From Salinibaculum litoreum (lineage in GTDB: Archaea; Halobacteriota; Halobacteria; Halobacteriales; Haloarculaceae), in the NCBI GenBank assembly GCA_009789175.1, contig CP046866.1:2356001-2420000 (forward strand): a stretch of DNA of 64,000 nucleotides, written 5' to 3'. The notes below the pieces were generated by a model that saw only the letters and a program-made list of their open reading frames with translations, was not told the origin of the DNA and ran no database searches. This document shows, one piece after another, positions 1-64,000 of this stretch. The position numbers and the translations under genes are program-made. Each line of letters begins with the position of its first letter. Within the stretch, counting starts at the first letter, position 1.

Positions 1-133
1 CACGGACTTGCTCGATGACCTCGGCGCGTGGGTGCCCGACCTGCGTATCGAGCGCCTGCCCGAGGCCAGCCACTGGGTGCAAGCCGACGAGCCAGAGCGC
101 GTCAACGAGTTGCTGGTGGACTTTCTGGCGTAG
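1..133 (+). CDS. Alpha/beta hydrolase, C-terminal fragment
   Basis: Only the last 43 residues lie in the window; the gene starts upstream. The readable end contains GAWVPDLRIERLPEASHW, with the Ser-His-Trp context typical of the catalytic histidine of alpha/beta hydrolases, followed by a helix ending in NELLVDFLA. This is the usual C-terminus of epoxide-hydrolase or haloalkane-dehalogenase type family members. The substrate cannot be read from this fragment. It runs convergently into the beta-propeller gene, with only six bases between the stop codons. Confidence 0.7.
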   Translation, partial: TDLLDDLGAWVPDLRIERLPEASHWVQADEPERVNELLVDFLA

Positions 134-139
134 AGACCC

Positions 140-1426
140 TCATTCCTCGCCACGTCGGCCGAGCAGGTAGCCAGTCCCACCCAGGGCAGCGAGCGTCCCG
201 AAGACGCCAAAGCCCGGCCCGTTCTCCCCGTCGGTCTCGTCGGAAGGCGTTGCCGTCGCCGTCCCGGTCGGCGTCGTCTCGCCTCCGTCTGCAGTCGCCG
301 CCGTGCTCGCCCACTCGCCGTGGTGGCCGAGCGTCCCCAGTTGCACGCGTGAGCCGTCACTGGAGGCGTCGACACCCGCATCCAGCGCGTAGACGCTGCC
401 GTCTCCGCTTCCCACGTAGGCGGTGCCGTCGACCACTGTCGGCGAGGACTCCACCACGTCGCCGGTCTCGTAGGTCCGCTCTACCCCGCCCCCGCCTGCA
501 TCGAGGACGTAGACGGTGCCGTCCCCGCTCCCGACGACGAGGACATCGCCGGCCACGGTCGGTGACGACGAGACCTGACCGAGCGATGGGTCGGTCCACT
601 CCTCGCTCCCGTCGGAGAGCGCCAGCGCCCGGACGCCGCCGGTGAACCTGCCGACGTAGACGATGCCGTCCCTGACCGTCGGGGAGGAGTTGATGGCCCC
701 GGCGTCGACAGCCCACTCGTCAGTCCCCTCGGTGGCATCCAGCGCGTAGACGCGACCACTCCCGTCGGTGACGACGAGGACGCCATCTGCGACCGTCGGC
801 GAGGAGAAGACGGACGCCTCGGTCCCGTAGGTCCACTCCTCCCCGCCCTCACCTGCATCCAGTGCGTAGACGGTGTCGTCGTAGCTTCCGACGTAGACCA
901 CGCCATCGACAATCGTCGGCGAGGAGAATATCCGGTCGTCCGTTCCGTAGGTCCACTCCTCCTCGCCCTCGCGTGCATCTATCGCATGGACCGTCCCGTC
1001 GTTACTCCCGACGTAGACAGTACCCTCGAAGGCAGTCGGGGAGGAACGGACCGCTCCGTCGGTCTCGTAGGTCCACTCCTCCTCGCCCTCGCTTGCGTCC
1101 AGCGCGTAGACTGTTCCGTCGTCACTCCCGATGTAGACCGCGCCATCGACGACCGACGGCGAGGAGATAACTGTCCCGTCAGTCGTGTAGGTCCATTCCT
1201 CGCTTCCGTCGGCGGCATCGAGCGCGTAGACGGTGCCGTCCCCGCTCCCGGCGTAGACGGTGCCATCGACGACGGTTGGCGAAGACGTAACGCGACTGCC
1301 GACTGGGGCAGTCCATTCGGGGTCGTCGGCCTGCTGCCCGGCGGCGATGCCCGAGGCAGTTGGGAGGAGTAAACCGAGGCCGACAGCGGTGCCTGTCCGG
1401 AGAATATCACGGCGAGAGCGTCTCAT
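140..1426 (-). CDS. PQQ-like beta-propeller repeat protein, exported and PGF-CTERM anchored
   Basis: A 428-residue secreted protein. The N-terminus has a twin-arginine motif (RRSRRDILRTG) and a hydrophobic stretch, so it is probably exported folded by Tat. The body has eight near-identical units of about 38-40 residues, each with SSPTVxDGxVYxGSxDGTVYALDA and EEWTY, as in PQQ-like/BamB propellers. A Thr-rich linker leads to PGF, a hydrophobic helix and a GRRGEE tail, the PGF-CTERM signal that archaeosortase A cuts and replaces with a lipid anchor. Nothing shows that it binds PQQ or has enzymatic activity; a structural or scaffolding surface role is equally possible. ATG at 1426 is preferred to an in-frame TTG one codon earlier. 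Confidence 0.85.
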   Translation of the reverse strand: MRRSRRDILRTGTAVGLGLLLPTASGIAAGQQADDPEWTAPVGSRVTSSPTVVDGTVYAGSGDGTVYALDAADGSEEWTYTTDGTVISSPSVVDGAVYIGSDDGTVYALDASEGEEEWTYETDGAVRSSPTAFEGTVYVGSNDGTVHAIDAREGEEEWTYGTDDRIFSSPTIVDGVVYVGSYDDTVYALDAGEGGEEWTYGTEASVFSSPTVADGVLVVTDGSGRVYALDATEGTDEWAVDAGAINSSPTVRDGIVYVGRFTGGVRALALSDGSEEWTDPSLGQVSSSPTVAGDVLVVGSGDGTVYVLDAGGGGVERTYETGDVVESSPTVVDGTAYVGSGDGSVYALDAGVDASSDGSRVQLGTLGHHGEWASTAATADGGETTPTGTATATPSDETDGENGPGFGVFGTLAALGGTGYLLGRRGEE

Positions 1427-1489
1427 CAACAGTGAGATGCGAGCGTAGAACAGTAAGGCTATCGGGGACTCAAAGAGGCGTTTGTCCCT

Positions 1490-3654
<2,165 letters not shown>

Positions 3655-3846
3655 GATTGCTATTCGGAAATGAAATCTTCGCTGTAGCCAAATCACACTA
3701 TTGGATGTGTGAACTTTTTTCTCAGCGGGCGGTACACCGCGGTTCGGTATCGACGGCTCACGGGGAAATGGTGTTGCAGCGACATAAAAACGGGGGCGGC
3801 ATATCGGGGGGGATGACGGCACCCGCCCGGCAAGAAGAGAGCCGGC

Positions 3847-4668
3847 TCAGGCGCGTGAGGAACCCCTCTCCAGCACCGTGTCGTCGAACTCCGCCGGTGC
3901 AGTGCCCTCACGGGCAAAGGTATAGAGTGCGACCTTCGCGATTGCACCCAGGGTGTAGCCAGCCAGCACGCCGGCGGCGAGCACGAGACCCGCAACGGCG
4001 ATACCAGCGGCGAAGATGGACCCCTCCGGACTGATGACGAACACGGCGACCAGGGCGACAAACCCGGGCAATGCGAGCAGGAAGCTGACGATGCCGACAC
4101 CGAACTCGGAGCCGATAGACTCACCCCACGTGTCACGGACCAGTCGGCCGCTCTCCTGAACCATGGTGGTCGGCCCGGCGTCCTCGAAGACGATGACCGG
4201 GATGACGAAATACGTCAGTGCAGCCCAGCCCAGACTGAGCAGGGCCGTGATAATCGTCCCGACGATGTCACTGGATTCCTCGAGGGCACGCAACAGCAGG
4301 CCAACGATGGCGCTCAGGACAGCCCATGCCAGCAGCGCCCACAGGTGGCCGGCCGCCGCACGGAACGCACCCGTGACCGAGGGGTCCCGACCGGCGAAGG
4401 TCTCACGGGCCGCCCAGGAGAGGGCCGCGATAGAGAACGCAGCGAGAAAGCTCGTACCGACGTAGACGCCAAAGAGTGTGGCGAGGACAATCGGCAGTGA
4501 CTCGCTTCCACCAGTCGCGACGAACCCCCCGATGGCCGTGAGGACGAAGGCTGCCATGGCCACGCCACCGACGAGCGGATAGACCGCCAGCCCGGGGTTG
4601 TGCCGGAGGACCGATGCGCTCTGTCCGGCGAGTCGGAACCCCGTTCCGAGACGGCCTCGAAGACTCAC
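3847..4668 (-). CDS. Polytopic membrane protein of a haloarchaeal family (DUF6159-like)
   Basis: About 273 residues with around six hydrophobic helices, rich in Ala, Gly and Val, and with long amphipathic spacers such as SLRGRLGTGFRLAGQSASVLR at the front. The layout resembles haloarchaeal DUF6159/DUF7847-type membrane proteins, whose function is unknown. I chose the GTG at 4668 because a strong Shine-Dalgarno (GGAGGTG) lies six bases before it. A longer ATG start at 4758 would add a 30-residue stretch unlike the family and would swallow that site. It stands alone between katG and the aldo/keto reductase. Confidence 0.7.
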   Translation of the reverse strand: MSLRGRLGTGFRLAGQSASVLRHNPGLAVYPLVGGVAMAAFVLTAIGGFVATGGSESLPIVLATLFGVYVGTSFLAAFSIAALSWAARETFAGRDPSVTGAFRAAAGHLWALLAWAVLSAIVGLLLRALEESSDIVGTIITALLSLGWAALTYFVIPVIVFEDAGPTTMVQESGRLVRDTWGESIGSEFGVGIVSFLLALPGFVALVAVFVISPEGSIFAAGIAVAGLVLAAGVLAGYTLGAIAKVALYTFAREGTAPAEFDDTVLERGSSRA

Positions 4669-4804
4669 GAGACCCACCTCCGTGGCCCCGACAGCCGGGA
4701 GACCGGGAGGGCAATCGTAGACAAGCTCATTGTACTCGGACAGACACGTGTCACGCACCTAAACCTAGACCCGCAGTTGCTCGGACAGCAAGTGGACACA
4801 ACGC

Positions 4805-5644
4805 TTATGAGAGGCGGGCGTACTCGTCGTCGGTCAACTCGATGTTCGTGGCGGCGACGTTCTCTTCGAGGTGCTCGACGCTTCCGGTGCCGGGAATCGG
4901 CAGGGTCACGTCCGAGTGCTCCAGCAGCCAGGCCAGCGCAATCTGATAGCGGGTCGCGTCGTGGGCGGCAGCCACCTCATCGAGCGTGTCGCCAACCTCG
5001 CCCAGGTCGCCGCCGCCAAGCGGGAAATAGGAGAGGTAGCCGATGCCGTACTCCTCGCAGGCTTCGAGGACGTGTTCGCTGTGGCGGTCGGCGACGCTGT
5101 ACTCGTTTTGGACAGTCGCAACCTCGACGTGGTCGCGAGCGGTCTCCAGTTCGTCGACGCCGACGTTCGAGAGTCCGACGTGGTCGATTATCCCCTCGTC
5201 TTTCAGTTCGGCCAGCGCCTGCACGCTCTCCTCGAAGGGAACGTCGTCGTCTGGCGCGTGGTACTGGAAGAGGTCGATGCTGTCGACGCCCAGTCGGTCG
5301 CGACTGACAAGGGCCTGGTTGTGGAGATACTGGGGGTCGCCGTGACGAATCCAGTCGCCGTCGACGTTGCGGAGCAGGCCCGCCTTCGTCGCGACCACGG
5401 CCGAATCCGTGACACCAGCCTCACGGATGAGCCGCTCGCTGACGCCGGGACCGTACGAGTCGGCGGTGTCGATGAAGTCGACGCCGCTGTCGACGGCTCG
5501 CCGGAGGACTTCCCGGGCCGTCTCCTCGTCGTCGGGACGGCCGATGACATCCTCGCCGGTGATGCGCATCGCGCCGTAGCCCAGTCGGTGTACGGTCAGT
5601 TCACCGCCGATGTCGAAGGTGTCGCTCTCGTTGTGTATCGCCAT
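4805..5644 (-). CDS. Aldo/keto reductase
   Basis: A 279-residue TIM-barrel NAD(P)H-dependent oxidoreductase. The start RLGYGAMRITG, the catalytic Asp-Tyr pair in FIDTADSYGPGVSE, the Lys in VVATKAG and the His in DSIDLFQYHAPDDD give the full family tetrad. The C-terminal IPGTGSVEHLEENVAATNIELTDDE is the NADP-binding end. The physiological substrate (aldehyde, ketone or sugar) is not indicated by the neighbours. It is divergent from the cinA-like gene across about 130 bases that should hold both promoters. Confidence 0.93.
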   Translation of the reverse strand: MAIHNESDTFDIGGELTVHRLGYGAMRITGEDVIGRPDDEETAREVLRRAVDSGVDFIDTADSYGPGVSERLIREAGVTDSAVVATKAGLLRNVDGDWIRHGDPQYLHNQALVSRDRLGVDSIDLFQYHAPDDDVPFEESVQALAELKDEGIIDHVGLSNVGVDELETARDHVEVATVQNEYSVADRHSEHVLEACEEYGIGYLSYFPLGGGDLGEVGDTLDEVAAAHDATRYQIALAWLLEHSDVTLPIPGTGSVEHLEENVAATNIELTDDEYARLS

Positions 5645-5778
5645 AGCCGGAGTTGGACCGACAGCCGGAAAATACCAGCGTGTACGCGCCAGCGGCTAGC
5701 CCCCGTGGTCCCGGAGTGCGGACCGCCGGCCGGTGCCGACGAAACGGCTATGCCGCCGGGCCCGCTTGCGTCCAGTAG

Positions 5779-6540
5779 ATGGAGGTCGCATTGCTGACCA
5801 TCGGCGACGAACTGCTCGCGGGTGATACGACCAACACCAACGGCAGCTGGCTCGCCGAGCGCCTGACCGAGCGCGGGGTGACGGTCACGCGCATCCTCAC
5901 GATTCCCGACGACCGCGCGCTCATCGCCGACCGGGTGCGGGACTACGCCGACGCCTTCGATGCCGTCGTCGTCACCGGCGGGCTGGGCGGCACACCGGAC
6001 GACGTGACCGTCGAAGCGGTAGCAGATGCGTTCGACCGCGAACTGGTGGTCAGCGAGCAGGCACTCACACAGGTCCGGGCCCGACTGGCCGACCTCCCCG
6101 ACAGCGTCCCCGACCTCGACCTGGAGCCCGCAGCCGAGGCGACAATCCCCGAGGGGAGCCGTCCACTGTTGAACCCCGAGGGGCTGGCTCCGGGCTGTGT
6201 CGTGGAGAACGTCTACGTCTTCCCCGGGATTCCACGGGAACTCAAGGCCATGTTCGGCGAGGTCGCCGAGGAGTTCAGCGGGGAAGCGGTCTCGGAGTTT
6301 CTCTACACGGAGGAACCGGAGGCGAACATCGTCCCGACGCTTGAGACCGTCGCCACGGAGTTCGACGCCACCGTCGGCTGTTACCCCGACCGCGACGCGC
6401 GACACAACCGCCTGAAGGTGACCGCAACCGACGAGGAGACCCTCGCGAAAGCGTGCGAGCACCTGCGCGAAGAGATTGCCGTCAGCGAGACGCCCATCGA
6501 GCGAGACTGGAACCGCGGCAACGCCTACGGCGAGGAGTGA
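5779..6540 (+). CDS. CinA N-terminal-type protein (molybdopterin-binding fold)
   Basis: A 253-residue protein made of the MoCF/MogA-like domain found in the N-terminal half of CinA: LTIGDELLAGDTTNTNGSWLAERL, then VVVTGGLGGTPDDVTVEAVADAF with the GGxGxTPDD signature, and a later PGIPRELKAMF segment. The C-terminal nicotinamide-nucleotide amidase domain of bacterial CinA is absent, as is usual for archaeal homologues. In other organisms the domain is linked to ADP-ribose or nucleotide repair; its exact role here is not known. Confidence 0.85.
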   Translation: MEVALLTIGDELLAGDTTNTNGSWLAERLTERGVTVTRILTIPDDRALIADRVRDYADAFDAVVVTGGLGGTPDDVTVEAVADAFDRELVVSEQALTQVRARLADLPDSVPDLDLEPAAEATIPEGSRPLLNPEGLAPGCVVENVYVFPGIPRELKAMFGEVAEEFSGEAVSEFLYTEEPEANIVPTLETVATEFDATVGCYPDRDARHNRLKVTATDEETLAKACEHLREEIAVSETPIERDWNRGNAYGEE

Positions 6541-6558
6541 GACCGGCGGAGTGCTCGC

Positions 6559-7095
6559 TCACTTATCATTCCGTTCGACCCACTCGGCGTACTCCTCACT
6601 GACAGCGTCCATATCTATCTCGTCGGCAGGCCGCTCGACACCGTCGAGTGCGGCCTCCAACTGTCGCATCGCGACGAAGGCGGATGTCGGTGTCACCTGG
6701 AACTGCTGGGAGTAGCTATCAGTCACCGCCTCGGACTCCAGCATCTCACCGCTCGCTTTGACCAGGTCCGCGATGTGCACGTCGTCGAGGAGCATCGAAA
6801 TCGCAACGGAGGCATCCGGGGAGAGCGGGACCTGCTTGACCCCCATTTTCGGCAGGCGTTCCTGGAGTGTGGCGACGCCGTCGTGTGCGTCGGCGAACGT
6901 CTCTTCACCCATCGAGAACTGGAGGGAGATGGCGGCGTCGCTGTCACCTGTGGCCCGTTCGAGTTCGCTCTGGATGTGCTCGTACAGTTGTTCGGCCTGT
7001 TGCTCGGACAGTTCGAACCGGACGATACCGTCCGGGTCGTACGCAACCGGAATTTTCACCTCGGGCACAACAGGGTCGGTCGTCTCGCTGTCCAT
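6559..7095 (-). CDS. Hypothetical acidic protein
   Basis: A 178-residue soluble, acidic protein of unknown function. Residues 20-45 (VRFELSEQQAEQLYEHIQSE) look helical and amphipathic, and the C-terminus is strongly acidic. There is no signal peptide, membrane segment or metal motif. ATG 7095 is preferred because upstream in-frame sequence is not protein-like. The gene ends 18 bases from the convergent cinA-like gene and starts about 110 bases from the end of ilvE, on the same strand. Confidence 0.65.
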   Translation of the reverse strand: MDSETTDPVVPEVKIPVAYDPDGIVRFELSEQQAEQLYEHIQSELERATGDSDAAISLQFSMGEETFADAHDGVATLQERLPKMGVKQVPLSPDASVAISMLLDDVHIADLVKASGEMLESEAVTDSYSQQFQVTPTSAFVAMRQLEAALDGVERPADEIDMDAVSEEYAEWVERNDK

Positions 7096-7208
7096 CGTCA
7101 CGCACCCCCATACGAACCCGCTCCATTTCAATGTCAGCGCTGCTGGATGGTCGGAATAGAGCGGCCCAGACTCGCCCGCCCGAAAAGAATCCGCTGTACT
7201 GAGGCCAC

Positions 7209-8147
7209 TCACACCGGCTTGAACCACTCGTCGTACTCCTCGGGGGCCTCGTCGAGGATGTCGAAGAACGTCGTCTGAATCTCGTCGGTGATGGGACCTT
7301 TCGTCCCCTCGCCGATCTGGTTGTCGTCGACGCTGCGAATCGGGGTGACCTCCGCGGCAGTGCCGGTGAAGAACAGTTCGTCGGCCGTGTAGAGTTCACT
7401 CCGGGAGATAGTCGCGTCGTCGTGGACCTCGTAGCCGAGGTCCTCGGCGATCTGGATGACCGACTGTCGGGTGATACCGTCGAGAATCGACTCGGCGAGA
7501 CCGGGCGTGTAGAGTTCGCCGTCCCGGACGAGGAAGATGTTCTCGCCGGGACCCTCGGCGACGTTGCCCTCCTTGTTGAGGACGATGGCCTCGACGTAGT
7601 CGTTGCCTTTCGCCTCAAGCGAGGCGAGCACGCTGTTGATGTACGCGCCGGTCGTTTTTGCGTTCGTGGGAATCTGACTGGACGCGTGTTTGCGCCACGA
7701 GGAGATGGTGACATCGACGCCCTCTTTCAGTGCTTCCTCGCCGAGGTAGGCACCCCAGGGCCAGACGCCGATTGCGACCTGCACATCCGAATCCGAGGGG
7801 TTCAGTCCGAGCGGGCCGTAGCCATAGAAGGCAATCGGGCGGATATAACAGGAGTCAAGCCCCTCACGCTGGATGAGTTCGACCGTCGCGTCGGTGATTT
7901 CCTCGGGGTCGAAGGGAATATCCATGTCGTAGGGCTTCGCGGAGTCGTAGAACCGTTCGAGGTGTTCCTCCCAGCGGAAGATAGCGGGGCCGTCGTCGGT
8001 GTCGTAACAGCGCACGCCCTCGAAGACGCCGGTCCCGTAGTGCAGTCCGTGCGTGAGGACGTGGACCTGAGCATCCTCGAAGTCGACGAACTCGCCGTCG
8101 AGCCAGAGTTCGTCGACGCCTTCGTACATCTCCGGGCGGTCGCTCAT
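7209..8147 (-). CDS. ilvE: Branched-chain amino acid aminotransferase
   Basis: A 312-residue class IV PLP-dependent aminotransferase that makes the last step of Leu, Ile and Val synthesis and the first of their degradation. The family marks are HYGTGVFEGVRCY near residue 35, the PLP-lysine region QIPTNAKTTGAYINSV, the phosphate-cup segment VAEGPGENIF and TRQSVIQIAEDLGYEV. Length is normal. It lies downstream of ribB on the same strand, but 197 bases apart, so it probably has its own promoter. Confidence 0.95.
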   Translation of the reverse strand: MSDRPEMYEGVDELWLDGEFVDFEDAQVHVLTHGLHYGTGVFEGVRCYDTDDGPAIFRWEEHLERFYDSAKPYDMDIPFDPEEITDATVELIQREGLDSCYIRPIAFYGYGPLGLNPSDSDVQVAIGVWPWGAYLGEEALKEGVDVTISSWRKHASSQIPTNAKTTGAYINSVLASLEAKGNDYVEAIVLNKEGNVAEGPGENIFLVRDGELYTPGLAESILDGITRQSVIQIAEDLGYEVHDDATISRSELYTADELFFTGTAAEVTPIRSVDDNQIGEGTKGPITDEIQTTFFDILDEAPEEYDEWFKPV

Positions 8148-8344
8148 CGTCGACCACCCCGGCGCAGACAGGAGCGTGCGCCCCCAGTCGCGTACTGCCG
8201 CTCACGCTTCGAGGCGCTCGCGTATCCGTCCGTACCGCCAGTCTCGTCGAATCCCATATCCGACAATCTGTGGCCACGGTTAAGAGTCTTGACGGTCCGG
8301 CCCGGCGACACGCCGGTCGAGCGACACCGGCGGCCTGTCGACCG

Positions 8345-9019
8345 CTACTGGAACCGGTCGACCAGCGCCGACCCCTCGACGTAGGGAATGTCGTGCCGTG
8401 CGGCGTAGGCCTGGGCCGCGGCCGACGGGAGCGCCTCGCCGGTCTCGTCGTCGAGCATCTCGCAAACGACGACCGCAGGCGGGACATCCGCGGCCGCTGC
8501 GAGTGCGATGCCGAGTTCGGTGTGGCCCTCCCGCTCCGCGAGCAGGTTCGGGGCCGCACGCAGCAGGTGGACGTGGCCGGGCGAGCGGAACGTCTCCGGG
8601 AAATCCACGTCGTCTGGGTCGGCTGCAGCGTCCGCGAGGGCGGTAATTGTCAGCGCGCGGTCCTCGTCGGTGATGCCGGTGTGAGTGTCGCGGTGGTTGA
8701 CCGTCAGCGAGAACGACGAGCGGTCGTCGTACCCGAGATTGTGGTCGGCCGCCGCCGGGTGGTCGAGTACCTCCTGCAGGAACGGCAACTCGAAGGTCCG
8801 TGCCACCGCATCCGAGAGTGCGACACAGACCAGTCCGCCGGCGTCGTTGCGCATCCGGGCGACGGCGGCAGGCGTCACCGCACCCGCAGGGTAGACGAGG
8901 TCCGTTTCGCCCTCGCGGTCTGCGGCATCGTGGATACAGACGGGCTGGCCCCGCCGGAACGCTTCGAGCGCACTCTCGACACCGCCCTGTGTTCGGGGCA
9001 TGTCACCGCTGCTCGACAT
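8345..9019 (-). CDS. ribB: 3,4-dihydroxy-2-butanone 4-phosphate synthase
   Basis: A 224-residue enzyme that converts ribulose 5-phosphate to dihydroxybutanone phosphate plus formate, supplying the four-carbon unit of riboflavin. The metal and substrate motif [15 protein letters not shown] is near residue 30, with [24 protein letters not shown] and [26 protein letters not shown] further on. It follows rbkR directly, so the two are cotranscribed. ATG 9019 overlaps the rbkR stop by 17 bases; ATG 9001, giving MPRTQGG, begins two bases past that stop and is an equally good start. Confidence 0.95.
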
Positions 9020-9698
9020 CGACAGTCACCTCGTCGTCGTCCTGGAGTCCGAGCGTGTCCCGGAGCCGGTCGGGGGCGATGACCTCAAGATGGTCGTCGC
9101 CGTGATGGGTCCGTTCCGGTGCGATGACGTGTGCCGGCTCGTAGCGGTCCTCGGCGATGATGGTCGCCGGATAGCAGTAGGCCGGCCCGTAGGTCCGCTC
9201 TTCGTCCTCCCAGCCGTCGATGGTGATTGGCTCGATGGCACCCAGGTGGGCGCGCCGGCGGACGCTCTCCTCGGTGAGGTCGATATTGAGCGTCCCGGGA
9301 TAGGGTTCGTAGCCGAGTAACTCCGTGAACTGTCGCATGTAGCCCGACAGCGTGATGTAGTGACGACCTTCGCCCATCCCGCTGGTGATGACGCCGGTCA
9401 GGGAGACGCCGGCGTCGCGCTCGAAGAGGCGGCGATAGTCGGCGTACTCGGCCTGCAGGCGACGCTCGCCAGCAGTCGTTACCTCGACCCACTGGCCGTC
9501 GCTGACGATGTCACGCTCCAGATAGCCCTCCTCGTCGAGGCGCTGGAGGCGTCGCGAGGCGGTCTGGGTCGACGCGTCCAGCCGCCCGGCGAGGTCCGAA
9601 CAGGAAAGTTTCTCCGTCCCGTCGAGCGCCCCGAGCAGGGCCAGCTCTTTCAGCGTCACCAGCCCGTCTGCGCCGAGCGCTCGCCGTGTCTCTGGCAT
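9003..9698 (-). CDS. rbkR: CTP-dependent riboflavin kinase fused to an HTH domain (RbkR type)
   Basis: A 231-residue two-domain protein. Residues 1-85 form a winged helix ([14 protein letters not shown], then [20 protein letters not shown]) that should bind DNA. Residues 95-231 are the archaeal riboflavin kinase domain (DUF120), which makes FMN using [35 protein letters not shown]-type ending with [19 protein letters not shown]. This architecture is the known archaeal regulator of riboflavin synthesis and transport genes. The neighbouring ribB is the expected target, and a direct repeat lies across its own promoter. Confidence 0.93.
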
Positions 9699-9718
9699 GT
9701 GTCGGTGTTAGACATCCC

Positions 9719-9738
9719 ACCGGATAAGGATACCGGAT
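9719..9738 (-). promoter_or_regulatory. Candidate RbkR operator over the rbkR promoter
   Basis: Two exact copies of ACCGGAT (9719-9725 and 9732-9738) in direct orientation, 13 bp apart centre to centre, with AAGGAT between. On the minus strand the TTAT at 9724-9727, spanning the first repeat and the spacer, sits about 27 bases before the rbkR ATG, so the repeat straddles the likely TATA box. Binding there would shut off the rbkR-ribB operon. The repeat is seen; the operator role is inferred. Confidence 0.5.
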
Positions 9739-9867
9739 GTGTGATGCATAACGCAACCGTTACAGTATCGGCAGGGAAGCAAAGAGCGATGTCCGGGACG
9801 GCAACTGTCGTGGGATATCCAACTCGGGTGCGAGACATCATAACGCTGTCGGGAACCGGGGGTAGAA

Positions 9868-10665
9868 TCAGTCAGTGCCGTCCGCATTCGGCGGGCCCTC
9901 TCCGGTGGCGTCACTGCTGGTGTCGGGGGCAGCGCCATCGGAGGAATCGGTGACAGCCTCACCGGCGGCATCGGCCGGTCCATCCGACTCGCCAGGTGTC
10001 TCCTCGGCGGTCTCCTCCTCAACCGTCGCGGACTGGCCATCGGCGTCGGCAGGTGTCTCGACACCCTGCTTATCGAGAAGTTGTGTGAGTCCAGTGTCGC
10101 TTGTCTCGCCGAAGCCGGCGCTGAGCACGCGTGTGAGGGCATCTTCGAGGCTCTCGTCGGATTCTGTGTACTCGTCGGGTTCGACCTCGATGACGAACCC
10201 GGTGGTGATGTTCGGAGCCGTCGGGAGAAAGAGCAGGTCACGGCCGTCTTCGGTCTTCTTTCCGGTTTTGAACGCGGTCATGCGCATCCCGTGCCAGGTT
10301 TCGACCTTGACCGGGGCCTGGAGTTCGTCGGTGCCCGACACAGCCGTCTCGACCGCCATCTTCGAGGCGTTGTAGACGACACGCAGACCGGGCAGGTGGT
10401 TGATGAGATTATCGAGCGTACTCTCGAAGACCGCGCCAAACGCCGTCCGCATCAGGTAGCCGATAGCGAAGACCAGCAGGACGAACACGGCGAGGGTCAG
10501 CGCGACGCGGGCGTAGGCGTCGGCCCAGGCATACTTATCCGGCAAGATTTCCGGTACCGGGATGCCGGCGAGCTGGTTGAAAATCCAGACGACGACGAAC
10601 AGCGTCACCAGTAACGGCGTCAGGATGATGAGCCCGCTCGCGAAATCACGTTTCCAGCTCCCCAT
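9868..10665 (-). CDS. DUF502 family membrane protein
   Basis: A 265-residue protein with two N-terminal membrane helices (about residues 9-29 and 54-76) followed by a soluble part with the family blocks LPGLRVVYNASKMAVETAV, VKVETWHGMRMTAFKTG and LLFLPTAPNITTGFVIEVE. DUF502 proteins are widespread in bacteria and archaea with no settled function. The last 80 residues are a low-complexity Asp/Glu/Ala/Thr tail typical of haloarchaea. It is the neighbour of proline dehydrogenase on the same strand, 44 bases away, and the link between them is unknown. Confidence 0.85.
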   Translation of the reverse strand: MGSWKRDFASGLIILTPLLVTLFVVVWIFNQLAGIPVPEILPDKYAWADAYARVALTLAVFVLLVFAIGYLMRTAFGAVFESTLDNLINHLPGLRVVYNASKMAVETAVSGTDELQAPVKVETWHGMRMTAFKTGKKTEDGRDLLFLPTAPNITTGFVIEVEPDEYTESDESLEDALTRVLSAGFGETSDTGLTQLLDKQGVETPADADGQSATVEEETAEETPGESDGPADAAGEAVTDSSDGAAPDTSSDATGEGPPNADGTD

Positions 10666-10709
10666 CGTGTCTGTCTGGTTACTGGATTGTTATCAGTCTG
10701 TTCGTTTCA

Positions 10710-11540
10710 TCACGGCCGGAGAGCCCTGAGGGCGAATTTTGCGTTATCTACGTTCTCTGTCACGCGACGATAGAAGTACGACAGCCACTTCGAGCCGTAG
10801 GGAGCGTACTGCCAGACGGCCTGACGGCGTGCGAGGTCGCGCTGGGCCCGCTGGCGAACCCCCATCAGCATCTGGACCTCGTAGGGTGTGTCGTACTCCT
10901 GATGGAGCGTCGCCGCCCGCGCCAGCATCGCCGGGTCGTGGCTCCCGACCGCGATGCCGTCGGTGAAGTGCTCGAACATGTATTCGAGGTGGGTCTCGAA
11001 GGCCTCGTCGACGCGGGCGCTGTCCTGGTAGGCGACCTCTGGCGGCGGGTCGTAGGCCCCCTTGACGAGACGAACCTTCCCCGGCAGGTCGGCAAGCCGT
11101 TGGAGGTCCCCGGATGTCCGCTTGAGATTGGCCTGGAGGCACACGCCCACGTTACCGTGCTCGCGGGCGTGGTGTTCGAACGCATCCAGCGTGGCGTCGG
11201 TCGTCGTGTAGTCCTCCATATCAATCCAGACGACGATACCGTGGTCGGAAGCACACTCGACGACGCGAGTCAGTAGCTCCCGAAAGGTGTCCTCGCCGAC
11301 GAACAGCCCCAGTTGGGTGGGCTTGACCGAAAGCCGGGCCCGCAGGTCCGTCTCGGCGACGTCCTCGATGAGCCGGCAGTACGCCTCGGCGTCGGCCTCG
11401 GCGGGCGCACGCTCGTGGTAGTGTTCACCCAGCAGATTGAGGATGACCCCAATGTCGTCGTCGTTCAGCCGGCGGGTGTGCTCTAGCGCACTCGCGGCCG
11501 ACTCACCGGCGACGAAGCGACGCGCCAGCGGCGGTAACAT
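10710..11540 (-). CDS. Proline dehydrogenase
   Basis: A 276-residue FAD-dependent TIM barrel that oxidises proline to pyrroline-5-carboxylate and passes electrons to the quinone pool. Diagnostic blocks are LSVKPTQLGL, VWIDMEDYTTTDATLDAF, GVCLQANLKRTSGDLQRL, KVRLVKGAYDPP, VGSHDPAM, EVQMLMGVRQRAQRDL and YAPYGSKWLSYFYRRV. The start at ATG 11540 (MLPPLARRFVAG) gives the usual N-terminus and has a TTTA box about 26 bases upstream; the longer in-frame reading is not family-like. The partner pyrroline-5-carboxylate dehydrogenase is not in the window. Confidence 0.92.
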   Translation of the reverse strand: MLPPLARRFVAGESAASALEHTRRLNDDDIGVILNLLGEHYHERAPAEADAEAYCRLIEDVAETDLRARLSVKPTQLGLFVGEDTFRELLTRVVECASDHGIVVWIDMEDYTTTDATLDAFEHHAREHGNVGVCLQANLKRTSGDLQRLADLPGKVRLVKGAYDPPPEVAYQDSARVDEAFETHLEYMFEHFTDGIAVGSHDPAMLARAATLHQEYDTPYEVQMLMGVRQRAQRDLARRQAVWQYAPYGSKWLSYFYRRVTENVDNAKFALRALRP

Positions 11541-11636
11541 GCTACATACTACGGACGCCCGGAGTAAATCGGTATCGGCGACGGCAGTGCGTCGAAAATC
11601 CCGGCTGTTAAGGGCCACCGTCGTGACCCGGCGGGT

Positions 11637-12179
11637 ATGGTAGTCGAACTCGTCGCGACGGCGGTGTGGGCGATGTTGCCCGCATACGTCCCGAACAACG
11701 CCGCCGTCCTGTTCGGTGGCGGCCGCCCCATAGACGGCGGGCGGACGATGGGCGACCGACGGATGCTCGGCGACGGCAAGACCTGGCGGGGAACTGCCGC
11801 CGGCTGGGGGGCTGGCATTGTGCTCGCAGTGGTGTTGAACCAGCTCGTCGAGCCAGCCAGTGACGCGCTCGGTATCGCGCTCCCGGAGTTTCCCCTCGCT
11901 GCCGCGCTGGCGCTGCCCCTTGGTGCAATGCTGGGTGACATCGGAGCCTCCTTCCTCAAACGGCGAACCGGCCGGGAACGCGGAGCGATGTTCCCCGGCG
12001 TCGACCAGCTTGATTTCGTGGTCGGGGCGCTACTGTTGGCCCTGCTGGCCGCACCCGGCTGGTTCGGGGAGACGTTCACGACCGGCGTGCTGGTGGTCGT
12101 CCTCGTGTTGACGCCGGTGTTGCACGTCACAACGAACGGTATCGCCTACGCACTCGGGCTGAAAGACGAACCCTGGTGA
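11637..12179 (+). CDS. carS: CDP-2,3-bis-(O-geranylgeranyl)-sn-glycerol synthase (CDP-archaeol synthase)
   Basis: A 180-residue integral membrane enzyme that transfers CMP from CTP to unsaturated archaetidic acid, activating ether lipids for head-group attachment. The family marks are [34 protein letters not shown] and the carboxylate-rich [21 protein letters not shown], with four to five hydrophobic helices. Length is normal. It is divergent from proline dehydrogenase with 96 bases between the starts, and GTTAAGG about 26 bases before the ATG is a likely TATA box. Confidence 0.93.
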
Positions 12180-12252
12180 GCGAAGGTACGGCCGGGGCGA
12201 TGGCCGACCAGAAGTGGTGTGTTTTTCACCCCTGACCGACGATAGGCGGGTA

Positions 12253-13374
12253 ATGAGTACACGCGGCCGGACGCTGCAGGTCGGGACGCGAGGGTCTGAC
12301 CTGGCGTTACGACAGGCAAGCACCGTCAAGGAGACTCTCGAACAGCGCCGGCTCACCGTCGACCTCGTCGAGGTACAGACCACCGGCGACCAGCTCCGCG
12401 AGGAGCTCATCCACCAGCTGGGCACCACCGGCGCGTTCGTCCGGAGCTTAGACGAGAAAGTCATCGAGGGGGAACTGGAGGCGGCCATCCACTCGATGAA
12501 AGACGTCCCCACCGACCAGCCCGAAGACCTCGTCATCGCGGGCATCCCCGAGCGAGCCCACCCCGGTGACGTGCTGGTCACGCCCGACGGGACGAACCTC
12601 GAAGACCTCCCGGAGGGAGCAACGGTGGGCACATCCAGTCTCCGCCGGGGGGCACAGCTACTGGCGGCCCGTTCCGACCTCACCATCGAGCCGCTACGGG
12701 GCAACGTCGACACGCGCGTCGAGAAACTGCTCGCGCCGACGCTCCAGCGCGACCACGAGCGCCGGCTCGAAGCCGAAAGCGAAGACGAGGACGACGAGGG
12801 TGACGACGAGGACGCCCCAACGTTCGAACAGACCGCCGAAGAGTGGTTCAACGGGCTCGCCGAAGTCGAGCGGCGCGCACTCGAACGTGAAGTCGAGACG
12901 GAGTACGACGCCATCTGTCTGGCCGAGGCCGGCCTCAAGCGCAGCGGGCTGCTCCACCACCTGGAGTACCAGCGACTCGACCCCGCATCGTTCGTCCCGG
13001 CACCGGGACAGGGGGCGCTCGCGGTGACTGCCGTAGACGGCGAACTCGCCGAGTTCCTCTATGACGTGCTCGACCACCCGCCGACGCGGGTCGCAACGAC
13101 CGTCGAGCGGACCATCCTCGCGGAACTGGGCGGGGGGTGTGTCGCCCCGCTTGGAGTTCACGCCAGCCTGCAGGGCGAGGTCGTCACCACCAGCGTCCGC
13201 GTCCTCTCCCAGGACGGGACCGAGGACATCCGTGAGACGAGAGACCTCCCGGTCGAGCGCCACGCCACGGCAGCGGCGGAGTTTGCCGCGGACCTCGCCG
13301 CTGACGGGGCCAGGGACCTCATCGACGAAGCAAAGCGTGAGCAGCCCGACGACGCCAAACGAACGGATGAGTGA
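12253..13374 (+). CDS. hemC: Hydroxymethylbilane synthase (porphobilinogen deaminase)
   Basis: A 373-residue enzyme that joins four porphobilinogens into hydroxymethylbilane. It has VGTRGSDLALRQA at the start, the Asp loop AIHSMKDVPTD, GTSSLRRGAQL, the PAPGQGALAV block and the Cys in LGGGCVAPLGVHA that carries the dipyrromethane cofactor. It is 50-60 residues longer than bacterial HemC because of an acidic insert near residues 165-215 (SEDEDDEGDDEDAP onward), a haloarchaeal feature. It is the first gene of hemC-cobA-hemD, and overlaps cobA by eight bases. Confidence 0.96.
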   Translation: MSTRGRTLQVGTRGSDLALRQASTVKETLEQRRLTVDLVEVQTTGDQLREELIHQLGTTGAFVRSLDEKVIEGELEAAIHSMKDVPTDQPEDLVIAGIPERAHPGDVLVTPDGTNLEDLPEGATVGTSSLRRGAQLLAARSDLTIEPLRGNVDTRVEKLLAPTLQRDHERRLEAESEDEDDEGDDEDAPTFEQTAEEWFNGLAEVERRALEREVETEYDAICLAEAGLKRSGLLHHLEYQRLDPASFVPAPGQGALAVTAVDGELAEFLYDVLDHPPTRVATTVERTILAELGGGCVAPLGVHASLQGEVVTTSVRVLSQDGTEDIRETRDLPVERHATAAAEFAADLAADGARDLIDEAKREQPDDAKRTDE

Positions 13375-14122
13375 GGGAACGGTTTATCTCGTCGGCAGCG
13401 GCCCCGGCGACCCCGAGCTGCTAACCGTCAAGGCCAAACGCCTCATCGAGGAGGCCGACCTCATCCTCCATGACAAACTCCCCGGGCCAGATATTCTCGG
13501 GGAGATTCCCGCCGAGAAACGCGAGGATGTCGGCAAACGTGCCCACGGCAAGGGCACTTCCCAGGAGTACATCAACGACCGACTGGTCGAGCTTGCCCAC
13601 GAAGGCAAGAGAGTGGTCAGGCTGAAAGGCGGCGACTCGATGGTCTTCGGGCGCGGAGGCGAGGAGATGATACACCTCGCCGAGAACGGCGTCGACTTCG
13701 AGGTCGTACCTGCGGTCACGTCGGCAATCGCCGGCCCGGAGGTCGCGGGCATCCCGGTTACACACCGCGACCACGCCTCCTCTGTGACCTTCGTCACCGG
13801 CCACGAGGACCCCACGAAAGCGGAGTCCGCAGTCGACTGGGAGGCACTGGCCGCCACGGGCGGGACCATCGTCGTCCTGATGGGCGTGACGCGCCTGCCG
13901 GAATACACCGAGGCACTGATGAACGCCGGGATGGACCCCGAGACGCCGGTCGCACTGGTCGAACGTGCCACCTGGGACGCCCAGCAGGTCGCGACCGGGA
14001 CCCTGGCCACCATCGTCGACGCTCGCGACGAGGTAGGTATCGAACCGCCCGCGCTGACCGTCATCGGCGGTGTCGCAGGGAGCCGTGAGCGCGTCGCCGA
14101 CTTCCTCAACAACGAACAATGA
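13367..14122 (+). CDS. cobA: Uroporphyrinogen-III C-methyltransferase
   Basis: A 251-residue SAM-dependent methyltransferase that makes precorrin-2 from uroporphyrinogen III, the branch point to sirohaem, cobalamin and alternative haem synthesis. It shows VYLVGSGPGDPELLTVKA, the DLILHDKLPGPDIL block, GKRVVRLKGGDSMVFGRGGEE, VVPAVTSAIAGPEVAGIPVTHR and GTIVVLMGVTRL. ATG 13367 overlaps the hemC stop and its own stop overlaps hemD by four bases (ATGA), so translation of the three is coupled. Confidence 0.96.
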   Translation: MSEGTVYLVGSGPGDPELLTVKAKRLIEEADLILHDKLPGPDILGEIPAEKREDVGKRAHGKGTSQEYINDRLVELAHEGKRVVRLKGGDSMVFGRGGEEMIHLAENGVDFEVVPAVTSAIAGPEVAGIPVTHRDHASSVTFVTGHEDPTKAESAVDWEALAATGGTIVVLMGVTRLPEYTEALMNAGMDPETPVALVERATWDAQQVATGTLATIVDARDEVGIEPPALTVIGGVAGSRERVADFLNNEQ

Positions 14123-14856
14123 CACACACAGTTGCCGCGTTCCGACCGGACGACGACCGCCTCACAGACGCCATCGAGACGCTCGACTCGCTGGGAGTGG
14201 AACCACTCGGCGACCCGATGCTCGCCGTCGACCCGACCGGTGCCAGTCCGCGGACCGACGCCGACTACGTGATTCTCACGAGCAAGACCGGCGCGGAACT
14301 GGCCGCCGACGCCGGCTTCGACCCCGGTGAAGCGACGCTGTGTGCCATCGGCGAACCCACCGCCGAGGCGCTCGAAGAAGTCGGTTACACCGTCGACATC
14401 GTCCCCGAGGAGTTCTCCTCGCAGGGACTCGTGGACCGACTCGGGGACGAGGTTGCCGGCGCACGCGTCGAAGTCGCCCGCAGCGACCACGGCTCTGCCG
14501 TGTTGCTCGACGGCCTGGAGCGAGCCGGTGCGTACGTCCACGAGACAGTCCTCTACCGACTGGTCCGCCCGGGGGACGCCGGGGCATCCGTTACCGCGGC
14601 CGTCGAGGGGACCCTCGATGCCGCACTGTTTACCTCCTCGCTGACCGTCGAACACTTCCTCGACATCGCCGAGGAACGCGGCGACCGCGAGGCTGCAATC
14701 GCGGGACTGAACGACGCCGTCGTCGCCACTATCGGCCAGCCAACGAAGGAAACCGCGGAGGACGGCGGAATCGAAGTAGACGTGGTCCCCGCCGAGGCGG
14801 ACTTCAAGCAGTTGGCGAGGGCTGCCGTCGAGTTGCTCGACGGACCGGAAGCTTAA
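14119..14856 (+). CDS. hemD: Uroporphyrinogen-III synthase
   Basis: A 245-residue enzyme that closes and inverts ring D of hydroxymethylbilane. HemD is poorly conserved, but YVILTSKTGAELAADAGF, CAIGEPTAEALEEVGYTVDIVP, LVDRLGDEVAGARVEVARSDHGSAVL and FTSSLTVEHFLDIAEE follow its two-domain pattern, and position as last gene of hemC-cobA-hemD is decisive. Together the three convert porphobilinogen to precorrin-2. Confidence 0.93.
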   Translation: MTHTVAAFRPDDDRLTDAIETLDSLGVEPLGDPMLAVDPTGASPRTDADYVILTSKTGAELAADAGFDPGEATLCAIGEPTAEALEEVGYTVDIVPEEFSSQGLVDRLGDEVAGARVEVARSDHGSAVLLDGLERAGAYVHETVLYRLVRPGDAGASVTAAVEGTLDAALFTSSLTVEHFLDIAEERGDREAAIAGLNDAVVATIGQPTKETAEDGGIEVDVVPAEADFKQLARAAVELLDGPEA

Positions 14857-14883
14857 GTCCGAACGGGAGCCAACCCGGGAGCA

Positions 14884-16290
14884 ATGGGACCGGTGCCCGA
14901 CCTCGCAAAGCGAGCCGAGGCCTGTGCGAAACGACTACAGCGTGCCGAGGAGGTGCTGCTGGCCTCACACATCGACGCCGATGGCCTGACCAGCGCGGCC
15001 ATCGCCTCGACGGGGCTTGCCAGGGCCGGAATCGCCCACGACGTCCTCTTCAAGAAGCAACTCGACGCCGAGGAAATCGCCAGCATCGCCGCCCGCGACG
15101 TGGAGACAGTCCTCTTTACGGACTTCGGGAGCGGGCAACTCGATGTCATCGCCGCCCACGAGCGAGCCGGCGACTTCGAGCCGGTCATCGCCGACCACCA
15201 CCAGCCCGCAGACGAGACGACCGAGTACCACCTCAACCCGCTGTTGGAGGGAATCGACGGTGCCTCGGAGCTCTCCGGGGCTGGCGCGAGTTACCTGCTG
15301 GCGCGTGCCCTCGAAGACGACACGGACAACCGCGACCTCGCGGCGCTTGCGGTCGTGGGTGCCGTCGGCGACATGCAGGCCGTCGGCGGCGAACTCGTCG
15401 GTGCTAACCGTGATATCGTCGAAGAAGGTATCGAGGCAGGCGTACTAGAGGAGGGGACCGACCTCACGTTCTACGGGAAACAGACTCGTCCCTTGCCCAA
15501 ACTCCTGGAGTACGCAAGCGAGGTCCGGATTCCCGGCATCTCGAACGACGAGAGCGGTGCCGTCTCTTTCCTCTCGGAACTGGAGCTTGACCTGCGCGAG
15601 GCCGGTGAGTGGCGGCGCTGGGTCGATTTGGCCGACGACGAGCAACAGACCGTCGCCAGCGCGCTCGTCCAGCACGCCCTCAAGCGAGGGGTCCCCGCGG
15701 AGAAAGTCGACAGTCTCGTCGGGACGACCTACACGCTCACCGCCGAACCCGAGGGAACGGAACTGCGCGATGCAAGCGAGTTCTCCACGCTGTTGAACGC
15801 AACCGCTCGCTACGAGCGCGCCGACGTGGGGCTGGGTGTCTGTCTCGGCGACCGCGATGGCGCACTCGAACAGGCCCGCCGACTGCTCCAGAACCACCGC
15901 CGGAATCTCTCGGACGGGCTGGAGCAGGTCAAATCCCGGGGCGTCGAGCGCGCCGACTGCATCCAGTACTTCGATGCCGGTGACGACATCCGCGAGACCA
16001 TCGTCGGCATCGTCGCCGGGATGGCGCTTGGCGTCGACGGCGTCGACCCCGACCGACCGATTATTGCCTTCGCGAGCAAGAGCGAGGAGGAGACGAAGGT
16101 GTCGGCTCGCGGGACCGGACGGCTGGTGGGCCAGGGACTTGACCTCTCGGTGGTGATGCGGGAAGCGTCGCGGTCGGTCGGTGGCGACGGTGGCGGCCAC
16201 GACGTAGCCGCGGGAGCGACCATTCCCGCTGGCGAGGAGGACGCATTCGTCGACGCTGCCGACGATATCGTCGCCGACCAACTCGGCTAG
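14884..16290 (+). CDS. DHH-family phosphoesterase, RecJ-like
   Basis: A 468-residue protein of the archaeal RecJ-like group. The DHH domain has SHIDADGLTSA near residue 25, a DFGSGQ block near 80 and the ADHHQP signature near 105. The DHHA1 half ends with the glycine-rich GGDGGGHDVAAGATIP near 435. Family members degrade single-stranded DNA or RNA, and some bind the replication GINS complex; haloarchaea carry several paralogues, so I do not assign a number. It starts 27 bases after hemD and may share its transcript. Confidence 0.88.
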   Translation: MGPVPDLAKRAEACAKRLQRAEEVLLASHIDADGLTSAAIASTGLARAGIAHDVLFKKQLDAEEIASIAARDVETVLFTDFGSGQLDVIAAHERAGDFEPVIADHHQPADETTEYHLNPLLEGIDGASELSGAGASYLLARALEDDTDNRDLAALAVVGAVGDMQAVGGELVGANRDIVEEGIEAGVLEEGTDLTFYGKQTRPLPKLLEYASEVRIPGISNDESGAVSFLSELELDLREAGEWRRWVDLADDEQQTVASALVQHALKRGVPAEKVDSLVGTTYTLTAEPEGTELRDASEFSTLLNATARYERADVGLGVCLGDRDGALEQARRLLQNHRRNLSDGLEQVKSRGVERADCIQYFDAGDDIRETIVGIVAGMALGVDGVDPDRPIIAFASKSEEETKVSARGTGRLVGQGLDLSVVMREASRSVGGDGGGHDVAAGATIPAGEEDAFVDAADDIVADQLG

Positions 16291-17294
16291 GGCTCGGCCA
16301 CCTTCACGAGCTGTTTGCCGATGTTCTCGCCGTCGAAGAGCCCGAGGAAGGCGTCCGGTGCGTTCTCCAGTCCCTCGGTTACGGTCTCACGATACGAGAT
16401 AGCGCCGCTGTCGACCCACTCGGCGAGCTGTTCGGTCGCTGCCTCGAATCGGGGCGTGAAGTCGCCGGCCAGAAAGCCCTGGACGGTGGCCCGGGACTCG
16501 ATGAGAGCCGGGAGCTTGCGCGGTCCGGTCGGTACCGACTGGGCGTTGTACAGCGAAATCTGCCCGCAGACGGCCACGCGGGCGTCGACGTTGAGGCGGG
16601 TGAACACGGCGTCGGTTATCTCCCCGCCCACGTTGTCGAAGTAGGCGTCGACGCCGCTGGGGGCGGCCTCGTCCAGCGCTGCCCGGTAGTCGTCGGTCTC
16701 TTTGTAGTTGATACCCGCGTCAAAGCCCAGGTCGTCTTCCAGAAACTCGACTTTGTCCTCCGAGCCTGCAAAGCCAACCACGCGAGCGCCCGAGAGGCTG
16801 CCGATCTGGCCGGCAACGGAGCCGACAGCCCCGGCCGCGCCAGTGACGACGAACGTGTCGCCAGCCGAGACGTCCGCGACATCTCTCGTCCCGAAGTAGG
16901 CGGTCCGACCGGGCATCCCGAGGACGCCAAGCGCGGTCGAGATAGGCGCGAGGTCGGGGTTGACCGGCTGGAGGGCCGTTCCCGGCGCAGTCGCGTAGTC
17001 GGCCCAACGGAGATTGCCGGTGACGACATCCCCGGGTTCGAAACCCGCGCCGTTTGACTCGACGACTTCGCCGACGACGCCCCCCTGCAGCGGGTCACCG
17101 ACAGCCCACGCCTCGGCGTAGGACTCTCCCGCGGACATCCGCCCGCGCATGTACGGGTCGACCGAGAGATACAGCGTCCGAACGAGCGCCTCTCCCGGCT
17201 CAGGGTCCGGTCGCTCAGTCTCGACGAAGTCAAACGTGTCCGAGTCCGGTCGCCCCTCGGGGCGCTGTGCCAGGTGCCACTGTCGGTTTGTCAT
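16287..17294 (-). CDS. NADP-dependent medium-chain oxidoreductase (zinc-free, alkenal/one reductase type)
   Basis: A 335-residue MDR-superfamily enzyme of the leukotriene B4 12-hydroxydehydrogenase / 2-alkenal reductase group, which reduces activated double bonds with NADPH. Marks are TLYLSVDPYMRGRM, VLGMPGRTAYFG, the dinucleotide motif VTGAAGAVGSVAGQIG, GFAGSEDKVEFL, YFDNVGGEITDAVF and VCGQISLYN. No catalytic zinc ligands are present. Its stop codon interlocks with that of the DHH gene in a shared CTAG. Substrate unknown. Confidence 0.92.
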   Translation of the reverse strand: MTNRQWHLAQRPEGRPDSDTFDFVETERPDPEPGEALVRTLYLSVDPYMRGRMSAGESYAEAWAVGDPLQGGVVGEVVESNGAGFEPGDVVTGNLRWADYATAPGTALQPVNPDLAPISTALGVLGMPGRTAYFGTRDVADVSAGDTFVVTGAAGAVGSVAGQIGSLSGARVVGFAGSEDKVEFLEDDLGFDAGINYKETDDYRAALDEAAPSGVDAYFDNVGGEITDAVFTRLNVDARVAVCGQISLYNAQSVPTGPRKLPALIESRATVQGFLAGDFTPRFEAATEQLAEWVDSGAISYRETVTEGLENAPDAFLGLFDGENIGKQLVKVAEP

Positions 17295-17341
17295 GGCGTC
17301 TCTTTGGTCCTCAGGTGGAAGGATGCAACGGTCGGCAACCC

Positions 17342-17369
17342 GATTCGATATAGCGTGATGGGATTTATT
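17342..17369 (+). repeat. Left arm of a 28-bp imperfect inverted repeat
   Basis: Reads GATTC, two variable bases, TATAGCGT, one variable base, then ATGGGATTTATT. The reverse complement of 17962-17989 matches it at 25 of 28 positions. The pair bounds a 648-bp segment. The repeat is seen directly; whether these are transposon-like ends is inference. Confidence 0.75.
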
Positions 17370-17441
17370 GTACCCGCCCCGGGTGGGGACACCGAGAAAG
17401 ACTAATACCGGTCGGTGGCAGAGGAGATGCTAGGGGGACGC

Positions 17442-17675
17442 ATGCAACCACGAGATATCTTCGACGGGCTACTGCTCGCTATCCTGCTGGTAGTGTTGTA
17501 TATTCAGGTGTTTGGCCTGTCGTTCTCCAGCGAGCGTCTCCAGACAGTCATCGATACGCTGTTCGGGTTGGACCTCATCTTCTATCTGGTCTTCGCCGGG
17601 GTACTCGCCATCGGCTTCCTCGGCTACATGTTCGTCTACCTGCCACAGAAGCATAGCCAGAACCCAACACAGTGA
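17442..17675 (+). CDS. Small two-helix membrane protein
   Basis: A 77-residue protein with two hydrophobic helices (about residues 8-26 and 43-66) and a short polar C-terminal tail ending KHSQNPTQ. There is no family assignment that I can support. ATG 17442 is preceded by a G-rich stretch (GGGGGACG); ATG 17427 and an earlier start are also in frame. It is the only convincing gene inside the 17342-17989 inverted-repeat segment. Confidence 0.6.
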   Translation: MQPRDIFDGLLLAILLVVLYIQVFGLSFSSERLQTVIDTLFGLDLIFYLVFAGVLAIGFLGYMFVYLPQKHSQNPTQ

Positions 17676-17961
17676 GAGTTGAGTCCATACGCGGTATCAT
17701 TCTGCAGAGCAGCCGTAACCGACCACTGTGCTTCCGGCATCGTACCAGGACAACGTGTGACGCGTTGACCGCAGCAGAACTCACCCGTCACCGACAGCGG
17801 AGTCAGTACTCGTCGGAAGGGTGATTCCAAGTCACGAAAGAGGCCGGCAGTGGATACTCGCTGTGGCCGTCATGTTTTATCATCGCTGTCGTCGACATCA
17901 GCCGAAAACGGCGTTGAGAGTCCCCAACTGCGACGGTCGATGGAAGACTGGGGAAGGCGAA
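17676..17961. other. Gene-free stretch inside the inverted-repeat segment
   Basis: This stretch has no reading frame with protein-like composition on either strand. A 62-codon minus-strand frame at 17803-17991 overlaps the right repeat arm and resembles nothing. No RNA gene is recognisable. Counting on to 18023, about 350 bases lack a credible gene. Confidence 0.6.
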
Positions 17962-17989
17962 AATAAATCCCATTACGCTATAGAGAATC
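17962..17989 (-). repeat. Right arm of the 28-bp imperfect inverted repeat
   Basis: Reverse complement of the arm at 17342-17369 with three mismatches. It ends 34 bases before the stop codon of the acyl-CoA thioesterase gene. No clear target-site duplication is visible outside the two arms. Confidence 0.75.
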
Positions 17990-18023
17990 AAGTAAATGGT
18001 AGCGACCGCGAAGCGATGCTGAA

Positions 18024-18467
18024 TTAGTCGCCGGCTTCACCGGCAAGTGCGGCGTCCCTGAGCTGTTCACAGCGGTCGCCCTCGACAGTCAGGTCGGGGA
18101 CCTCCGTGGGCTCGCCATCCTCGTCGATGGCGACGAAGACGAAATAGGAGTCGGTGGTCTGCTCGCGCTCGCCGGTCCGGGGCTGTTCGTGGAAGGCCTG
18201 CAGGCGCACGCGGATGCTCGTGCGCCCGGTCTCGTAGGCGTAAGCGACGATAGCACAGGTATCACCCTGTGGCACCGGCCGCCTGAAGTCGAGGTTGTTG
18301 ACGTGGGCAGTCACGCAGGTCTCGCCGGCGTGGCGCATCGCCGAGAGCGCGCCGATCTCGTCCATCCAGCGCATGATGTTGCCGCCGTGGGCGGCACCGT
18401 AGTTGTTCGTATCGTCGGGCTGGATGCGCTCCCTGTTCTCGATGTAGGTCTCGCTAATGCTCGCCAT
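18024..18467 (-). CDS. Acyl-CoA thioesterase (hotdog fold)
   Basis: A 147-residue hotdog-domain protein of the YciA/BACH group, which hydrolyses acyl-CoA thioesters. The key block NNYGAAHGGNIMRWMDEIGALSAMRHAG carries the Asn/Gly and Asp active-site positions, followed by CVTAHVNNLDFRRPVPQGD and SIRVRLQAFHEQP. ATG 18467 gives the standard family N-terminus (MASISETYIENRERIQPDDTNN shortened here to its first part); a much longer in-frame reading upstream is spurious. Divergent from the P-type ATPase. Confidence 0.9.
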   Translation of the reverse strand: MASISETYIENRERIQPDDTNNYGAAHGGNIMRWMDEIGALSAMRHAGETCVTAHVNNLDFRRPVPQGDTCAIVAYAYETGRTSIRVRLQAFHEQPRTGEREQTTDSYFVFVAIDEDGEPTEVPDLTVEGDRCEQLRDAALAGEAGD

Positions 18468-18613
18468 GCCGTACCCTGCGCCCCGACGACTGAAACGAGT
18501 GTGGTCGAGTTTGGCGTTTTTAATAACCCACCACCTTATTTTTATTAGGCTAGTGGACTCAGACGTGGTTTTTAGCAGCTGAATTAATAAGACCGGAGAG
18601 CAAAGAGCCGACA

Positions 18614-20920
18614 ATGACAGACCGGAGCCCCGCGAGTAGACCCTCAGCATCGGACAGTGGGGATAGCGAGCCAGCAGGCAGTACCGAGCGGGCCGAGCTC
18701 TCGGTCCCGGAGATGGACTGTGCCTCATGCGGTGAGAAGGTGTCGTCGTCAGTGCAGCGACTCGACGGTATCGAGACGATCGACACCCAGACTGCAACCG
18801 GTCGTCTCGTCGTGGAGTACGACCGCCGTGAGACGACGACGGAAGCCATCGTCACCCGGGTCGAGCAGGCGGGCTATGCCGTCGAAGCGGACGAAGAGGA
18901 GCGGCGTATCTGGACGAGCCCACGCGGTTTGAAGACGTGGGCAAGCGGGGTCGTTCTCGCCGTCGGTCTCGCACTGGAGTTCCTGCTGGTCGGGGCAAAC
19001 GAGCAGGTGGCGACGGTGCTTGGCAGCGAGATACTGTTTTCGGACGTGGCCTTTCTCGTCGCCGTCGCGCTGGCCGGCCAGGAGATTCTGCGAGGCGGCT
19101 ACTACTCCGCGCGGAACTACTCGCTCGACATCGACTTCCTGATGTCGGTTGCCATCCTCGGGGCCGTGGTCGCCAGCCTCGGCTTCGGGGAACGGCTGTA
19201 CTTCGAGGCTGCGACGCTTGCGTTTCTGTTTAGCGTCGCCGAGTTGCTGGAAGAGTACTCGATGGACCGCGCGCGCGCCTCGCTGGAGGAGTTGATGGAC
19301 CTCTCGCCGGAGGAGGCGACGGTCCTCCGTGAGGGTGAGGAGGTCACCGTCCCCTCCGAAGAAGTCGCCATCGGCGACCGTGTCGTCGTGCGTCCCGGCG
19401 AGAAGATACCCCGCGACGGCATCGTCGTCGACGGCGAAAGCGCCGTCAACCAAGCCTCGATTACGGGCGAGAGTGTTCCCGTGGACAAGACGGAGGGTGA
19501 GGAGGTGTACGCCGGCACCATCACCGAGAGCGGGTACCTCGAAGTCGAAGTCACTTCGGCGGCCGGCGAAGACACCATCTCCCGGGTCATCCAACTCGTC
19601 GAGGATGCCCAGTCGAACAAGACCGACCGCGAGCAGTTCGTCGAGCGCTTCGCGGGCTATTACACGCCCGTCATCGTCGCCTTCGCTGTTCTGACGATGG
19701 TGGGCGCGCCCACGGTACTGGGGGTCTCCGCCCCGACGGCCGTGGTCTACGGGCTGACGCTGCTCGTACTCGCCTGTCCGTGTGCCTTCGTCATCTCGAC
19801 GCCGGTTTCGGTCGTCTCCGGCGTGACCAGCGCCGCGAAAAACGGCGTCCTCGTCAAGGGTGGCAACCACCTCGAAGCGATGGGGACCGTCGACACTGTT
19901 GCTGTCGACAAGACCGGGACGCTCACCAGAGGGGAGTTGACCGTCACCGACGTGGTGCCGTTGAACGGCAACACCGAATCCGAGGTACTGCAGTGTGCCC
20001 GCGGGCTCGAACAGCGCAGCGAACACCCCATCGGCGAGGCCATCGTCGCCGAGGCTGGAGACGAGGACGATCAGAGAATCGAGGACTTCGAGAGCATCAC
20101 CGGCAAGGGCGTCCGGGCGGACCTGGGCGGCAGGACACACTACGCGGGCAAACCCGGCCTGTTCGAGGAACTCGGCTTCGACCTCTCACACGTCCACGCG
20201 ACGACAGACGGCGGGGTCGTCACACAGACCGTACAGTCACTCTGTGAGCGAAATAACTGTCTGGACCTCCTCGCAGAGACCGTCCCCGAGTTACAGGCCG
20301 AAGGGAAGACGGTCGTGCTGGTCGGGACCGAGAAGGAACTGGAGGGTGTCATCGCAGTCGCCGACGAGGTGCGCCCCGAGGCAGCGTGGGCACTCAAACG
20401 CCTGCGCGAGTTGGGTGTCGGAAAGACCGTCATGCTCACCGGCGACAACGAGCGAACCGCCGCGGCCATCGCCGAGACAGTCGGTGTCGACGAGTACCGC
20501 GCGGAGTTGCTCCCCGAGGAGAAGGTCGAAGCCGTCGAACAACTGGAAGCCGACGGCGAGGTGGCGATGGTCGGCGACGGCGTCAACGACGCACCGGCGC
20601 TCGCCACCGCAACTGTCGGCGTCGCGATGGGTGCCGCAGGAACTGACACGGCACTCGAAACAGCGGACGTGGCCCTGCTCAGCGACGACCTCTCGAAGCT
20701 CCCGTATCTCTACGAGCTCTCGGGCGACGCCAACGGCGTCATCCGGCAGAACATCCTCGCGAGCCTCGTCGTCAAGGCCTTGCTCGCAATCGGCGTCCCC
20801 TTTGGCTACGTCCCGATCTGGCTGGCAGTCCTCGCTGGCGACGCTGGGATGACAACCGCCGTCACCGGCAACGCGATGCGTCTCTCGCGTGTCACGCCTG
20901 ACTCCCCGCCCGAGGAGTGA
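18614..20920 (+). CDS. Heavy-metal P-type ATPase, Zn/Cd/Pb exporter type
   Basis: A 768-residue P1B pump. A cytoplasmic HMA domain carries Cys36 and Cys39 in MDCASCGEK. Transmembrane helices follow, with the ion-site Cys388-Pro389-Cys390 (LACPCAFVIS), the phosphorylated Asp432 in DKTGTLT, SEHPIGEAIV with the class His-Pro, MLTGDNERTAAAIAE and the hinge VGDGVNDAPAL. The CPC site with a GMDC-like HMA domain favours Zn, Cd and Pb over Cu. A TTAATAAG box about 24 bases before the ATG indicates a leaderless transcript. No dedicated metal regulator is adjacent. Confidence 0.95.
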   Translation: MTDRSPASRPSASDSGDSEPAGSTERAELSVPEMDCASCGEKVSSSVQRLDGIETIDTQTATGRLVVEYDRRETTTEAIVTRVEQAGYAVEADEEERRIWTSPRGLKTWASGVVLAVGLALEFLLVGANEQVATVLGSEILFSDVAFLVAVALAGQEILRGGYYSARNYSLDIDFLMSVAILGAVVASLGFGERLYFEAATLAFLFSVAELLEEYSMDRARASLEELMDLSPEEATVLREGEEVTVPSEEVAIGDRVVVRPGEKIPRDGIVVDGESAVNQASITGESVPVDKTEGEEVYAGTITESGYLEVEVTSAAGEDTISRVIQLVEDAQSNKTDREQFVERFAGYYTPVIVAFAVLTMVGAPTVLGVSAPTAVVYGLTLLVLACPCAFVISTPVSVVSGVTSAAKNGVLVKGGNHLEAMGTVDTVAVDKTGTLTRGELTVTDVVPLNGNTESEVLQCARGLEQRSEHPIGEAIVAEAGDEDDQRIEDFESITGKGVRADLGGRTHYAGKPGLFEELGFDLSHVHATTDGGVVTQTVQSLCERNNCLDLLAETVPELQAEGKTVVLVGTEKELEGVIAVADEVRPEAAWALKRLRELGVGKTVMLTGDNERTAAAIAETVGVDEYRAELLPEEKVEAVEQLEADGEVAMVGDGVNDAPALATATVGVAMGAAGTDTALETADVALLSDDLSKLPYLYELSGDANGVIRQNILASLVVKALLAIGVPFGYVPIWLAVLAGDAGMTTAVTGNAMRLSRVTPDSPPEE

Positions 20921-20946
20921 CAGAGTAACGACACCACACGCAGGCA

Positions 20947-20956
20947 TTTATAAATA
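20947..20956 (+). promoter_or_regulatory. TATA box of the small membrane protein gene
   Basis: TTTATAAATA, a textbook archaeal TATA element, is centred 26-27 bases before the ATG at 20978, so the transcript probably begins at or next to that codon. Confidence 0.7.
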
Positions 20957-20977
20957 GCGACACGAAATATGGGAGCA

Positions 20978-21301
20978 ATGAGCGAAGACGCGAGCGATGT
21001 TGTCTCCGACAAACACCGGCTGATGTTCGGGGCCGGGTTCATCTTCGGTGTGATGTTTACGATGCTGATTCTCGCCGTAGTGACGGTGACAGTCGCCTCG
21101 GGACAGGAGGGACTGCTCGCCTCCGAGGTTATCGTCACCATCGTCGCGGGAATCATCTTCGCGGTTATCGTCGGCGTGAGCCTCTACCTGCTTGCCTTCG
21201 AGGAAAACCGGGTCGAGCTTCCAGTCGAGGACCTGCTCGGACTGGACAGCGACGAGGTAACGACGGCGGAGGACCCGGAGTCGCCACCGGAAGAGCAGTA
21301 A
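20978..21301 (+). CDS. Small two-helix membrane protein
   Basis: A 107-residue protein with a polar N-terminus (MSEDASDVVSDKHRL), two membrane helices (about residues 17-39 and 47-71) and an acidic tail. No function is known to me. ATG 20978 is chosen over an in-frame ATG nine bases earlier because the strong TATA box places transcription start at 20978. Confidence 0.7.
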   Translation: MSEDASDVVSDKHRLMFGAGFIFGVMFTMLILAVVTVTVASGQEGLLASEVIVTIVAGIIFAVIVGVSLYLLAFEENRVELPVEDLLGLDSDEVTTAEDPESPPEEQ

Positions 21302-21347
21302 GCCGATTCCGGCAGGAACTTTTGTGCGCGTGCCGTCGGTTACGACA

Positions 21348-21677
21348 ATGGCCGATTTCGACCCCGAGAAGTTCGAAGACAAATACGAACACTACTTTCC
21401 GGAACTGCAGCGGGCCTACCGGCAGGCCTTCGAGACGATGAACAACGCTTACGATTCGGAGCTCATCCACGCCATCGACCAGGGGATTCTCGCCGAGAGC
21501 GAGCCGTTCTACGAGGAAGAGGGGCAGTTCCGCGTCGAGCTGCCAGAGGACCCCGTCGAGGCGCTGTCGGGCACGGGCATCATCGTCGATGAAGAAAAAG
21601 CCGAGACGGTACTCGAAACCTACGTCGAGGAAATCGAGGCCGAACTGCAGTCCGTCTTCGGCGTCAGCGAGGAGTGA
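21348..21677 (+). CDS. DUF5783-like haloarchaeal protein
   Basis: A 109-residue acidic soluble protein: MADFDPEKFEDKYEHYFPEL, then a helical block with NNAYDSELIHAIDQGILAES and a C-terminal helix VEEIEAELQSVFGVSEE. The pattern matches a small protein conserved across haloarchaea (DUF5783, from memory). Function unknown. ATG 21348 gives the conserved start. Confidence 0.75.
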   Translation: MADFDPEKFEDKYEHYFPELQRAYRQAFETMNNAYDSELIHAIDQGILAESEPFYEEEGQFRVELPEDPVEALSGTGIIVDEEKAETVLETYVEEIEAELQSVFGVSEE

Positions 21678-21713
21678 GGGAGGCGGTGCCGTCCCTCGCC
21701 AGGGGTGATTGGG

Positions 21714-22517
21714 TCAGTAGTTTGCGTCCTGTGTGAGCGTGAGTTCGAACCCTTCGTCGGTGGACTCGTCGTCCGGCGTGAGATACCCCGAAGCGAAGGC
21801 CGTGTAGACGGTCCCGCCGTTCAGCGAGACATCGGTATCGTAGGCGACTTCGCCGTCGTTGGCATCGGTGTCCGGTCTGACCTCGACCGTGTAGTCGTTG
21901 GCTTCGACCGTCGTCGACCCGTCGGCTTTGAACGGCACGCCATCAAACAGCACCGGGCCGGCGCTGACCGTGATATCGACGGCACCTGCATCCGGCGAGA
22001 CGTGGACCGCCCGGAGGCGTGCCATATCACCCCCGGGGTCGCTGTTGTCGTCGACGAGTGCGAGCACCTCGAACGTCTCCTCTGCGAGTTCGCCACTGGC
22101 AACCAGCGTGTAGTCCTCGGCCTCGAGTGTGAGTTCCTGGTCGAAGACCGCGTTGCTCTCGTTGCCTGCCTCCGTAATCGTAATCTGGTACGCGCCGGTG
22201 GCGAGTTCGAGATAGTCACTCACCGCGCGAAACGGGACATCGGTCAGGACGGCATCGCCGTCGACGTAGACATCGACGTTCGGTGCGTCGGGAGCCATGT
22301 GGGCTGCCCGGACGTTCGCCATCTGGTCGTCCATCTCGTCGCCGTCGTCGTCCATCTCCATCGTCTCGGTCGCCTCGGGCATCTCCGTGTCGGCATCGGT
22401 CTCGTTGTCAGCGTCGGTCTCGTTGTCGTCAGTATCGTCGCCGGCACAGCCGGCGAGACCGACTGTCAGGGCGCTACCAGCGGTTACGAGGAAGTGTCGT
22501 CGGTTGGGTCGTGACAT
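21714..22517 (-). CDS. DUF4397 domain lipoprotein, Tat-exported
   Basis: About 267 residues. The N-terminus MSRPNRRHFLVTAG carries a twin-arginine motif and ends in the lipobox LAGC, so it is exported folded and lipid-anchored. A Thr/Asp/Glu/Asn spacer leads to two DUF4397 modules, each with VRAAHMAPDAPNVDVYVDG or LRAVHVSPDAGAVDITV. These domains are beta-sandwiches on surface proteins; no activity is established. An in-frame ATG one codon earlier (22520) is also possible. Monocistronic. Confidence 0.87.
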   Translation of the reverse strand: MSRPNRRHFLVTAGSALTVGLAGCAGDDTDDNETDADNETDADTEMPEATETMEMDDDGDEMDDQMANVRAAHMAPDAPNVDVYVDGDAVLTDVPFRAVSDYLELATGAYQITITEAGNESNAVFDQELTLEAEDYTLVASGELAEETFEVLALVDDNSDPGGDMARLRAVHVSPDAGAVDITVSAGPVLFDGVPFKADGSTTVEANDYTVEVRPDTDANDGEVAYDTDVSLNGGTVYTAFASGYLTPDDESTDEGFELTLTQDANY

Positions 22518-22609
22518 CATCGGAACGGGGGACGCATGTAAAAAGTAGATTTGCCGAAGAGTCGCCCACTTCTCACCCAAATTGCGCGTCGGCCGGCAGC
22601 CACGACAGG

Positions 22610-22912
22610 TCACTCCCAGGTGACCCAGGCGAGAAAGAGGAGCGCACCGAATTCGAGCAACTGGACGAACGACATCGCCCGACCGGCGACCGGGGCGGCA
22701 CTCTGGAGGAGTTGGGCGACCTGGGGGTCGAGGACGTAGTAATAAAACGCGAGCAGGTTCTCCGCCAGCAAGAGCACGCCGAAGATAGCGAGTCCCAGCG
22801 CGTGTCTGGAGCCGATAGCCCGATAGTTGCGGCTCCAGATGCCGATGAGAACGAGCAAGATACCGACGTTCGCGGCTGCCGCCGCGCCCGCCACAGTCAA
22901 CCAGACGCCCAT
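22610..22912 (-). CDS. Small membrane protein, DUF7521-like
   Basis: A 100-residue protein with three hydrophobic helices (about residues 2-25, 38-62 and 80-98) separated by short polar loops (WSRNYRAIGSRHALG). It sits 54 bases downstream of a winged-helix regulator on the same strand, a pairing common in haloarchaea, where the membrane partner is annotated DUF7521. Function unknown; the pairing suggests that the regulator controls or senses through it. Confidence 0.7.
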   Translation of the reverse strand: MGVWLTVAGAAAAANVGILLVLIGIWSRNYRAIGSRHALGLAIFGVLLLAENLLAFYYYVLDPQVAQLLQSAAPVAGRAMSFVQLLEFGALLFLAWVTWE

Positions 22913-22966
22913 CTGTCCCTCCGTTTGGTGGAACTACGTTTAAGCACTTTCCCAATTTCAACCATA

Positions 22967-23242
22967 CTAGTCGACCTCCTCCATGATGGTCTCGACCGTC
23001 TCCCAGTGGTGTCGCACGCGGTCGGTCGGGAGATAGACCGCACCGTAGTCGTCCCCGCTTTTCGTGAGCAAATCGTTCTCGACGAGAACGTCCAGATGAT
23101 GGCGGACAGTCTTGTAGTCGAGGTCAAGGTCCTCTGCCAGCTGATTGGCGTTGCGGGGCCGCTCGTCGAGCGCGCGCAGAATGCGCACCCGGTTGGGACC
23201 GCCCCTGGTCCCGGTCAGCACGTGCCAGAGGACTGCCTCCAT
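22967..23242 (-). CDS. Winged-helix transcriptional regulator (ArsR-like)
   Basis: A 91-residue DNA-binding protein: WHVLTGTRGGPNRVRILRAL, then NANQLAEDLDLDYKTVRHHLDVLVENDLL forms the helix-turn-helix, and a wing with DDYGAVYLP follows. No metal-binding cysteines are present. ATG 23242 gives the compact family form; upstream in-frame sequence is not conserved-looking. Probably cotranscribed with the small membrane protein at 22610. Confidence 0.85.
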   Translation of the reverse strand: MEAVLWHVLTGTRGGPNRVRILRALDERPRNANQLAEDLDLDYKTVRHHLDVLVENDLLTKSGDDYGAVYLPTDRVRHHWETVETIMEEVD

Positions 23243-23372
23243 CGCCCGATTCCTCGCAAGCGAGACACGTAAGCCCACCGGCCTGTCGAACCCACCCGTG
23301 TCGACAGTCGTCCCGGAGCCGATGGTGTAAGACCCAAAGCCTAAGCCCACTCGGAGACTATCCATAGCTACT

Positions 23373-23747
23373 ATGAGCACCGACGCAGAGGACGGCAGCG
23401 ACGACGAACTCCGCGAGCGTATCACGAACTTCCTGCGGCGAAACTTCCCGCAGATTCAGATGCACGGTGGCAGCGCCGCCATCCAGAACCTCGACCGTGA
23501 GGAGGGCAGCGTCACCATCCAGCTTGGCGGTGCCTGTTCGGGCTGTGGCATCTCGCCGATGACCATCCAGGCCATCAAGACCCGCATGACCAAGGAAATC
23601 CCCGAAATCGACAGCGTCCACGCCTCGACGGGCATGGACGGCAACGAGGGGATGGCCGGCGGCGCAGACGGTGGCATGAGTCCGTCCTTCCCCGGCGAAT
23701 CCGGCGGCGAGAGCGACGAAGACGAAGGCCCCGAAGCACCGTTCTAG
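23373..23747 (+). CDS. NifU C-terminal domain Fe-S scaffold protein
   Basis: A 124-residue protein whose residues 10-80 match the NifU C-terminal (Nfu) domain: RRNFPQIQMHGGSAAIQNLD, SVTIQLGGACSGCGISPMTIQAIKTRM. The CSGC pair binds a bridging Fe-S cluster for delivery to apoproteins. The remaining tail is Gly/Asp/Glu-rich. No other suf or isc gene is adjacent. Confidence 0.92.
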   Translation: MSTDAEDGSDDELRERITNFLRRNFPQIQMHGGSAAIQNLDREEGSVTIQLGGACSGCGISPMTIQAIKTRMTKEIPEIDSVHASTGMDGNEGMAGGADGGMSPSFPGESGGESDEDEGPEAPF

Positions 23748-23813
23748 TCTGTCCGTCCCGCGTCGTTTCCATAAATCGCGGTTTTTAACCCCATGGCAGG
23801 CCGTCGCCGTAGT

Positions 23814-25292
23814 ATGACAGCAGGCGACGGCACGAACGTCCTCCTCGTCGTACTGGATACGGTCCGGAAGGACCACCTCTCGGCCTACGGCTACGACCGC
23901 CCGACGACGCCCGCGCTAGAAGCCTTCGCCGAGGAGGCCCGCGTCTACGAGCACGCAGTCGCACCCGCGCCCTGGACGCTACCCGTTCACGCATCCCTGT
24001 TCACGGGACTGTATCCCAGCGAGCACAACGCGACCCAGGAGAACCCCTACCTGGAAGGAGCGACCACCCTCGCCGAATCGCTCGGCGCGGCCGGCTATGA
24101 CTCCTCGTGTTACTCCTCGAACGCCTGGATTACCCCGTATACGCACCTGACCGACGGCTTCGACGACCAGGACAACTTCTTCAAGGTGATGCCCGGGGAC
24201 TTGCTCTCGGGGCCGCTGGCCCGCGTCTGGAAGACGATGAACGACAACGACCGCCTGCGTGCGGTCGCCGACCGCCTCGTGGAACTGGGCAACACGGTCC
24301 ACGAACGCCTCGCCGCCGGCGGGGGCGAGGACTCGAAGACACCCCGTGTCATCGACCAGACCACCGACTTCATCGACGACTCCGGGGAACCCTTCTTCTC
24401 GTTTATCAACCTCATGGATGCCCACCTCCCCTATCACCCGCCCGAGGAGTACGTCGAGCAGTTCGCGCCCGGCGTCGACTCCACCGAGGTCTGTCAGAAC
24501 TCCAAAGCCTACAACTGCGGGGCGCGGGACATCGACGAGGAGGAGTGGGAGGACATCCGCGGGCTCTACGACGCCGAGATTCGCCACATGGACGACCAGC
24601 TCGACCGCCTCTTCGACTGGCTGAAAGCCGAGGGGCTGTGGGAGGAGACGATGGTCGTCGTCTGTGCCGACCACGGCGAGTTGCACAGCGAACACGACCT
24701 CTATGGCCACGAGTTCAACATCTACGACCCGCTGGTGAACGTTCCGCTGATGGTCAAACACCCCGACATCGAACCGGGCCACGACGAACAGACGCAGGTA
24801 GAGCTGCTCGACCTCTATCACACCATCCTCGATGCGACTGATACCGACGGGCAAGGCGAGCCGCTGGACCGGAGCCGGTCGCTGCTCTCCGAGGAGTACC
24901 GCGAGCGCGAACTGGGCGAGTACGCGTTCGTGGAGTACCACCAGCCCGTCGTCGAGTTGAACCAGCTCGAATCGAAGGCCGCCGACGCGGGAATCGACCT
25001 CGACCACGATTCCCGCTTTTACTCGCGCATGCGGGCGGCCCGGACGCCGGCCGCGAAGTACATCCGCAACGAGCGCATCGCGGACGAAGCCTACCGCATC
25101 GACGAGGACCCCGGCGAGACCGAGAACGTCCGCGACGGCGGCGACGAGGAGATTGTGGCCGCCGAAGGCGCTCTGTCGGAATTCGAGGGACAGGTCGGCG
25201 GCGAGTGGGACGAAGTCGGCGACGACGACCCGCTGTCGGAGATGGGTGACGAGGCGAAGGACCGACTGCGTGACCTGGGGTACGTCGAATAA
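23814..25292 (+). CDS. Sulfatase-fold (alkaline phosphatase superfamily) enzyme with a Thr nucleophile
   Basis: A 492-residue soluble member of the sulfatase/alkaline-phosphatase superfamily. Metal ligands are visible at Asp15 (VVLDTVRKDHLSAYGY) and Asp286-His287 (CADHGE). In true sulfatases the nucleophile is a Cys or Ser within C-x-P-x-R that becomes formylglycine; here the aligned sequence is T55-L-P57-V-H59, so formylglycine cannot form. Thr is the nucleophile in phospho-transferring relatives such as lipoteichoic-acid synthases. Phosphoester or phosphoglycerol chemistry is therefore likelier than sulfate removal (inference). A TATA-like TTTTAA about 27 bases before ATG 23814 supports that start. 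Two bases separate it from a flippase-like gene. Confidence 0.8.
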   Translation: MTAGDGTNVLLVVLDTVRKDHLSAYGYDRPTTPALEAFAEEARVYEHAVAPAPWTLPVHASLFTGLYPSEHNATQENPYLEGATTLAESLGAAGYDSSCYSSNAWITPYTHLTDGFDDQDNFFKVMPGDLLSGPLARVWKTMNDNDRLRAVADRLVELGNTVHERLAAGGGEDSKTPRVIDQTTDFIDDSGEPFFSFINLMDAHLPYHPPEEYVEQFAPGVDSTEVCQNSKAYNCGARDIDEEEWEDIRGLYDAEIRHMDDQLDRLFDWLKAEGLWEETMVVVCADHGELHSEHDLYGHEFNIYDPLVNVPLMVKHPDIEPGHDEQTQVELLDLYHTILDATDTDGQGEPLDRSRSLLSEEYRERELGEYAFVEYHQPVVELNQLESKAADAGIDLDHDSRFYSRMRAARTPAAKYIRNERIADEAYRIDEDPGETENVRDGGDEEIVAAEGALSEFEGQVGGEWDEVGDDDPLSEMGDEAKDRLRDLGYVE

Positions 25293-25294
25293 CC

Positions 25295-26317
25295 GTGACC
25301 GAAGAGGGTATCAGCGACCTGGTCTCGCGCAAGCGGGCCGTACAGGCTGGTCTCGGTTTTCTGGTCGCCTTCGCGGTCATCTACCTGCTCGCGGTCGGCG
25401 TCGGTCTGGACGAACTACAGCAGGCGCTGTCGGGTGCCCAGTTGCGCTGGATTGCCGCCGGCTGTCTCTCGACGGCGCTGTGTCTCGTGGCCTGGACTCG
25501 CGTCTGGCAAATCGTCCTCCGGGTCGTGGGCACGCCCGTCGGCTTCCGGAAGCTGGTCGTGACCTTCTATGCCGCGACCTTCGCCAACTACGTGACGCCG
25601 CTGGGTCAGGCCGGCGGGGAGCCGTTTATCGCGTACGTCCTCTCGCGGGACACGGAGGCCAGCTACGAGGACAGCCTCGCGTCGGTCGTGACCGCGGACC
25701 TGCTGAACCTCCTGCCGTTCTTCTCGTTTGCGGGTATCGGCTTCGCGGCGCTTCTGTGGCAGGCCTCGCTGCCCGAGGCCGTTCGCCCGCTGGTACTCGG
25801 GCTGGCAGCGATGGCCATCGGGGTCCCCCTGCTCGCGGTCGTCATCTGGCAGTACCGGTTCCCGCTCGGGCGGTTTGCCTTGCGGGTTGTCACACCGGTC
25901 GCCCGCCGGATACGGTTCGTGTCCGCAGACGGCCTCCGGGAGCGGCTTCGGGACCTGAACACGGCCTTCGAGCGCATCGCCGAGGACCCGCGGGCGCTTG
26001 CACACGCGCTGGTGTACTCCTACGTCGGGTGGGTCTTTTTCGCGTTGCCGCTGTACTTCGCCGGGCTGGCGGTGGGCGAACTCGTCCCGCTGTTGCTGGT
26101 CTTTTTCGTCGTGCCAGCGAGCACGCTTGCAGGGATGGTGCCCTCACCGGGCGGACTCGGCGCCGTGGAGACGGCGCTGCTGGGGTTGCTGGTCGCCATC
26201 GTCGGCCTCTCGCAGGCACCGGCGTTCGCAGTGGCGCTGCTGTACCGGGTGGAGAGTTACGCCTTCGCGCTGGTGACGGGCGGTATCGCTGCGGTGTGGG
26301 TCGTCGGGCGGAACTAG
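25295..26317 (+). CDS. Flippase-like / lysylphosphatidylglycerol synthase transmembrane-domain protein
   Basis: A 340-residue protein of the UPF0104 (YbhN, AglD-like C-terminal) membrane family with about eight helices. Marks are LVAWTRVWQIVL, FYAATFANYVTPLGQAGGEPFIAYVLSR, EDSLASVVTADLLN and PSPGGLGAVETALLGLL. Relatives move or modify lipid-linked intermediates. Translation starts at GTG 25295, two bases after the stop of the sulfatase-fold gene, so the pair is cotranscribed and probably acts on the same cell-envelope substrate. Confidence 0.88.
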   Translation: MTEEGISDLVSRKRAVQAGLGFLVAFAVIYLLAVGVGLDELQQALSGAQLRWIAAGCLSTALCLVAWTRVWQIVLRVVGTPVGFRKLVVTFYAATFANYVTPLGQAGGEPFIAYVLSRDTEASYEDSLASVVTADLLNLLPFFSFAGIGFAALLWQASLPEAVRPLVLGLAAMAIGVPLLAVVIWQYRFPLGRFALRVVTPVARRIRFVSADGLRERLRDLNTAFERIAEDPRALAHALVYSYVGWVFFALPLYFAGLAVGELVPLLLVFFVVPASTLAGMVPSPGGLGAVETALLGLLVAIVGLSQAPAFAVALLYRVESYAFALVTGGIAAVWVVGRN

Positions 26318-26570
26318 GAAACGGTTATGAGGCCGCCCGTCGAAGCACAAGGACAGACGCCTCTCGCCGTCTTTTCGCGTCCCTGTCGCGTCACGGAGTC
26401 ATCACCGGTCATCGTCTTTCTCCTGACCTGGCTGGCACCGTCGGCGTCGAGGGAGTTCCCGAGAGGTGTACACACTCGTTTCCAGCCATGCCACGAAGTA
26501 CAAACACCATCCCTGGACGCCCCCGGCAGAGAGCGACGCGACCAGCGGTCGGTTCTCGGAGGGACCAGCG

Positions 26571-27203
26571 GTGAGCGAAGACTGGGTCGACAGCGCGGCG
26601 ACGACGGAGTTCGCAGAGTCACCCCCCGCGGCCGTCGAGCGCGGAGTCGTCCTCGTCGCCGCACCGGAACCAGCCGTCGCCGGCGATGTCTGTCTGCAAA
26701 TCGGCATCGGGAGCGCTGCGAACCCGACCTGCATCGTCGCGACGCGTGTCCCACCCGAACGGCTGGAGGCGTCCGTCTCCGAGCGGGCCACCACCCGGCC
26801 GGCGCTTGGCTTCGTCGATGCGACCCCGCACCGACCCACGCCGGCAATCAAAGAGGAGGTACAGGCCATAGAGGATGTCCCGAGCGCCGGTGACCTGTTG
26901 CAGTTGACGACGGCAGTGGAGGACGTACGCGACGCAATCGCACCCGACGACCAGCCGACGAACATCGTGGTGCCGGTGTTCGACTCGCTTCTGGGTGGCG
27001 CGCCGACCGAGCGGGTGGTCCGTGTCCTCTCTCACATCGCGGAGGCGACCGACGACGAGGGACGCGTAGTCATCGGACTGGATTACACCGCGGGCTCGCG
27101 GGAGACACTGCAGGAGCTCAAAGACCACAGCGACGCCATGCTGTGGGCCGAGCGAAATCCGGCCGGTGAGGTCACGCTCGACTTCGAGCCGTTGCGGCCC
27201 TGA
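26571..27203 (+). CDS. DUF7504-like haloarchaeal protein (RecA-fold, no Walker A)
   Basis: About 210 residues. The pattern of a beta strand and helices with ERGVVLVAAPEPAVAGDVCLQIG, CIVATRVPPERLEA, TNIVVPVFDSLLGGAPTERVVRVLSHI and EGRVVIGLDY follows the DUF7504/HTR-like haloarchaeal family, which looks like a RecA-type domain. No Walker A lysine loop is present, so ATP binding is doubtful. GTG 26571 is chosen because GGAGGG lies seven bases before it; longer in-frame sequence upstream is not protein-like. A related gene is at 37089. Confidence 0.65.
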   Translation: MSEDWVDSAATTEFAESPPAAVERGVVLVAAPEPAVAGDVCLQIGIGSAANPTCIVATRVPPERLEASVSERATTRPALGFVDATPHRPTPAIKEEVQAIEDVPSAGDLLQLTTAVEDVRDAIAPDDQPTNIVVPVFDSLLGGAPTERVVRVLSHIAEATDDEGRVVIGLDYTAGSRETLQELKDHSDAMLWAERNPAGEVTLDFEPLRP

Positions 27204-27219
27204 AACGAGCGACACCAGT

Positions 27220-28107
27220 TCAGCGCAGTCCGTGCTCTCGCTCCCACGCCCGCACGAGACGGGTCAGCGTCTCGTTGACCGGGACCGCCTGCGCTGCTCG
27301 GTCGACGACGGCCCCGTTGATGGCATCGATTTCCGTCCGCTTGCCGGCGAGTACGTCCTGGTGCAGCGAGGAGGTGTTGTCGGCGGTCGCCGACGCCACC
27401 GTCTCGACCGCCTCGCTGGCGGCCGGCTCGGAGAGGTCGACGCCGGCCTCGCGTGCGACGGCAGCCGTCTCGCGGGCCGCTTCCCGTGCTGTCTCACCCG
27501 CTGGACCATCACAGAGCGCGCCGTTTGGAAGACGGGCCAGCGCCGTCGTGGCGTTGATGCCGGCGTTGACCGCGAGTTTCTCCCAGAGTCGGCGTGGCAT
27601 ATCCGACGCGACGGTCGTCTCGATGCCGGCCGCGTCGAAGGCCGCACCCACGCGGTCGGCGGTCATCGTCCGCCCGCCGTCGCGGGAGCCAACCGTTATC
27701 TCGCCGATGCCGGTGCAGGCGACTGTGCCCGGCCCATCGAGGCGTGCGCCGTAGGTGCAGGTGCCAGCGAGAACGGGACAGTCCAGCGCGGCGGCGAGCG
27801 TGGCCTCGTTGCCCAGTCCGTTTTGTAAGGAGAGAGCGGCGTCAAGCGCAGTGTCAGCAAGTGCAGCGGCGGCGGCCGCGGTGTCGAAGGCCTTGACGGT
27901 CACGACGGCGAGGTCGGCCGATTCCGGGGGTGTGGTACTCGCGTCAGGGTGAACTGTCGTCTCGACGGCACCGGAGAGGGAAAGACCCGCCTCGCGGACG
28001 GCAGCAACGTGGGGGTCACGGCCGACGAGCGTGACACTGTGAGCGCGTGCAAGCAGGCCGCCCACGAGACTGCCGAGGCTGCCAGCGCCGAAGACGACGA
28101 TATCCAT
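27220..28107 (-). CDS. 2-dehydropantoate 2-reductase (ketopantoate reductase)
   Basis: A 295-residue NADPH-dependent enzyme that reduces ketopantoate to pantoate for CoA synthesis. It has the N-terminal dinucleotide fold MDIVVFGAGSLGSLVGGLLA, the VKAFDTAAAA block, SLQNGLGNEATLA, and the catalytic Lys/Asn region RRLWEKLAVNAGINATTAL. The C-terminal helix TSSLHQDVLAGKRTEIDAING is typical. ATG 28107 lies 10 bases after the rubredoxin-like gene, so the two form an operon. The family includes other 2-ketoacid reductases, but the match to PanE is good. Confidence 0.9.
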   Translation of the reverse strand: MDIVVFGAGSLGSLVGGLLARAHSVTLVGRDPHVAAVREAGLSLSGAVETTVHPDASTTPPESADLAVVTVKAFDTAAAAAALADTALDAALSLQNGLGNEATLAAALDCPVLAGTCTYGARLDGPGTVACTGIGEITVGSRDGGRTMTADRVGAAFDAAGIETTVASDMPRRLWEKLAVNAGINATTALARLPNGALCDGPAGETAREAARETAAVAREAGVDLSEPAASEAVETVASATADNTSSLHQDVLAGKRTEIDAINGAVVDRAAQAVPVNETLTRLVRAWEREHGLR

Positions 28108-28117
28108 CGCCGGAGCG

Positions 28118-28414
28118 TCAGTCCTCTTGCCAGTAATAGATGTCCTCTTTGGGCGCGCCACAGGACGGACAGGTCTCGGGGATGTCCTCTATCTCGCCCA
28201 TCTCGCCACATCCCCAGCAGCGCCACATCAGTTCGGCCTCACCGGAGTTGCCCGCCGTGAGGTGTTCCCCCGAGAGCGACGCGATACCGGAGTCCGTCGA
28301 GACGTAGAAGCCGTGCTCGTCGAAGGCCCGAATCTTTCCCAGTTCGTTACCATCCTCGTCGAAGATTCTCGTGCCGAAGCTGACCCTGACGCCGTCGGTC
28401 GTGTCCTGGCTCAT
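28118..28414 (-). CDS. Rubredoxin-like zinc-ribbon protein (DUF7130 type)
   Basis: A 98-residue protein. The N-terminal half resembles a PRC-barrel-like beta domain (VSFGTRIFDEDGNELGKIRAFDE); the C-terminal half has CWGCGEMGEIEDIP and CPSCGAPKEDIYYW, two CxxC knuckles in the rubredoxin order with the aromatic tail. It could bind Fe or Zn. ATG 28414 is chosen for its conserved-looking start, with a TTTATG box about 31 bases upstream. Cotranscribed with the ketopantoate reductase. Confidence 0.82.
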   Translation of the reverse strand: MSQDTTDGVRVSFGTRIFDEDGNELGKIRAFDEHGFYVSTDSGIASLSGEHLTAGNSGEAELMWRCWGCGEMGEIEDIPETCPSCGAPKEDIYYWQED

Positions 28415-28529
28415 GACACTCAAACAATCGGTCGTCAGCGGCATAAAGGTGTATGGTACCATCCCACACGCCAGGAGAGGACAGGCGGTACCGCCAGAAC
28501 GTGGCAAACAGCCCGTGGAAACGCGAGTC

Positions 28530-29741
28530 TCAGTCCGAGAAGAGGCTGTTGTGGACGGGCGCGAAGTCGCTGCCAGGGTCTTCGTCGTCCTCGTCGGTGT
28601 CGGAGATAGCGCTGCCCCCGAGGCCTTCCGCGAGGAAATCGGAGAGGGGCGGGCCGACGTTCTCGGGTTCGACGAGGAAGGCGTCGTGACCGTGGTCGGA
28701 GTCGACGACGTGATGGGCAACGTCGACACCGGCCTCCCGCATGGCGTCGGCGAGGCTCTCAGCCTGCGTAGTGGTGAAATGCCAGTCTGCGGTAAAGGAC
28801 ATCACCAGCGCCTCGCCGTCGAAGGCAGCCAGGGCGTCGCTATCGGATTCAAAGCCCGCCGAGAGGTCGTAGTTATCCATCGCCCGCGTCAGATAGAGGT
28901 AGCTGTTGGCGTCGAAGCGCTCGACGAACGTCTCGGCCTGGTAGTCCAGATAGGACTCCACGTCCCGGTAGGGGAAAAACGAGGCCGCGCGGTCGGCGGG
29001 GAACGAACGAACGGCGTCGCGGCCGGCGGCACGGCGCCCGAACTTCTGTTCCATCGATGCCTTCGAGAGATACATCACGTGGCCAATCTGCCGGGCCAGC
29101 GCCAGCCCGTCGTCGGGCTCGTCGCCGGTGTCGTAGTAGTCTCCACCCTGCCAGTCCGGGTCGGTGGTGATAGCCCGCCGGGCGATAGCGTCGAGTGCGA
29201 GACACTGCGGGTCAAGCCGGGCCGCGGCGGCGATGGGGATGATTTTCTCGACGTGGTCGGGATGCTGTTTGGCCCACTCTAAGACGTTCATGCCGCCGAC
29301 GCTGCCGCCGACGACGGCATAGAGGTGCGGAATGCCGAGTTCGTCCAGCAGGCGACGCTGTGCGGCCGTCCAGTCGGCGACGGTGACCGCCGGGAACTCC
29401 GTCCCGTAGGGCTCGCCGGTCTCCGGATTGGTCGAGCGGGGGCCGGTCGTCCCATAACAGGAGCCGGGGACGTTCGCACAGATGACGTAGTACTCGTTGG
29501 TGTCGATGGCCTTGCCCGGACCGACGATGTCGTCCCACCACGCGCGGGCCTGGCCGGCGGTCCCGGTGTCGGTGTGTGGCCCGGCGACGTGGGAGCTGCC
29601 CGTGAGGGCGTGACAGACCATCACTGCGTTGTCGCCTTCGAACTCGCCGTAGGCCTCGTAGGCGATTTCTAGCTCGGGGATGGACTCCCCGCAGTCGAAC
29701 TCGAAGCTGCCGACGGAGACGATGTCCTGTTCCGTGTTCAT
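28530..29741 (-). CDS. metX: Homoserine O-acetyltransferase
   Basis: A 403-residue alpha/beta hydrolase that acetylates homoserine with acetyl-CoA. Marks are [24 protein letters not shown], the nucleophile elbow [15 protein letters not shown], and the Asp/His pair near the C-terminus ([10 protein letters not shown] and [13 protein letters not shown]). An acidic C-terminal tail is haloarchaeal. It overlaps metY by four bases (ATGA), so the product feeds straight to the next enzyme. Some family members use succinyl-CoA; MetY next to it favours acetyl. Confidence 0.93.
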
Positions 29742-31042
29742 GTGTCTGCCTGCTGGATTGCCTGTTCGAGGTCCGCGATGATGTCTTCGGGGTCTTCGAT
29801 GCCGACCGAGAGCCGCAGGAGGTCCGGCGTCACACCGGAGGCTCGCTGTTCCGCTTCCGAGAGTTGTGCGTGGGTCGTGCTCGCGGGGTGGATGACCAGC
29901 GTCTTCGCGTCGCCGATGTTCGCAAGGAACTGCGCGAGGTCGGTCTCCTCGCAGACGGTCTTGCCCGCCTCGTAGCCCGCTTCCAGTCCGAAGGTGACGA
30001 TGCTGCCGTACCCACCCTCAAGGTACTGCTCGGCGGTATCGTGGCTCTCGTGTGCGTCGAGCCCGGGATAGTTGACCCACGAGACCGCCTCGTGGTCGGC
30101 GAGGAACTCCGCGACGCGCATGGCGTTCTCGCAGTGACGGGCCATCCGCAGGGAGAGCGTCTCGACGCCCTGCATCGTCAGCCACGCGTCGAAGGGCTTC
30201 TGTCCGTCGCCGAGGCTGCGCAGCGCCCGCTGGCGGGCCGCCATCGTGAACGCGCGGTCGTCGAAGTCCTCCGCGAAGGTCGTCCCCTCGAATGCGGGGC
30301 TTTCGGCCCCGATTTCCGGGTATTTTTCGGAGTACTCGGACCACGGGAACGACCCGTCCTCGACGAGGACGCCACCGACAGTCGTCCCGGAGCCGTGAAT
30401 CCACTTGGTCGTGGACTCCCAGATGAGGTCCGCGCCGTGGTCGAGCGGGTTACAGAGATACGGCGTCCCGAAGGTGTTGTCGACAAAGAGGGGGACGCCG
30501 TGGTCGTGGGCGACCTCGGCGATGGCCTCGAAGTCGGGCACGACGAGTGAGGGGTTGGCGATGGTCTCGATGTGGACGTAGGCGGTGTCCTCGTCGATGG
30601 CTTCGGCGTAGGCCTGGGGGTCGAGCGTGTCGACGTAGCGAGGTTCGACGCCCCGGCGGGTGGCCATCTTCGAGAAATAAGAGTGGGTCCCGCCGTAGAT
30701 AGAGGCCGCGGAGACGATGTTGTCGCCGGCGCTGGCAAGAATCGAGGTGCCGGCATCGAGTGCGGCCATGCCCGACCCGGTGGCGACAGCCGCGGTGCCG
30801 TTCTCCAGGCTGGCCAGTCGCTCCTCCAGCATGGAGACCGTCGGGTTGTTGAACCGCGAGTAGACGTTACCGTCGGCGTTCAGCGCGTAGAGGTCCGCTG
30901 CCCTGTCCGCGTCCTCGAAGACGTACGACGTGGTCTGGTAGATGGGCGGGGCCCGCGCGCCCGTTACCGGGTCCGGCTTCTCCTGCCCGGCGTGGATACA
31001 ACGGGTCCCGAACCCCCACTCGCGTCGCTGCTCGTTGCTCAT
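29738..31042 (-). CDS. metY: O-acetylhomoserine aminocarboxypropyltransferase (sulfhydrylase)
   Basis: A 434-residue PLP enzyme of the Cys/Met-metabolism family that turns O-acetylhomoserine plus sulfide into homocysteine. It begins with [27 protein letters not shown] (in part), has the Tyr/Arg phosphate site [20 protein letters not shown], the PLP lysine in [17 protein letters not shown] and [15 protein letters not shown] at the C-terminus. It leads the metY-metX operon. Its promoter and an upstream dyad are listed separately. Confidence 0.94.
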
Positions 31043-31069
31043 GTTTCAGACTAATATATCTCTACCCAT

Positions 31070-31109
31070 CTATAACCACGAGTTACGGCAAAACTCTCAG
31101 TGTGAGAGT
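31070..31109 (-). promoter_or_regulatory. metY promoter and upstream dyad
   Basis: On the minus strand a TTATAG box centred near 31072 lies about 27 bases before a start point next to the metY ATG (31042), so the transcript is nearly leaderless. About 30 bases upstream is a perfect 7-bp inverted repeat, ACTCTCA-gtg-TGAGAGT (31093-31109). Its place just upstream of the BRE/TATA suits an activator or methionine-responsive regulator; that role is inferred. Confidence 0.55.
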
Positions 31110-31266
31110 CTAGCAGGCATGGAAGCCACCGAATCGGGCGAGCGTGAGAACTGTCGGTTACCCGAAAGAGCAACCGCTCGGCGACAGGACACCGCGTCAA
31201 AAATGGTGGACGCTATCGTCAGACATCGCAGATTGCTGACTGTCCGTGCATTTTCGTGGAACATTC

Positions 31267-31287
31267 ACGCCACCGCCAGGGCTCGAA
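31267..31287 (-). repeat. Copy of the tRNA-Asn 3' end
   Basis: 21 bp identical to 31410-31430, which is the T-loop to discriminator end of tRNA-Asn plus one trailing base, in the same orientation and 143 bp downstream of it. A small hairpin (CGGAC-7 nt-GTCCG) lies between the two copies. Possible attachment-site scar. Confidence 0.85.
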
Positions 31288-31410
31288 GCGATGCAAGACG
31301 GTCGGACTCACTTCGTCCGCTGCGACTCGTCTGCTCGACTCCTGTGTTTCGGCGTTCAGCCGATAGAGAAGACGCTCGGCGATGAACCGCCTCGCAGGAA
31401 ATCGGTTGGA

Positions 31411-31483
31411 CGCCACCGCCAGGGCTCGAACCTGGGACAACCACGTTAACAGCGTGGTGCTCTACCAACTGAGCTACGGCGGC
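31411..31483 (-). tRNA. tRNA-Asn (GTT)
   Basis: A 73-base cloverleaf without intron. The acceptor arm pairs GCCGCCG with CGGTGGC, including one G-T pair. The anticodon stem CCACG/CGTGG encloses the loop CTGTTAA, giving anticodon GTT (31448-31450 on the minus strand). The T-arm has GGTTCGAGCC. CCA is not encoded, and the CCA-adding enzyme gene lies immediately upstream on the opposite strand. Confidence 0.95.
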
Positions 31484-31576
31484 ACGCATCACGGGGTAGT
31501 CGGATTGATTAAATAGGCGTTTCGCTTTCGGTGTCGCATCGATACGCTTTCACGCACTTGTGAGCAACATCTCCCC

Positions 31577-32998
31577 ATGACCGACGAGTTCGACGCCGTG
31601 GTCGAGCGCGTTCGCGAACGCGTCACGCCCACGCCCGACGAGCGCGAGACGTTGGAGAGGGTCGTCGCCGACCTGACAGAGCGTGCCGAGGCCGCCGTCG
31701 CCGAGTTGCCTGTCGACGCTGACATCCTGCTGGTCGGCTCGACAGCGCGGGACACCTGGCTGGCCGGCGACCGCGATGTGGACCTCTTTGTCTCCTTCCC
31801 GCCGGACATCGATCGCGAACAGCTAGAGGAGTATGGCCTCCGGGTCGGCCACGCCGTGCTCCCCGACGGCCACGAGGAGTACGCCGAACACCCCTACGTC
31901 GTCGGTTCCTGTGAGGGCTTTGCCGTCGACTGCGTCCCCTGTTATGACGTCGCCGACGCGACCGACATCCAGTCGGCCGTCGACCGCACGCCGTTTCACA
32001 CGCGATACCTCGCCGAGCGACTGGACGAGTCCCTCGCGAGCGACGTGCGCGTCACGAAGCAGTTTCTCAGTGCCATCGGGTGCTACGGCAGCGACCTCCG
32101 CACGCGGGGCTTTTCGGGCTTTCTCACCGAGTTGCTCGTGCTGGAACACGGCGGCTTTCGGGAGTTTCTCGAGGCTGCCGCCGACTGGCACCCGCCCGTG
32201 GCGTTCGACCCCGAAGACCACCAACAGGAGAACTTCGAGGACCCGCTGGTGGTGGTTGACCCGACCGACCCCGAGCGAAACGTCGCTGCCGTCTGCTCGG
32301 CCGAAAACGTCGCCCGCCTCCAGCACCACGCTCGCGCGTTGCTCGCCGACCCCGACGAGGGCCACTTCGAAGTCACACAGCGGGACCCGGTGACCGCCGC
32401 CGACGTACAGACAGCCCTCGACCGGCGCAACACGACACCAGTGGCACTCCGATTTGACACACCGGCTCTCGTCGACGACCAGCTATGGCCCCAACTCGAG
32501 AAATCCAGACAGGGCATCGCCGACGAACTCGACCGTCGCGGGTTCGACGTGTTCCGGTCGACCGCACTGGCCACCGAACACGACCCACTGAGCAACGGGG
32601 GAGACGATGACGGCACGGAAGGAGGCGGACGAACCGCCGTCCTCCTGTTCGAACTCGCCGTCGCCGAGCGCCCCGCCGTCGAGCGCCACGAGGGACCACC
32701 GGTCCACGTGCGTGAACACGCGACGGGCTTCTACGAGAAATACGCCGGCGAGGGTGACGGGTTCGAGGTTCCGTACGGCCCATTCATCGCAGGGGAGGGG
32801 TACGTCGTCGAGCGCGCCCGCGAGCACGCGAGTGCGCGCGCCCTGCTCGGGAGTGACGCGCTCTTCGGGATGGCACTGGGCGCACACGTCGAATCTGCAC
32901 TGGAGGCGGGCTATGACCTCCTGGTCGATGAAGAGATAACGGCGCTCGCAGACACGTTCGGCGTCGAGTTGGCCGCGTATTTCGACCCCAGGCCGTAG
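31577..32998 (+). CDS. cca: CCA tRNA nucleotidyltransferase (archaeal class I)
   Basis: A 473-residue enzyme that adds CCA to tRNA 3' ends without a template. The nucleotidyltransferase head has Gly54-Ser55 in LLVGSTARDT and the metal-binding Asp67 and Asp69 in GDRDVDLFV; further blocks are DCVPCYDV, HTRYLAERL, LSAIGCYGSDLRTRGFSGFLTELLVLEHG (in part) and VVDPTDPERNVAA. The C-terminal part is the archaeal tail domain. Length is normal. Its start is divergent from tRNA-Asn. Confidence 0.95.
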   Translation: MTDEFDAVVERVRERVTPTPDERETLERVVADLTERAEAAVAELPVDADILLVGSTARDTWLAGDRDVDLFVSFPPDIDREQLEEYGLRVGHAVLPDGHEEYAEHPYVVGSCEGFAVDCVPCYDVADATDIQSAVDRTPFHTRYLAERLDESLASDVRVTKQFLSAIGCYGSDLRTRGFSGFLTELLVLEHGGFREFLEAAADWHPPVAFDPEDHQQENFEDPLVVVDPTDPERNVAAVCSAENVARLQHHARALLADPDEGHFEVTQRDPVTAADVQTALDRRNTTPVALRFDTPALVDDQLWPQLEKSRQGIADELDRRGFDVFRSTALATEHDPLSNGGDDDGTEGGGRTAVLLFELAVAERPAVERHEGPPVHVREHATGFYEKYAGEGDGFEVPYGPFIAGEGYVVERAREHASARALLGSDALFGMALGAHVESALEAGYDLLVDEEITALADTFGVELAAYFDPRP

Positions 32999-33025
32999 AC
33001 GCGGCAACAACCGCGTGCGAGTCGG

Positions 33026-34033
33026 TCAGTCGAGGTCGAACTGTGCTTTCACGTCGTCGATGACCTCGCGCGCGGCGTCGCGCAGTTCGTCGTCGGTCGG
33101 CGGCGGCTGATAGCCGTCGAACACCTCGTGGACCATCCGGATGCTCTCCGAGAGCGTGTCCAGCCCGTAACCACCCTCAAGAACGAACCCGAGGGCAGCG
33201 TCGGCATCGTCAGTGATGTCCCGGACCCGCTGGGTAAGCAGGCCATACCCCTCCGTCGAGACGCGCATCCGGGAGATGGGGTCATGTTTGTGCGCATCAA
33301 AGCCGGCACTGACGAGCAACAGGTCGGGGTCGAACGCGACCAGTTCCGGCGCGATGAGTTCCTCCACCGCGGTGAGATAGCCCGCTTCGGTCGTCCCCGC
33401 GGGGAACGGAACGTTCAGCGTCCGACCATCCCCTTCACCCTCGCCGGTCTCCTCGACGGCACCGCTACCGGGATAGAGGGTGTCCTCGTGAATCGAGACG
33501 TAGTAGACATCGCCCTGGTCGTAGAAGATGTCCTGTGTCCCGTTGCCGTGATGGACGTCCCAGTCGAGGATTGCGACGCGGTCGGCGAGGTCCCGGTCGA
33601 TGACGGACTGGGCAGCGACGGCTGCGTTGTTGAAAAAGCAAAAGCCCATGGCGTCGTCCGCGACGGCGTGGTGGCCGGGCGGGCGACCCAGCGAGAAGGG
33701 TGTATTGCGGCCGTCTTCGCCGTCGAGGGCAGCCTCGGCGGCCCACTCCGCGAGGCCGGCACTGGCGAGGGCGGCGTCCCAGGTATCTTCGCACGCGACT
33801 GTATCAGCGTCCCAGTCGCCGCCGCCGTCGGCACAGAACTGTTCGAATTCGTCGACGTAGTCCGCATCGTGGACCGCAAGCACGCGCTCGCGAGTCGTCG
33901 AGTCGGCGTCGACGTAGCTTGCGCCGTGGCGGTCCGCGAGTGCGCGCCTGATTGCGCGGAGACGGTCCGGACTCTCCGGGTGGCGCGGGCCGGTCTTGTG
34001 TTCGAGGCACGTCTCGCGGTAGCCGAACTTCAT
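33026..34033 (-). CDS. Histone deacetylase family protein
   Basis: A 335-residue arginase/deacetylase-fold zinc hydrolase of the HDAC/AcuC class. It shows CLEHKTGPRHPESPDRLRAI at the start, the catalytic double His in RPPGHHAVADDAMGFCFFNNAAVAA (in part), the zinc ligands in ILDWDVHHGNGTQDIFY, and the ligand Asp in VSAGFDAHKHDP. The likely substrate is an acetyl-lysine protein. It overlaps the histone gene by four bases, so the two proteins are made together; the same pairing occurs in Haloferax volcanii. Confidence 0.93.
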   Translation of the reverse strand: MKFGYRETCLEHKTGPRHPESPDRLRAIRRALADRHGASYVDADSTTRERVLAVHDADYVDEFEQFCADGGGDWDADTVACEDTWDAALASAGLAEWAAEAALDGEDGRNTPFSLGRPPGHHAVADDAMGFCFFNNAAVAAQSVIDRDLADRVAILDWDVHHGNGTQDIFYDQGDVYYVSIHEDTLYPGSGAVEETGEGEGDGRTLNVPFPAGTTEAGYLTAVEELIAPELVAFDPDLLLVSAGFDAHKHDPISRMRVSTEGYGLLTQRVRDITDDADAALGFVLEGGYGLDTLSESIRMVHEVFDGYQPPPTDDELRDAAREVIDDVKAQFDLD

Positions 34034-34470
34034 TCGAAGTAGTGTTGGAGTTCGTAGTAGATTTGAACGTCCTCGGCTTTTATTGTTCGCCTGTCGGCGT
34101 GGCGTGCGAGCGTCGCCGCCGCAGCCGCGACCGTTTCGGCGTAGGTCTCCAGCCGGGCCGCCAGTGCGATACGAGCGTCCATCGACACCCGATAGGTGTC
34201 GTCGATGTCCAGTCGTGCGATGCGGTCGACCGGCGCTATCGGGAGGGCGAGGTCGTCTTTGTCCGGTATCTCCGTGACGGCGAAATCGGCAGCCATCAGT
34301 GTTTTACGGCCGTCCGCGGTCGCTTCATCGGCGGCTTCGGCCGCCAGCGCCGCCCCGCGGTGTTGAATCCGGCGGGCCAACTCCTCGGCGGCCTCCGCGC
34401 TCACCCGGAGGTCACCGGCGTTGCGCCGGATGAGTTCGTCCACCGGGGCGAACGGTAGCTCGACGCTCAT
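34030..34470 (-). CDS. Archaeal histone, tandem histone-fold doublet
   Basis: A 146-residue protein with two histone folds in one chain: residues 1-70 (LPFAPVDELIRRNAGDLRVSAEAAEELARRI in part, ending TLMAADF) and 75-146 (ALPIAPVDRIARLDIDDTYRVSMDA in part, ending TIKAEDVQIYYEL). Each has the alpha1-loop-alpha2-alpha3 order. Such fused doublets are the haloarchaeal form. Basic residues are few because the proteome is acidic; in Haloferax this histone behaves more like a regulator than a chromatin packer. Confidence 0.93.
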   Translation of the reverse strand: MSVELPFAPVDELIRRNAGDLRVSAEAAEELARRIQHRGAALAAEAADEATADGRKTLMAADFAVTEIPDKDDLALPIAPVDRIARLDIDDTYRVSMDARIALAARLETYAETVAAAAATLARHADRRTIKAEDVQIYYELQHYFE

Positions 34471-34516
34471 ACGCCAATGCGGGGCGGAAGCGGCCTTAAG
34501 GGTTTCCGATGCGCGC

Positions 34517-35941
34517 TTAGAACAGTTCCTCGGCGTCCAGCCGGTCGCCGTCCATCCGTCCGCGGACCGTCACTTCCTCGCCTAACTGGACGCGAGCGCT
34601 CGTTTCGACCGCCATCGTCTCCGTTCCGTCGTCCAGAACCACGGGGTCGCCCGTCTGAACGACCGTCCCCGTAAACTCCGTCTGCTCGCCCGCGTGTACG
34701 GCACCGCCGTCGCTCTCGACGGCATCCGTCCCGCCGGCGTCCGCGCCCGACGAGTCCTCGGCAAAGGCGTCCAGACCGGCACTCCCCTCGGCACTGTCGG
34801 TCGTCCCGCCGGCAGTGTCGCCGCTGCTCGTGTCTGCGCTGTCCAAAACGACGACCGTCGACTGCCAGCCGGCGGAGGCTTCGAGGTCGTCCTGCCAGCC
34901 GTCGTCTATCTCGACGTCCGCGGCGAGAATTTCGTCGCCAGGGGCGATTTCCTTGTCGGCTTTGGGCCCCCAGAGCGCGACGCGGATGTCGTCAGTGTCG
35001 TCTTGTACGCGGACGTTGCGGACCTGTCCCTCGGAGCCATCGTCCCGGTCGAAGGTCCGTTTGGGGTCCGCGGAGCGGACGACGCCGGCAATATCGACAG
35101 TCTGCCCGATGTCCACGTCGCCGATTGGGGTTGCGTCGGGGTCGTAGTCGACGGTCTCGTCGATTTCCTCGACGGCACCGCGGTCGCCGACGTGAAGCTC
35201 CAGAGACCCCTCCCGTTCCCGGACGTACCCGTCGACGATTTCCACGGCCGTGCCGGCAGCGAGTTCCGCCGCGCGGTCGGCCTGCTCGTCCCACAGCGTC
35301 ACCCGGATGCGACCCGTCTCGTCGCCCACCGTGAGATTCGACACACGTCCCTCGCTGCCATCGTCGCGGTCGAAGGTGCGGACCTCGTCGGTGTCCAGGA
35401 CGAGCCCTTCGAGGTTCACGTCGGACTGGCCCATCGACAGCGAGTCGATGGTCGTCGGGCCGTCGAGGTCGACATCGATATCGGCCTCGTCGTCGGGTTC
35501 GGCCTTCTCGACGCTCACTTCCAGCCCGTTGTACCCCTCCTTCGGGCGGCCCTTGACCCGGAGCACTTCCCCGCCTTCGAGTTCGCCGTCGGCGATAGAG
35601 GCCGCCTGCTTGTCCCAGAAGGCCAGCCGGACGGTGCCGCTCTCGTCGGCAGCCTCGACGTTTATGACACGGCCTTCCTCGTCCTCGCCGTCGCGCTCGA
35701 ATGTGCGCAACTCGCCGACGGAAACCACCTTTGCGAGGAATTTCACCTCGTCCATACCGGGCTCGATATCGGAGATGGTTCCCACCTCCTTGTCCTCGAG
35801 TTCGTGTGCGATGAGCATCGCCGCCGTCTCCTCGTCGGCGAGGCCGTCCATCTGCTCGACCTTCTGCTCGACGGCCTCCCGGAACTTCTCCTCGGAGACG
35901 TCTACGTCCAAGTCCGCGTAGATGTCCTCGATGGCTCCCAT
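34517..35941 (-). CDS. Single-stranded DNA-binding protein, RPA type with several OB folds
   Basis: A 474-residue RPA-like protein. Three full OB-fold units are visible, each with RTFDRDDGSEGRVxNLxVxDxTGxIRVxLWD: at about residues 60-120, 170-230 and 275-335. A shorter OB-like end (FTGTVVQTGDPVVLDDG to the C-terminus LDAEELF) follows a low-complexity spacer. N-terminal helices include DVDVSEEKFREAVEQKVEQM. It matches the haloarchaeal multi-OB RPA, which protects ssDNA in replication and repair. It lies 46 bases upstream of the histone gene on the same strand. Confidence 0.9.
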   Translation of the reverse strand: MGAIEDIYADLDVDVSEEKFREAVEQKVEQMDGLADEETAAMLIAHELEDKEVGTISDIEPGMDEVKFLAKVVSVGELRTFERDGEDEEGRVINVEAADESGTVRLAFWDKQAASIADGELEGGEVLRVKGRPKEGYNGLEVSVEKAEPDDEADIDVDLDGPTTIDSLSMGQSDVNLEGLVLDTDEVRTFDRDDGSEGRVSNLTVGDETGRIRVTLWDEQADRAAELAAGTAVEIVDGYVREREGSLELHVGDRGAVEEIDETVDYDPDATPIGDVDIGQTVDIAGVVRSADPKRTFDRDDGSEGQVRNVRVQDDTDDIRVALWGPKADKEIAPGDEILAADVEIDDGWQDDLEASAGWQSTVVVLDSADTSSGDTAGGTTDSAEGSAGLDAFAEDSSGADAGGTDAVESDGGAVHAGEQTEFTGTVVQTGDPVVLDDGTETMAVETSARVQLGEEVTVRGRMDGDRLDAEELF

Positions 35942-36110
35942 TACTGTCTCACACGCAGGGCTGGCGCTCGCTTAAGCGTTGTCGTTGCTCCAGCGCCACC
36001 GCCACGTCTGGCGGTTTCGTGGTCGGTCCTCGGCGTACCGCGTCGGTTCGACTCCATTACCACGGAGTGACTCGCCACCACTGAAAAATGTCTGCACGCG
36101 GGGCCGCTCG

Positions 36111-37025
36111 CTACTCGCCGTCCGGACTGTCGGCGCTCTCGGCGGCGCTGTCGTAGCCGGCACCGGCGACACCCGTCCCGTCGTGGCTGACCGAGGCGCG
36201 GTCTGGAATCCCGCCCTCGAAGGAGAAGGTTGCCTCGTAGCCGATTGGTTTCAGCTGTTGAGTGCAGTACATCTCCTCGGCGTCTTCGTGTGGCTCGGTC
36301 ACCACAGCGACAGCGAGGTGGGTCTCGTCGGGGTCATACGTCGCCGAATCGAGCGCCGCGGTCTGACAGCCGTCGGAGCCGACGATGGTCCCCGTGACGC
36401 TGACAGCGTTGGCCTCTTCATCGAACGTGATGTCGGCCGTTCCCTCCGGCCCGTCGTGGGTGGTGGAGACGACGGTAAAGGACTCCTCGACGAGTTCGGC
36501 CGCCTCGGGTTCGCCGCCACCGGCAGGGTCGTCGACGCCGTCGTCACCGCTCGCGGTCAGAATCGTATCGCCATGCCCCACGTAGGCCTCGCTGGGAAGG
36601 CCGCCCTCGAACTCGACGGTTCCTTCGAACTCGATGAGTCCAACGCAGTCGACACAGGCCTCGTCCGTCGATTCCTCCCCGACGACGATTGCCAGTCTGT
36701 CGGCGTCGTCGTCGTACTCGGCACGGTCCAGCATCACGTCGTGACAGGGGTCACTCGCCGTGAACTGTCCGGAAAAGGAGACCGTCAGCGTCTCCTCGTC
36801 CATCGACAGCGACGCCGTTGGGTCGTCACCGTCGCTACAGCCGGCGTTGACCAGTTCGACCGAGGAGTCGACGACTGTCGGCGTCTCGTCGTCGTCAGAC
36901 GAATCCGGCGTCGGTGTCCCGTCATCACCGCTGTTGTTCTCGTTGTCATCTGCATCCGCCATACAACCGGCGAGTCCGACCGCGCCAAGCGCGCTCGTGT
37001 TCCGGAGGAACGTGCGTCGGTTCAT
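36111..37025 (-). CDS. Tat-exported lipoprotein, unknown function
   Basis: A 304-residue protein. MNRRTFLRNTSALGAVGLAGC gives a twin-arginine motif and a lipobox Cys near residue 21. An Asp/Thr/Ser-rich spacer follows, then two similar halves each with an Asp-rich beta pattern: VSFSGQFTASDPCHDVMLDRAEYD and SVTGTIVGSDGCQTAALDSATYD (in part). Paired cysteines in both halves suggest disulfides. No catalytic motif is seen. Confidence 0.78.
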   Translation of the reverse strand: MNRRTFLRNTSALGAVGLAGCMADADDNENNSGDDGTPTPDSSDDDETPTVVDSSVELVNAGCSDGDDPTASLSMDEETLTVSFSGQFTASDPCHDVMLDRAEYDDDADRLAIVVGEESTDEACVDCVGLIEFEGTVEFEGGLPSEAYVGHGDTILTASGDDGVDDPAGGGEPEAAELVEESFTVVSTTHDGPEGTADITFDEEANAVSVTGTIVGSDGCQTAALDSATYDPDETHLAVAVVTEPHEDAEEMYCTQQLKPIGYEATFSFEGGIPDRASVSHDGTGVAGAGYDSAAESADSPDGE

Positions 37026-37088
37026 ATGCGAGTGCAGACACCCAACTACAAAGTCGGTAGCGGAGACTCAAACAGCTCTTTGAGCGGC

Positions 37089-37694
37089 CTACCGTTGAAT
37101 GTCCCAGTTGCCGTCGTCATCGACTTCGACGACGGCGTCGAACAGTCCCTTGAGCGTCGCCAGCGTCTGCCGGTCGTGGGCCTCGGGGTCGAGATGGTAG
37201 TGGCCGACGCCGCCGACGGTCTTGACACGTCCGGTGACGACGTGCAGGAAGCGAAACGCGCGCTGGACATCGGCGTACTGCAGCAGTGAGGTGATGGAGT
37301 TGAAACAGACGGCGATGTGTTCGTCGTCGCCGGCCGCGCTGGCCATCCCAGAGAGCAGTTCGCTGAGTTCGATTCCCACACCGGTCAGATCGGAGGGGTT
37401 CTCGACGGTCCGGACCGCCCACGCCGGGTCGTCGATGCTCTGCTCGCTCTCGCCGACGGCGACGACGCCACCGCGGGCTGGACTCGCGGCGGCCACCTCG
37501 TCCCAGCGGCCGACGAACTCGGAGGGCGTCTCCGTGTACGTCACTGCAAGCACGTTCGTTGCCCCCGGCTCCGTCCGGGCGAGCAACTTCGTCCCTGCAT
37601 CAGTCCCATGACTGCCGAGCGAGGGCGCTAACAACAAGATATTCGCCGCTCCCTCCAGTTCGGAGAGGTCCGGTTCGGCCCCCGACTCTGCCAT
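37089..37694 (-). CDS. DUF7504-like (HTR-like) haloarchaeal protein
   Basis: About 201 residues with the RecA-like order ILLLAPSLGSHGTDAGTKLL, TNVLAVTYTETPSEFVGRW, EHIAVCFNSITSLLQYADVQRAFRFLHVV (in part) and HYHLDPEAHDRQTLATL. Haloarchaeal proteins of this type are usually DUF7504, of unknown function and often near signalling genes. The SLGSHGTD loop replaces a Walker A. ATG 37694 gives the compact start; an ATG 48 bases earlier is in frame. A relative is at 26571. Confidence 0.75.
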   Translation of the reverse strand: MAESGAEPDLSELEGAANILLLAPSLGSHGTDAGTKLLARTEPGATNVLAVTYTETPSEFVGRWDEVAAASPARGGVVAVGESEQSIDDPAWAVRTVENPSDLTGVGIELSELLSGMASAAGDDEHIAVCFNSITSLLQYADVQRAFRFLHVVTGRVKTVGGVGHYHLDPEAHDRQTLATLKGLFDAVVEVDDDGNWDIQR

Positions 37695-37806
37695 TAGTTG
37701 AATCTGGGTGTGGACCCCCATAAGAATGCTGATTGACAGCATCCCCCCGTTGTCCGGTCATCGAATCGTAACCCCTTTAGGCAGTTCCGCGTAACGATAG
37801 GTTGCA

Positions 37807-37879
37807 GTCCGGATAGGGTAGTGGACTATCCTCTTGGCTTGCGGAGCCAGGGACCGGAGTTCAAATCTCCGTCCGGACG
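37807..37879 (+). tRNA. tRNA-Arg (GCG)
   Basis: A 73-base cloverleaf without intron. Acceptor arm GTCCGGA pairs with TCCGGAC. The anticodon stem TTGGC/GCCAG encloses TTGCGGA, giving GCG at 37841-37843, which reads CGC and CGU arginine codons. The T-arm is GGAGTTCAAATCTCC. CCA is not encoded. Downstream lies an array of copies of its own 3' end. Confidence 0.95.
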
Positions 37880-37988
37880 TTTTCCGTTCTGCTAAACGAC
37901 GAGCGACAGCGTGCAGTCTGCAGAACGTGAAAACGCAGAGGAGATTTGAGCAGACGAGAACGGCGCAGCGAAGCGAGCAGTTCTCGGC

Positions 37989-38011
37989 GAGTTCAAATCT
38001 CCGTCCGGACG
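37989..38011 (+). repeat. 23-bp copy of the tRNA-Arg 3' end
   Basis: Identical to 37857-37879, that is, the T-arm, acceptor strand and discriminator of tRNA-Arg, in the same orientation, 132 bp downstream. Confidence 0.9.
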
Positions 38012-38098
38012 CTCATTCCTCGCGAGCGCTTCACAGGGTTCAGCGCTCGCTCTGTCAATCGGTCCGGACGTGCCCCGCGCTCATCCGTTCGCGCGTGA

Positions 38099-38153
38099 CT
38101 CCGTCCGGACGTTTTCCGTTCTGCTAAACGACGAGCGACAGCGTGCAGTCTGC
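38099..38153 (+). repeat. 55-bp direct repeat of the tRNA-Arg end and trailer
   Basis: Identical over 55 bp to 37867-37921, offset 232 bp. It covers the last 13 bases of the tRNA and 42 bases of trailer (starting TTTTCCGTTCTGC). Because the trailer is included, it reflects segment duplication, not only site-specific recombination at the tRNA end. Confidence 0.92.
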
Positions 38154-38236
38154 GCTGAAGCAACCGGACGTTCCGGCCAGTCCGTGCTCGTGACTGGAAT
38201 CAGATTGTTTTTCTGTTGAATGTGTGAGATAGAGGT

Positions 38237-39172
38237 ATGGCAGAAACGCGTCGCGATTTGCTACGGAAGGGCGGGCAGTTGACGGCAGCCGGTGTCGTGG
38301 TCAGCACGGCCGGGTGTTTGCGCCAGATTCCGGTCGTCGGGCCGATGATTGCAGGGCCGCGGCTCCCGCCCAAGAAGTGGGTGGGTGCGCCGGGCGTCAT
38401 CGGTGACGGCGACCACGAGTCGTTCAGCCACGTCAACTACGAGGAGATACTGAACAACGAGAGCGAACTCGACAGCGATACCGCAGAGTCATTCACCGAG
38501 ATGGAGGGGTCCGCCTGGGAAGCAGCAGGCCTCAGCACGGAGGACGCAGTGGTCGGACTGGACTGGGGTGGCGTCTCCATCGTGCAGGGCAACCTGAACA
38601 AAAACGACGCCGTCAGCGCACTCGAAGAGGAGGCCTTCTCCGAGGAGACCACCAAGAACGACTTCACGATTCTGAGTGGCGACGATGGCTCGGAGTACCC
38701 GAGACGTGGCGCGGGAGTCACCGGAAACAGGATTATCGAAGGGTACGGAACCAGCGACAAGGACCCGGACGAGGTCGTTGCGACGGCAATCGATGTCGGG
38801 AACGGTAACGAGAAGCGTTATGCCGACGAGAACGAGGACTTCCAGACCCTGTTGAACAAGACTGGCATCGGTACCATCACCGTCGGGAGCACGGGCGAGG
38901 AAGTCGAGGAGACGACCGCCGAATCCGGGCAGTTCGAAGGCAACGTCGCGTCGGGGGCTCGATACGACATCAACGGCGAGGACACCGCTTTCAAAGCGGT
39001 GTACATCTTCGCTTCATCGGACGATGTCAACACCGGTGACATCGAAGACTACGTCTCGGAACTGGAAAGCGCCGAGGACGGTATCCTTTCCGAAACCAGA
39101 GGGGAAGCCACCGTCAACCAGGACGGGCGCGCGGGAATCATCGAGGCGACAATCCCGACAAACGAGCTATAA
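38237..39172 (+). CDS. Tat-exported lipoprotein, unknown function
   Basis: A 311-residue protein. MAETRRDLLRKGGQLTAAG has a twin-arginine motif, and STAGC is the lipobox. The rest is an acidic soluble domain with no motif I recognise; GLDWGGVSIVQGNLNKNDAVSAL and the regular strand-helix alternation suggest a compact alpha/beta fold, possibly two repeats of about 110 residues. It stands directly after the tRNA-Arg repeat array, a place where transferred genes often lie. Confidence 0.7.
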   Translation: MAETRRDLLRKGGQLTAAGVVVSTAGCLRQIPVVGPMIAGPRLPPKKWVGAPGVIGDGDHESFSHVNYEEILNNESELDSDTAESFTEMEGSAWEAAGLSTEDAVVGLDWGGVSIVQGNLNKNDAVSALEEEAFSEETTKNDFTILSGDDGSEYPRRGAGVTGNRIIEGYGTSDKDPDEVVATAIDVGNGNEKRYADENEDFQTLLNKTGIGTITVGSTGEEVEETTAESGQFEGNVASGARYDINGEDTAFKAVYIFASSDDVNTGDIEDYVSELESAEDGILSETRGEATVNQDGRAGIIEATIPTNEL

Positions 39173-39253
39173 CAGGCGGATGAGGGAGTCAGAGAACAGT
39201 TACAAAACCCCGCCAGTCGAGACGGACTGAATTGCTCGATACAGAGTGCCCAT

Positions 39254-39535
39254 CTATCGTAGTTCGGCTGGACGGTCGTCCCTCCTGGGGTTCCAAACCC
39301 ACGCGATAACTAGCCCAACGAGCATAATTACGGCGGCAATTGGTTCGATCCACGGGAGGAGCGATGACTCGGCGGAGAGAAGCTCATCATAAAACGCACC
39401 ACCGGTTGCACCACCGAGGAACACAAGCATTCCAACTGTCCGACTCACAGCCCAGTCCTCCGTCCGTGATTGATAGAGTGTGATAAGCCACGCAAGAGCA
39501 AAGAGTCCAATAACGAGAAGCGTTATCCAGTCCAT
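39254..39535 (-). CDS. Small three-helix membrane protein
   Basis: A 93-residue protein with hydrophobic helices at about residues 3-22, 33-50 and 62-83 and an Arg-rich C-terminus (WNPRRDDRPAELR). ATG 39535 is preferred; a longer frame upstream is not protein-like. Base composition here is visibly more AT-rich than in the flanks, suggesting a later arrival. Function unknown. Confidence 0.6.
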   Translation of the reverse strand: MDWITLLVIGLFALAWLITLYQSRTEDWAVSRTVGMLVFLGGATGGAFYDELLSAESSLLPWIEPIAAVIMLVGLVIAWVWNPRRDDRPAELR

Positions 39536-39705
39536 AGCAACCGATACCGAGTACAGAACAAAAAATCCGGGTGATAAATTCGCACACCTAGTGAACAGCG
39601 TATTCACCCACTCGATGCTGAAGAGAATCGCCTTGTGAAGGGAGTCTACGGCACCCTCGGCTGATAGCTATCGGTCGGCACCGAGGGTTGCGTACCCGGG
39701 CAGCC

Positions 39706-40713
39706 TTACAGCACCGACTCGATGACCTCGTCGGCGTCGAACCGGACGGGGTCGGTCGCGGGTACGCCCAGGGCATCGGCGTAGGCGTCGACGGCGTCCC
39801 GGGCCTGGTCGCCGGCCATGTCCTGCGTGTTGAGCATGCCGGCGTCGACGCTGGCTTCGTGAACCGGGGAGGCAATCCGCTCGTAAAGGTCGGCATACTG
39901 CTCGACAGGCAACAGGGGGTAGTCCTCGTAGCCGTGAACGGCGTCGCGGCCGGCGTCGTGACAGAGCACCAGCGAGTCGGGCTGTGCGCCATGGAGGATA
40001 GAGAGGGTCACACCGGAGTAGGCGGGGTGAGTCAGCGCGCCCTGACCCTCGACGAAGAGGATATCGTGGTCGCCGGCCTCGTGGACGAGCCGTTCGACGG
40101 CACCCGCTGCGAAGTCAGCGACGACGCGGTCGATGACGATACCCCAGTCGGCGATAGCGATACCGGTTTGCCCGGTCGGGACGACGGCGGCGTCGAGTCC
40201 GCGCTCGCGGGCGGCGTTGCGGAGTTCGAAACTGGCGGTCATCTTGCCCGTCGAGCAGTCGGTGCCGACGGTACAGACCACCGTCGCGTCCACCTCGCTT
40301 GCGGTCCCCTCGGCGACGGAGAGGTCCGCCGGCGGTCGCCGGAGGTCCCGGAGTTCACACCCGTGTTCGTCGGCGAGGCGGGCGAACTCCTCGTCGTCGC
40401 TGAGGAAATAATGGAGGCCGGCAACGATGTCACAGCCTCTCGCGAGCGCGCGACGTACGTCGGGACGCCAGGAGTCCTCGAAGCCGCCGCCGATAGGGGC
40501 GATGCCGATGACAAGGGCATCGCAGTCGGGGACCGCCGCCATCGAGTCGACGATGGGGGCGTCCTGTACGTCAGCAATGTGTTCACGAACGTAGTCGCCC
40601 GCCGTCGCGCGGTCGACGACAGCGACGACATCGTGGTCGGCATACCGGAGGATACCGACAGCCGTCTTTGCCCGGTCGGGAAACTGCTCGTGAGCGAGCA
40701 GGGCCACGCGCAT
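39706..40713 (-). CDS. DUF1611 family P-loop protein
   Basis: A 335-residue protein: an N-terminal Rossmann-like domain (MRVALLAHEQFPDRAKTAVGIL in part) and a C-terminal P-loop domain with Walker A GTDCSTGKMTA and DILFVEGQGALTHPAYSG. DUF1611 proteins include DgcN, an acyltransferase-type enzyme of D-glutamate catabolism, and in haloarchaea often lie beside an enolase-superfamily epimerase, which is absent here. ATG 40713 is chosen; a longer frame upstream lacks conservation. Confidence 0.83.
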   Translation of the reverse strand: MRVALLAHEQFPDRAKTAVGILRYADHDVVAVVDRATAGDYVREHIADVQDAPIVDSMAAVPDCDALVIGIAPIGGGFEDSWRPDVRRALARGCDIVAGLHYFLSDDEEFARLADEHGCELRDLRRPPADLSVAEGTASEVDATVVCTVGTDCSTGKMTASFELRNAARERGLDAAVVPTGQTGIAIADWGIVIDRVVADFAAGAVERLVHEAGDHDILFVEGQGALTHPAYSGVTLSILHGAQPDSLVLCHDAGRDAVHGYEDYPLLPVEQYADLYERIASPVHEASVDAGMLNTQDMAGDQARDAVDAYADALGVPATDPVRFDADEVIESVL

Positions 40714-40829
40714 ACCAACAGGGCCGCCACGGGTGAGGTTAAGCCTACCGCTCGGGGGCCAGCCGTCACCGTTCAAGAGTCGTTTGACTGTCCGGGACGT
40801 TTATTTGTGGCAGTCTCGACCACCCGGGT

Positions 40830-42041
40830 ATGAAACGGACCGCCGCCGCGGGTATCCTCCTCGTTCTCGGTGTCCTCGCAGTCGGGATTGCTGCAGTGCC
40901 TGCCGTGGCACAGGACGCCGGCAACGAGACACAGAACGGAACAGAGACAGTCGTCGTCGAGGCAACCTTCGCCGGGGCGACAGCCGAGAACGTCACAGGC
41001 GGGAACGCAGACACACTCGACCAGCAAGTCGCGACCGAACTCGGGATTGCCAGCGAGCAAGTGGCCGTCATCGAGAGCGACGGGACGACGGCCGTCGAGG
41101 TGCGCCGGGACGATGTGACGCCGGCAACGCTGGCCGACGCCATCGAGGCGACGAACGCCTCGGTCGACCGCGCGGACGTACGGGCCGGCGTGACCGACCA
41201 GACGCGGAATCAGGTGGCGACCACCGTCGACAGACGCCTGCGCGTCTCCACAGCGTTCAACGGCTCCGTGACCCGCGTCGAATCCGACCGGTTGTACGTC
41301 ACCGTGACCCGGGAAGTCGACGCCACGGGGCTGGACGCGCTCTTCCAGCGTGGCGAGGTGCGCCTGGTCGCACACACGCCCGACGGCGAACAGGCAGAGC
41401 TGTTCACCGGGTCGGAACTCAACCAGTCACTGAACGTCAGGGTCTTCGAGAACTTCTCCGTGGTACCGGTCGGGATGACCAGCGATGGCGTCTCGCAGTT
41501 CAACTCGGAGTTGCGCCGGCTCAACTTCACCGGCGAGGGCGTCGACGCCTGTGAGGGACAGCCAGCACCCAACGCGACGGGCTACTGCCTAGAGACCCGC
41601 CTCGACGGCGAAGCCATCGCACGGTACGGTATCGGACCGCGACTCGCACAGGCTGTCGACTTCGGGACGTTCACCGTCCGCGAGTTCCACGGTGTTATCA
41701 CCGGCAACGAGAGCCAGGGGCGGGCACTCCGACTCGCCGCAGTCACGCAGCCACTGCCGACCGACGTGAACATCGAAAGCGTCGACGACGCCGACGAAGT
41801 CTCCGTCGAGCCCAACTGGCCACCCGACAGCGACGACGACAGCGACGGAAACGACGACGGGAACGACAGCGACGGAAGCGACGACGGGAGCGACAGCACA
41901 CAGACGCCGGCCGATACGGCCAACACCACCGGCGGGAACGGCACGGACGACGGCTCCGGGTCCAGCGGTCCCGGCTTCACGCCGCTGGTCGCACTCGCCG
42001 GTATCGTCGTCGCTCTACTGGCGCTGCGCCACAAGCAGTAG
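40830..42041 (+). CDS. Secreted PGF-CTERM protein with a SecD-like ectodomain
   Basis: A 403-residue protein with a Sec signal peptide (residues 1-29, ending PAVAQ). The ectodomain, with STAFNGSVTRVESDRLYVTV, VDATGLDALFQRGEVRLVAHT and CLETRLDGEAIARYG, recalls the P1 region of SecD, the Sec-translocon accessory protein, but none of SecD's other membrane helices is present. A Ser/Asp/Gly/Asn linker leads to GPGFTPLVALAG, a helix and RHKQ, an archaeosortase PGF-CTERM signal. The SecD likeness is from pattern reading only. Confidence 0.7.
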   Translation: MKRTAAAGILLVLGVLAVGIAAVPAVAQDAGNETQNGTETVVVEATFAGATAENVTGGNADTLDQQVATELGIASEQVAVIESDGTTAVEVRRDDVTPATLADAIEATNASVDRADVRAGVTDQTRNQVATTVDRRLRVSTAFNGSVTRVESDRLYVTVTREVDATGLDALFQRGEVRLVAHTPDGEQAELFTGSELNQSLNVRVFENFSVVPVGMTSDGVSQFNSELRRLNFTGEGVDACEGQPAPNATGYCLETRLDGEAIARYGIGPRLAQAVDFGTFTVREFHGVITGNESQGRALRLAAVTQPLPTDVNIESVDDADEVSVEPNWPPDSDDDSDGNDDGNDSDGSDDGSDSTQTPADTANTTGGNGTDDGSGSSGPGFTPLVALAGIVVALLALRHKQ

Positions 42042-42062
42042 CCATCCATCCACAGGCAGCTC

Positions 42063-42956
42063 TCAGACCGTTCGCAAACCGACCGTCCAGAACTCTTCGT
42101 AGGCGTCTTCGAGTGCGTCCTCGGGGTCACCGGTCGCATCGACGGGCGCGGTGACCGTCGCAGCGTCTTCGAACTCGTCGAGCACGGAGCGCTCGCCGAC
42201 GACGTACAGCCGGTCGGTGGGGCGCTCCTCGACGGCCGCGAGACAGCGCTGGATGTGGTTCTCGATTTGTTCGTCGCGCAACCGCTCGAAGCGTGCCTGG
42301 GAAAACCCGCCCTTGGAGTGTTGGCTCTTCAGGGCGCTGTCGAAGCCGTGGAAGGCAGTTCGCTGCTCGCCCTCGTATGCGCCCATCGCAAAGAGGCCCG
42401 AACGCACCAGCGCGAGGGTGTACGAGTCGCGTGGCTGACACCACGAGCGGTCGAGGCGCACAGTGCTGGACCACTCGACGAACGGGTCGGGGGCGAGCGG
42501 GACCGACAGACAGGTCCCGAGTAGCCCGGCGTCGTCGGTCACCGCGAGACAGGGGGCGGCACGTGCGACCAGCGGTGCCCGCTCGCCGAAGGCATCCCGA
42601 ACGGACTCGGGCAGGTCGTGACCGTCAGCGACGTAGGCGGTGAGCACCCCTTCGGGTCCGGTCTCGATAGATTCTAGCCGGGAGAGGACATCGTCGAGTT
42701 CCTGCCCGCGCAGGCGGCGGTCGGTGCGGAAGGTGACATCTGTCTCCGCGGATTGCAGGCGCGTCACGCGGTCTTCGAGTTCGGCGACGCGGTCCTCGAG
42801 TTGGTTGACCTGCCGTTCGGCCTGCTGGCGGTCGGTGACCGCCTCGGCACGGCGCTGCTGTTCGGCCTCCAGCTGGCGCTGCAGATGGTGGTTGTCCTCC
42901 TCCAGCTCCTCGATGCGCTCTTTGAGTTCCGTGCGACCGAGGAGGTCGTCGAGCAT
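42063..42956 (-). CDS. Vms1/Ankzf1-type peptidyl-tRNA hydrolase (VLRF1 family)
   Basis: A 297-residue protein related to release factor eRF1. Residues 10-70 are a long coiled coil. Residues 100-297 form the VLRF1 domain; the loop that is GGQ in eRF1 is Gly216-Gly217-Phe-Ser-Gln220 (HSKGGFSQARFERLRDEQIENH in part), keeping the catalytic Gln. In eukaryotes Vms1 cuts peptidyl-tRNA on stalled 60S subunits. An equivalent ribosome-rescue role is likely here. Convergent with the PGF-CTERM protein gene. Confidence 0.85.
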   Translation of the reverse strand: MLDDLLGRTELKERIEELEEDNHHLQRQLEAEQQRRAEAVTDRQQAERQVNQLEDRVAELEDRVTRLQSAETDVTFRTDRRLRGQELDDVLSRLESIETGPEGVLTAYVADGHDLPESVRDAFGERAPLVARAAPCLAVTDDAGLLGTCLSVPLAPDPFVEWSSTVRLDRSWCQPRDSYTLALVRSGLFAMGAYEGEQRTAFHGFDSALKSQHSKGGFSQARFERLRDEQIENHIQRCLAAVEERPTDRLYVVGERSVLDEFEDAATVTAPVDATGDPEDALEDAYEEFWTVGLRTV

Positions 42957-43006
42957 ACCCGATGAGCGTCCGGGACGACCTTAAATCCGGTCACCTCGCC
43001 CGGGAG

Positions 43007-43354
43007 TTACACCCCGGCGGGACCGTCCGCAAGGTCGAGCAGTTGGGCGGCCCGGTCGGCCTTTGCGAGAAAGACCTCCCGGAGTGTCGGCGGATTTCGT
43101 ACCCGCTCGTCGATGAGCGACTCGGGTACTGCGAGCGTATCGGCGGGGACGCCTTCGTCGCCATGGACGGGGAAATGGCGGTCCCCGAGTTTCATCACGA
43201 GCGGGAGGTCTGTCCGCTCAATGCCCTCGTCCGCTGTATAGAGCTGTCTGTTGACCTGCTCGTGTTGTGTGTGACACATCTTTGCCGCCTCGCCCCCGGA
43301 TGGCTCGACGTACAGCCGACCGAGGTAGTATCCGTGGGAGAACTGTTCGAACAT
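43007..43354 (-). CDS. DUF5802-like haloarchaeal protein
   Basis: A 115-residue soluble protein: MFEQFSHGYYLGRLYVEP, MCHTQHEQVNRQLY, TDLPLVMKLGDRHFPVHGDEGVPADTLAVPE (in part). This is a small family conserved across haloarchaea with no known role. ATG 43354 gives the family start; a TTTAT box centred near 43389 places transcription start near 43362, so ATG 43363, adding MHR, is a real alternative. Confidence 0.8.
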   Translation of the reverse strand: MFEQFSHGYYLGRLYVEPSGGEAAKMCHTQHEQVNRQLYTADEGIERTDLPLVMKLGDRHFPVHGDEGVPADTLAVPESLIDERVRNPPTLREVFLAKADRAAQLLDLADGPAGV

Positions 43355-43488
43355 GCGGTGCATGCCAACGTAGCACATGGTGGTAGATAAATCCTGTCCG
43401 GGAGACTTATGCCGTCGGGCAATTCCAGTGCAGTGCTCGGAAAAATGCGGGCAGTTGGGTGCGGAGACGACTGTGAGGGTGCAGGGAC

Positions 43489-43965
43489 CTACGTTGCCTC
43501 GTCGACTGCATCGAGGACGGCGTCGTAGTCGGGTCGGTTGGTGGGGTCCTCGGCGACCCAGCTGTAGGTGACGGTGCCCTCGTCGTCGAGGACGAAGACG
43601 GCGCGGTTGGCGATGCCGTGCAGGCCGAGGTCCTCGATGTCGATTTCGAGGTCGTAGGCGCGGATGGCCTCGCCACCCATATCGCTGACGAGGGAAAAGT
43701 CGATGCCGTGTTCCTCGCGGAAGGCACCCTGCGAGAACGGGGAGTCGGCGCTGATACCGAGTACCGTCCCGCCGGCAGCCTCGATGTCGGCGAGTCGGTC
43801 CTGGAAGGCGACCATCTCGTTGGAACACGGGGGTGTGAACGCGCCGGGGAAGAAAGCCAGTACGACTGGCCCGTCGCCGAGGTGGTCCTGGAGGTCGAAC
43901 GGTTCGTGGTCACTGGTACCGTACGTCGCGGTGAACGTGGGGGCAGTATCGCCTGTCGAAACCAT
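43489..43965 (-). CDS. Peroxiredoxin (AhpC/TSA family, Bcp/AhpE-like)
   Basis: A 158-residue thiol peroxidase. The peroxidatic Cys lies in FFPGAFTPPCSNEM near residue 47, with the Thr three residues before it and an Arg later (IANRAVFVLDDEGTV). No second conserved Cys is obvious, so it may be a one-Cys type. It reduces peroxides with a thiol partner. ATG 43965 follows an in-frame GTG; ATG is preferred. Confidence 0.92.
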   Translation of the reverse strand: MVSTGDTAPTFTATYGTSDHEPFDLQDHLGDGPVVLAFFPGAFTPPCSNEMVAFQDRLADIEAAGGTVLGISADSPFSQGAFREEHGIDFSLVSDMGGEAIRAYDLEIDIEDLGLHGIANRAVFVLDDEGTVTYSWVAEDPTNRPDYDAVLDAVDEAT

Positions 43966-44071
43966 CACTGTGTAGTAGGGGACACCTGACCAACAGTGCT
44001 ACACCCAACATACTAGCCCGACAGGGGAACGGACCCGATACCACTTAGTCGCCCCCGCCCGGCTATCGGGT

Positions 44072-44707
44072 ATGGACCCTCGCTCGCCCGTCCCGCGACG
44101 GTGGGCCAGCCTGTATCTCTCCGAGGGGCTGAATCTGGTGGCCCTGCTTGCGGTCAACGCCGTGGCCGTCCTCGTTGGCGTGCGCTTTTACGTCGCCGAC
44201 ATGGTGGACGTGTCGACGGCGCTGTGGCCGCTGTTTGTCGACTCGCCGGTGGCGCTGTTGCTGGCGATGTTCTCGCTTGCGACGCTGCTTCCTTTCGTCG
44301 ACAGGGACCTCGACGCGGTCCCGACAAACCGCATCCTCGCCTACCTGCATACGCTGGCGTTCGTCTGGCTGGTCAAGATGGGGCTGTGGACGGGGCTAGC
44401 ACTCGGACTGGGCTTTGACCGCTATTTTCCCGCGCCGTGGGATTTTTTCGGCATCATCCTCACGCACCTGGCTTTCGTCGCCGAGGCCTTCCTGATTCCG
44501 CACTACGGAAAGACGACGCGGGGCGCACTCGCTGTTGCCCTCGTCCTCGCACTGGTCAACGACGGACTCGATTACGGCATGGGCATCCATCCGCCTCTCC
44601 GATACGACCCCGGTATCGCGCTCCCGGTCGGGACTGTGCTGCTCTCTGTCGGCGCAGTCGCGCTCGCGGCGGTGTCACTACCGAAACTCGGTGAGAACAG
44701 CGCATAA
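44072..44707 (+). CDS. DUF1405 family membrane protein
   Basis: A 211-residue protein with six to seven hydrophobic helices. Family-like blocks are NAVAVLVGVRFYVADM, ALWPLFVDSPVALLLAMFSL, FVWLVKMGLWT and the LVNDGLDYGMGIHPPLRYDP end. DUF1405 occurs in Firmicutes and archaea; function unknown. Monocistronic. Confidence 0.85.
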   Translation: MDPRSPVPRRWASLYLSEGLNLVALLAVNAVAVLVGVRFYVADMVDVSTALWPLFVDSPVALLLAMFSLATLLPFVDRDLDAVPTNRILAYLHTLAFVWLVKMGLWTGLALGLGFDRYFPAPWDFFGIILTHLAFVAEAFLIPHYGKTTRGALAVALVLALVNDGLDYGMGIHPPLRYDPGIALPVGTVLLSVGAVALAAVSLPKLGENSA

Positions 44708-44804
44708 ACGCTATTGGACAATCTTATGCAGCGCCTGCGGCCCGGTAAACGAAACAAACGAAAGTTCGACTTTATGTCTCAGTGAACTAACAGCGAGATA
44801 GAGC

Positions 44805-45932
44805 ATGGAGCGTCGCCAGCTATCTGTCGCAGTTGTCCTCGCCGTCTGTGCGGCCATGCTGGTCGCCGTCCCGGCACTGGGCGTCAACACAGCACAGCCA
44901 GCACAGGTCGAGAACAACTCGACGGCAGAGAACGGAACCGTCGGCCAGCAAATCTCTGCGTTCATGCAGACGACGGCCGTCGATGCCAACGCGACGACTG
45001 ACAGCGGGATGTGGCAAGCGGCAGTCAACACGAGCGACGACCCCAACGAGACGGTCAGCAACCGGACCGCACAGTTGGAACAGCGCCTCGACAGAGTCGA
45101 GCAGCAGATAGACCGACTCGAATCCCAGCGTGGAGACCTGCCGGAAGTCGCCTACACTGCCCGGGCGAGTGCGCTGAACGAACGGCTCGAAACACTCCGT
45201 ACACAGGTCAACGAGACCGAGCAGACCGCAAAGCGCATGGGTGTCGACGTAGCGAAACTCGAAGACCTGAGACAGCGTGCCGGCAACGCCAGCGGTCCCG
45301 AGGTAGCCGAGGTGGCACGGAATATCTCCGACCCGCCGCGAGGTCCCCCGGAGAACGCCGGTCCCCCTGACGACGCCGGCCCCGGCAACGAGACCGGACC
45401 GCCGGGGTCTGTTGGCCCTGGTGATGAGACTGACCCGGGGCCGCCCGGAGACACCGGCCCCAACAACGACACCGACACGGGACCTCCCAGCGATGTCGGC
45501 CCCGGTAACGATACCGACACGGGACCGCCTGGCGATGTCGGCCCTGGTAACGAGACGACCCCGGGACCACCCGGCGATGTCGGCCCGGGAAATGACACCG
45601 ACACTGGCCCCAACAACGACACTGCTCCTGGCCCTCCGGACGGCACTGGTCCGAACGACGATACCGATACTGGTCCCCCGGATGACACTGGCCCCAAGAA
45701 TGACGCTGAGACTGGTCCTTCGGACGAAACCGGTCCCAACGACGGAACTGACACGGACAACGAGTCCAACACTGACCCGCCCGGAGACACCGGTCCGCCG
45801 GACGACACCGGCCCCGACAGCGACAACGACGGCCAGCAACAGAGTGGGGGGCCACAGGGGTCACCCGGGCCCGCAAGTGGCGATGAGTCTACCGGCGAAA
45901 CCGTCGAGACACGCCTTATCGGCCCCATCTGA
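44805..45932 (+). CDS. Secreted protein with a coiled coil and a Gly-Pro-Asp-Asn-Thr repeat tail
   Basis: A 375-residue protein with a Sec signal peptide (residues 1-25). Residues 80-150 form a coiled coil (LEQRLDRVEQQIDRLESQ, LNERLETLRTQVNE). Residues 175-360 are about 15 copies of a loose unit GPGNDTDTGPPGDV, rich in Asp, Asn and Thr and so open to N-glycosylation (NET, NDT). It ends without a membrane helix or sorting signal. It is probably an extended surface or secreted structural protein. A TTTATG box about 30 bases upstream supports the start. Confidence 0.75.
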   Translation: MERRQLSVAVVLAVCAAMLVAVPALGVNTAQPAQVENNSTAENGTVGQQISAFMQTTAVDANATTDSGMWQAAVNTSDDPNETVSNRTAQLEQRLDRVEQQIDRLESQRGDLPEVAYTARASALNERLETLRTQVNETEQTAKRMGVDVAKLEDLRQRAGNASGPEVAEVARNISDPPRGPPENAGPPDDAGPGNETGPPGSVGPGDETDPGPPGDTGPNNDTDTGPPSDVGPGNDTDTGPPGDVGPGNETTPGPPGDVGPGNDTDTGPNNDTAPGPPDGTGPNDDTDTGPPDDTGPKNDAETGPSDETGPNDGTDTDNESNTDPPGDTGPPDDTGPDSDNDGQQQSGGPQGSPGPASGDESTGETVETRLIGPI

Positions 45933-46105
45933 GACGGCCGGACCCCTCATGAGCGGATGTCCCGGTACTTCTGAATCACTGTCGAGCGATACGTCAGTGT
46001 AATGTGTCCACACGGACAGCCGACAGTATGCATCCGAGGTGGCGGGACAGAACTGTCGATGGTCGTGAGGCATGCTTTTGTATGGTGAGCCCTAACGTTA
46101 TGTAA

Positions 46106-46783
46106 ATGGACTCCGCCGAGCTACTCGACTTACTGGGGAATGCGAACCGGCGGCGGATTCTGCGATTACTGGCGCGAAAGCCCTGTTACGTCACCGAGAT
46201 CAGCGAGTATATCGGCGTCAGTCCGAAGGCAGTCATCGACCATCTCCGGAAACTAGAGGAGGCCGGGCTGGTCGAGAGCCGAACCGACGACAGACGGCGC
46301 AAGTACTTCTCTATCGCGGAGAACCTCCGGCTGGAGGTCAACGTTTCGCCCTACGAGTTCGGCACAAAAAGCGCCTATCCGGCAAGCTCCGGCGTCGACA
46401 TGACCTCCTGTCGATATCTGAGCATCGAGGTCAGCGGAGTCGCGACCGAGGACGGCAGCGACGAGGAGTCGACGACCGCCCTCCCGGAGATGGCCGAGAC
46501 GTTACAGGAACTCGAACAACTGGAAAACGAACTCTCGCTGGCCCAGCGGTTCGTCCAGGGTCGGCTGGCGGCCGTCCGTGAGCGCATCGCCGACGAGATA
46601 GAGGAAGGGAACCCGCGGCTGGTCACGGACGTGCTGGCCGCCCTCGCGGAGAAAGAACAGGGGACGACAGAACTCAGCCATCGTATCGAAGCCCCGGAGC
46701 CCGTGGTCGCGGAGCTACTGGCCGAACTCGACAAAGAGGGTGTGGTGACCCGCGACGGCGACATCTGGCAACTGGGCGACTAA
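46106..46783 (+). CDS. ArsR-type winged-helix transcriptional regulator
   Basis: A 225-residue protein. Residues 1-75 form a winged helix (LLGNANRRRILRLLARKPCYVTEISEYIGVS in part, then SPKAVIDHLRKLEEAGLVESR, RRRKYFSIAENLRLEVNVSPYEFGT in part). The middle holds a helical hairpin (ETLQELEQLENELSLAQRF), and the C-terminus a second small winged helix (TTELSHRIEAPEPVVAELLAELDKEGVV in part). Such double-wHTH proteins are common haloarchaeal regulators; targets unknown. Confidence 0.87.
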   Translation: MDSAELLDLLGNANRRRILRLLARKPCYVTEISEYIGVSPKAVIDHLRKLEEAGLVESRTDDRRRKYFSIAENLRLEVNVSPYEFGTKSAYPASSGVDMTSCRYLSIEVSGVATEDGSDEESTTALPEMAETLQELEQLENELSLAQRFVQGRLAAVRERIADEIEEGNPRLVTDVLAALAEKEQGTTELSHRIEAPEPVVAELLAELDKEGVVTRDGDIWQLGD

Positions 46784-47253
46784 ATCTCGCGTGTCAGGCC
46801 GTCGCGCAGGTCACACCCGAAGTAATGGCCAAGCGCCCCCGACAGCGCGCCGGCGACGACACCGACCGCGAGAATGGGGACGCCCGGCCCGAGCAAGGAG
46901 AGCGTGACGTTGCCAAGCAGCGTCGACGCGCCGCCGATGGCACCGCCAGCCAGTGCGAACTCCAGATAGTGGTGTGTGTCGGTCAGTGTCCCGTAGACGA
47001 AGGCGGCGACAACGACGCCCAACAGCGTGCCGATTGTCCCAAGCGGAACCGCACCGCCGACGAGGACGGCACCGACGACGCTGGTGACGAGCGCGAGCAC
47101 GAGTGCGCGCCCGGAGAGAATACGGCCAGCACCGGCCCGAATCCGGGCGCGAAAGCCACCGCTTGCCTCCTCCTCGTCGGCGGCCTCCGCGACCGGGTCC
47201 TCGACCGTGTCGACGCCGAGGTCCGCGTCGAGTTGCGTCTCCCCCCGTGGCAT
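46780..47253 (-). CDS. Glycine-rich membrane protein, haloarchaeal
   Basis: A 157-residue protein: an acidic cytoplasmic N-terminus (about 50 residues), then four hydrophobic helices rich in Gly, Ala and Val. The composition resembles small DUF5518/DUF456-type proteins but I cannot place it firmly. ATG 47253 is chosen. Its stop interlocks with that of the regulator at 46106 (CTAA), and the start faces gatD. Confidence 0.65.
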   Translation of the reverse strand: MPRGETQLDADLGVDTVEDPVAEAADEEEASGGFRARIRAGAGRILSGRALVLALVTSVVGAVLVGGAVPLGTIGTLLGVVVAAFVYGTLTDTHHYLEFALAGGAIGGASTLLGNVTLSLLGPGVPILAVGVVAGALSGALGHYFGCDLRDGLTREI

Positions 47254-47373
47254 ACACGGTGCTACGACGGCCAGCACCATCGGTCTTTTGACGGATAGCC
47301 AGTCGCTGTCGACCGCAAGGACGGGGACGGCCGGAAGGATGGTTTCAAGTCCAGCCGCGCGGTACCGCTTTGC

Positions 47374-48624
47374 ATGAACGCAGGCGACAGGGTCCGTGTG
47401 GACCGCGCACAGCAGACCTTCGAGGGTGTCTTGCTCCCCTCCTCGACGCCCGAGACGCTCGTAGTGAAACTCGACTCGGGGTACAACGTCGGCGTCGACC
47501 GCGGCGAGGCCGCCGTCGATGTCCTGGAATCGGATGTCTACGATGTCGAGGACGCACAGAGCGAAGGCGACTCACTCGTCGAGTTCGACGAGGACCTCCC
47601 GACCATCTCGCTCATCTCGACGGGCGGGACCATCGCCTCGACCGTCGACTACCGGACCGGGGCCGTCACGGCGCAGTTCGACGCCGAGGACGTGCTGCGG
47701 GCGGTGCCGGACCTCGCCGGGCTGGCGAACTACCGCGGGCGCGTGGTCGCGAACATCCTCTCGGAGAACATGACCACCGACGTGTGGCAGGAACTGGCCG
47801 GGGCCATCCACGAGGAAATCGAGGCCGGCGCGGACGGCGTCGTCGTCATGCACGGCACCGACACGATGCAGTTCACCGCCGCTGCCATGGCCTTCATGCT
47901 CGATACGCCGGTCCCAATCGTCTTCACCGGCAGCCAGCGCTCGGCGGACCGACCGTCCTCCGACAACGTGATGAACGCGGTCTGTGCCGTCGAGGCGGCC
48001 AAAAGCGACTGCGCGGAAGTCCTGCTCTGTATGCACGCAAGCGAGTCCGACGAGCAGTGCGCACTCCATCGCGGCACGCGCACCCGGAAGAATCATACCT
48101 CCCGCCGGGACGCCTTCGAGACCGTCGGCGCGAAACCGCTCGGTGTCGCCGACTACGAACCCGGCGAGACGCCCGAACTCTCCTTCCGGCGGGAGTACGA
48201 GGAGCGCGGAGCAACCGACCTCGCGCTGCACGACGCCCTCGAAACCGACGTGGAACTGGTGAAGTTCACCCCCGGGACCGGCCCCGAACGACTGGAGCGG
48301 GTTTCGGACGCCGCCGGCGTCGTCATCGAGGGGACGGGACTGGGCCACGTCAACACCGACTGGATTCCCGTCGTCGAGGAACTGACCGACGCGGGCACGC
48401 CCGTGGTGATGACCAGCCAGTGTATCGAGGGACGGGTCTGTGACCGCGTGTACGACACCGGCCGTGACCTGCTGGACGCCGGCGTCATCGAGGGCGAGGA
48501 CATCCTCCCCGGGACGGCGAAGGTGAAGCTGATGTGGGCACTGGAAAACACCGAGACCGTCGCCGAGACGATGGGTCGGAACCTCGCCGGCGAGATTCAA
48601 AACCGGTCGACGCCCTGGGAATGA
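47374..48624 (+). CDS. gatD: Glutamyl-tRNA(Gln) amidotransferase subunit D
   Basis: A 416-residue L-asparaginase-like subunit that frees ammonia from Gln or Asn for GatE, which turns Glu-tRNA(Gln) into Gln-tRNA(Gln). The N-terminal beta-barrel (residues 1-75) precedes the asparaginase core: ISLISTGGTIASTVDY with the nucleophile Thr, VVMHGTDTMQFTAAAMAFML (in part) with the Thr-Asp pair, FTGSQRSADRPSSDNVMNAV (in part) and VMTSQCIEGRV. GatE is elsewhere. It overlaps the GNAT gene by four bases. Confidence 0.95.
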   Translation: MNAGDRVRVDRAQQTFEGVLLPSSTPETLVVKLDSGYNVGVDRGEAAVDVLESDVYDVEDAQSEGDSLVEFDEDLPTISLISTGGTIASTVDYRTGAVTAQFDAEDVLRAVPDLAGLANYRGRVVANILSENMTTDVWQELAGAIHEEIEAGADGVVVMHGTDTMQFTAAAMAFMLDTPVPIVFTGSQRSADRPSSDNVMNAVCAVEAAKSDCAEVLLCMHASESDEQCALHRGTRTRKNHTSRRDAFETVGAKPLGVADYEPGETPELSFRREYEERGATDLALHDALETDVELVKFTPGTGPERLERVSDAAGVVIEGTGLGHVNTDWIPVVEELTDAGTPVVMTSQCIEGRVCDRVYDTGRDLLDAGVIEGEDILPGTAKVKLMWALENTETVAETMGRNLAGEIQNRSTPWE

Positions 48625-49532
48625 CCGACCGCGAGGTCCGGCAGGCACGGGCAGACGACCACGACGCAGTCGCCGGGTTCACCGACGACACCTGGAGCGA
48701 CCGCAACGTAGGGGATTACATCTCGGAGGTGTTCGAGGAGTGGGTGGAGACGGACGGCCCCAGCCAGCGAACGGCCGTCGTCGAGGTCGACGGTGAGGTT
48801 GCCGGCGTCTGTCAGACGCACCTGCTCACCGACGACGAGGCGTGGCTGCAGGGAATGCGGGTCCATCCCGACTACCGCGGGAGCGGCCACGGGCGCGCGC
48901 TGATGGCGTCGCTGTTCGAGTGGTGTCACGAGCGGGGCGCGAGCGTCGTCCGGAACATGGTCTTCGGGTGGAACGCCGCGGGGATGGGCCAGTCACGCGC
49001 GGTCGGCTTCGAGCCGGTTGCTTCCTGTCGGTGGGCGCGTCCCGACCCCGCGGCCGACGGGCCACGCCCCGACGGTGACTTCGAGACTGTCGACGACGTG
49101 ATTGCGGCCTGGCGGTTCTGGACACACAGCGAGACGCGGACGACGCTGAGCGGGCTAGCACTCGATACGGACGAGGCGTGGGCGCTGGCGGAACTGAGCC
49201 GGGACCGGCTGTGGACAATCGCCGCTGCCGGCCGGGTCTTCACCGTCGCCACCGACCGCACACGAGGGGTCGCCGCCCGCATCGGGACTCGCGAAAACGA
49301 GAGAGGGACAGTCGTCGACTACGCCGTCGGCGCGTGGGCCGATACGGACGCCGCGGTGGCGCTGTTCGACGCGATTCGGACGGACGCCGCCGAGGTGGGC
49401 GCGGACGCAACGCGGGTGTGGTTCCCCGACACCCCGCAGTTCACCTCGGATGTCGCCGTGGCACGGGCACAGCCCAGCGACGACACGGTACTGGTTTTCG
49501 CCGCCGACCTTACCCGACCTACCCACCGCTGA
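48621..49532 (+). CDS. GNAT family N-acetyltransferase
   Basis: A 303-residue protein. Residues 1-145 are a GNAT domain with the acetyl-CoA loop MRVHPDYRGSGHGRALM near residue 80. The C-terminal 150 residues (TLSGLALDTDEAWALAELSRDRL in part, and TRVWFPDTPQFTSDVAVARA in part) look like a second degenerate acyltransferase domain. The substrate is unknown. ATG 48621 overlaps the gatD stop (ATGA), so the two are coupled. Confidence 0.85.
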   Translation: MTDREVRQARADDHDAVAGFTDDTWSDRNVGDYISEVFEEWVETDGPSQRTAVVEVDGEVAGVCQTHLLTDDEAWLQGMRVHPDYRGSGHGRALMASLFEWCHERGASVVRNMVFGWNAAGMGQSRAVGFEPVASCRWARPDPAADGPRPDGDFETVDDVIAAWRFWTHSETRTTLSGLALDTDEAWALAELSRDRLWTIAAAGRVFTVATDRTRGVAARIGTRENERGTVVDYAVGAWADTDAAVALFDAIRTDAAEVGADATRVWFPDTPQFTSDVAVARAQPSDDTVLVFAADLTRPTHR

Positions 49533-49794
49533 CAGGCGGAAACAGCGCGAGTTCGGTATCCTCGTCGACGACCGTGTCCCAGCCATCGGTCTCGGCGAAG
49601 GGGTCGGCTCCGTCGACGAGCAGGCGAACGTGGTCGGAGAGTTGCTCGTCCTCATCAAGCACTTCGGCAGCGAGGTCAGGGTGGGTCTCCAGCAGGGCAT
49701 CGAAGGCCTCCCGGAGAGTCGCCTCCTCACGGTCGAGGGACACCTCGTCGGTGCCGGCAGCCTCAGAGAGGGTCGCGAACAGTCGCCAGTCCAT
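49519..49794 (-). CDS. samp1: Ubiquitin-like small modifier protein, SAMP1/MoaD type
   Basis: A 91-residue beta-grasp protein ending LFPPVSGG, the di-Gly terminus that is adenylated by UbaA and joined to target lysines (sampylation) or used as sulfur carrier in molybdopterin synthesis. MDWRLFATLSEAAG and the LREAFDALLETHPDL helix match Haloferax SAMP1 closely, as I remember that sequence. It overlaps the GNAT gene convergently by 14 bases. ATG 49794 gives the family start. Confidence 0.88.
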   Translation of the reverse strand: MDWRLFATLSEAAGTDEVSLDREEATLREAFDALLETHPDLAAEVLDEDEQLSDHVRLLVDGADPFAETDGWDTVVDEDTELALFPPVSGG

Positions 49795-49910
49795 ACTCGA
49801 CTCTGGGCCGTGCCAGCACAAAGAGGGTTCGCACTCGGAGGACGGCTGTCACGACACCAGCGACACGGATGCCGCCAAACAGTGAGGTGCGAGCAGTCCG
49901 TAGCGACTCT

Positions 49911-51191
49911 ATGAACGAGCATTCGGGCGACAGTGAGGGTCACGCAGACGAACGGGGCCGCGTGGGCGAGTCGTTCCGGTTCGCATACGACCCGCCGGTG
50001 CTTCGCTGTGGCCGCGGGGCGACAGCCAGTCTCGGCGAGGAACTGGCCGAACATGGCTACGAGCGGGCGCTGGTCGTCTGCGGGCAGACCGTCGGGTCGA
50101 CGCCGGCGGTCATCGACCCGGTGCGGGAGGGGCTGGGCGACAGGCTGGCCGGCGTCTTCGCCGGAACCACACCCGAAAAACGACTGTCGACGGCCGCCGA
50201 CGCCGTCGACGCGCTCCGCGAGGTGGCGGCCGACTGCATCGTCGCACTGGGTGGCGGGAGCAGTCTCGACGTAGCCAAGCAGACGAGTCTCCTCGCAGCG
50301 CGTGTCCGGGCAGCCAGGGCGGGGACGCGCCCAGGCGACATCTACGCGGCCGCAGGCGGCGAGTTCGAGCGGACGGGCACGCTCGCCGTCCCGGCGGACG
50401 GGCTGGTCCCCATCGTCGCGGTACCGACGACGCTTGCCGGGGCCGACATCTCGCAGGTCGCCGGCGTGACCGCGACACCGGCAGACGGCCTCGTGGAGAC
50501 GGCGACCGACGGCGGCATCTCCGACCCTGGATTGATGCCCAAGACGGTCGTCGCCGACCCCGGCCTCATCGAGACCACACCCGAGCGCGTGCTGGCAGCG
50601 TCGGCGATGAACGGCTTCGACAAGGGCGTCGAGACGCTGTACGCACGGACGGCGACGCCGGTCACCGACGCGACTGCAGTGCATGGGCTCTCACTGTTCC
50701 GGGACGGGCTGTTGGCATTCGGCGACGGGTCCCGCGAGGAGTGGGTCTTCAACGCCCTCGCGCGTGGGTGTCTGCTCGTCCAGTACGGCATCTCCCGGCC
50801 GGGTCCGGGGACGCTTTCGTTGGTTCACGCCTTCGGCCACGGGCTGACCCGGACAGCGCCTCTCCAGCAGGGCGTGGCCCACGCCGTCGTCGCACCCCAC
50901 GTCTTAGAGTACGTTTTCGAGCGTGTCGACGGCCGCCGGGACCTGCTGGCGGAAGCGTTCGGCGTGGCCAAGCGAGAGGACAGCGAGGACGTGGCCGAAG
51001 AGGTCATCGACGGGCTGCGGGAACTGCGAGACGCGCTCGGTTTGCCCGCGCGGTTACGCGACGTGGACGGTCCCGACCGGGAGGCGTTGCCCGAGGTGGC
51101 AAGCGCAGTTCTCGGCGATGGATTACTCCCGAACGGGCCCGTCGAGCCGACACAGGCGGACATCGAAACGATTCTCGACGCCGCGTGGTAG
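49911..51191 (+). CDS. Iron-containing alcohol dehydrogenase
   Basis: A 426-residue protein of the group III (iron) ADH family: ALVVCGQTVGSTP, the NAD loop VALGGGSSLDVAKQTSLLA (in part), VPTTLAGADISQVAGVT, KTVVADPGLIETTP, MNGFDKGVETLY and the metal-site HAFGHGLTRTAPLQQGVAHAVVAPHVLEY (in part), which has His pairs for the metal. The substrate is an alcohol, aldehyde or sugar acid; not resolvable here. ATG 49911 is preferred. Confidence 0.9.
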   Translation: MNEHSGDSEGHADERGRVGESFRFAYDPPVLRCGRGATASLGEELAEHGYERALVVCGQTVGSTPAVIDPVREGLGDRLAGVFAGTTPEKRLSTAADAVDALREVAADCIVALGGGSSLDVAKQTSLLAARVRAARAGTRPGDIYAAAGGEFERTGTLAVPADGLVPIVAVPTTLAGADISQVAGVTATPADGLVETATDGGISDPGLMPKTVVADPGLIETTPERVLAASAMNGFDKGVETLYARTATPVTDATAVHGLSLFRDGLLAFGDGSREEWVFNALARGCLLVQYGISRPGPGTLSLVHAFGHGLTRTAPLQQGVAHAVVAPHVLEYVFERVDGRRDLLAEAFGVAKREDSEDVAEEVIDGLRELRDALGLPARLRDVDGPDREALPEVASAVLGDGLLPNGPVEPTQADIETILDAAW

Positions 51192-51198
51192 CTACCTT

Positions 51199-51242
51199 TT
51201 GACAGCGAGAGAGTCCCGTCGTTCACGACGGGGAGGATGTCA
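51199..51242 (+). mobile_element. Probable solo right end of an IS200/IS605-type element
   Basis: CTTTTGACAGCGAGAGAGT, then the hairpin CCCGTCGT-tc-ACGACGGG (51215-51232), then GGAGGATGTCA. This order, TTGAC..GAGAGTCCC, a hairpin and a GGAGGATGTCA end, is how I remember the right ends of haloarchaeal IS200/IS605 (tnpB-carrying) elements, which also form the 3' part of the omega-like RNA. No tnpA or tnpB is left. The identification is from memory; the hairpin itself is certain. Confidence 0.6.
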
Positions 51243-52007
51243 TACAGAGGGCGTCGTCACGTGTTCGTGGGCGGCAGCGTGACAGCGCTGACAGAGCGTG
51301 ACCAGGTTGTCAACAGCGACGACGCCGCCGTGGTTCGGCGTCACGACGAAGTGAGCCTCCAGCGTGGCGCTACCGGTGTCGAAGTCCACGCCGCAGTTCC
51401 GGCAGGCGTGGCCGTCCCGCTCGAAGACGGCCTCCCGGAGCGTCTCCCAGGAGTCCACGTCGCCGGCGGTTCCCTCCTCGACGTCGTCGATGGCCGATTC
51501 GATAGTGAGGTCAGTTCCCGTCGTGATGATGACCGGGCCGTCGGGGTCGGTCGCAATCACGTCAAGCGGCCGCCAGCTTCCGACGACGACGCCGAAGGGC
51601 TGGTGTGGCCCGACCATCACCCATAGCCGCTCGCCGGTCTCGGTCGGCGTCTCCAGCAGTTCGTTCGTAATCAGGCGGGCGTGGTCGGCCCGAATCGGGT
51701 CACACAGCGGCTTGGTCGGACGCACCGTCACCGCCTCGGCCTCGGCCGGCTCGACGGCCACGACATCGACCTCGTTTCCGGGGTCGACGCCGGCGTTTTG
51801 CCGCGTGAAGCCATCGATGCGAACCACGTCCGACTCCACGTCGGTATCCTGTGTGTGATTGATAGTCACCAGCGTCCGGTCAGTTCCCTCGATGGCGACA
51901 GTGTCGCCGCGTTCGACGCCCAGTTCGTCCATCGCTCCCTCGTCGAGGTGGGCAACGGTCCGCCCCTTCGAGGAGTCGTATGCCTGTTCGACACGACGCG
52001 TGACCAT
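51240..52007 (-). CDS. Cdc48-type N-domain fused to an HNH endonuclease
   Basis: A 255-residue protein. Residues 6-97 read as the Cdc48/VAT double-psi barrel (SKGRTVAHLDEGAMDELGV, GDTVAIEG, VVRIDGFTRQNAGVDPGNEV), and 98-168 as its second N-subdomain, but no AAA+ ATPase follows. Residues 188-247 form an HNH nuclease domain with Cys202, Cys205, Cys239 and Cys242 as zinc ligands and His219-Asn234-His243. Cdc48 N-domains bind adaptors and substrates, so this may be a nuclease recruited like a Cdc48 client. The stop codon lies in the IS-like end. Confidence 0.82.
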   Translation of the reverse strand: MVTRRVEQAYDSSKGRTVAHLDEGAMDELGVERGDTVAIEGTDRTLVTINHTQDTDVESDVVRIDGFTRQNAGVDPGNEVDVVAVEPAEAEAVTVRPTKPLCDPIRADHARLITNELLETPTETGERLWVMVGPHQPFGVVVGSWRPLDVIATDPDGPVIITTGTDLTIESAIDDVEEGTAGDVDSWETLREAVFERDGHACRNCGVDFDTGSATLEAHFVVTPNHGGVVAVDNLVTLCQRCHAAAHEHVTTPSV

Positions 52008-52158
52008 GCGTCGACTTCGATAGCAGCCGGGAAAAGCGCGAGGGGTCGCGGTACGACAGGCCGGAACTGTGCCGGACAGGTAGCTCTCCCGCAGTAATGA
52101 TGGGGATGGGACTGCTGGGTGTACTCATGCGTGTCCACTGCAGGCGGAGGGGCTGGCT

Positions 52159-52737
52159 GTGAGCGAGCCGCGTCCGGACGGGGGACCAGCCACCGGCGAG
52201 CAGAGGCCGGACCTCGGCGACGCGATGGAGGAACTCGAAGAACTGGAGGGCATCGTCGACAGCCCCGAGGAACGCGAACAGGTCCGGGAAGCGATGCGAA
52301 CGCTACGGCACGCCCGCCCACAGCCGTTCGGTCGCCTGCGGGATAGCTTCGACTCGCGTGATGCCGGCGAGGCACTCGTCGGGAGCGTCCTGTTTGGCAT
52401 CCCGATGGTCGTCGAGGACGGCACCTTCGAGGCCGGAGCCTACATCGCGACGCGGCCACTGCATATCGCCCTGACAGCGACGCTGGGCCTGGCGCTCGTG
52501 TTGGGCATCCTCCGGGCCGTCGAGTTCGATAAAATCGAGGCGGACATGCTCTTTGGCGTGATACCGATTCGACTGGTCGGCATCCTCACGATTGCCGCCG
52601 TGACGGCCACCCTCCTGGTGACCGTCTGGGGCCGCGTCGACTGGGCCGACCCACAGGTCGCTGCCAGTCAGGTACTCGTGACGGCGGTCGTGATGGCCGT
52701 CGGCGCCTCGCTGGGCGACGTACTACCGGGGAGCTAG
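52159..52737 (+). CDS. DUF2391 (TIGR02587-type) membrane protein
   Basis: A 192-residue protein with an acidic helical N-terminus (MEELEELEGIVDSPEEREQ) and four membrane helices. ALVGSVLFGIPMVVEDGTFEAG and ILRAVEFDKIEADMLFGVIPIRLVG (in part) are family-like. Function unknown. GTG 52159 is chosen for the GGAGGGG Shine-Dalgarno about eight bases before it. Its stop touches the ZIP start, so the two are one operon. Confidence 0.82.
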   Translation: MSEPRPDGGPATGEQRPDLGDAMEELEELEGIVDSPEEREQVREAMRTLRHARPQPFGRLRDSFDSRDAGEALVGSVLFGIPMVVEDGTFEAGAYIATRPLHIALTATLGLALVLGILRAVEFDKIEADMLFGVIPIRLVGILTIAAVTATLLVTVWGRVDWADPQVAASQVLVTAVVMAVGASLGDVLPGS

Positions 52738-53568
52738 ATGCTCGCAGACACCTTCGTCGACATCGTCGGAACCGACCCGCTCGTCCAGGGGCTTGCCGGC
52801 GGTATCGTCATCGCGGCCATGAACCTCTTCGGTGCGTCGCTGGTGCTGGTCTGGCGCGACCCCAGCGAGCGCGCGCTGGATGGGGCACTCGGCTTTGCGG
52901 CGGGTATCATGCTCGCAGCCAGTTTCACGAGTCTCATCCTGCCGGGAATCGAGGCGACGCCGGGGGGCAGTCCGCTGCCGGTCCTGACCGGCGTCTTGCT
53001 CGGCGTTGCCTTTCTCGACCGAGCAGACGTACTCGTGCCCCACGCCCACTACCTGCTGACCGGCCGCCGACGGAGTGATGCCGCCCACCCGCCGGAGTCG
53101 TTGCCCGTTGCCGACGAGCGACTTGCATCGCTCGTGTTGTTCGTGCTGGCGATTACGCTTCACAACATGCCCGAGGGGCTGTCCGTCGGCGTCGGCTTCG
53201 GGTCGGGGGACATGACAAACGCCGTGGCGCTGATGCTGGCTATCGGCATCCAGAACATCCCGGAGGGGCTTGCCGTCTCGGTGGCAGCGATCAACGCCGG
53301 ACTCGACCGGCGGGCCTACGCCGCCTTCGCGGGCATCCGCGCGGGCGTCGTCGAGATACCGCTTGCCGTATTCGGAGCCGTCGCCGTCTCTTTTGCCGCT
53401 GGCGTCTTACCCTACGCGATGGGCTTTGCAGCGGGGGCGATGCTCTTTGTCATCAGCGACGAAATCATCCCGGAGACGCACACTCGCGGCTACGAGCGGG
53501 TCGCGACACTCGGGACGATGCTGGGCATCGTCGTCATGCTGTATCTGGACGTGGCGCTTGCGGCCTGA
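52738..53568 (+). CDS. ZIP family metal transporter
   Basis: A 276-residue carrier with about eight helices. The metal-path helices carry LAITLHNMPEGLSVGVGFG and AIGIQNIPEGLAVSVA, with the His-Asn-x-Pro-Glu-Gly signature, and a His-containing loop (VPHAHYLLTGRRRSD). ZIP proteins bring Zn, Fe or Mn into the cell. The start codon follows the DUF2391 stop directly. Confidence 0.93.
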   Translation: MLADTFVDIVGTDPLVQGLAGGIVIAAMNLFGASLVLVWRDPSERALDGALGFAAGIMLAASFTSLILPGIEATPGGSPLPVLTGVLLGVAFLDRADVLVPHAHYLLTGRRRSDAAHPPESLPVADERLASLVLFVLAITLHNMPEGLSVGVGFGSGDMTNAVALMLAIGIQNIPEGLAVSVAAINAGLDRRAYAAFAGIRAGVVEIPLAVFGAVAVSFAAGVLPYAMGFAAGAMLFVISDEIIPETHTRGYERVATLGTMLGIVVMLYLDVALAA

Positions 53569-53660
53569 GTGGCGGCGGAACCGACAGCGAGCGGGCGGAG
53601 GGGGACGAGGTAGCGGCAAACCACACGGTTTTCAAGCCTGGGCCTCTCATGTATAGACGT

Positions 53661-53834
53661 ATGGGCTTTGGGAGCTACGATGAATCCGAACAGAAGGACC
53701 AGGATGCGGGAGACATGGACGACAACGACGGCGTTGCCGTTCATGAGAACACACACGACGGCGACGTTTCCTTCGAGTCCGATGCCTCGCAGGAAGAGTT
53801 GCTCGACAAACTGGACGACATGAAAGGTCAGTAG
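53661..53834 (+). CDS. DUF5786-like small acidic protein
   Basis: A 57-residue protein: MGFGSYDESEQKDQD, an acidic middle and a C-terminal helix SQEELLDKLDDMKGQ. The start and end match a small haloarchaeal family (DUF5786) of unknown function. ATG 53661 is chosen over an in-frame ATG 12 bases earlier. It overlaps the convergent Cys-rich gene by seven bases. Confidence 0.8.
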   Translation: MGFGSYDESEQKDQDAGDMDDNDGVAVHENTHDGDVSFESDASQEELLDKLDDMKGQ

Positions 53835-54124
53835 GGCCAGTTGGGGTCCCGCGACTCGCCGGGGCCCGGATTGCGCGTCCCTTCGACGTGCTGTTCCGAA
53901 ACGGCGCCGACTTCCTCGAAATTTTCACGTGCCTGTGACAGTGACACCTTATTCGCCTCGCTGACGTACTCGGTATCAGTGAACTGTATCGGGTCGTCCG
54001 TCCAGTTACAGATGGGACACCGCTCGTAGGACCCCGGCGTCCCCTCCGGCAGCGTCAGATATCCACAGCACGGACAGTAGCCCAGTTCTCGTGCCGCTGG
54101 ATTGCCTGGTGTCTCCGTGGACAT
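53828..54124 (-). CDS. CPCC family Cys-rich zinc-ribbon protein
   Basis: A 98-residue protein with YCPCCGYLTLPE and ERCPICNWTDDPIQF, the CPCC domain (PF14206 type): CxCC and CxxC presumed to bind zinc, followed by a helical ANKVSLSQARENFEEVG. Function unknown; it also occurs in bacterial toxin-immunity contexts. ATG 54124 is preferred. Confidence 0.8.
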   Translation of the reverse strand: MSTETPGNPAARELGYCPCCGYLTLPEGTPGSYERCPICNWTDDPIQFTDTEYVSEANKVSLSQARENFEEVGAVSEQHVEGTRNPGPGESRDPNWPY

Positions 54125-54551
54125 GGCATGGTCTATGTGACCATAGTACATATGAATGCAGGACCGTTCAACCAGTTCCCGGATGCGAACGACGTGCACC
54201 AAGAATATGAAATTGTTGCCGGATGCCTCTCTGCTCGGTCAGCGCTATCCATCTATGTCGCCTGGTAACTTGGTACATGGAACAGTTCGACGGGGCACTG
54301 CCGGCAGCGGGTCGCTGCTGTCAGACACTGGGTTCAGGAAGGTCCACGCCTGGCCCTGAGGGGCGAAACGGACATCAGACAGTGCTATCAGTCCAACAGT
54401 GCCGCGGACGCACGCGTCTGGACATCTCGTCCGGGATTCGGCGGCGGACATGTCGTCGGAGATAGGGGAACTGGTTGCCGCTACACGGGAGTGCGGGTAG
54501 CGCTTACAGGTGAAGGCGTACTTAAGTGGGATAGGGTTGTATGGGGGAGTG
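54125..54551. other. Gene-free stretch
   Basis: About 430 bases with no convincing gene on either strand. Its short frames lack acidic, haloarchaeal composition. It ends in the promoter of the micro-ORF operon (CTTAAG at 54521-54526). It could be the decayed remains of a gene; I see no recognisable fragment. Confidence 0.6.
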
Positions 54552-54638
54552 ATGGTAGACAGCTACGTACTGGTCGATGGCGCTGTGTCAGCGCCGGGAG
54601 GCCGGTACGGCACCAAAACGGAGGAGAGAACGATATGA
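54552..54638 (+). CDS. 28-residue leader micro-ORF
   Basis: A short ORF, MVDSYVLVDGAVSAPGG to RTI, whose stop overlaps the start of the 40-residue ORF as ATGA. A TTAA box at 54522-54525 lies about 27 bases before the ATG, so it would be the first codon of a leaderless transcript. A perfect hairpin, GGCGCTG-tgt-CAGCGCC (54579-54595), lies inside it. It could be translated for its own sake or serve as an attenuating leader; both are inference. Confidence 0.5.
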   Translation: MVDSYVLVDGAVSAPGGRYGTKTEERTI

Positions 54639-54757
54639 CGTCGACACCCACACAGAACGAGGAAGCGGCGACAGACCACCTTGACGATGTCGAGGACGGG
54701 TGTGGCTGTGCGGAAGTCTGGGAGCACCTCTCCGAACAGCGCGCGGATGACGATTAG
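54635..54757 (+). CDS. 40-residue protein with a Cys-Gly-Cys motif
   Basis: MTSTPTQNEEAATDHLDD, then VEDGCGCAEVWEHLSEQR and an Asp tail. A GGAGG lies about 10 bases before the ATG, and the ORF is coupled to the 28-residue ORF. Only two cysteines are present, so any metal site would need a dimer. It precedes the ParB-HTH-like gene by 33 bases and is probably cotranscribed. Confidence 0.65.
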   Translation: MTSTPTQNEEAATDHLDDVEDGCGCAEVWEHLSEQRADDD

Positions 54758-54790
54758 GGTTTTTGGTCGTTCCCTACCTACTGTGAGACA

Positions 54791-55468
54791 ATGAGTGACC
54801 ACGGGGATGAGCAACCCCCGCCGACGGACCGAGAGTCCCCAGTCGGAACGCCAGTCATCCGCGGAGACCCGTCGCTTACTGGCGAGCACGCCGAGCGGGC
54901 AGTCGAGTTCAACCCCGAGGACCCAGAGAGTCTGGAACTCGCTGCGGAGACAGTCGCTGCATTCTCCGAGAACACCGCCGGGGCCGACGACAACGTCTTG
55001 ATGTTGCGCGGCGCGGCAGCCTGTGCTGCGCTCGTCCGCGGCGAGGGGTCGTACAAGGCCGCAGCAGAGCGCGCTGGCGGTGAGGTGACCGTCTCCTTCA
55101 TCAGGAAATGGTCGCGGGTCCACGACCTGCCACAGTCGATTCGCCGCCACGTCGCGCGCGGCGAGATTGCCCCCACCGCTGCGAAACACATCGCTCGCAT
55201 CTCCGGGGAGGCCCGCCTGCATCTGGCGTGGGCCGTCCTGGACCACGACCTGACGGTCCGACAGGTCCGCTCGACCGCCAGCGCCGTCAACGACGGTACA
55301 TCCGTCGAGACAGCGCTGGCCCGTGCAGGCATCACACTCGGCGAATTGGAGTTGCAGCTTCCACCCGACATCTACTGTAAACTCCGGCGGGAGGCCTCAC
55401 TGGCCGATAGCCAGCCCGGTGACCTCGTCGCCGAGGCGCTGTCAGAGTGGTTCGAGACAGATGACTAG
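54791..55468 (+). CDS. DUF7119-like protein with a ParB-type HTH core
   Basis: A 225-residue protein. Residues 85-175 (YKAAAERAGGEVTVSFIRKW, VHDLPQSIRRHVARGEIAPTAAKHIARI, ARLHLAWAVLDHDLTVRQVR; each in part) follow the ParB/KorB central helix-turn-helix: a recognition helix, then LPxxIRxxVxxGxIxPxxA. The ParB N-terminal CTPase motif (GERR) is missing. The end, LPPDIYCKLRREASLADSQPGDLVAEAL (in part), looks like a ribbon-helix or dimerisation piece. It is likely a DNA-binding protein with an unknown site. Confidence 0.75.
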   Translation: MSDHGDEQPPPTDRESPVGTPVIRGDPSLTGEHAERAVEFNPEDPESLELAAETVAAFSENTAGADDNVLMLRGAAACAALVRGEGSYKAAAERAGGEVTVSFIRKWSRVHDLPQSIRRHVARGEIAPTAAKHIARISGEARLHLAWAVLDHDLTVRQVRSTASAVNDGTSVETALARAGITLGELELQLPPDIYCKLRREASLADSQPGDLVAEALSEWFETDD

Positions 55469-55598
55469 TGTGTCGGTGGCCGGTGAGCGGATAACGATAG
55501 ACTGAGCATCATATTCGCCATACAGGAGTGGATTGCGTCGGGCTGCTCGCCAAGCTAAAGCATAATCTTTAGAACAGTCGAGCCCCCTCATAGAGATA

Positions 55599-55704
55599 GG
55601 GCCGGTAGCTCAGTCAGGCAGAGCGTCTGGCTTTTAACGCACTCATCACGCAGATGGTTGCGGAAGAGACCAGATGGTCGGGGGTTCAACTCCCTCCCGG
55701 CCCG
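55599..55704 (+). tRNA. tRNA-Lys (TTT) with a 32-nt intron
   Basis: A 106-base precursor; the spliced tRNA has 74 bases. Acceptor GGGCCGG pairs with CCGGCCC; T-arm GGGGTTCAACTCCC. Anticodon TTT is at 55633-55635. The intron is 55637-55668, after position 37, and forms a canonical bulge-helix-bulge: anticodon stem TCTGG/CCAGA, 4-bp helix CTTT/GAAG, 3-nt bulges TAA and AGA, and inner helix CGCA/TGCG. Confidence 0.93.
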
Positions 55705-55797
55705 TAGGATTTTACCACGAACAGTCCGTGAGCGGCAAATCCGCTACGTGGGTGTTGAACGACGGCACGAGCGAGCCCACGCGAGCGAAGTGCAGGT

Positions 55798-55820
55798 GGT
55801 TCAACTCCCTCCCGGCCCGT
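55798..55820 (+). repeat. 23-bp copy of the tRNA-Lys 3' end
   Basis: Identical to 55683-55705 (T-arm, acceptor, discriminator and the next base), same orientation, 115 bp downstream. A CGTGGG/CCCACG inverted repeat (about 55747-55782) lies between the copies. Confidence 0.9.
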
Positions 55821-55966
55821 TTTCCTGCATCCACGAGACGTGTAGTAACTCGTGAGCAAATCAGAACACTGTGTACTCTGAGGGGAAACAGTGTCGCGTC
55901 TGTTCGAGACCTGTTGTGCCAGCGAAACCACGAGATTTACGTCGGTGAGTAACAGAGAGGGGGCAC

Positions 55967-56173
55967 ATGGAAGCCATTCAGTTCGAGGACACACTGGAGC
56001 CAGTGGGTATCCTCACGGGGGCGTTGCTCGTCCTCATGGGACTGGGGACGCTCATCGGTCAGCCCTGGTCGACGACGAACGACACGGTCGTATTACTGTT
56101 GCAACTGCTCGGTGTGGTGCTGACTGTCGGTATCGGCGTCGGGCTGGCGTGGCTGAGCTACGTCGGCGAGTAG
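55967..56173 (+). CDS. Small two-helix membrane protein
   Basis: A 68-residue protein with helices at about residues 13-31 and 41-64. A GAGAGGGGG ribosome-binding-like stretch precedes ATG 55967. No family recognised. It is the first gene after the tRNA-Lys repeat. Confidence 0.6.
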   Translation: MEAIQFEDTLEPVGILTGALLVLMGLGTLIGQPWSTTNDTVVLLLQLLGVVLTVGIGVGLAWLSYVGE

Positions 56174-56303
56174 CTGTCTCACCTGCGGAGGCGGTATCGA
56201 ATATTCTCCGAGAAACTGTCTCGTCAGTACCCGAACCAACTTGAGACGAAAAGTGATGGCTCTGCGGGCAGCGGTCTGAGAGAAAGCGAGAGACGAGACG
56301 CCG

Positions 56304-57581
56304 TTATCCCTTGTTGGGGAGGTAGGCCGCAGCGATGAGGATGATACCGGCCATCAGCGAGAGGAAGACGATGCCCCACAGGCCGTTCATCCGGGTGTCG
56401 AACGCGTCGATGGAGGACAGGTCACTCTGGTAGCTCCCGTAGTACTCGTCGTTGGGGAGAATCTGGACGGAGTTGTTGTTGGGGAAGTGGACGAAGTACT
56501 GCTGGTCGTTGAGCGTGATGTTCGTCCCTTCCTCGAGCCCTATCGTCTCGTTGCCGGGGGCGGCCCACTCGATAGTGGCAGCCGTCGTTGCGATAGCAGT
56601 GACGTTGGCCGTCGTGTCCGCTGGCGAGTGGTAGTACTCGTCACCGACCGCGAGCGTGACCGTGCTGTTTGCCGGGAGGTACTCGCTCGTTTCGACGAAG
56701 GAGCCGTCCGAGAGCAGGACGTACTCACCACCGTCGGTGACGTTCGTCGCGGCATCATCGTTTGCAATCATCACCGAGAGGTTCTGGACTTTCGTCATCG
56801 TGACGCTCTCGTTGCCGAACTGCGAGGGCAGGCTGAACTCCGTCTGGGCGGTAAGCGTCTCGCCTGCGCCAAGCGTCGCTGACTCGTTCCACTCCAGCGT
56901 GACGTTCCCGGACCCGACTGCAGCGACGGTGGTGGTCACACCGACGGGCTGGTACTCGAGGGAATCGCCAGTCGAGAGCGTCGTGTTATCGGTGGCGTCG
57001 GCAGTGTTGACCAGGGTGAACGAACCCTCCGGTTCGCTCGGAATCTGGACGCGGTACTCACCACCATCGTAGGCGACGGTCGAGCCGTTTGCGACCATCG
57101 CATGCTTGACCAGACGCAGGTCGGCGTTGCCGGTCGTAACGTTCTCGATAATGGCAGTGGCGTCTTCGTCCGGATAGTAGAATTCCTCGCCCGTACGCAG
57201 GTTCAGCGTCTCCGAGGCGTTGTCAGTGCGGGCGAGCGTGACGTAATCACCCTCGAGGGTCTGCACCTCGTAGGAGTCGCGGTAGGCGACAGTGGAGTCG
57301 TTTGCAAGCTCTGCGGACTTCATTGCCGACTCGTTGAACCACGTGAGTTCACCCGAGCGAACGAGTTCGTCCGGGGCGCCGTGTTCACCCTCCTGTATCT
57401 CAGCGCTGACACCTGTGACCGTGTACGACTGGTCATCGACGGTGAGGGTATCTCCCTGGGAATACGCCGGCCCGTCAAGGTCGACCTCAGGCTGACTCGC
57501 ACCAACCTGAATGAACCCTAGCGCGCCGACGGCCAGCACGCTGAAAATGATGAAGTAGACCGCTGCGGCTCGACGTTGCAT
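56304..57581 (-). CDS. Surface protein with repeated beta modules between two membrane helices
   Basis: A 425-residue protein with an N-terminal helix (residues 7-27) and a C-terminal helix (398-420, ending LPNKG). The ectodomain is built of about five modules of 60-75 residues, each with a pattern such as GxSVAYRDSYEVQTLEGDYVTLxxTxNxSETLxLxTGEEFYYP and many N-x-S/T sites. Low in charge apart from Asp and Glu. It is probably a cell-envelope protein of unknown role. Confidence 0.75.
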   Translation of the reverse strand: MQRRAAAVYFIIFSVLAVGALGFIQVGASQPEVDLDGPAYSQGDTLTVDDQSYTVTGVSAEIQEGEHGAPDELVRSGELTWFNESAMKSAELANDSTVAYRDSYEVQTLEGDYVTLARTDNASETLNLRTGEEFYYPDEDATAIIENVTTGNADLRLVKHAMVANGSTVAYDGGEYRVQIPSEPEGSFTLVNTADATDNTTLSTGDSLEYQPVGVTTTVAAVGSGNVTLEWNESATLGAGETLTAQTEFSLPSQFGNESVTMTKVQNLSVMIANDDAATNVTDGGEYVLLSDGSFVETSEYLPANSTVTLAVGDEYYHSPADTTANVTAIATTAATIEWAAPGNETIGLEEGTNITLNDQQYFVHFPNNNSVQILPNDEYYGSYQSDLSSIDAFDTRMNGLWGIVFLSLMAGIILIAAAYLPNKG

Positions 57582-57686
57582 GTTTTGACGCTCCGGTGCG
57601 CCGGCCTATAATCGTTACCTTTCTGTCGAGCGCGTTCGGGAGTTGGACCACAACACCCTAATTCGGCAGTTCCCTAGGGTGTATCG

Positions 57687-58958
57687 ATGAATCCGACCAG
57701 CGACGGGCTCTCGCGGCGGGACTTCGTCAAAGCCGCTGTCGCCATCGGCGGGTCGGCTGCGCTCTCGGCGTGTCTCGACCGGGAGGGTGGCGAGGAGGCC
57801 CTCGACTTGCCGACCGGTGACCCCGCGGCGGTGCCCGACCGCCAGCACGCATGGAACGACGCGCTGGCGACCGATGACCACGGCAACGACGTACCGCCCC
57901 GACACCACGTCCTCGGACTCTTCGCATTCGACGGCGACCCCGATGCCGACCGCGGGGCCGTCGCCGACGCCTTCCGCTCGCTCGAACGCGCCTATGCGTG
58001 GCAACCCGAGGGGCTGCTCTTTACCGTGGGGTACTCGCCGGCGTACTTCCAGGGGTTCGACGCCAGCCTGCCCGACAGCATCGACCTGCCCGAACCGCGG
58101 GCGCTTGCCCCCTTCGAAGACCCCGACCCCGACTCCGCGGCGTTTGCCGTCCACCTCGCCAGCGACTACGGGTCGGTCGTACTCGGGGCCGAAGAGGCCC
58201 TGCGCGGACAGGTCGAAAAGCTCAACGGCGTCTCCGTGACCGGCCTGCCCGACTCCGTCGAGCGCATCGAGCGCCGGACGGGGTTCATCGGGGAGGGATT
58301 GCCCGCGGAGAATCAGGACGTTGCGGGCATCCCCGACTCAGAACCGGTCGACGAGGACGCGCCGCTGTATATGGGCTTTGAGTCCGGCTTCGAGAAGAGT
58401 CAGGCCACCGAGGACCGCGTCACCATCGAGGAGGGGCCCTTCGCCGGCGGGACGACGCTGCACGCCTCGAAGATTCGCCTCGATTTGACCCAGTGGTACG
58501 AGCAAAACGACGACTACGTCCGGGAGGCCGAGATGTTCTGCCCGTTCCACGCCGAGGAGGACATCGTGGAGGGGACCGGCGAGAACATGGGCAACAGCAA
58601 CCAGATAGAGGAACACGGCTGTCCGGCCCACGCCAGCGAGGACGCCGAGAGTGGCGTCGTGGGACACGCACAGAAGGCAGCACGCGCCCGCGAGGACGGC
58701 CGGCCGATAATCCTGCGGCGGGATTTCGACTCGACCGACGGCGACCGTGCGACGGTCCACTTCGTGGCTCTGCAGGAGGCTATCGAGGATTTCGTGGCGA
58801 CGCGGACGATGATGAACGGGACCGACCTCGCGGGCGAGGGGGCGGTCAGACAGCGCTCGAACAACGGCATCCTCCAGTACATGACAGTCGAGTCCCGCGG
58901 CAACTACCTCGTCCCACCACGCGACCATCGCGCGCTGCCGACGCCACGGCCCGAGTGA
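57687..58958 (+). CDS. DyP-type peroxidase-like Tat lipoprotein (DUF7405 type)
   Basis: A 423-residue protein. DGLSRRDFVKAAVAIGGSA is a Tat signal and LSAC a lipobox. The mature part follows a DyP-like layout: VLGLFAFDGDPDADRGAV, LLFTVGYSPAYFQGF, ETGFIGEGLPAENQD-type segment with RRTGFIGEGLP, HASKIRLDLTQWYEQ, and ILRRDFDSTDGDRATVHFVALQEAIEDF (in part) near the end. His residues that could bind haem are present but I cannot name the axial one. It lies 60 bases before a predicted iron-binding lipoprotein, as EfeB lies with EfeO. Confidence 0.75.
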   Translation: MNPTSDGLSRRDFVKAAVAIGGSAALSACLDREGGEEALDLPTGDPAAVPDRQHAWNDALATDDHGNDVPPRHHVLGLFAFDGDPDADRGAVADAFRSLERAYAWQPEGLLFTVGYSPAYFQGFDASLPDSIDLPEPRALAPFEDPDPDSAAFAVHLASDYGSVVLGAEEALRGQVEKLNGVSVTGLPDSVERIERRTGFIGEGLPAENQDVAGIPDSEPVDEDAPLYMGFESGFEKSQATEDRVTIEEGPFAGGTTLHASKIRLDLTQWYEQNDDYVREAEMFCPFHAEEDIVEGTGENMGNSNQIEEHGCPAHASEDAESGVVGHAQKAARAREDGRPIILRRDFDSTDGDRATVHFVALQEAIEDFVATRTMMNGTDLAGEGAVRQRSNNGILQYMTVESRGNYLVPPRDHRALPTPRPE

Positions 58959-59018
58959 CCTCGTGTTTCGAGAGTCGGACCAGAACGCGTTTCACGGGCT
59001 GAGACCTACAGGTAGCCA

Positions 59019-60089
59019 ATGAATCGCCGCCGCTTTCTGACAGCGACAGGCACTGCTGGTGCGCTTTCAGCCGCCGGCTGTCTGGGTCTGTTCGAGACGG
59101 AAACCCAGTCGACAGGCCGTCTCCCCCCGCTGGTCGAGGACCGCCCGGATGCCGTCTACGTCCCCAGCCACGTCGAGGGCATGGAGATGGCAGGCATGGG
59201 CACCGACGGCCGCTACAAGTTCGGCCTGACCTACTCGTTCCCACACCGGTTCTGGCGGACGACTGGCGACCGCACGAACAAGGTGGGCGTTCGCGACGCC
59301 GACACTGCCCACCTGATGGTGACCGCCTGGGACAGCGACACCGGCACCGTCATCCCCTCGTCCTCGGCAACGGTGACGGCCGTCAAAGACGGCGACAGCG
59401 TCTTCTCGGAGAAGAAACTGTGGTCGATGCTCTCCCAGAACATGGGCGTTCACTTCGGCGATAACGTCGAACTCGACGGCGACGGAACCTACGAGGTGAC
59501 CATCGATTTCGGCCCCGTCGGCACCCGTCGGGCGGGTGCGCTTGCCGGTGCACTGGGCGACACTGCCAGCGTAACCGTCGAGATGGACTTCTCGCAGTCG
59601 ACGCTTGATGAGGTGATGTTCGAGCAACTGGACGACCGGAAGGGTCAGCGAGACGCCGTCGAACCGATGGAGATGGAGATGATACCAAGCGGGCAGCTCC
59701 CCACAGCCGAGGACCGTCCGGGGGAGGTGCTTGCAGAAGGGGAAAGCGGCGATGCGGTCATCCTCGCGACGGCACTCGATACGGTCCCCGACGGCGTCGA
59801 CGGCGACGGGACGTATCTGGCCGTCTCCGCACAGACGCCCCACAACCGCTATCCGCTCCCGTTTATGTCGCTGTCTGCGACACTGACCCGGGACAGCGAG
59901 ACCGTCTTCGACGGCGACCTGACCGACACGCTGCACCCCGAACTGGGCTATCACTACGGGGCCGTCATCGACGACGTGCAGTCGGGTGATACGCTCGACG
60001 TGGCCGTCGGCGCGCCGCCCCAGATAGCCCGCCACGAGGGCTACGAGACGGCCTTTTTGGGGATGGACGACGTGACGCTGTCCCTGTAG
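59019..60089 (+). CDS. Iron-binding lipoprotein, P19-like (DUF7350 type)
   Basis: A 356-residue protein. MNRRRFLTATGTAGALSAAGC has a twin-arginine motif and lipobox Cys. The first half resembles P19/Tp34-type periplasmic metal proteins: HVEGMEMAGMGTDGRYKFGLTYSFPHRFW (in part, with a Met-rich stretch), VMVTAWDSDTGTVIPSS-type strands and MLSQNMGVHFGDNVEL. The second half is another beta-sandwich. P19 binds Cu and Fe beside an FTR1 permease; no permease is nearby. It is probably cotranscribed with the DyP-like gene. Confidence 0.75.
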   Translation: MNRRRFLTATGTAGALSAAGCLGLFETETQSTGRLPPLVEDRPDAVYVPSHVEGMEMAGMGTDGRYKFGLTYSFPHRFWRTTGDRTNKVGVRDADTAHLMVTAWDSDTGTVIPSSSATVTAVKDGDSVFSEKKLWSMLSQNMGVHFGDNVELDGDGTYEVTIDFGPVGTRRAGALAGALGDTASVTVEMDFSQSTLDEVMFEQLDDRKGQRDAVEPMEMEMIPSGQLPTAEDRPGEVLAEGESGDAVILATALDTVPDGVDGDGTYLAVSAQTPHNRYPLPFMSLSATLTRDSETVFDGDLTDTLHPELGYHYGAVIDDVQSGDTLDVAVGAPPQIARHEGYETAFLGMDDVTLSL

Positions 60090-60100
60090 CCCGGTGCGTC

Positions 60101-60373
60101 GTGACGACCATACAACACAAGTGGACTGAGACGGAATTGTCGACTGCCATGGACGAAGCGCTCGAAATCGTCGACGTGGCAGCGGACCTCGGGCTAGAGG
60201 GAATCATCGAGAGCCTGCTCATGCTGGTGGGTGTGGTGTTGCTACTGGCCGGTCTCGGTCTGTGGTTGCTGACGGACGCGGGGCTGTTGGTCCTGCCAGC
60301 GGCGCTGATGGCAATCGGTGTGGTGTTACTGGTCGTGCCCGGCGTCCTGCTCGCCGTTGCAGAGCTTGCCTGA
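60101..60373 (+). CDS. Small membrane protein
   Basis: A 90-residue protein if GTG 60101 is the start, or 74 if ATG 60149 (MDEALEIVDVAADLG) is used. It has two hydrophobic helices (about residues 39-58 and 63-87). No family recognised. Its stop codon directly adjoins the convergent stop of nicotinate phosphoribosyltransferase. Confidence 0.6.
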   Translation: MTTIQHKWTETELSTAMDEALEIVDVAADLGLEGIIESLLMLVGVVLLLAGLGLWLLTDAGLLVLPAALMAIGVVLLVVPGVLLAVAELA

Positions 60374-61519
60374 TTACTCGCCGAATCCGACCGTGTCAGC
60401 GTCGCTGGCTGCCCGCGCCGTCGCAGCATCGAGGTCGAAGTCCCTGACGAGTTCGCCATCGCGGAGCAGTGGTTCGAGCAGTGCCTCGCCGTCGTCGGGT
60501 CCCTCACGGTCGGCGAGACCGACGTGATGTGCGCCGTCGGGTGTCCGGTAGACGGCCTTTGTGCCGTCGAGTTTGCCCCGCTTGGCTGCGGGTTCGCCCT
60601 CGACCTCGACGATGTCCAGCGCGAAATCGAGCGGGTCGGCATTCGAGACGTAGCTGCCGACGCCGAAGCCCTCGACCACGTCTCGGAGGTCACGGATATC
60701 CGCGGGGCCGAGGCCGCCGCTGGCGAAGATACCTACGTCCTCGTACCCGCGCGCGTCGAGTTTCCAGCGAATCTCCCGGAGGATATGCCGGAAGTCCCCC
60801 CGACGAGAGCCGGTCGTATCGATGCGGACGCTGTCGAGGTCGTCGACGGCGTCGACCGCACGCAGGGTCTCCTCGACTTCGTCGCTGTAGGTGTCACAGA
60901 GTGCAACGCGGGGAACGTCCTCGGCAACGGCCTCGTCGAAGGCCTGCCACGCCTGCTCCTGGTTGCCCCGGCCAAAGCAGATGACCAGCGCGTGGGGCAT
61001 CGTCCCACCGGCCTCGCGGCCGATGACCTCGCCAGCGGCGACGTTTGAGATGCCATCGAGTCCCCCCAGGAGTGCTGACCGCTCGACCATCGCCGCAATC
61101 GAGGGGTGGACGTGTCGCGTCCCGAAACTCAACACGAGCGAGTCGGGGGCCGCCCGCCGGGCCGCAAGCGAACGCGTGGCCACACCGGTCGGATGCGAGA
61201 GAAAGCCAAGCAGTGCCGTTTCCAACCGACAAAAGTCCTGATACGGGCCCTCGATGCGCATCACGGGGCCGCCGTCGAACAGTTGCCCCTCTTCGAGTGC
61301 GTCCACGTCGACGCCGCGACCGGTGAGCAGGTGCGCGGCGTCTTTCACGCCCGCGAACACCGACCACTCGCCGGTCGGGAACTGGTCTGCGGTCACTTCG
61401 GCGACGACGTGTGGGTTCCGGTCGGCGTGAGAGAGCGCCTCCATCGTCCGGTCGAAATACGCGTCCGTCGCCCGTCCCTCGGCGATTGCCGACGGTGAGA
61501 CGATATCAAACTCCGCCAT
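60374..61519 (-). CDS. pncB: Nicotinate phosphoribosyltransferase
   Basis: A 381-residue type II phosphoribosyltransferase that makes nicotinate mononucleotide from nicotinate and PRPP for NAD salvage. Marks are YFDRTMEALSHADRNPHVVAE (in part), GLDGISNVAAGEVIGREAGGTMPHALVI (in part), DDLDSVRIDTTGSRRGDFRHILREIRW (in part) and VGIFASGGLGPADIRDL, the PRPP site. Length is normal for archaea. A hairpin lies upstream of its promoter. Confidence 0.92.
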   Translation of the reverse strand: MAEFDIVSPSAIAEGRATDAYFDRTMEALSHADRNPHVVAEVTADQFPTGEWSVFAGVKDAAHLLTGRGVDVDALEEGQLFDGGPVMRIEGPYQDFCRLETALLGFLSHPTGVATRSLAARRAAPDSLVLSFGTRHVHPSIAAMVERSALLGGLDGISNVAAGEVIGREAGGTMPHALVICFGRGNQEQAWQAFDEAVAEDVPRVALCDTYSDEVEETLRAVDAVDDLDSVRIDTTGSRRGDFRHILREIRWKLDARGYEDVGIFASGGLGPADIRDLRDVVEGFGVGSYVSNADPLDFALDIVEVEGEPAAKRGKLDGTKAVYRTPDGAHHVGLADREGPDDGEALLEPLLRDGELVRDFDLDAATARAASDADTVGFGE

Positions 61520-61572
61520 GTCGGAACGTGCGCGCGCGCGGTTGAAAAGATTATGCTGTCAGTACAGGTTCG

Positions 61573-61591
61573 TGCAGACGAAAAGTCTGCA
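61573..61591. promoter_or_regulatory. Perfect hairpin upstream of pncB
   Basis: TGCAGAC-gaaaa-GTCTGCA, a 7-bp perfect stem, between the pncB promoter (ATAATC box near 61551, minus strand) and the end of the upstream lipoprotein gene. It could be an operator for pncB or a transcription terminator of the gene before it; a run of Ts does not follow, so an operator is somewhat likelier. Confidence 0.45.
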
Positions 61592-61629
61592 TAGTCGGGA
61601 GAGCGTGCCCGAGCGTCCTGGCAGGGCCG

Positions 61630-62934
61630 TCAGGCGGGGGCATCGCTGTGGACTTCGTCGAGTTCGTCCACGGTAGGGGCGTTGACGATACGGACCCGGT
61701 CACCGTTGCGAGTGACGTGGAAGGCGTCGCCGAACGCCGAGTCCTCGGGGACGACGTAGACGCCGTTACCCTGGTCGCGAGCGTCGTGGCTGTCCAGCGC
61801 GTCGAGGTACGCCGCCTGGAAGGCACGGGCGTCGGCGCGGGAGTCCCACTCCGTGGCCCAGACGTAGCCGTGGCGCTCGCCGTTGCGGTAGGGGACGACG
61901 ACATCGTCGTCCCAGCCGGCGGTGGCGGAACTGAGATAGCGGCCCTGTGCGGCCCCGTTCCGGTCGAGCATGACCTGCATCGAGGCCTGTCCGACGGTGT
62001 CGCCGGTGGGGTCGTGGTCGAACCGCCGCCACTGTTCGCCGGAGCGGTCCGGAACGTCGAGACCGGTCGGCGTCTCGTCGGGGTACAGCGACGGACTGGT
62101 CACCTGTTCAGTGCTCGCGGGATAGGGGTCGTGGAGGTCGGAGACGGCCTCCCAGCCGCCGCGGTCTCTGATCTCCTCGACGAAGCCGGGACCGACCGTG
62201 TAGGGGTAGCTGATGACGGTCAACACGCCGCGGTCGAGGCTGGTCCCGCCGCCACCGCCGGGCGTACTCTCGATACAGGCCCACTCCTGGCCACAGCGGT
62301 CGAGATAGCGGCGTTCCAGCAGATTCGCCTCGCCCTCGACGACGCCGTTGCGGGCGAGTTGCCGGTCCTGCGTGGGTGGCGTCTCGTCGATGCCGAACTG
62401 TTGGTCCTGCAGGGCGTGGACGAGTTCGTGGACCAGCGTCCCCACGTCGATATCGGCCTCGTCACCGTCGCTGACGACGACGATGCGCTCCTCCGCCGAG
62501 GAGTAGTAGCCGAGTACTGCGGACCCGTAGGTCTCTTTGAACACCTCCGTGATGTTGCGGTCCTCACCGACCAGCAGGAGTGCCTCCCAGACCTGATTGT
62601 TCCACTTCGATTCGGTCTCGTTGGCCTCGATGAACGAGTCCGCGCGGTACTCCTCGCGGCTGATGATGTCGACCGGGACCCGCTTTTCGAACTCCAGCCC
62701 CCGTATCCGCTCGACGCGGGCCATCGCGCGTGCGACGACCATGTCCAGTTCGGACTCGTTGAGGCCGTCGCTGGCGTTGACCTCGAGAGAGTCGTTGTGC
62801 CAGTAGCCATCTTCCCAGCCGATACGGTCCTTTTGTGGGTCTGCCGTCGTCCCGCCGGTGTCGTCACCGCCTAGGCCAAAGCCCGAACAGCCGGCGAGGA
62901 CGACCAGCACGGCGAGGGTGATGGCTCGTTTCAT
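61630..62934 (-). CDS. Hvo_1808-type surface lipoprotein with an HELVH metalloprotease motif
   Basis: A 434-residue protein with a Sec lipoprotein signal (LVVLAGC, Cys 16). The core has VHELVHALQDQQFG near residue 170, a gluzincin-like HExxH, followed by GEANLLERRYLDRCG, whose Glu could be the third zinc ligand. A Cys pair (CGQEWAC) suggests a disulfide. The second half is a beta-rich domain with EWDSRADARAFQAAYLDAL (in part). Proteolytic activity is predicted, not known. It overlaps the paralogue upstream by four bases. Confidence 0.82.
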   Translation of the reverse strand: MKRAITLAVLVVLAGCSGFGLGGDDTGGTTADPQKDRIGWEDGYWHNDSLEVNASDGLNESELDMVVARAMARVERIRGLEFEKRVPVDIISREEYRADSFIEANETESKWNNQVWEALLLVGEDRNITEVFKETYGSAVLGYYSSAEERIVVVSDGDEADIDVGTLVHELVHALQDQQFGIDETPPTQDRQLARNGVVEGEANLLERRYLDRCGQEWACIESTPGGGGGTSLDRGVLTVISYPYTVGPGFVEEIRDRGGWEAVSDLHDPYPASTEQVTSPSLYPDETPTGLDVPDRSGEQWRRFDHDPTGDTVGQASMQVMLDRNGAAQGRYLSSATAGWDDDVVVPYRNGERHGYVWATEWDSRADARAFQAAYLDALDSHDARDQGNGVYVVPEDSAFGDAFHVTRNGDRVRIVNAPTVDELDEVHSDAPA

Positions 62935-64000
62935 CGGTTCCCTCCGCGAACGGACTCAAGGTCGGCAGTCGTCGGGGCGCTGGTAATGGTCACCGTGTCA
63001 CCGGATACGTGTACCTCGGTCGCCGAACTGAAGGGACTGTCGCCGGCAATCCGCCAGACGCCCTCGCCTTGCGCTGTCCCACCCCAGTGGGCGAGCAAGG
63101 CCTCGTAATTCGCCACGAAGCGCTGGGCTGCTGCCGGCGAATCCCAGGTGAGTCGCCAGACGTAGGCCGTCTCCTTGCCGTCGGTGTAGACGTGGAGCCG
63201 GTCACCGGTCCAGCCCCGGACCGCCGGCAGGTCGTAGTTGAACGGGTCAGTGCTGTTCACGCCGGCCCCCTCCAGATTCAGGAAGGTACGGGCGTCGACG
63301 ACTCCGGTCCGGTTGTAGTCGTCGTACAGCGTGTAGGCGAACATGGCGACCAGCGCTGACTGGCCCATCCGCGCGTAGTCGGCCCGGCCTGCGGGGCGCA
63401 CCCGTTCCCAGTCCGCGCCCGTCCGGTCGGCGAGCCGTACGTCACGCGGTTCGAACGTGCCGTAGCGGTCGGGATAGATAACTGCCGTACTCGAAGACGG
63501 CGGCTGCTCGAAGGCGCCGTTCACGGCCGACCAGTCCTGGCCATCCCGGAGCGCACTGACGAAGCCGGGGCCGTCGCTGTAGGGGAAATACTCCAGCACG
63601 TACAGGCCGAGATGGACCGACGGCGCGTCGCCGCCCGAGGCACCCTGGTCAGACTGTGCTTCGGGGAGACACTCCCACTGCTCACCGCAGCGGTCGAGAT
63701 ACGCGAGTTCGACCGAGCGGGCGTCGCCCTCGATGAGGCCGTTCCGGCCGTTGTAGGCGTCCCGGGTCGAGACGGCCGCGTTCGAGAGGTTGAAATGCTG
63801 GTCTTGCAGTGCGTGGACGAGTTCGTGTGCCAGCGTCCCCTCACCATCGAACTGCGGGTTGTCGGCATCGGAGACGATGACGATATCACCGCGGGCGGGG
63901 CTGTAGAAGCCGCCGATGGTCCGGTTTCGGTTCTGGCCCTGCTCGGCCAGCGAGTCCTCCCCGCCGCCGACGAGAAACAGCGCCTCGAACTTCGCGTTGT
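62931..64000 (-). CDS. Hvo_1808-type paralogue, 5' end outside the window
   Basis: A partial protein of at least 356 residues. It keeps LAHELVHALQDQHF, GDARSVELAYLDRCGEQWEC and VLEYFPYSDGPGFVSAL, parallel to the gene downstream. The C-terminal half has VWRLTWDSPAAAQRFVANYEALL (in part). The signal peptide lies past the window end. The ATGA overlap with 61630-62934 shows a tandem duplication that kept translational coupling. Confidence 0.82.
   Translation of the reverse strand, partial: NAKFEALFLVGGGEDSLAEQGQNRNRTIGGFYSPARGDIVIVSDADNPQFDGEGTLAHELVHALQDQHFNLSNAAVSTRDAYNGRNGLIEGDARSVELAYLDRCGEQWECLPEAQSDQGASGGDAPSVHLGLYVLEYFPYSDGPGFVSALRDGQDWSAVNGAFEQPPSSSTAVIYPDRYGTFEPRDVRLADRTGADWERVRPAGRADYARMGQSALVAMFAYTLYDDYNRTGVVDARTFLNLEGAGVNSTDPFNYDLPAVRGWTGDRLHVYTDGKETAYVWRLTWDSPAAAQRFVANYEALLAHWGGTAQGEGVWRIAGDSPFSSATEVHVSGDTVTITSAPTTADLESVRGGNR

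Follow-up and report, generated by a model that had tools for sequence, protein, structure and literature searches.

Cdc48 N-domains are normally attached to an unfoldase, and the locus described here raises the question of what such a head does when it occurs free of that motor, attached to a nuclease-type fold without its general base, in a gene that selection maintains. The gene lies in a window of 64,000 nucleotides from Salinibaculum litoreum (contig CP046866.1, positions 2,356,001 to 2,420,000), and its main features, numbered within the window, are as follows.

51240..52007, minus strand: fusion gene, Cdc48-type N-domain plus degenerate HNH, 255 aa; ATG at 52007, stop at 51240-51242
51750..51998, minus strand: N subdomain 1, double-psi barrel type, residues 4-86 (Pfam CDC48_N, 7dg7 match, AF2 strands)
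51495..51749, minus strand: N subdomain 2, residues 87-171 (NCBIfam CDC48, blastp to the genome's own Cdc48, weak Pfam CDC48_2)
51456..51494, minus strand: linker, residues 172-184 (aligned with the Cdc48 passage from the N-D1 linker into the D1 ATPase)
51258..51455, minus strand: HNH-fold zinc domain, residues 185-250 (Pfam HNH, AF2, EcoKMcrA structural match)
52032..52035, minus strand: T-run, putative TATA element, 24 nt upstream of the fusion ATG and identically placed in the orthologue from Salinibaculum sp. KK48

A Cdc48-type head without its ATPase

The first-pass annotation had read the head of this protein as both subdomains of the Cdc48/VAT N-region with no AAA+ ATPase behind them, and profile searches bore this out. 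Specifically, Pfam CDC48_N covers residues 5-86 (E 1.5e-18) and Pfam HNH residues 202-247 (E 1.2e-6), both above their curated cut-offs, and no AAA domain was found in the 255-aa open reading frame by Pfam search. The NCBIfam full-length CDC48 profile (TIGR01243) spans residues 4-184 (E 8e-23) with a score of 80.6 bits where the cut-off for Cdc48 is 802.65, so that the protein has the two N subdomains and lacks the ATPase. Further, a Cdc48 from the same genome aligns across residues 2-182 at 32% identity (blastp), the main haloarchaeal Cdc48 is 32-33% identical over residues 5-170, and the closest solved structure is 7dg7, the N-domain of an archaeal Cdc48 (E 2.6e-11). Pfam CDC48_2 matches weakly, below its cut-off (E 0.038), and it is the alignment that supports subdomain 2; judged on these comparisons, a two-part Cdc48 N-domain is present. 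The fusion is thus homologous to Cdc48, VAT and p97 in both N subdomains, whereas it differs from them in lacking the D1 and D2 AAA+ ATPase and in evolving fast.

Structure prediction, which had been proposed as a check on this assignment, gave support to the HNH half and to part of the head. AF2 on the two orthologues alone reached a pLDDT of 37; a second run, to which HNH relatives were added, modelled the HNH half as a helix, two strands and a helix, with most pLDDT values in the range 86-96; in N subdomain 1 it recovered strands at pLDDT 70-79, within residues 21-60 only. Subdomain 2 obtained no confident model and consequently rests on sequence. The HNH half is predicted to form a beta-beta-alpha fold with a Cys4 zinc site, and its top structural match is EcoKMcrA, at middling values (Z 7.8, rmsd 3.2, 67 aligned), in agreement with the best match by sequence to the HNH part among solved structures. 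A Foldseek search with the predicted model returned nothing at E <=0.001 and no Cdc48 N-domain match. In the second structural comparison, most rows cover residues 175-255 alone, so that the lack of a Cdc48 N-domain among the structural matches is no evidence against the barrel.

A second copy, and the origin of the head

Could the fusion be an accident of one genome? A search for it in other archaea, also proposed in the first-pass annotation, yielded one other copy, in Salinibaculum sp. KK48 of the same genus, which is 66% identical over the full length. Given that copy with its shared flanking genes, and a dN/dS of ~0.25, the gene is real, and a dN of 0.245 against a dS of 1.00 indicates purifying selection on the fusion protein. 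In both species, exactly 24 nt separate the end of the T-run from the ATG and, to judge by that position, the run is likely the TATA element of a leaderless haloarchaeal transcript. Between the two copies, identity rises from 57% in N subdomain 1, the fastest evolving part, to 66% in subdomain 2 and 75% in the HNH, the better conserved domain.

The fusion is known from these two genomes only. No further example was found in 146 genomes of the family (E 1e-24), 391 of the class (E 1e-30) or 393 of the phylum (E 1e-24), sets that overlap and of which the larger are samples; the fusion therefore looks restricted to one genus in the sets searched. The sole extra match in the phylum set was a 790-aa open frame with the N-domain alone. 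With residues 88-255 as the query, many haloarchaeal HNH proteins were recovered, aligned at the HNH end alone, and no second fusion. A pattern scan of genome contigs returned one fusion relative, that of KK48, and scans of viral contigs neither a fusion nor a Cdc48 N-domain. Against plasmids and phages, tblastn found Cdc48 ATPases and HNH proteins apart and never fused; one match covers 82% of the query and is annotated as a CDC48 AAA ATPase. Among 13 near relatives, the other CDC48_N-type matches all lie in frames of >700 aa, bar one 362-aa frame in a fragmented genome. Our literature search found no published description of a Cdc48 N-domain-HNH fusion.

Phylogenetically (31 N-domains compared), the two fusions form a long branch that is sister to the most conserved haloarchaeal Cdc48 clade (support 93/79), the Cdc48 members of which are 92-98% identical to the first sequence of the aligned set. 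We call this clade Cdc48a, on the assumption that Haloferax Cdc48a belongs to it. The clade has 160 invariant positions, of which both fusions retain 43 and share an identical change at 56. Shared docking partners with Cdc48a hence cannot be assumed, and the head, with so few of these residues kept and with its fast N subdomain 1, may have lost the ability to dock ligands of the Cdc48 type. Greater divergence, possibly with altered substrates, is reported for the N-domains of Cdc48-family proteins that are not Cdc48 itself (PMC5070193). The fusion linker aligns with the N-D1 linker of Cdc48, and the HNH begins at the position where D1 would start. A plausible course of events is that a Cdc48 N-domain was duplicated, its nearest kin being the main haloarchaeal Cdc48, which is also the most conserved one, and that the duplicate was fused at the N-D1 linker to an HNH zinc domain of a kind common in haloarchaea (the fusion HNH is ~40-45% identical to such proteins), which later lost its general base through a His to Phe220 change.

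The genome studied here encodes three Cdc48 paralogues of full length, which differ greatly in how well they are conserved, and CDC48_N matches number about three in most haloarchaeal genomes and up to six in some (among the matches listed, 116 genomes searched).

The HNH site and what the fusion may do

The residues of the HNH domain that bear on cleavage are located as follows.

51393..51404, minus strand: first zinc pair, Cys202-x2-Cys205 (sequence and alignment)
51351..51353, minus strand: His219, metal-ligand position preceding the moniker His (alignments; PMC7897488)
51348..51350, minus strand: Phe220 at the general-base His position (alignments to haloarchaeal and viral-contig homologues)
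51330..51332, minus strand: His226, in both fusion copies, the sole visible candidate for a substitute base (alignment)
51306..51308, minus strand: Asn234 of the HNH motif (alignment)
51279..51293, minus strand: second zinc pair, Cys239-x2-Cys242, plus metal ligand His243 (sequence and alignment)

All zinc and metal ligands are kept; the four Cys, His219, Asn234, His243 and His247 are in place. Position 220 is His in 30 of 32 distinct homologues and Phe in the two fusions; among the viral-contig homologues aligned, it is His in 17/17. Phenylalanine cannot serve as a base. The motif A-H-H-I/V-V-P of haloarchaeal relatives reads A-H-F-V-V-T in both species, with Thr223 in place of the conserved Pro; aligned in this way, His219 takes the place of a metal ligand, and no general base is left. 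The moniker His of HNH enzymes is the residue that activates the attacking water, and it is often directly preceded by a metal ligand (PMC7897488). Of the zinc-stabilised HNH nuclease put forward earlier, the four Cys, His219, Asn234 and His243 are present, whereas His219 is not the moniker residue that it had been taken for, and Phe220 stands there instead. An ordinary active HNH nuclease does not fit a general-base position that is Phe in both orthologues and His in the other aligned homologues. The fusion thus shares with EcoKMcrA-type and haloarchaeal HNH domains the Cys4 zinc ribbon, the beta-beta-alpha fold, the metal ligands and the Asn, and departs from them in Phe220 and in its acidity: the domain carries a net charge of -4 and -3 in the two fusions, whereas 27 relatives average +1.7 (sd 2.7). 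Charge alone is no proof of lost activity, since one relative at -5 retains the His.

We hold, with moderate confidence, that the fusion is a non-catalytic or very weakly active two-domain binding protein. It would be soluble, ATP-independent and two-headed, with an N-domain that docks a protein partner and an HNH fold, zinc ligands intact, that binds either nucleic acid or another protein and does not cleave it. Such a protein could deliver a client or adaptor of the Cdc48 type to DNA or RNA, or it could compete for that molecule with a Cdc48 ring. Structures 6sz9 and 5x42 appear among the structural matches, and we take these to be Legionella DotN, presumably a precedent for a non-catalytic HNH fold; our literature search did not find DotN described as one, and it is given no weight here. 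A more specific version, which we consider rather doubtful, is that the freed N-domain acts as a stand-alone adaptor which, coupled to a nucleic-acid-holding pseudo-HNH and needing no ATP, takes Cdc48 or SAMP clients to DNA or RNA or holds them away from it. If true, this would be a new use of the Cdc48 head, within the searches made. More generally, the fusion illustrates how a common nuclease fold may turn into a binding module. If the head does dock Cdc48-type partners, it would offer a small tool for finding the ligands of archaeal Cdc48 N-domains, which are poorly known, and a direct test of the link reported in haloarchaea between Cdc48, SAMP1 and nucleases.

That link underlies the alternative closest to the earlier proposal, which is possible but not probable: an active nuclease, targeted by its N-domain to Cdc48/SAMP complexes, in which His226 or a water network replaces the general base. 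His226 is shared by the two fusions and absent from the listed relatives, and it might substitute for the lost residue; the set of metal ligands is complete. Changing the general-base His of HpyAV to Ala leaves about 1% of its activity, whereas changes at its metal ligands abolish it (PMC2816704), a result that counts both for a loss of catalysis in the fusion and for some remaining activity. A complex of the nucleases RecJ3, RecJ4 and aRNase J was identified in Haloferax volcanii because it associates with SAMP1 and Cdc48a in an ATP-dependent manner, and cells that lack cdc48a survive DNA damage less well (PMC10470531); in this organism, Cdc48c and SAMP2 serve targeted proteolysis (PMC4895103). 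By analogy with that complex, targeting of the fusion to Cdc48/SAMP complexes may be a reasonable idea. The Haloferax complex ties haloarchaeal Cdc48 and SAMP1 to nuclease-type proteins; it consists of separate polypeptides from other nuclease families, with association proposed via whole Cdc48a rather than a fused N-domain (PMC10470531). Against an active, targeted enzyme are the Phe that provides no base (Phe220 and Thr223 being common to both copies), the acidic HNH domain, the strong divergence of the N-domain from Cdc48a, and a SAMP1 gene that is not near the KK48 copy.

Unlikely, in our view, is that the N-domain is a decoy that draws adaptors or substrates away from Cdc48, with the HNH merely stabilising or dimerising it. 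An N-domain that has no ATPase, is close kin to one Cdc48 paralogue and is joined to an HNH without a general base would suit that role, but little of the Cdc48a surface is retained, and the two species differ less in the HNH than in the head, which would not be expected of a mere stabiliser. Finally, it is highly improbable that the fusion is, or is related to, a modification-dependent restriction enzyme, with the Cdc48 N-domain as DNA sensor, since, although its size and domain order resemble those of EcoKMcrA, its best HNH match by structure and sequence, although PADLOC gave weak matches to HNH defence proteins (HNH part only), and although SRA-HNH, EVE-HNH and NEco-HNH endonucleases share the layout of an N-terminal sensor followed by a C-terminal HNH (PMC7897488), its N-terminal part matches CDC48_N and not the PUA/EVE/SRA or NEco families in profile searches, those endonucleases have the active general base that is absent here (PMC7897488), a DNA-binding Cdc48 N-domain was not found in our literature search, and the gene has the same flanking context in both genomes.

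Neighbourhood of the fusion gene

The neighbouring genes of note are as follows.

49519..49821, minus strand: SAMP1 gene (NF041918, 105.5 bits, cut-off 60), near the fusion in this genome only
49869..51191, plus strand: iron-containing alcohol dehydrogenase, convergent neighbour of the fusion, conserved in KK48
52738..53568, plus strand: ZIP metal transporter, on the upstream side of the fusion, conserved in KK48

The first-pass annotation had pointed to a SAMP1 gene about 1.4 kb away with one gene in between. That gene is genuine, as its NF041918 match attests, and the intervening gene is the alcohol dehydrogenase. The inference drawn from it was not supported, because a search of the 20 kb surrounding the fusion in KK48 revealed no SAMP1 C-terminus motif; proximity that is not conserved there is not evidence for a link, and we rejected it as support for one.

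Other parts of the neighbourhood were also compared between the two genomes. Beyond the alcohol dehydrogenase, the window holds genes for GatD, a GNAT-type acetyltransferase and SAMP1 (47374-49821), and in KK48 the gene order breaks right after the alcohol dehydrogenase, with a different gene there. On the other side, a gene for a membrane protein that matches DUF2391 weakly (52159-52734, plus strand) lies between the fusion and ZIP genes; in KK48 these two are apparently directly divergent, so that the DUF2391-like gene has been gained or lost. Further along, a DUF7119 protein with a ParB-type HTH match (54791-55468, plus strand) has 80% identity in KK48. A predicted protein of 425 aa (56304-57581, minus strand) has a KK48 counterpart of 282 aa, 54% identical across the aligned part, and given this difference in length, internal segments have seemingly been gained or lost in one of the two.
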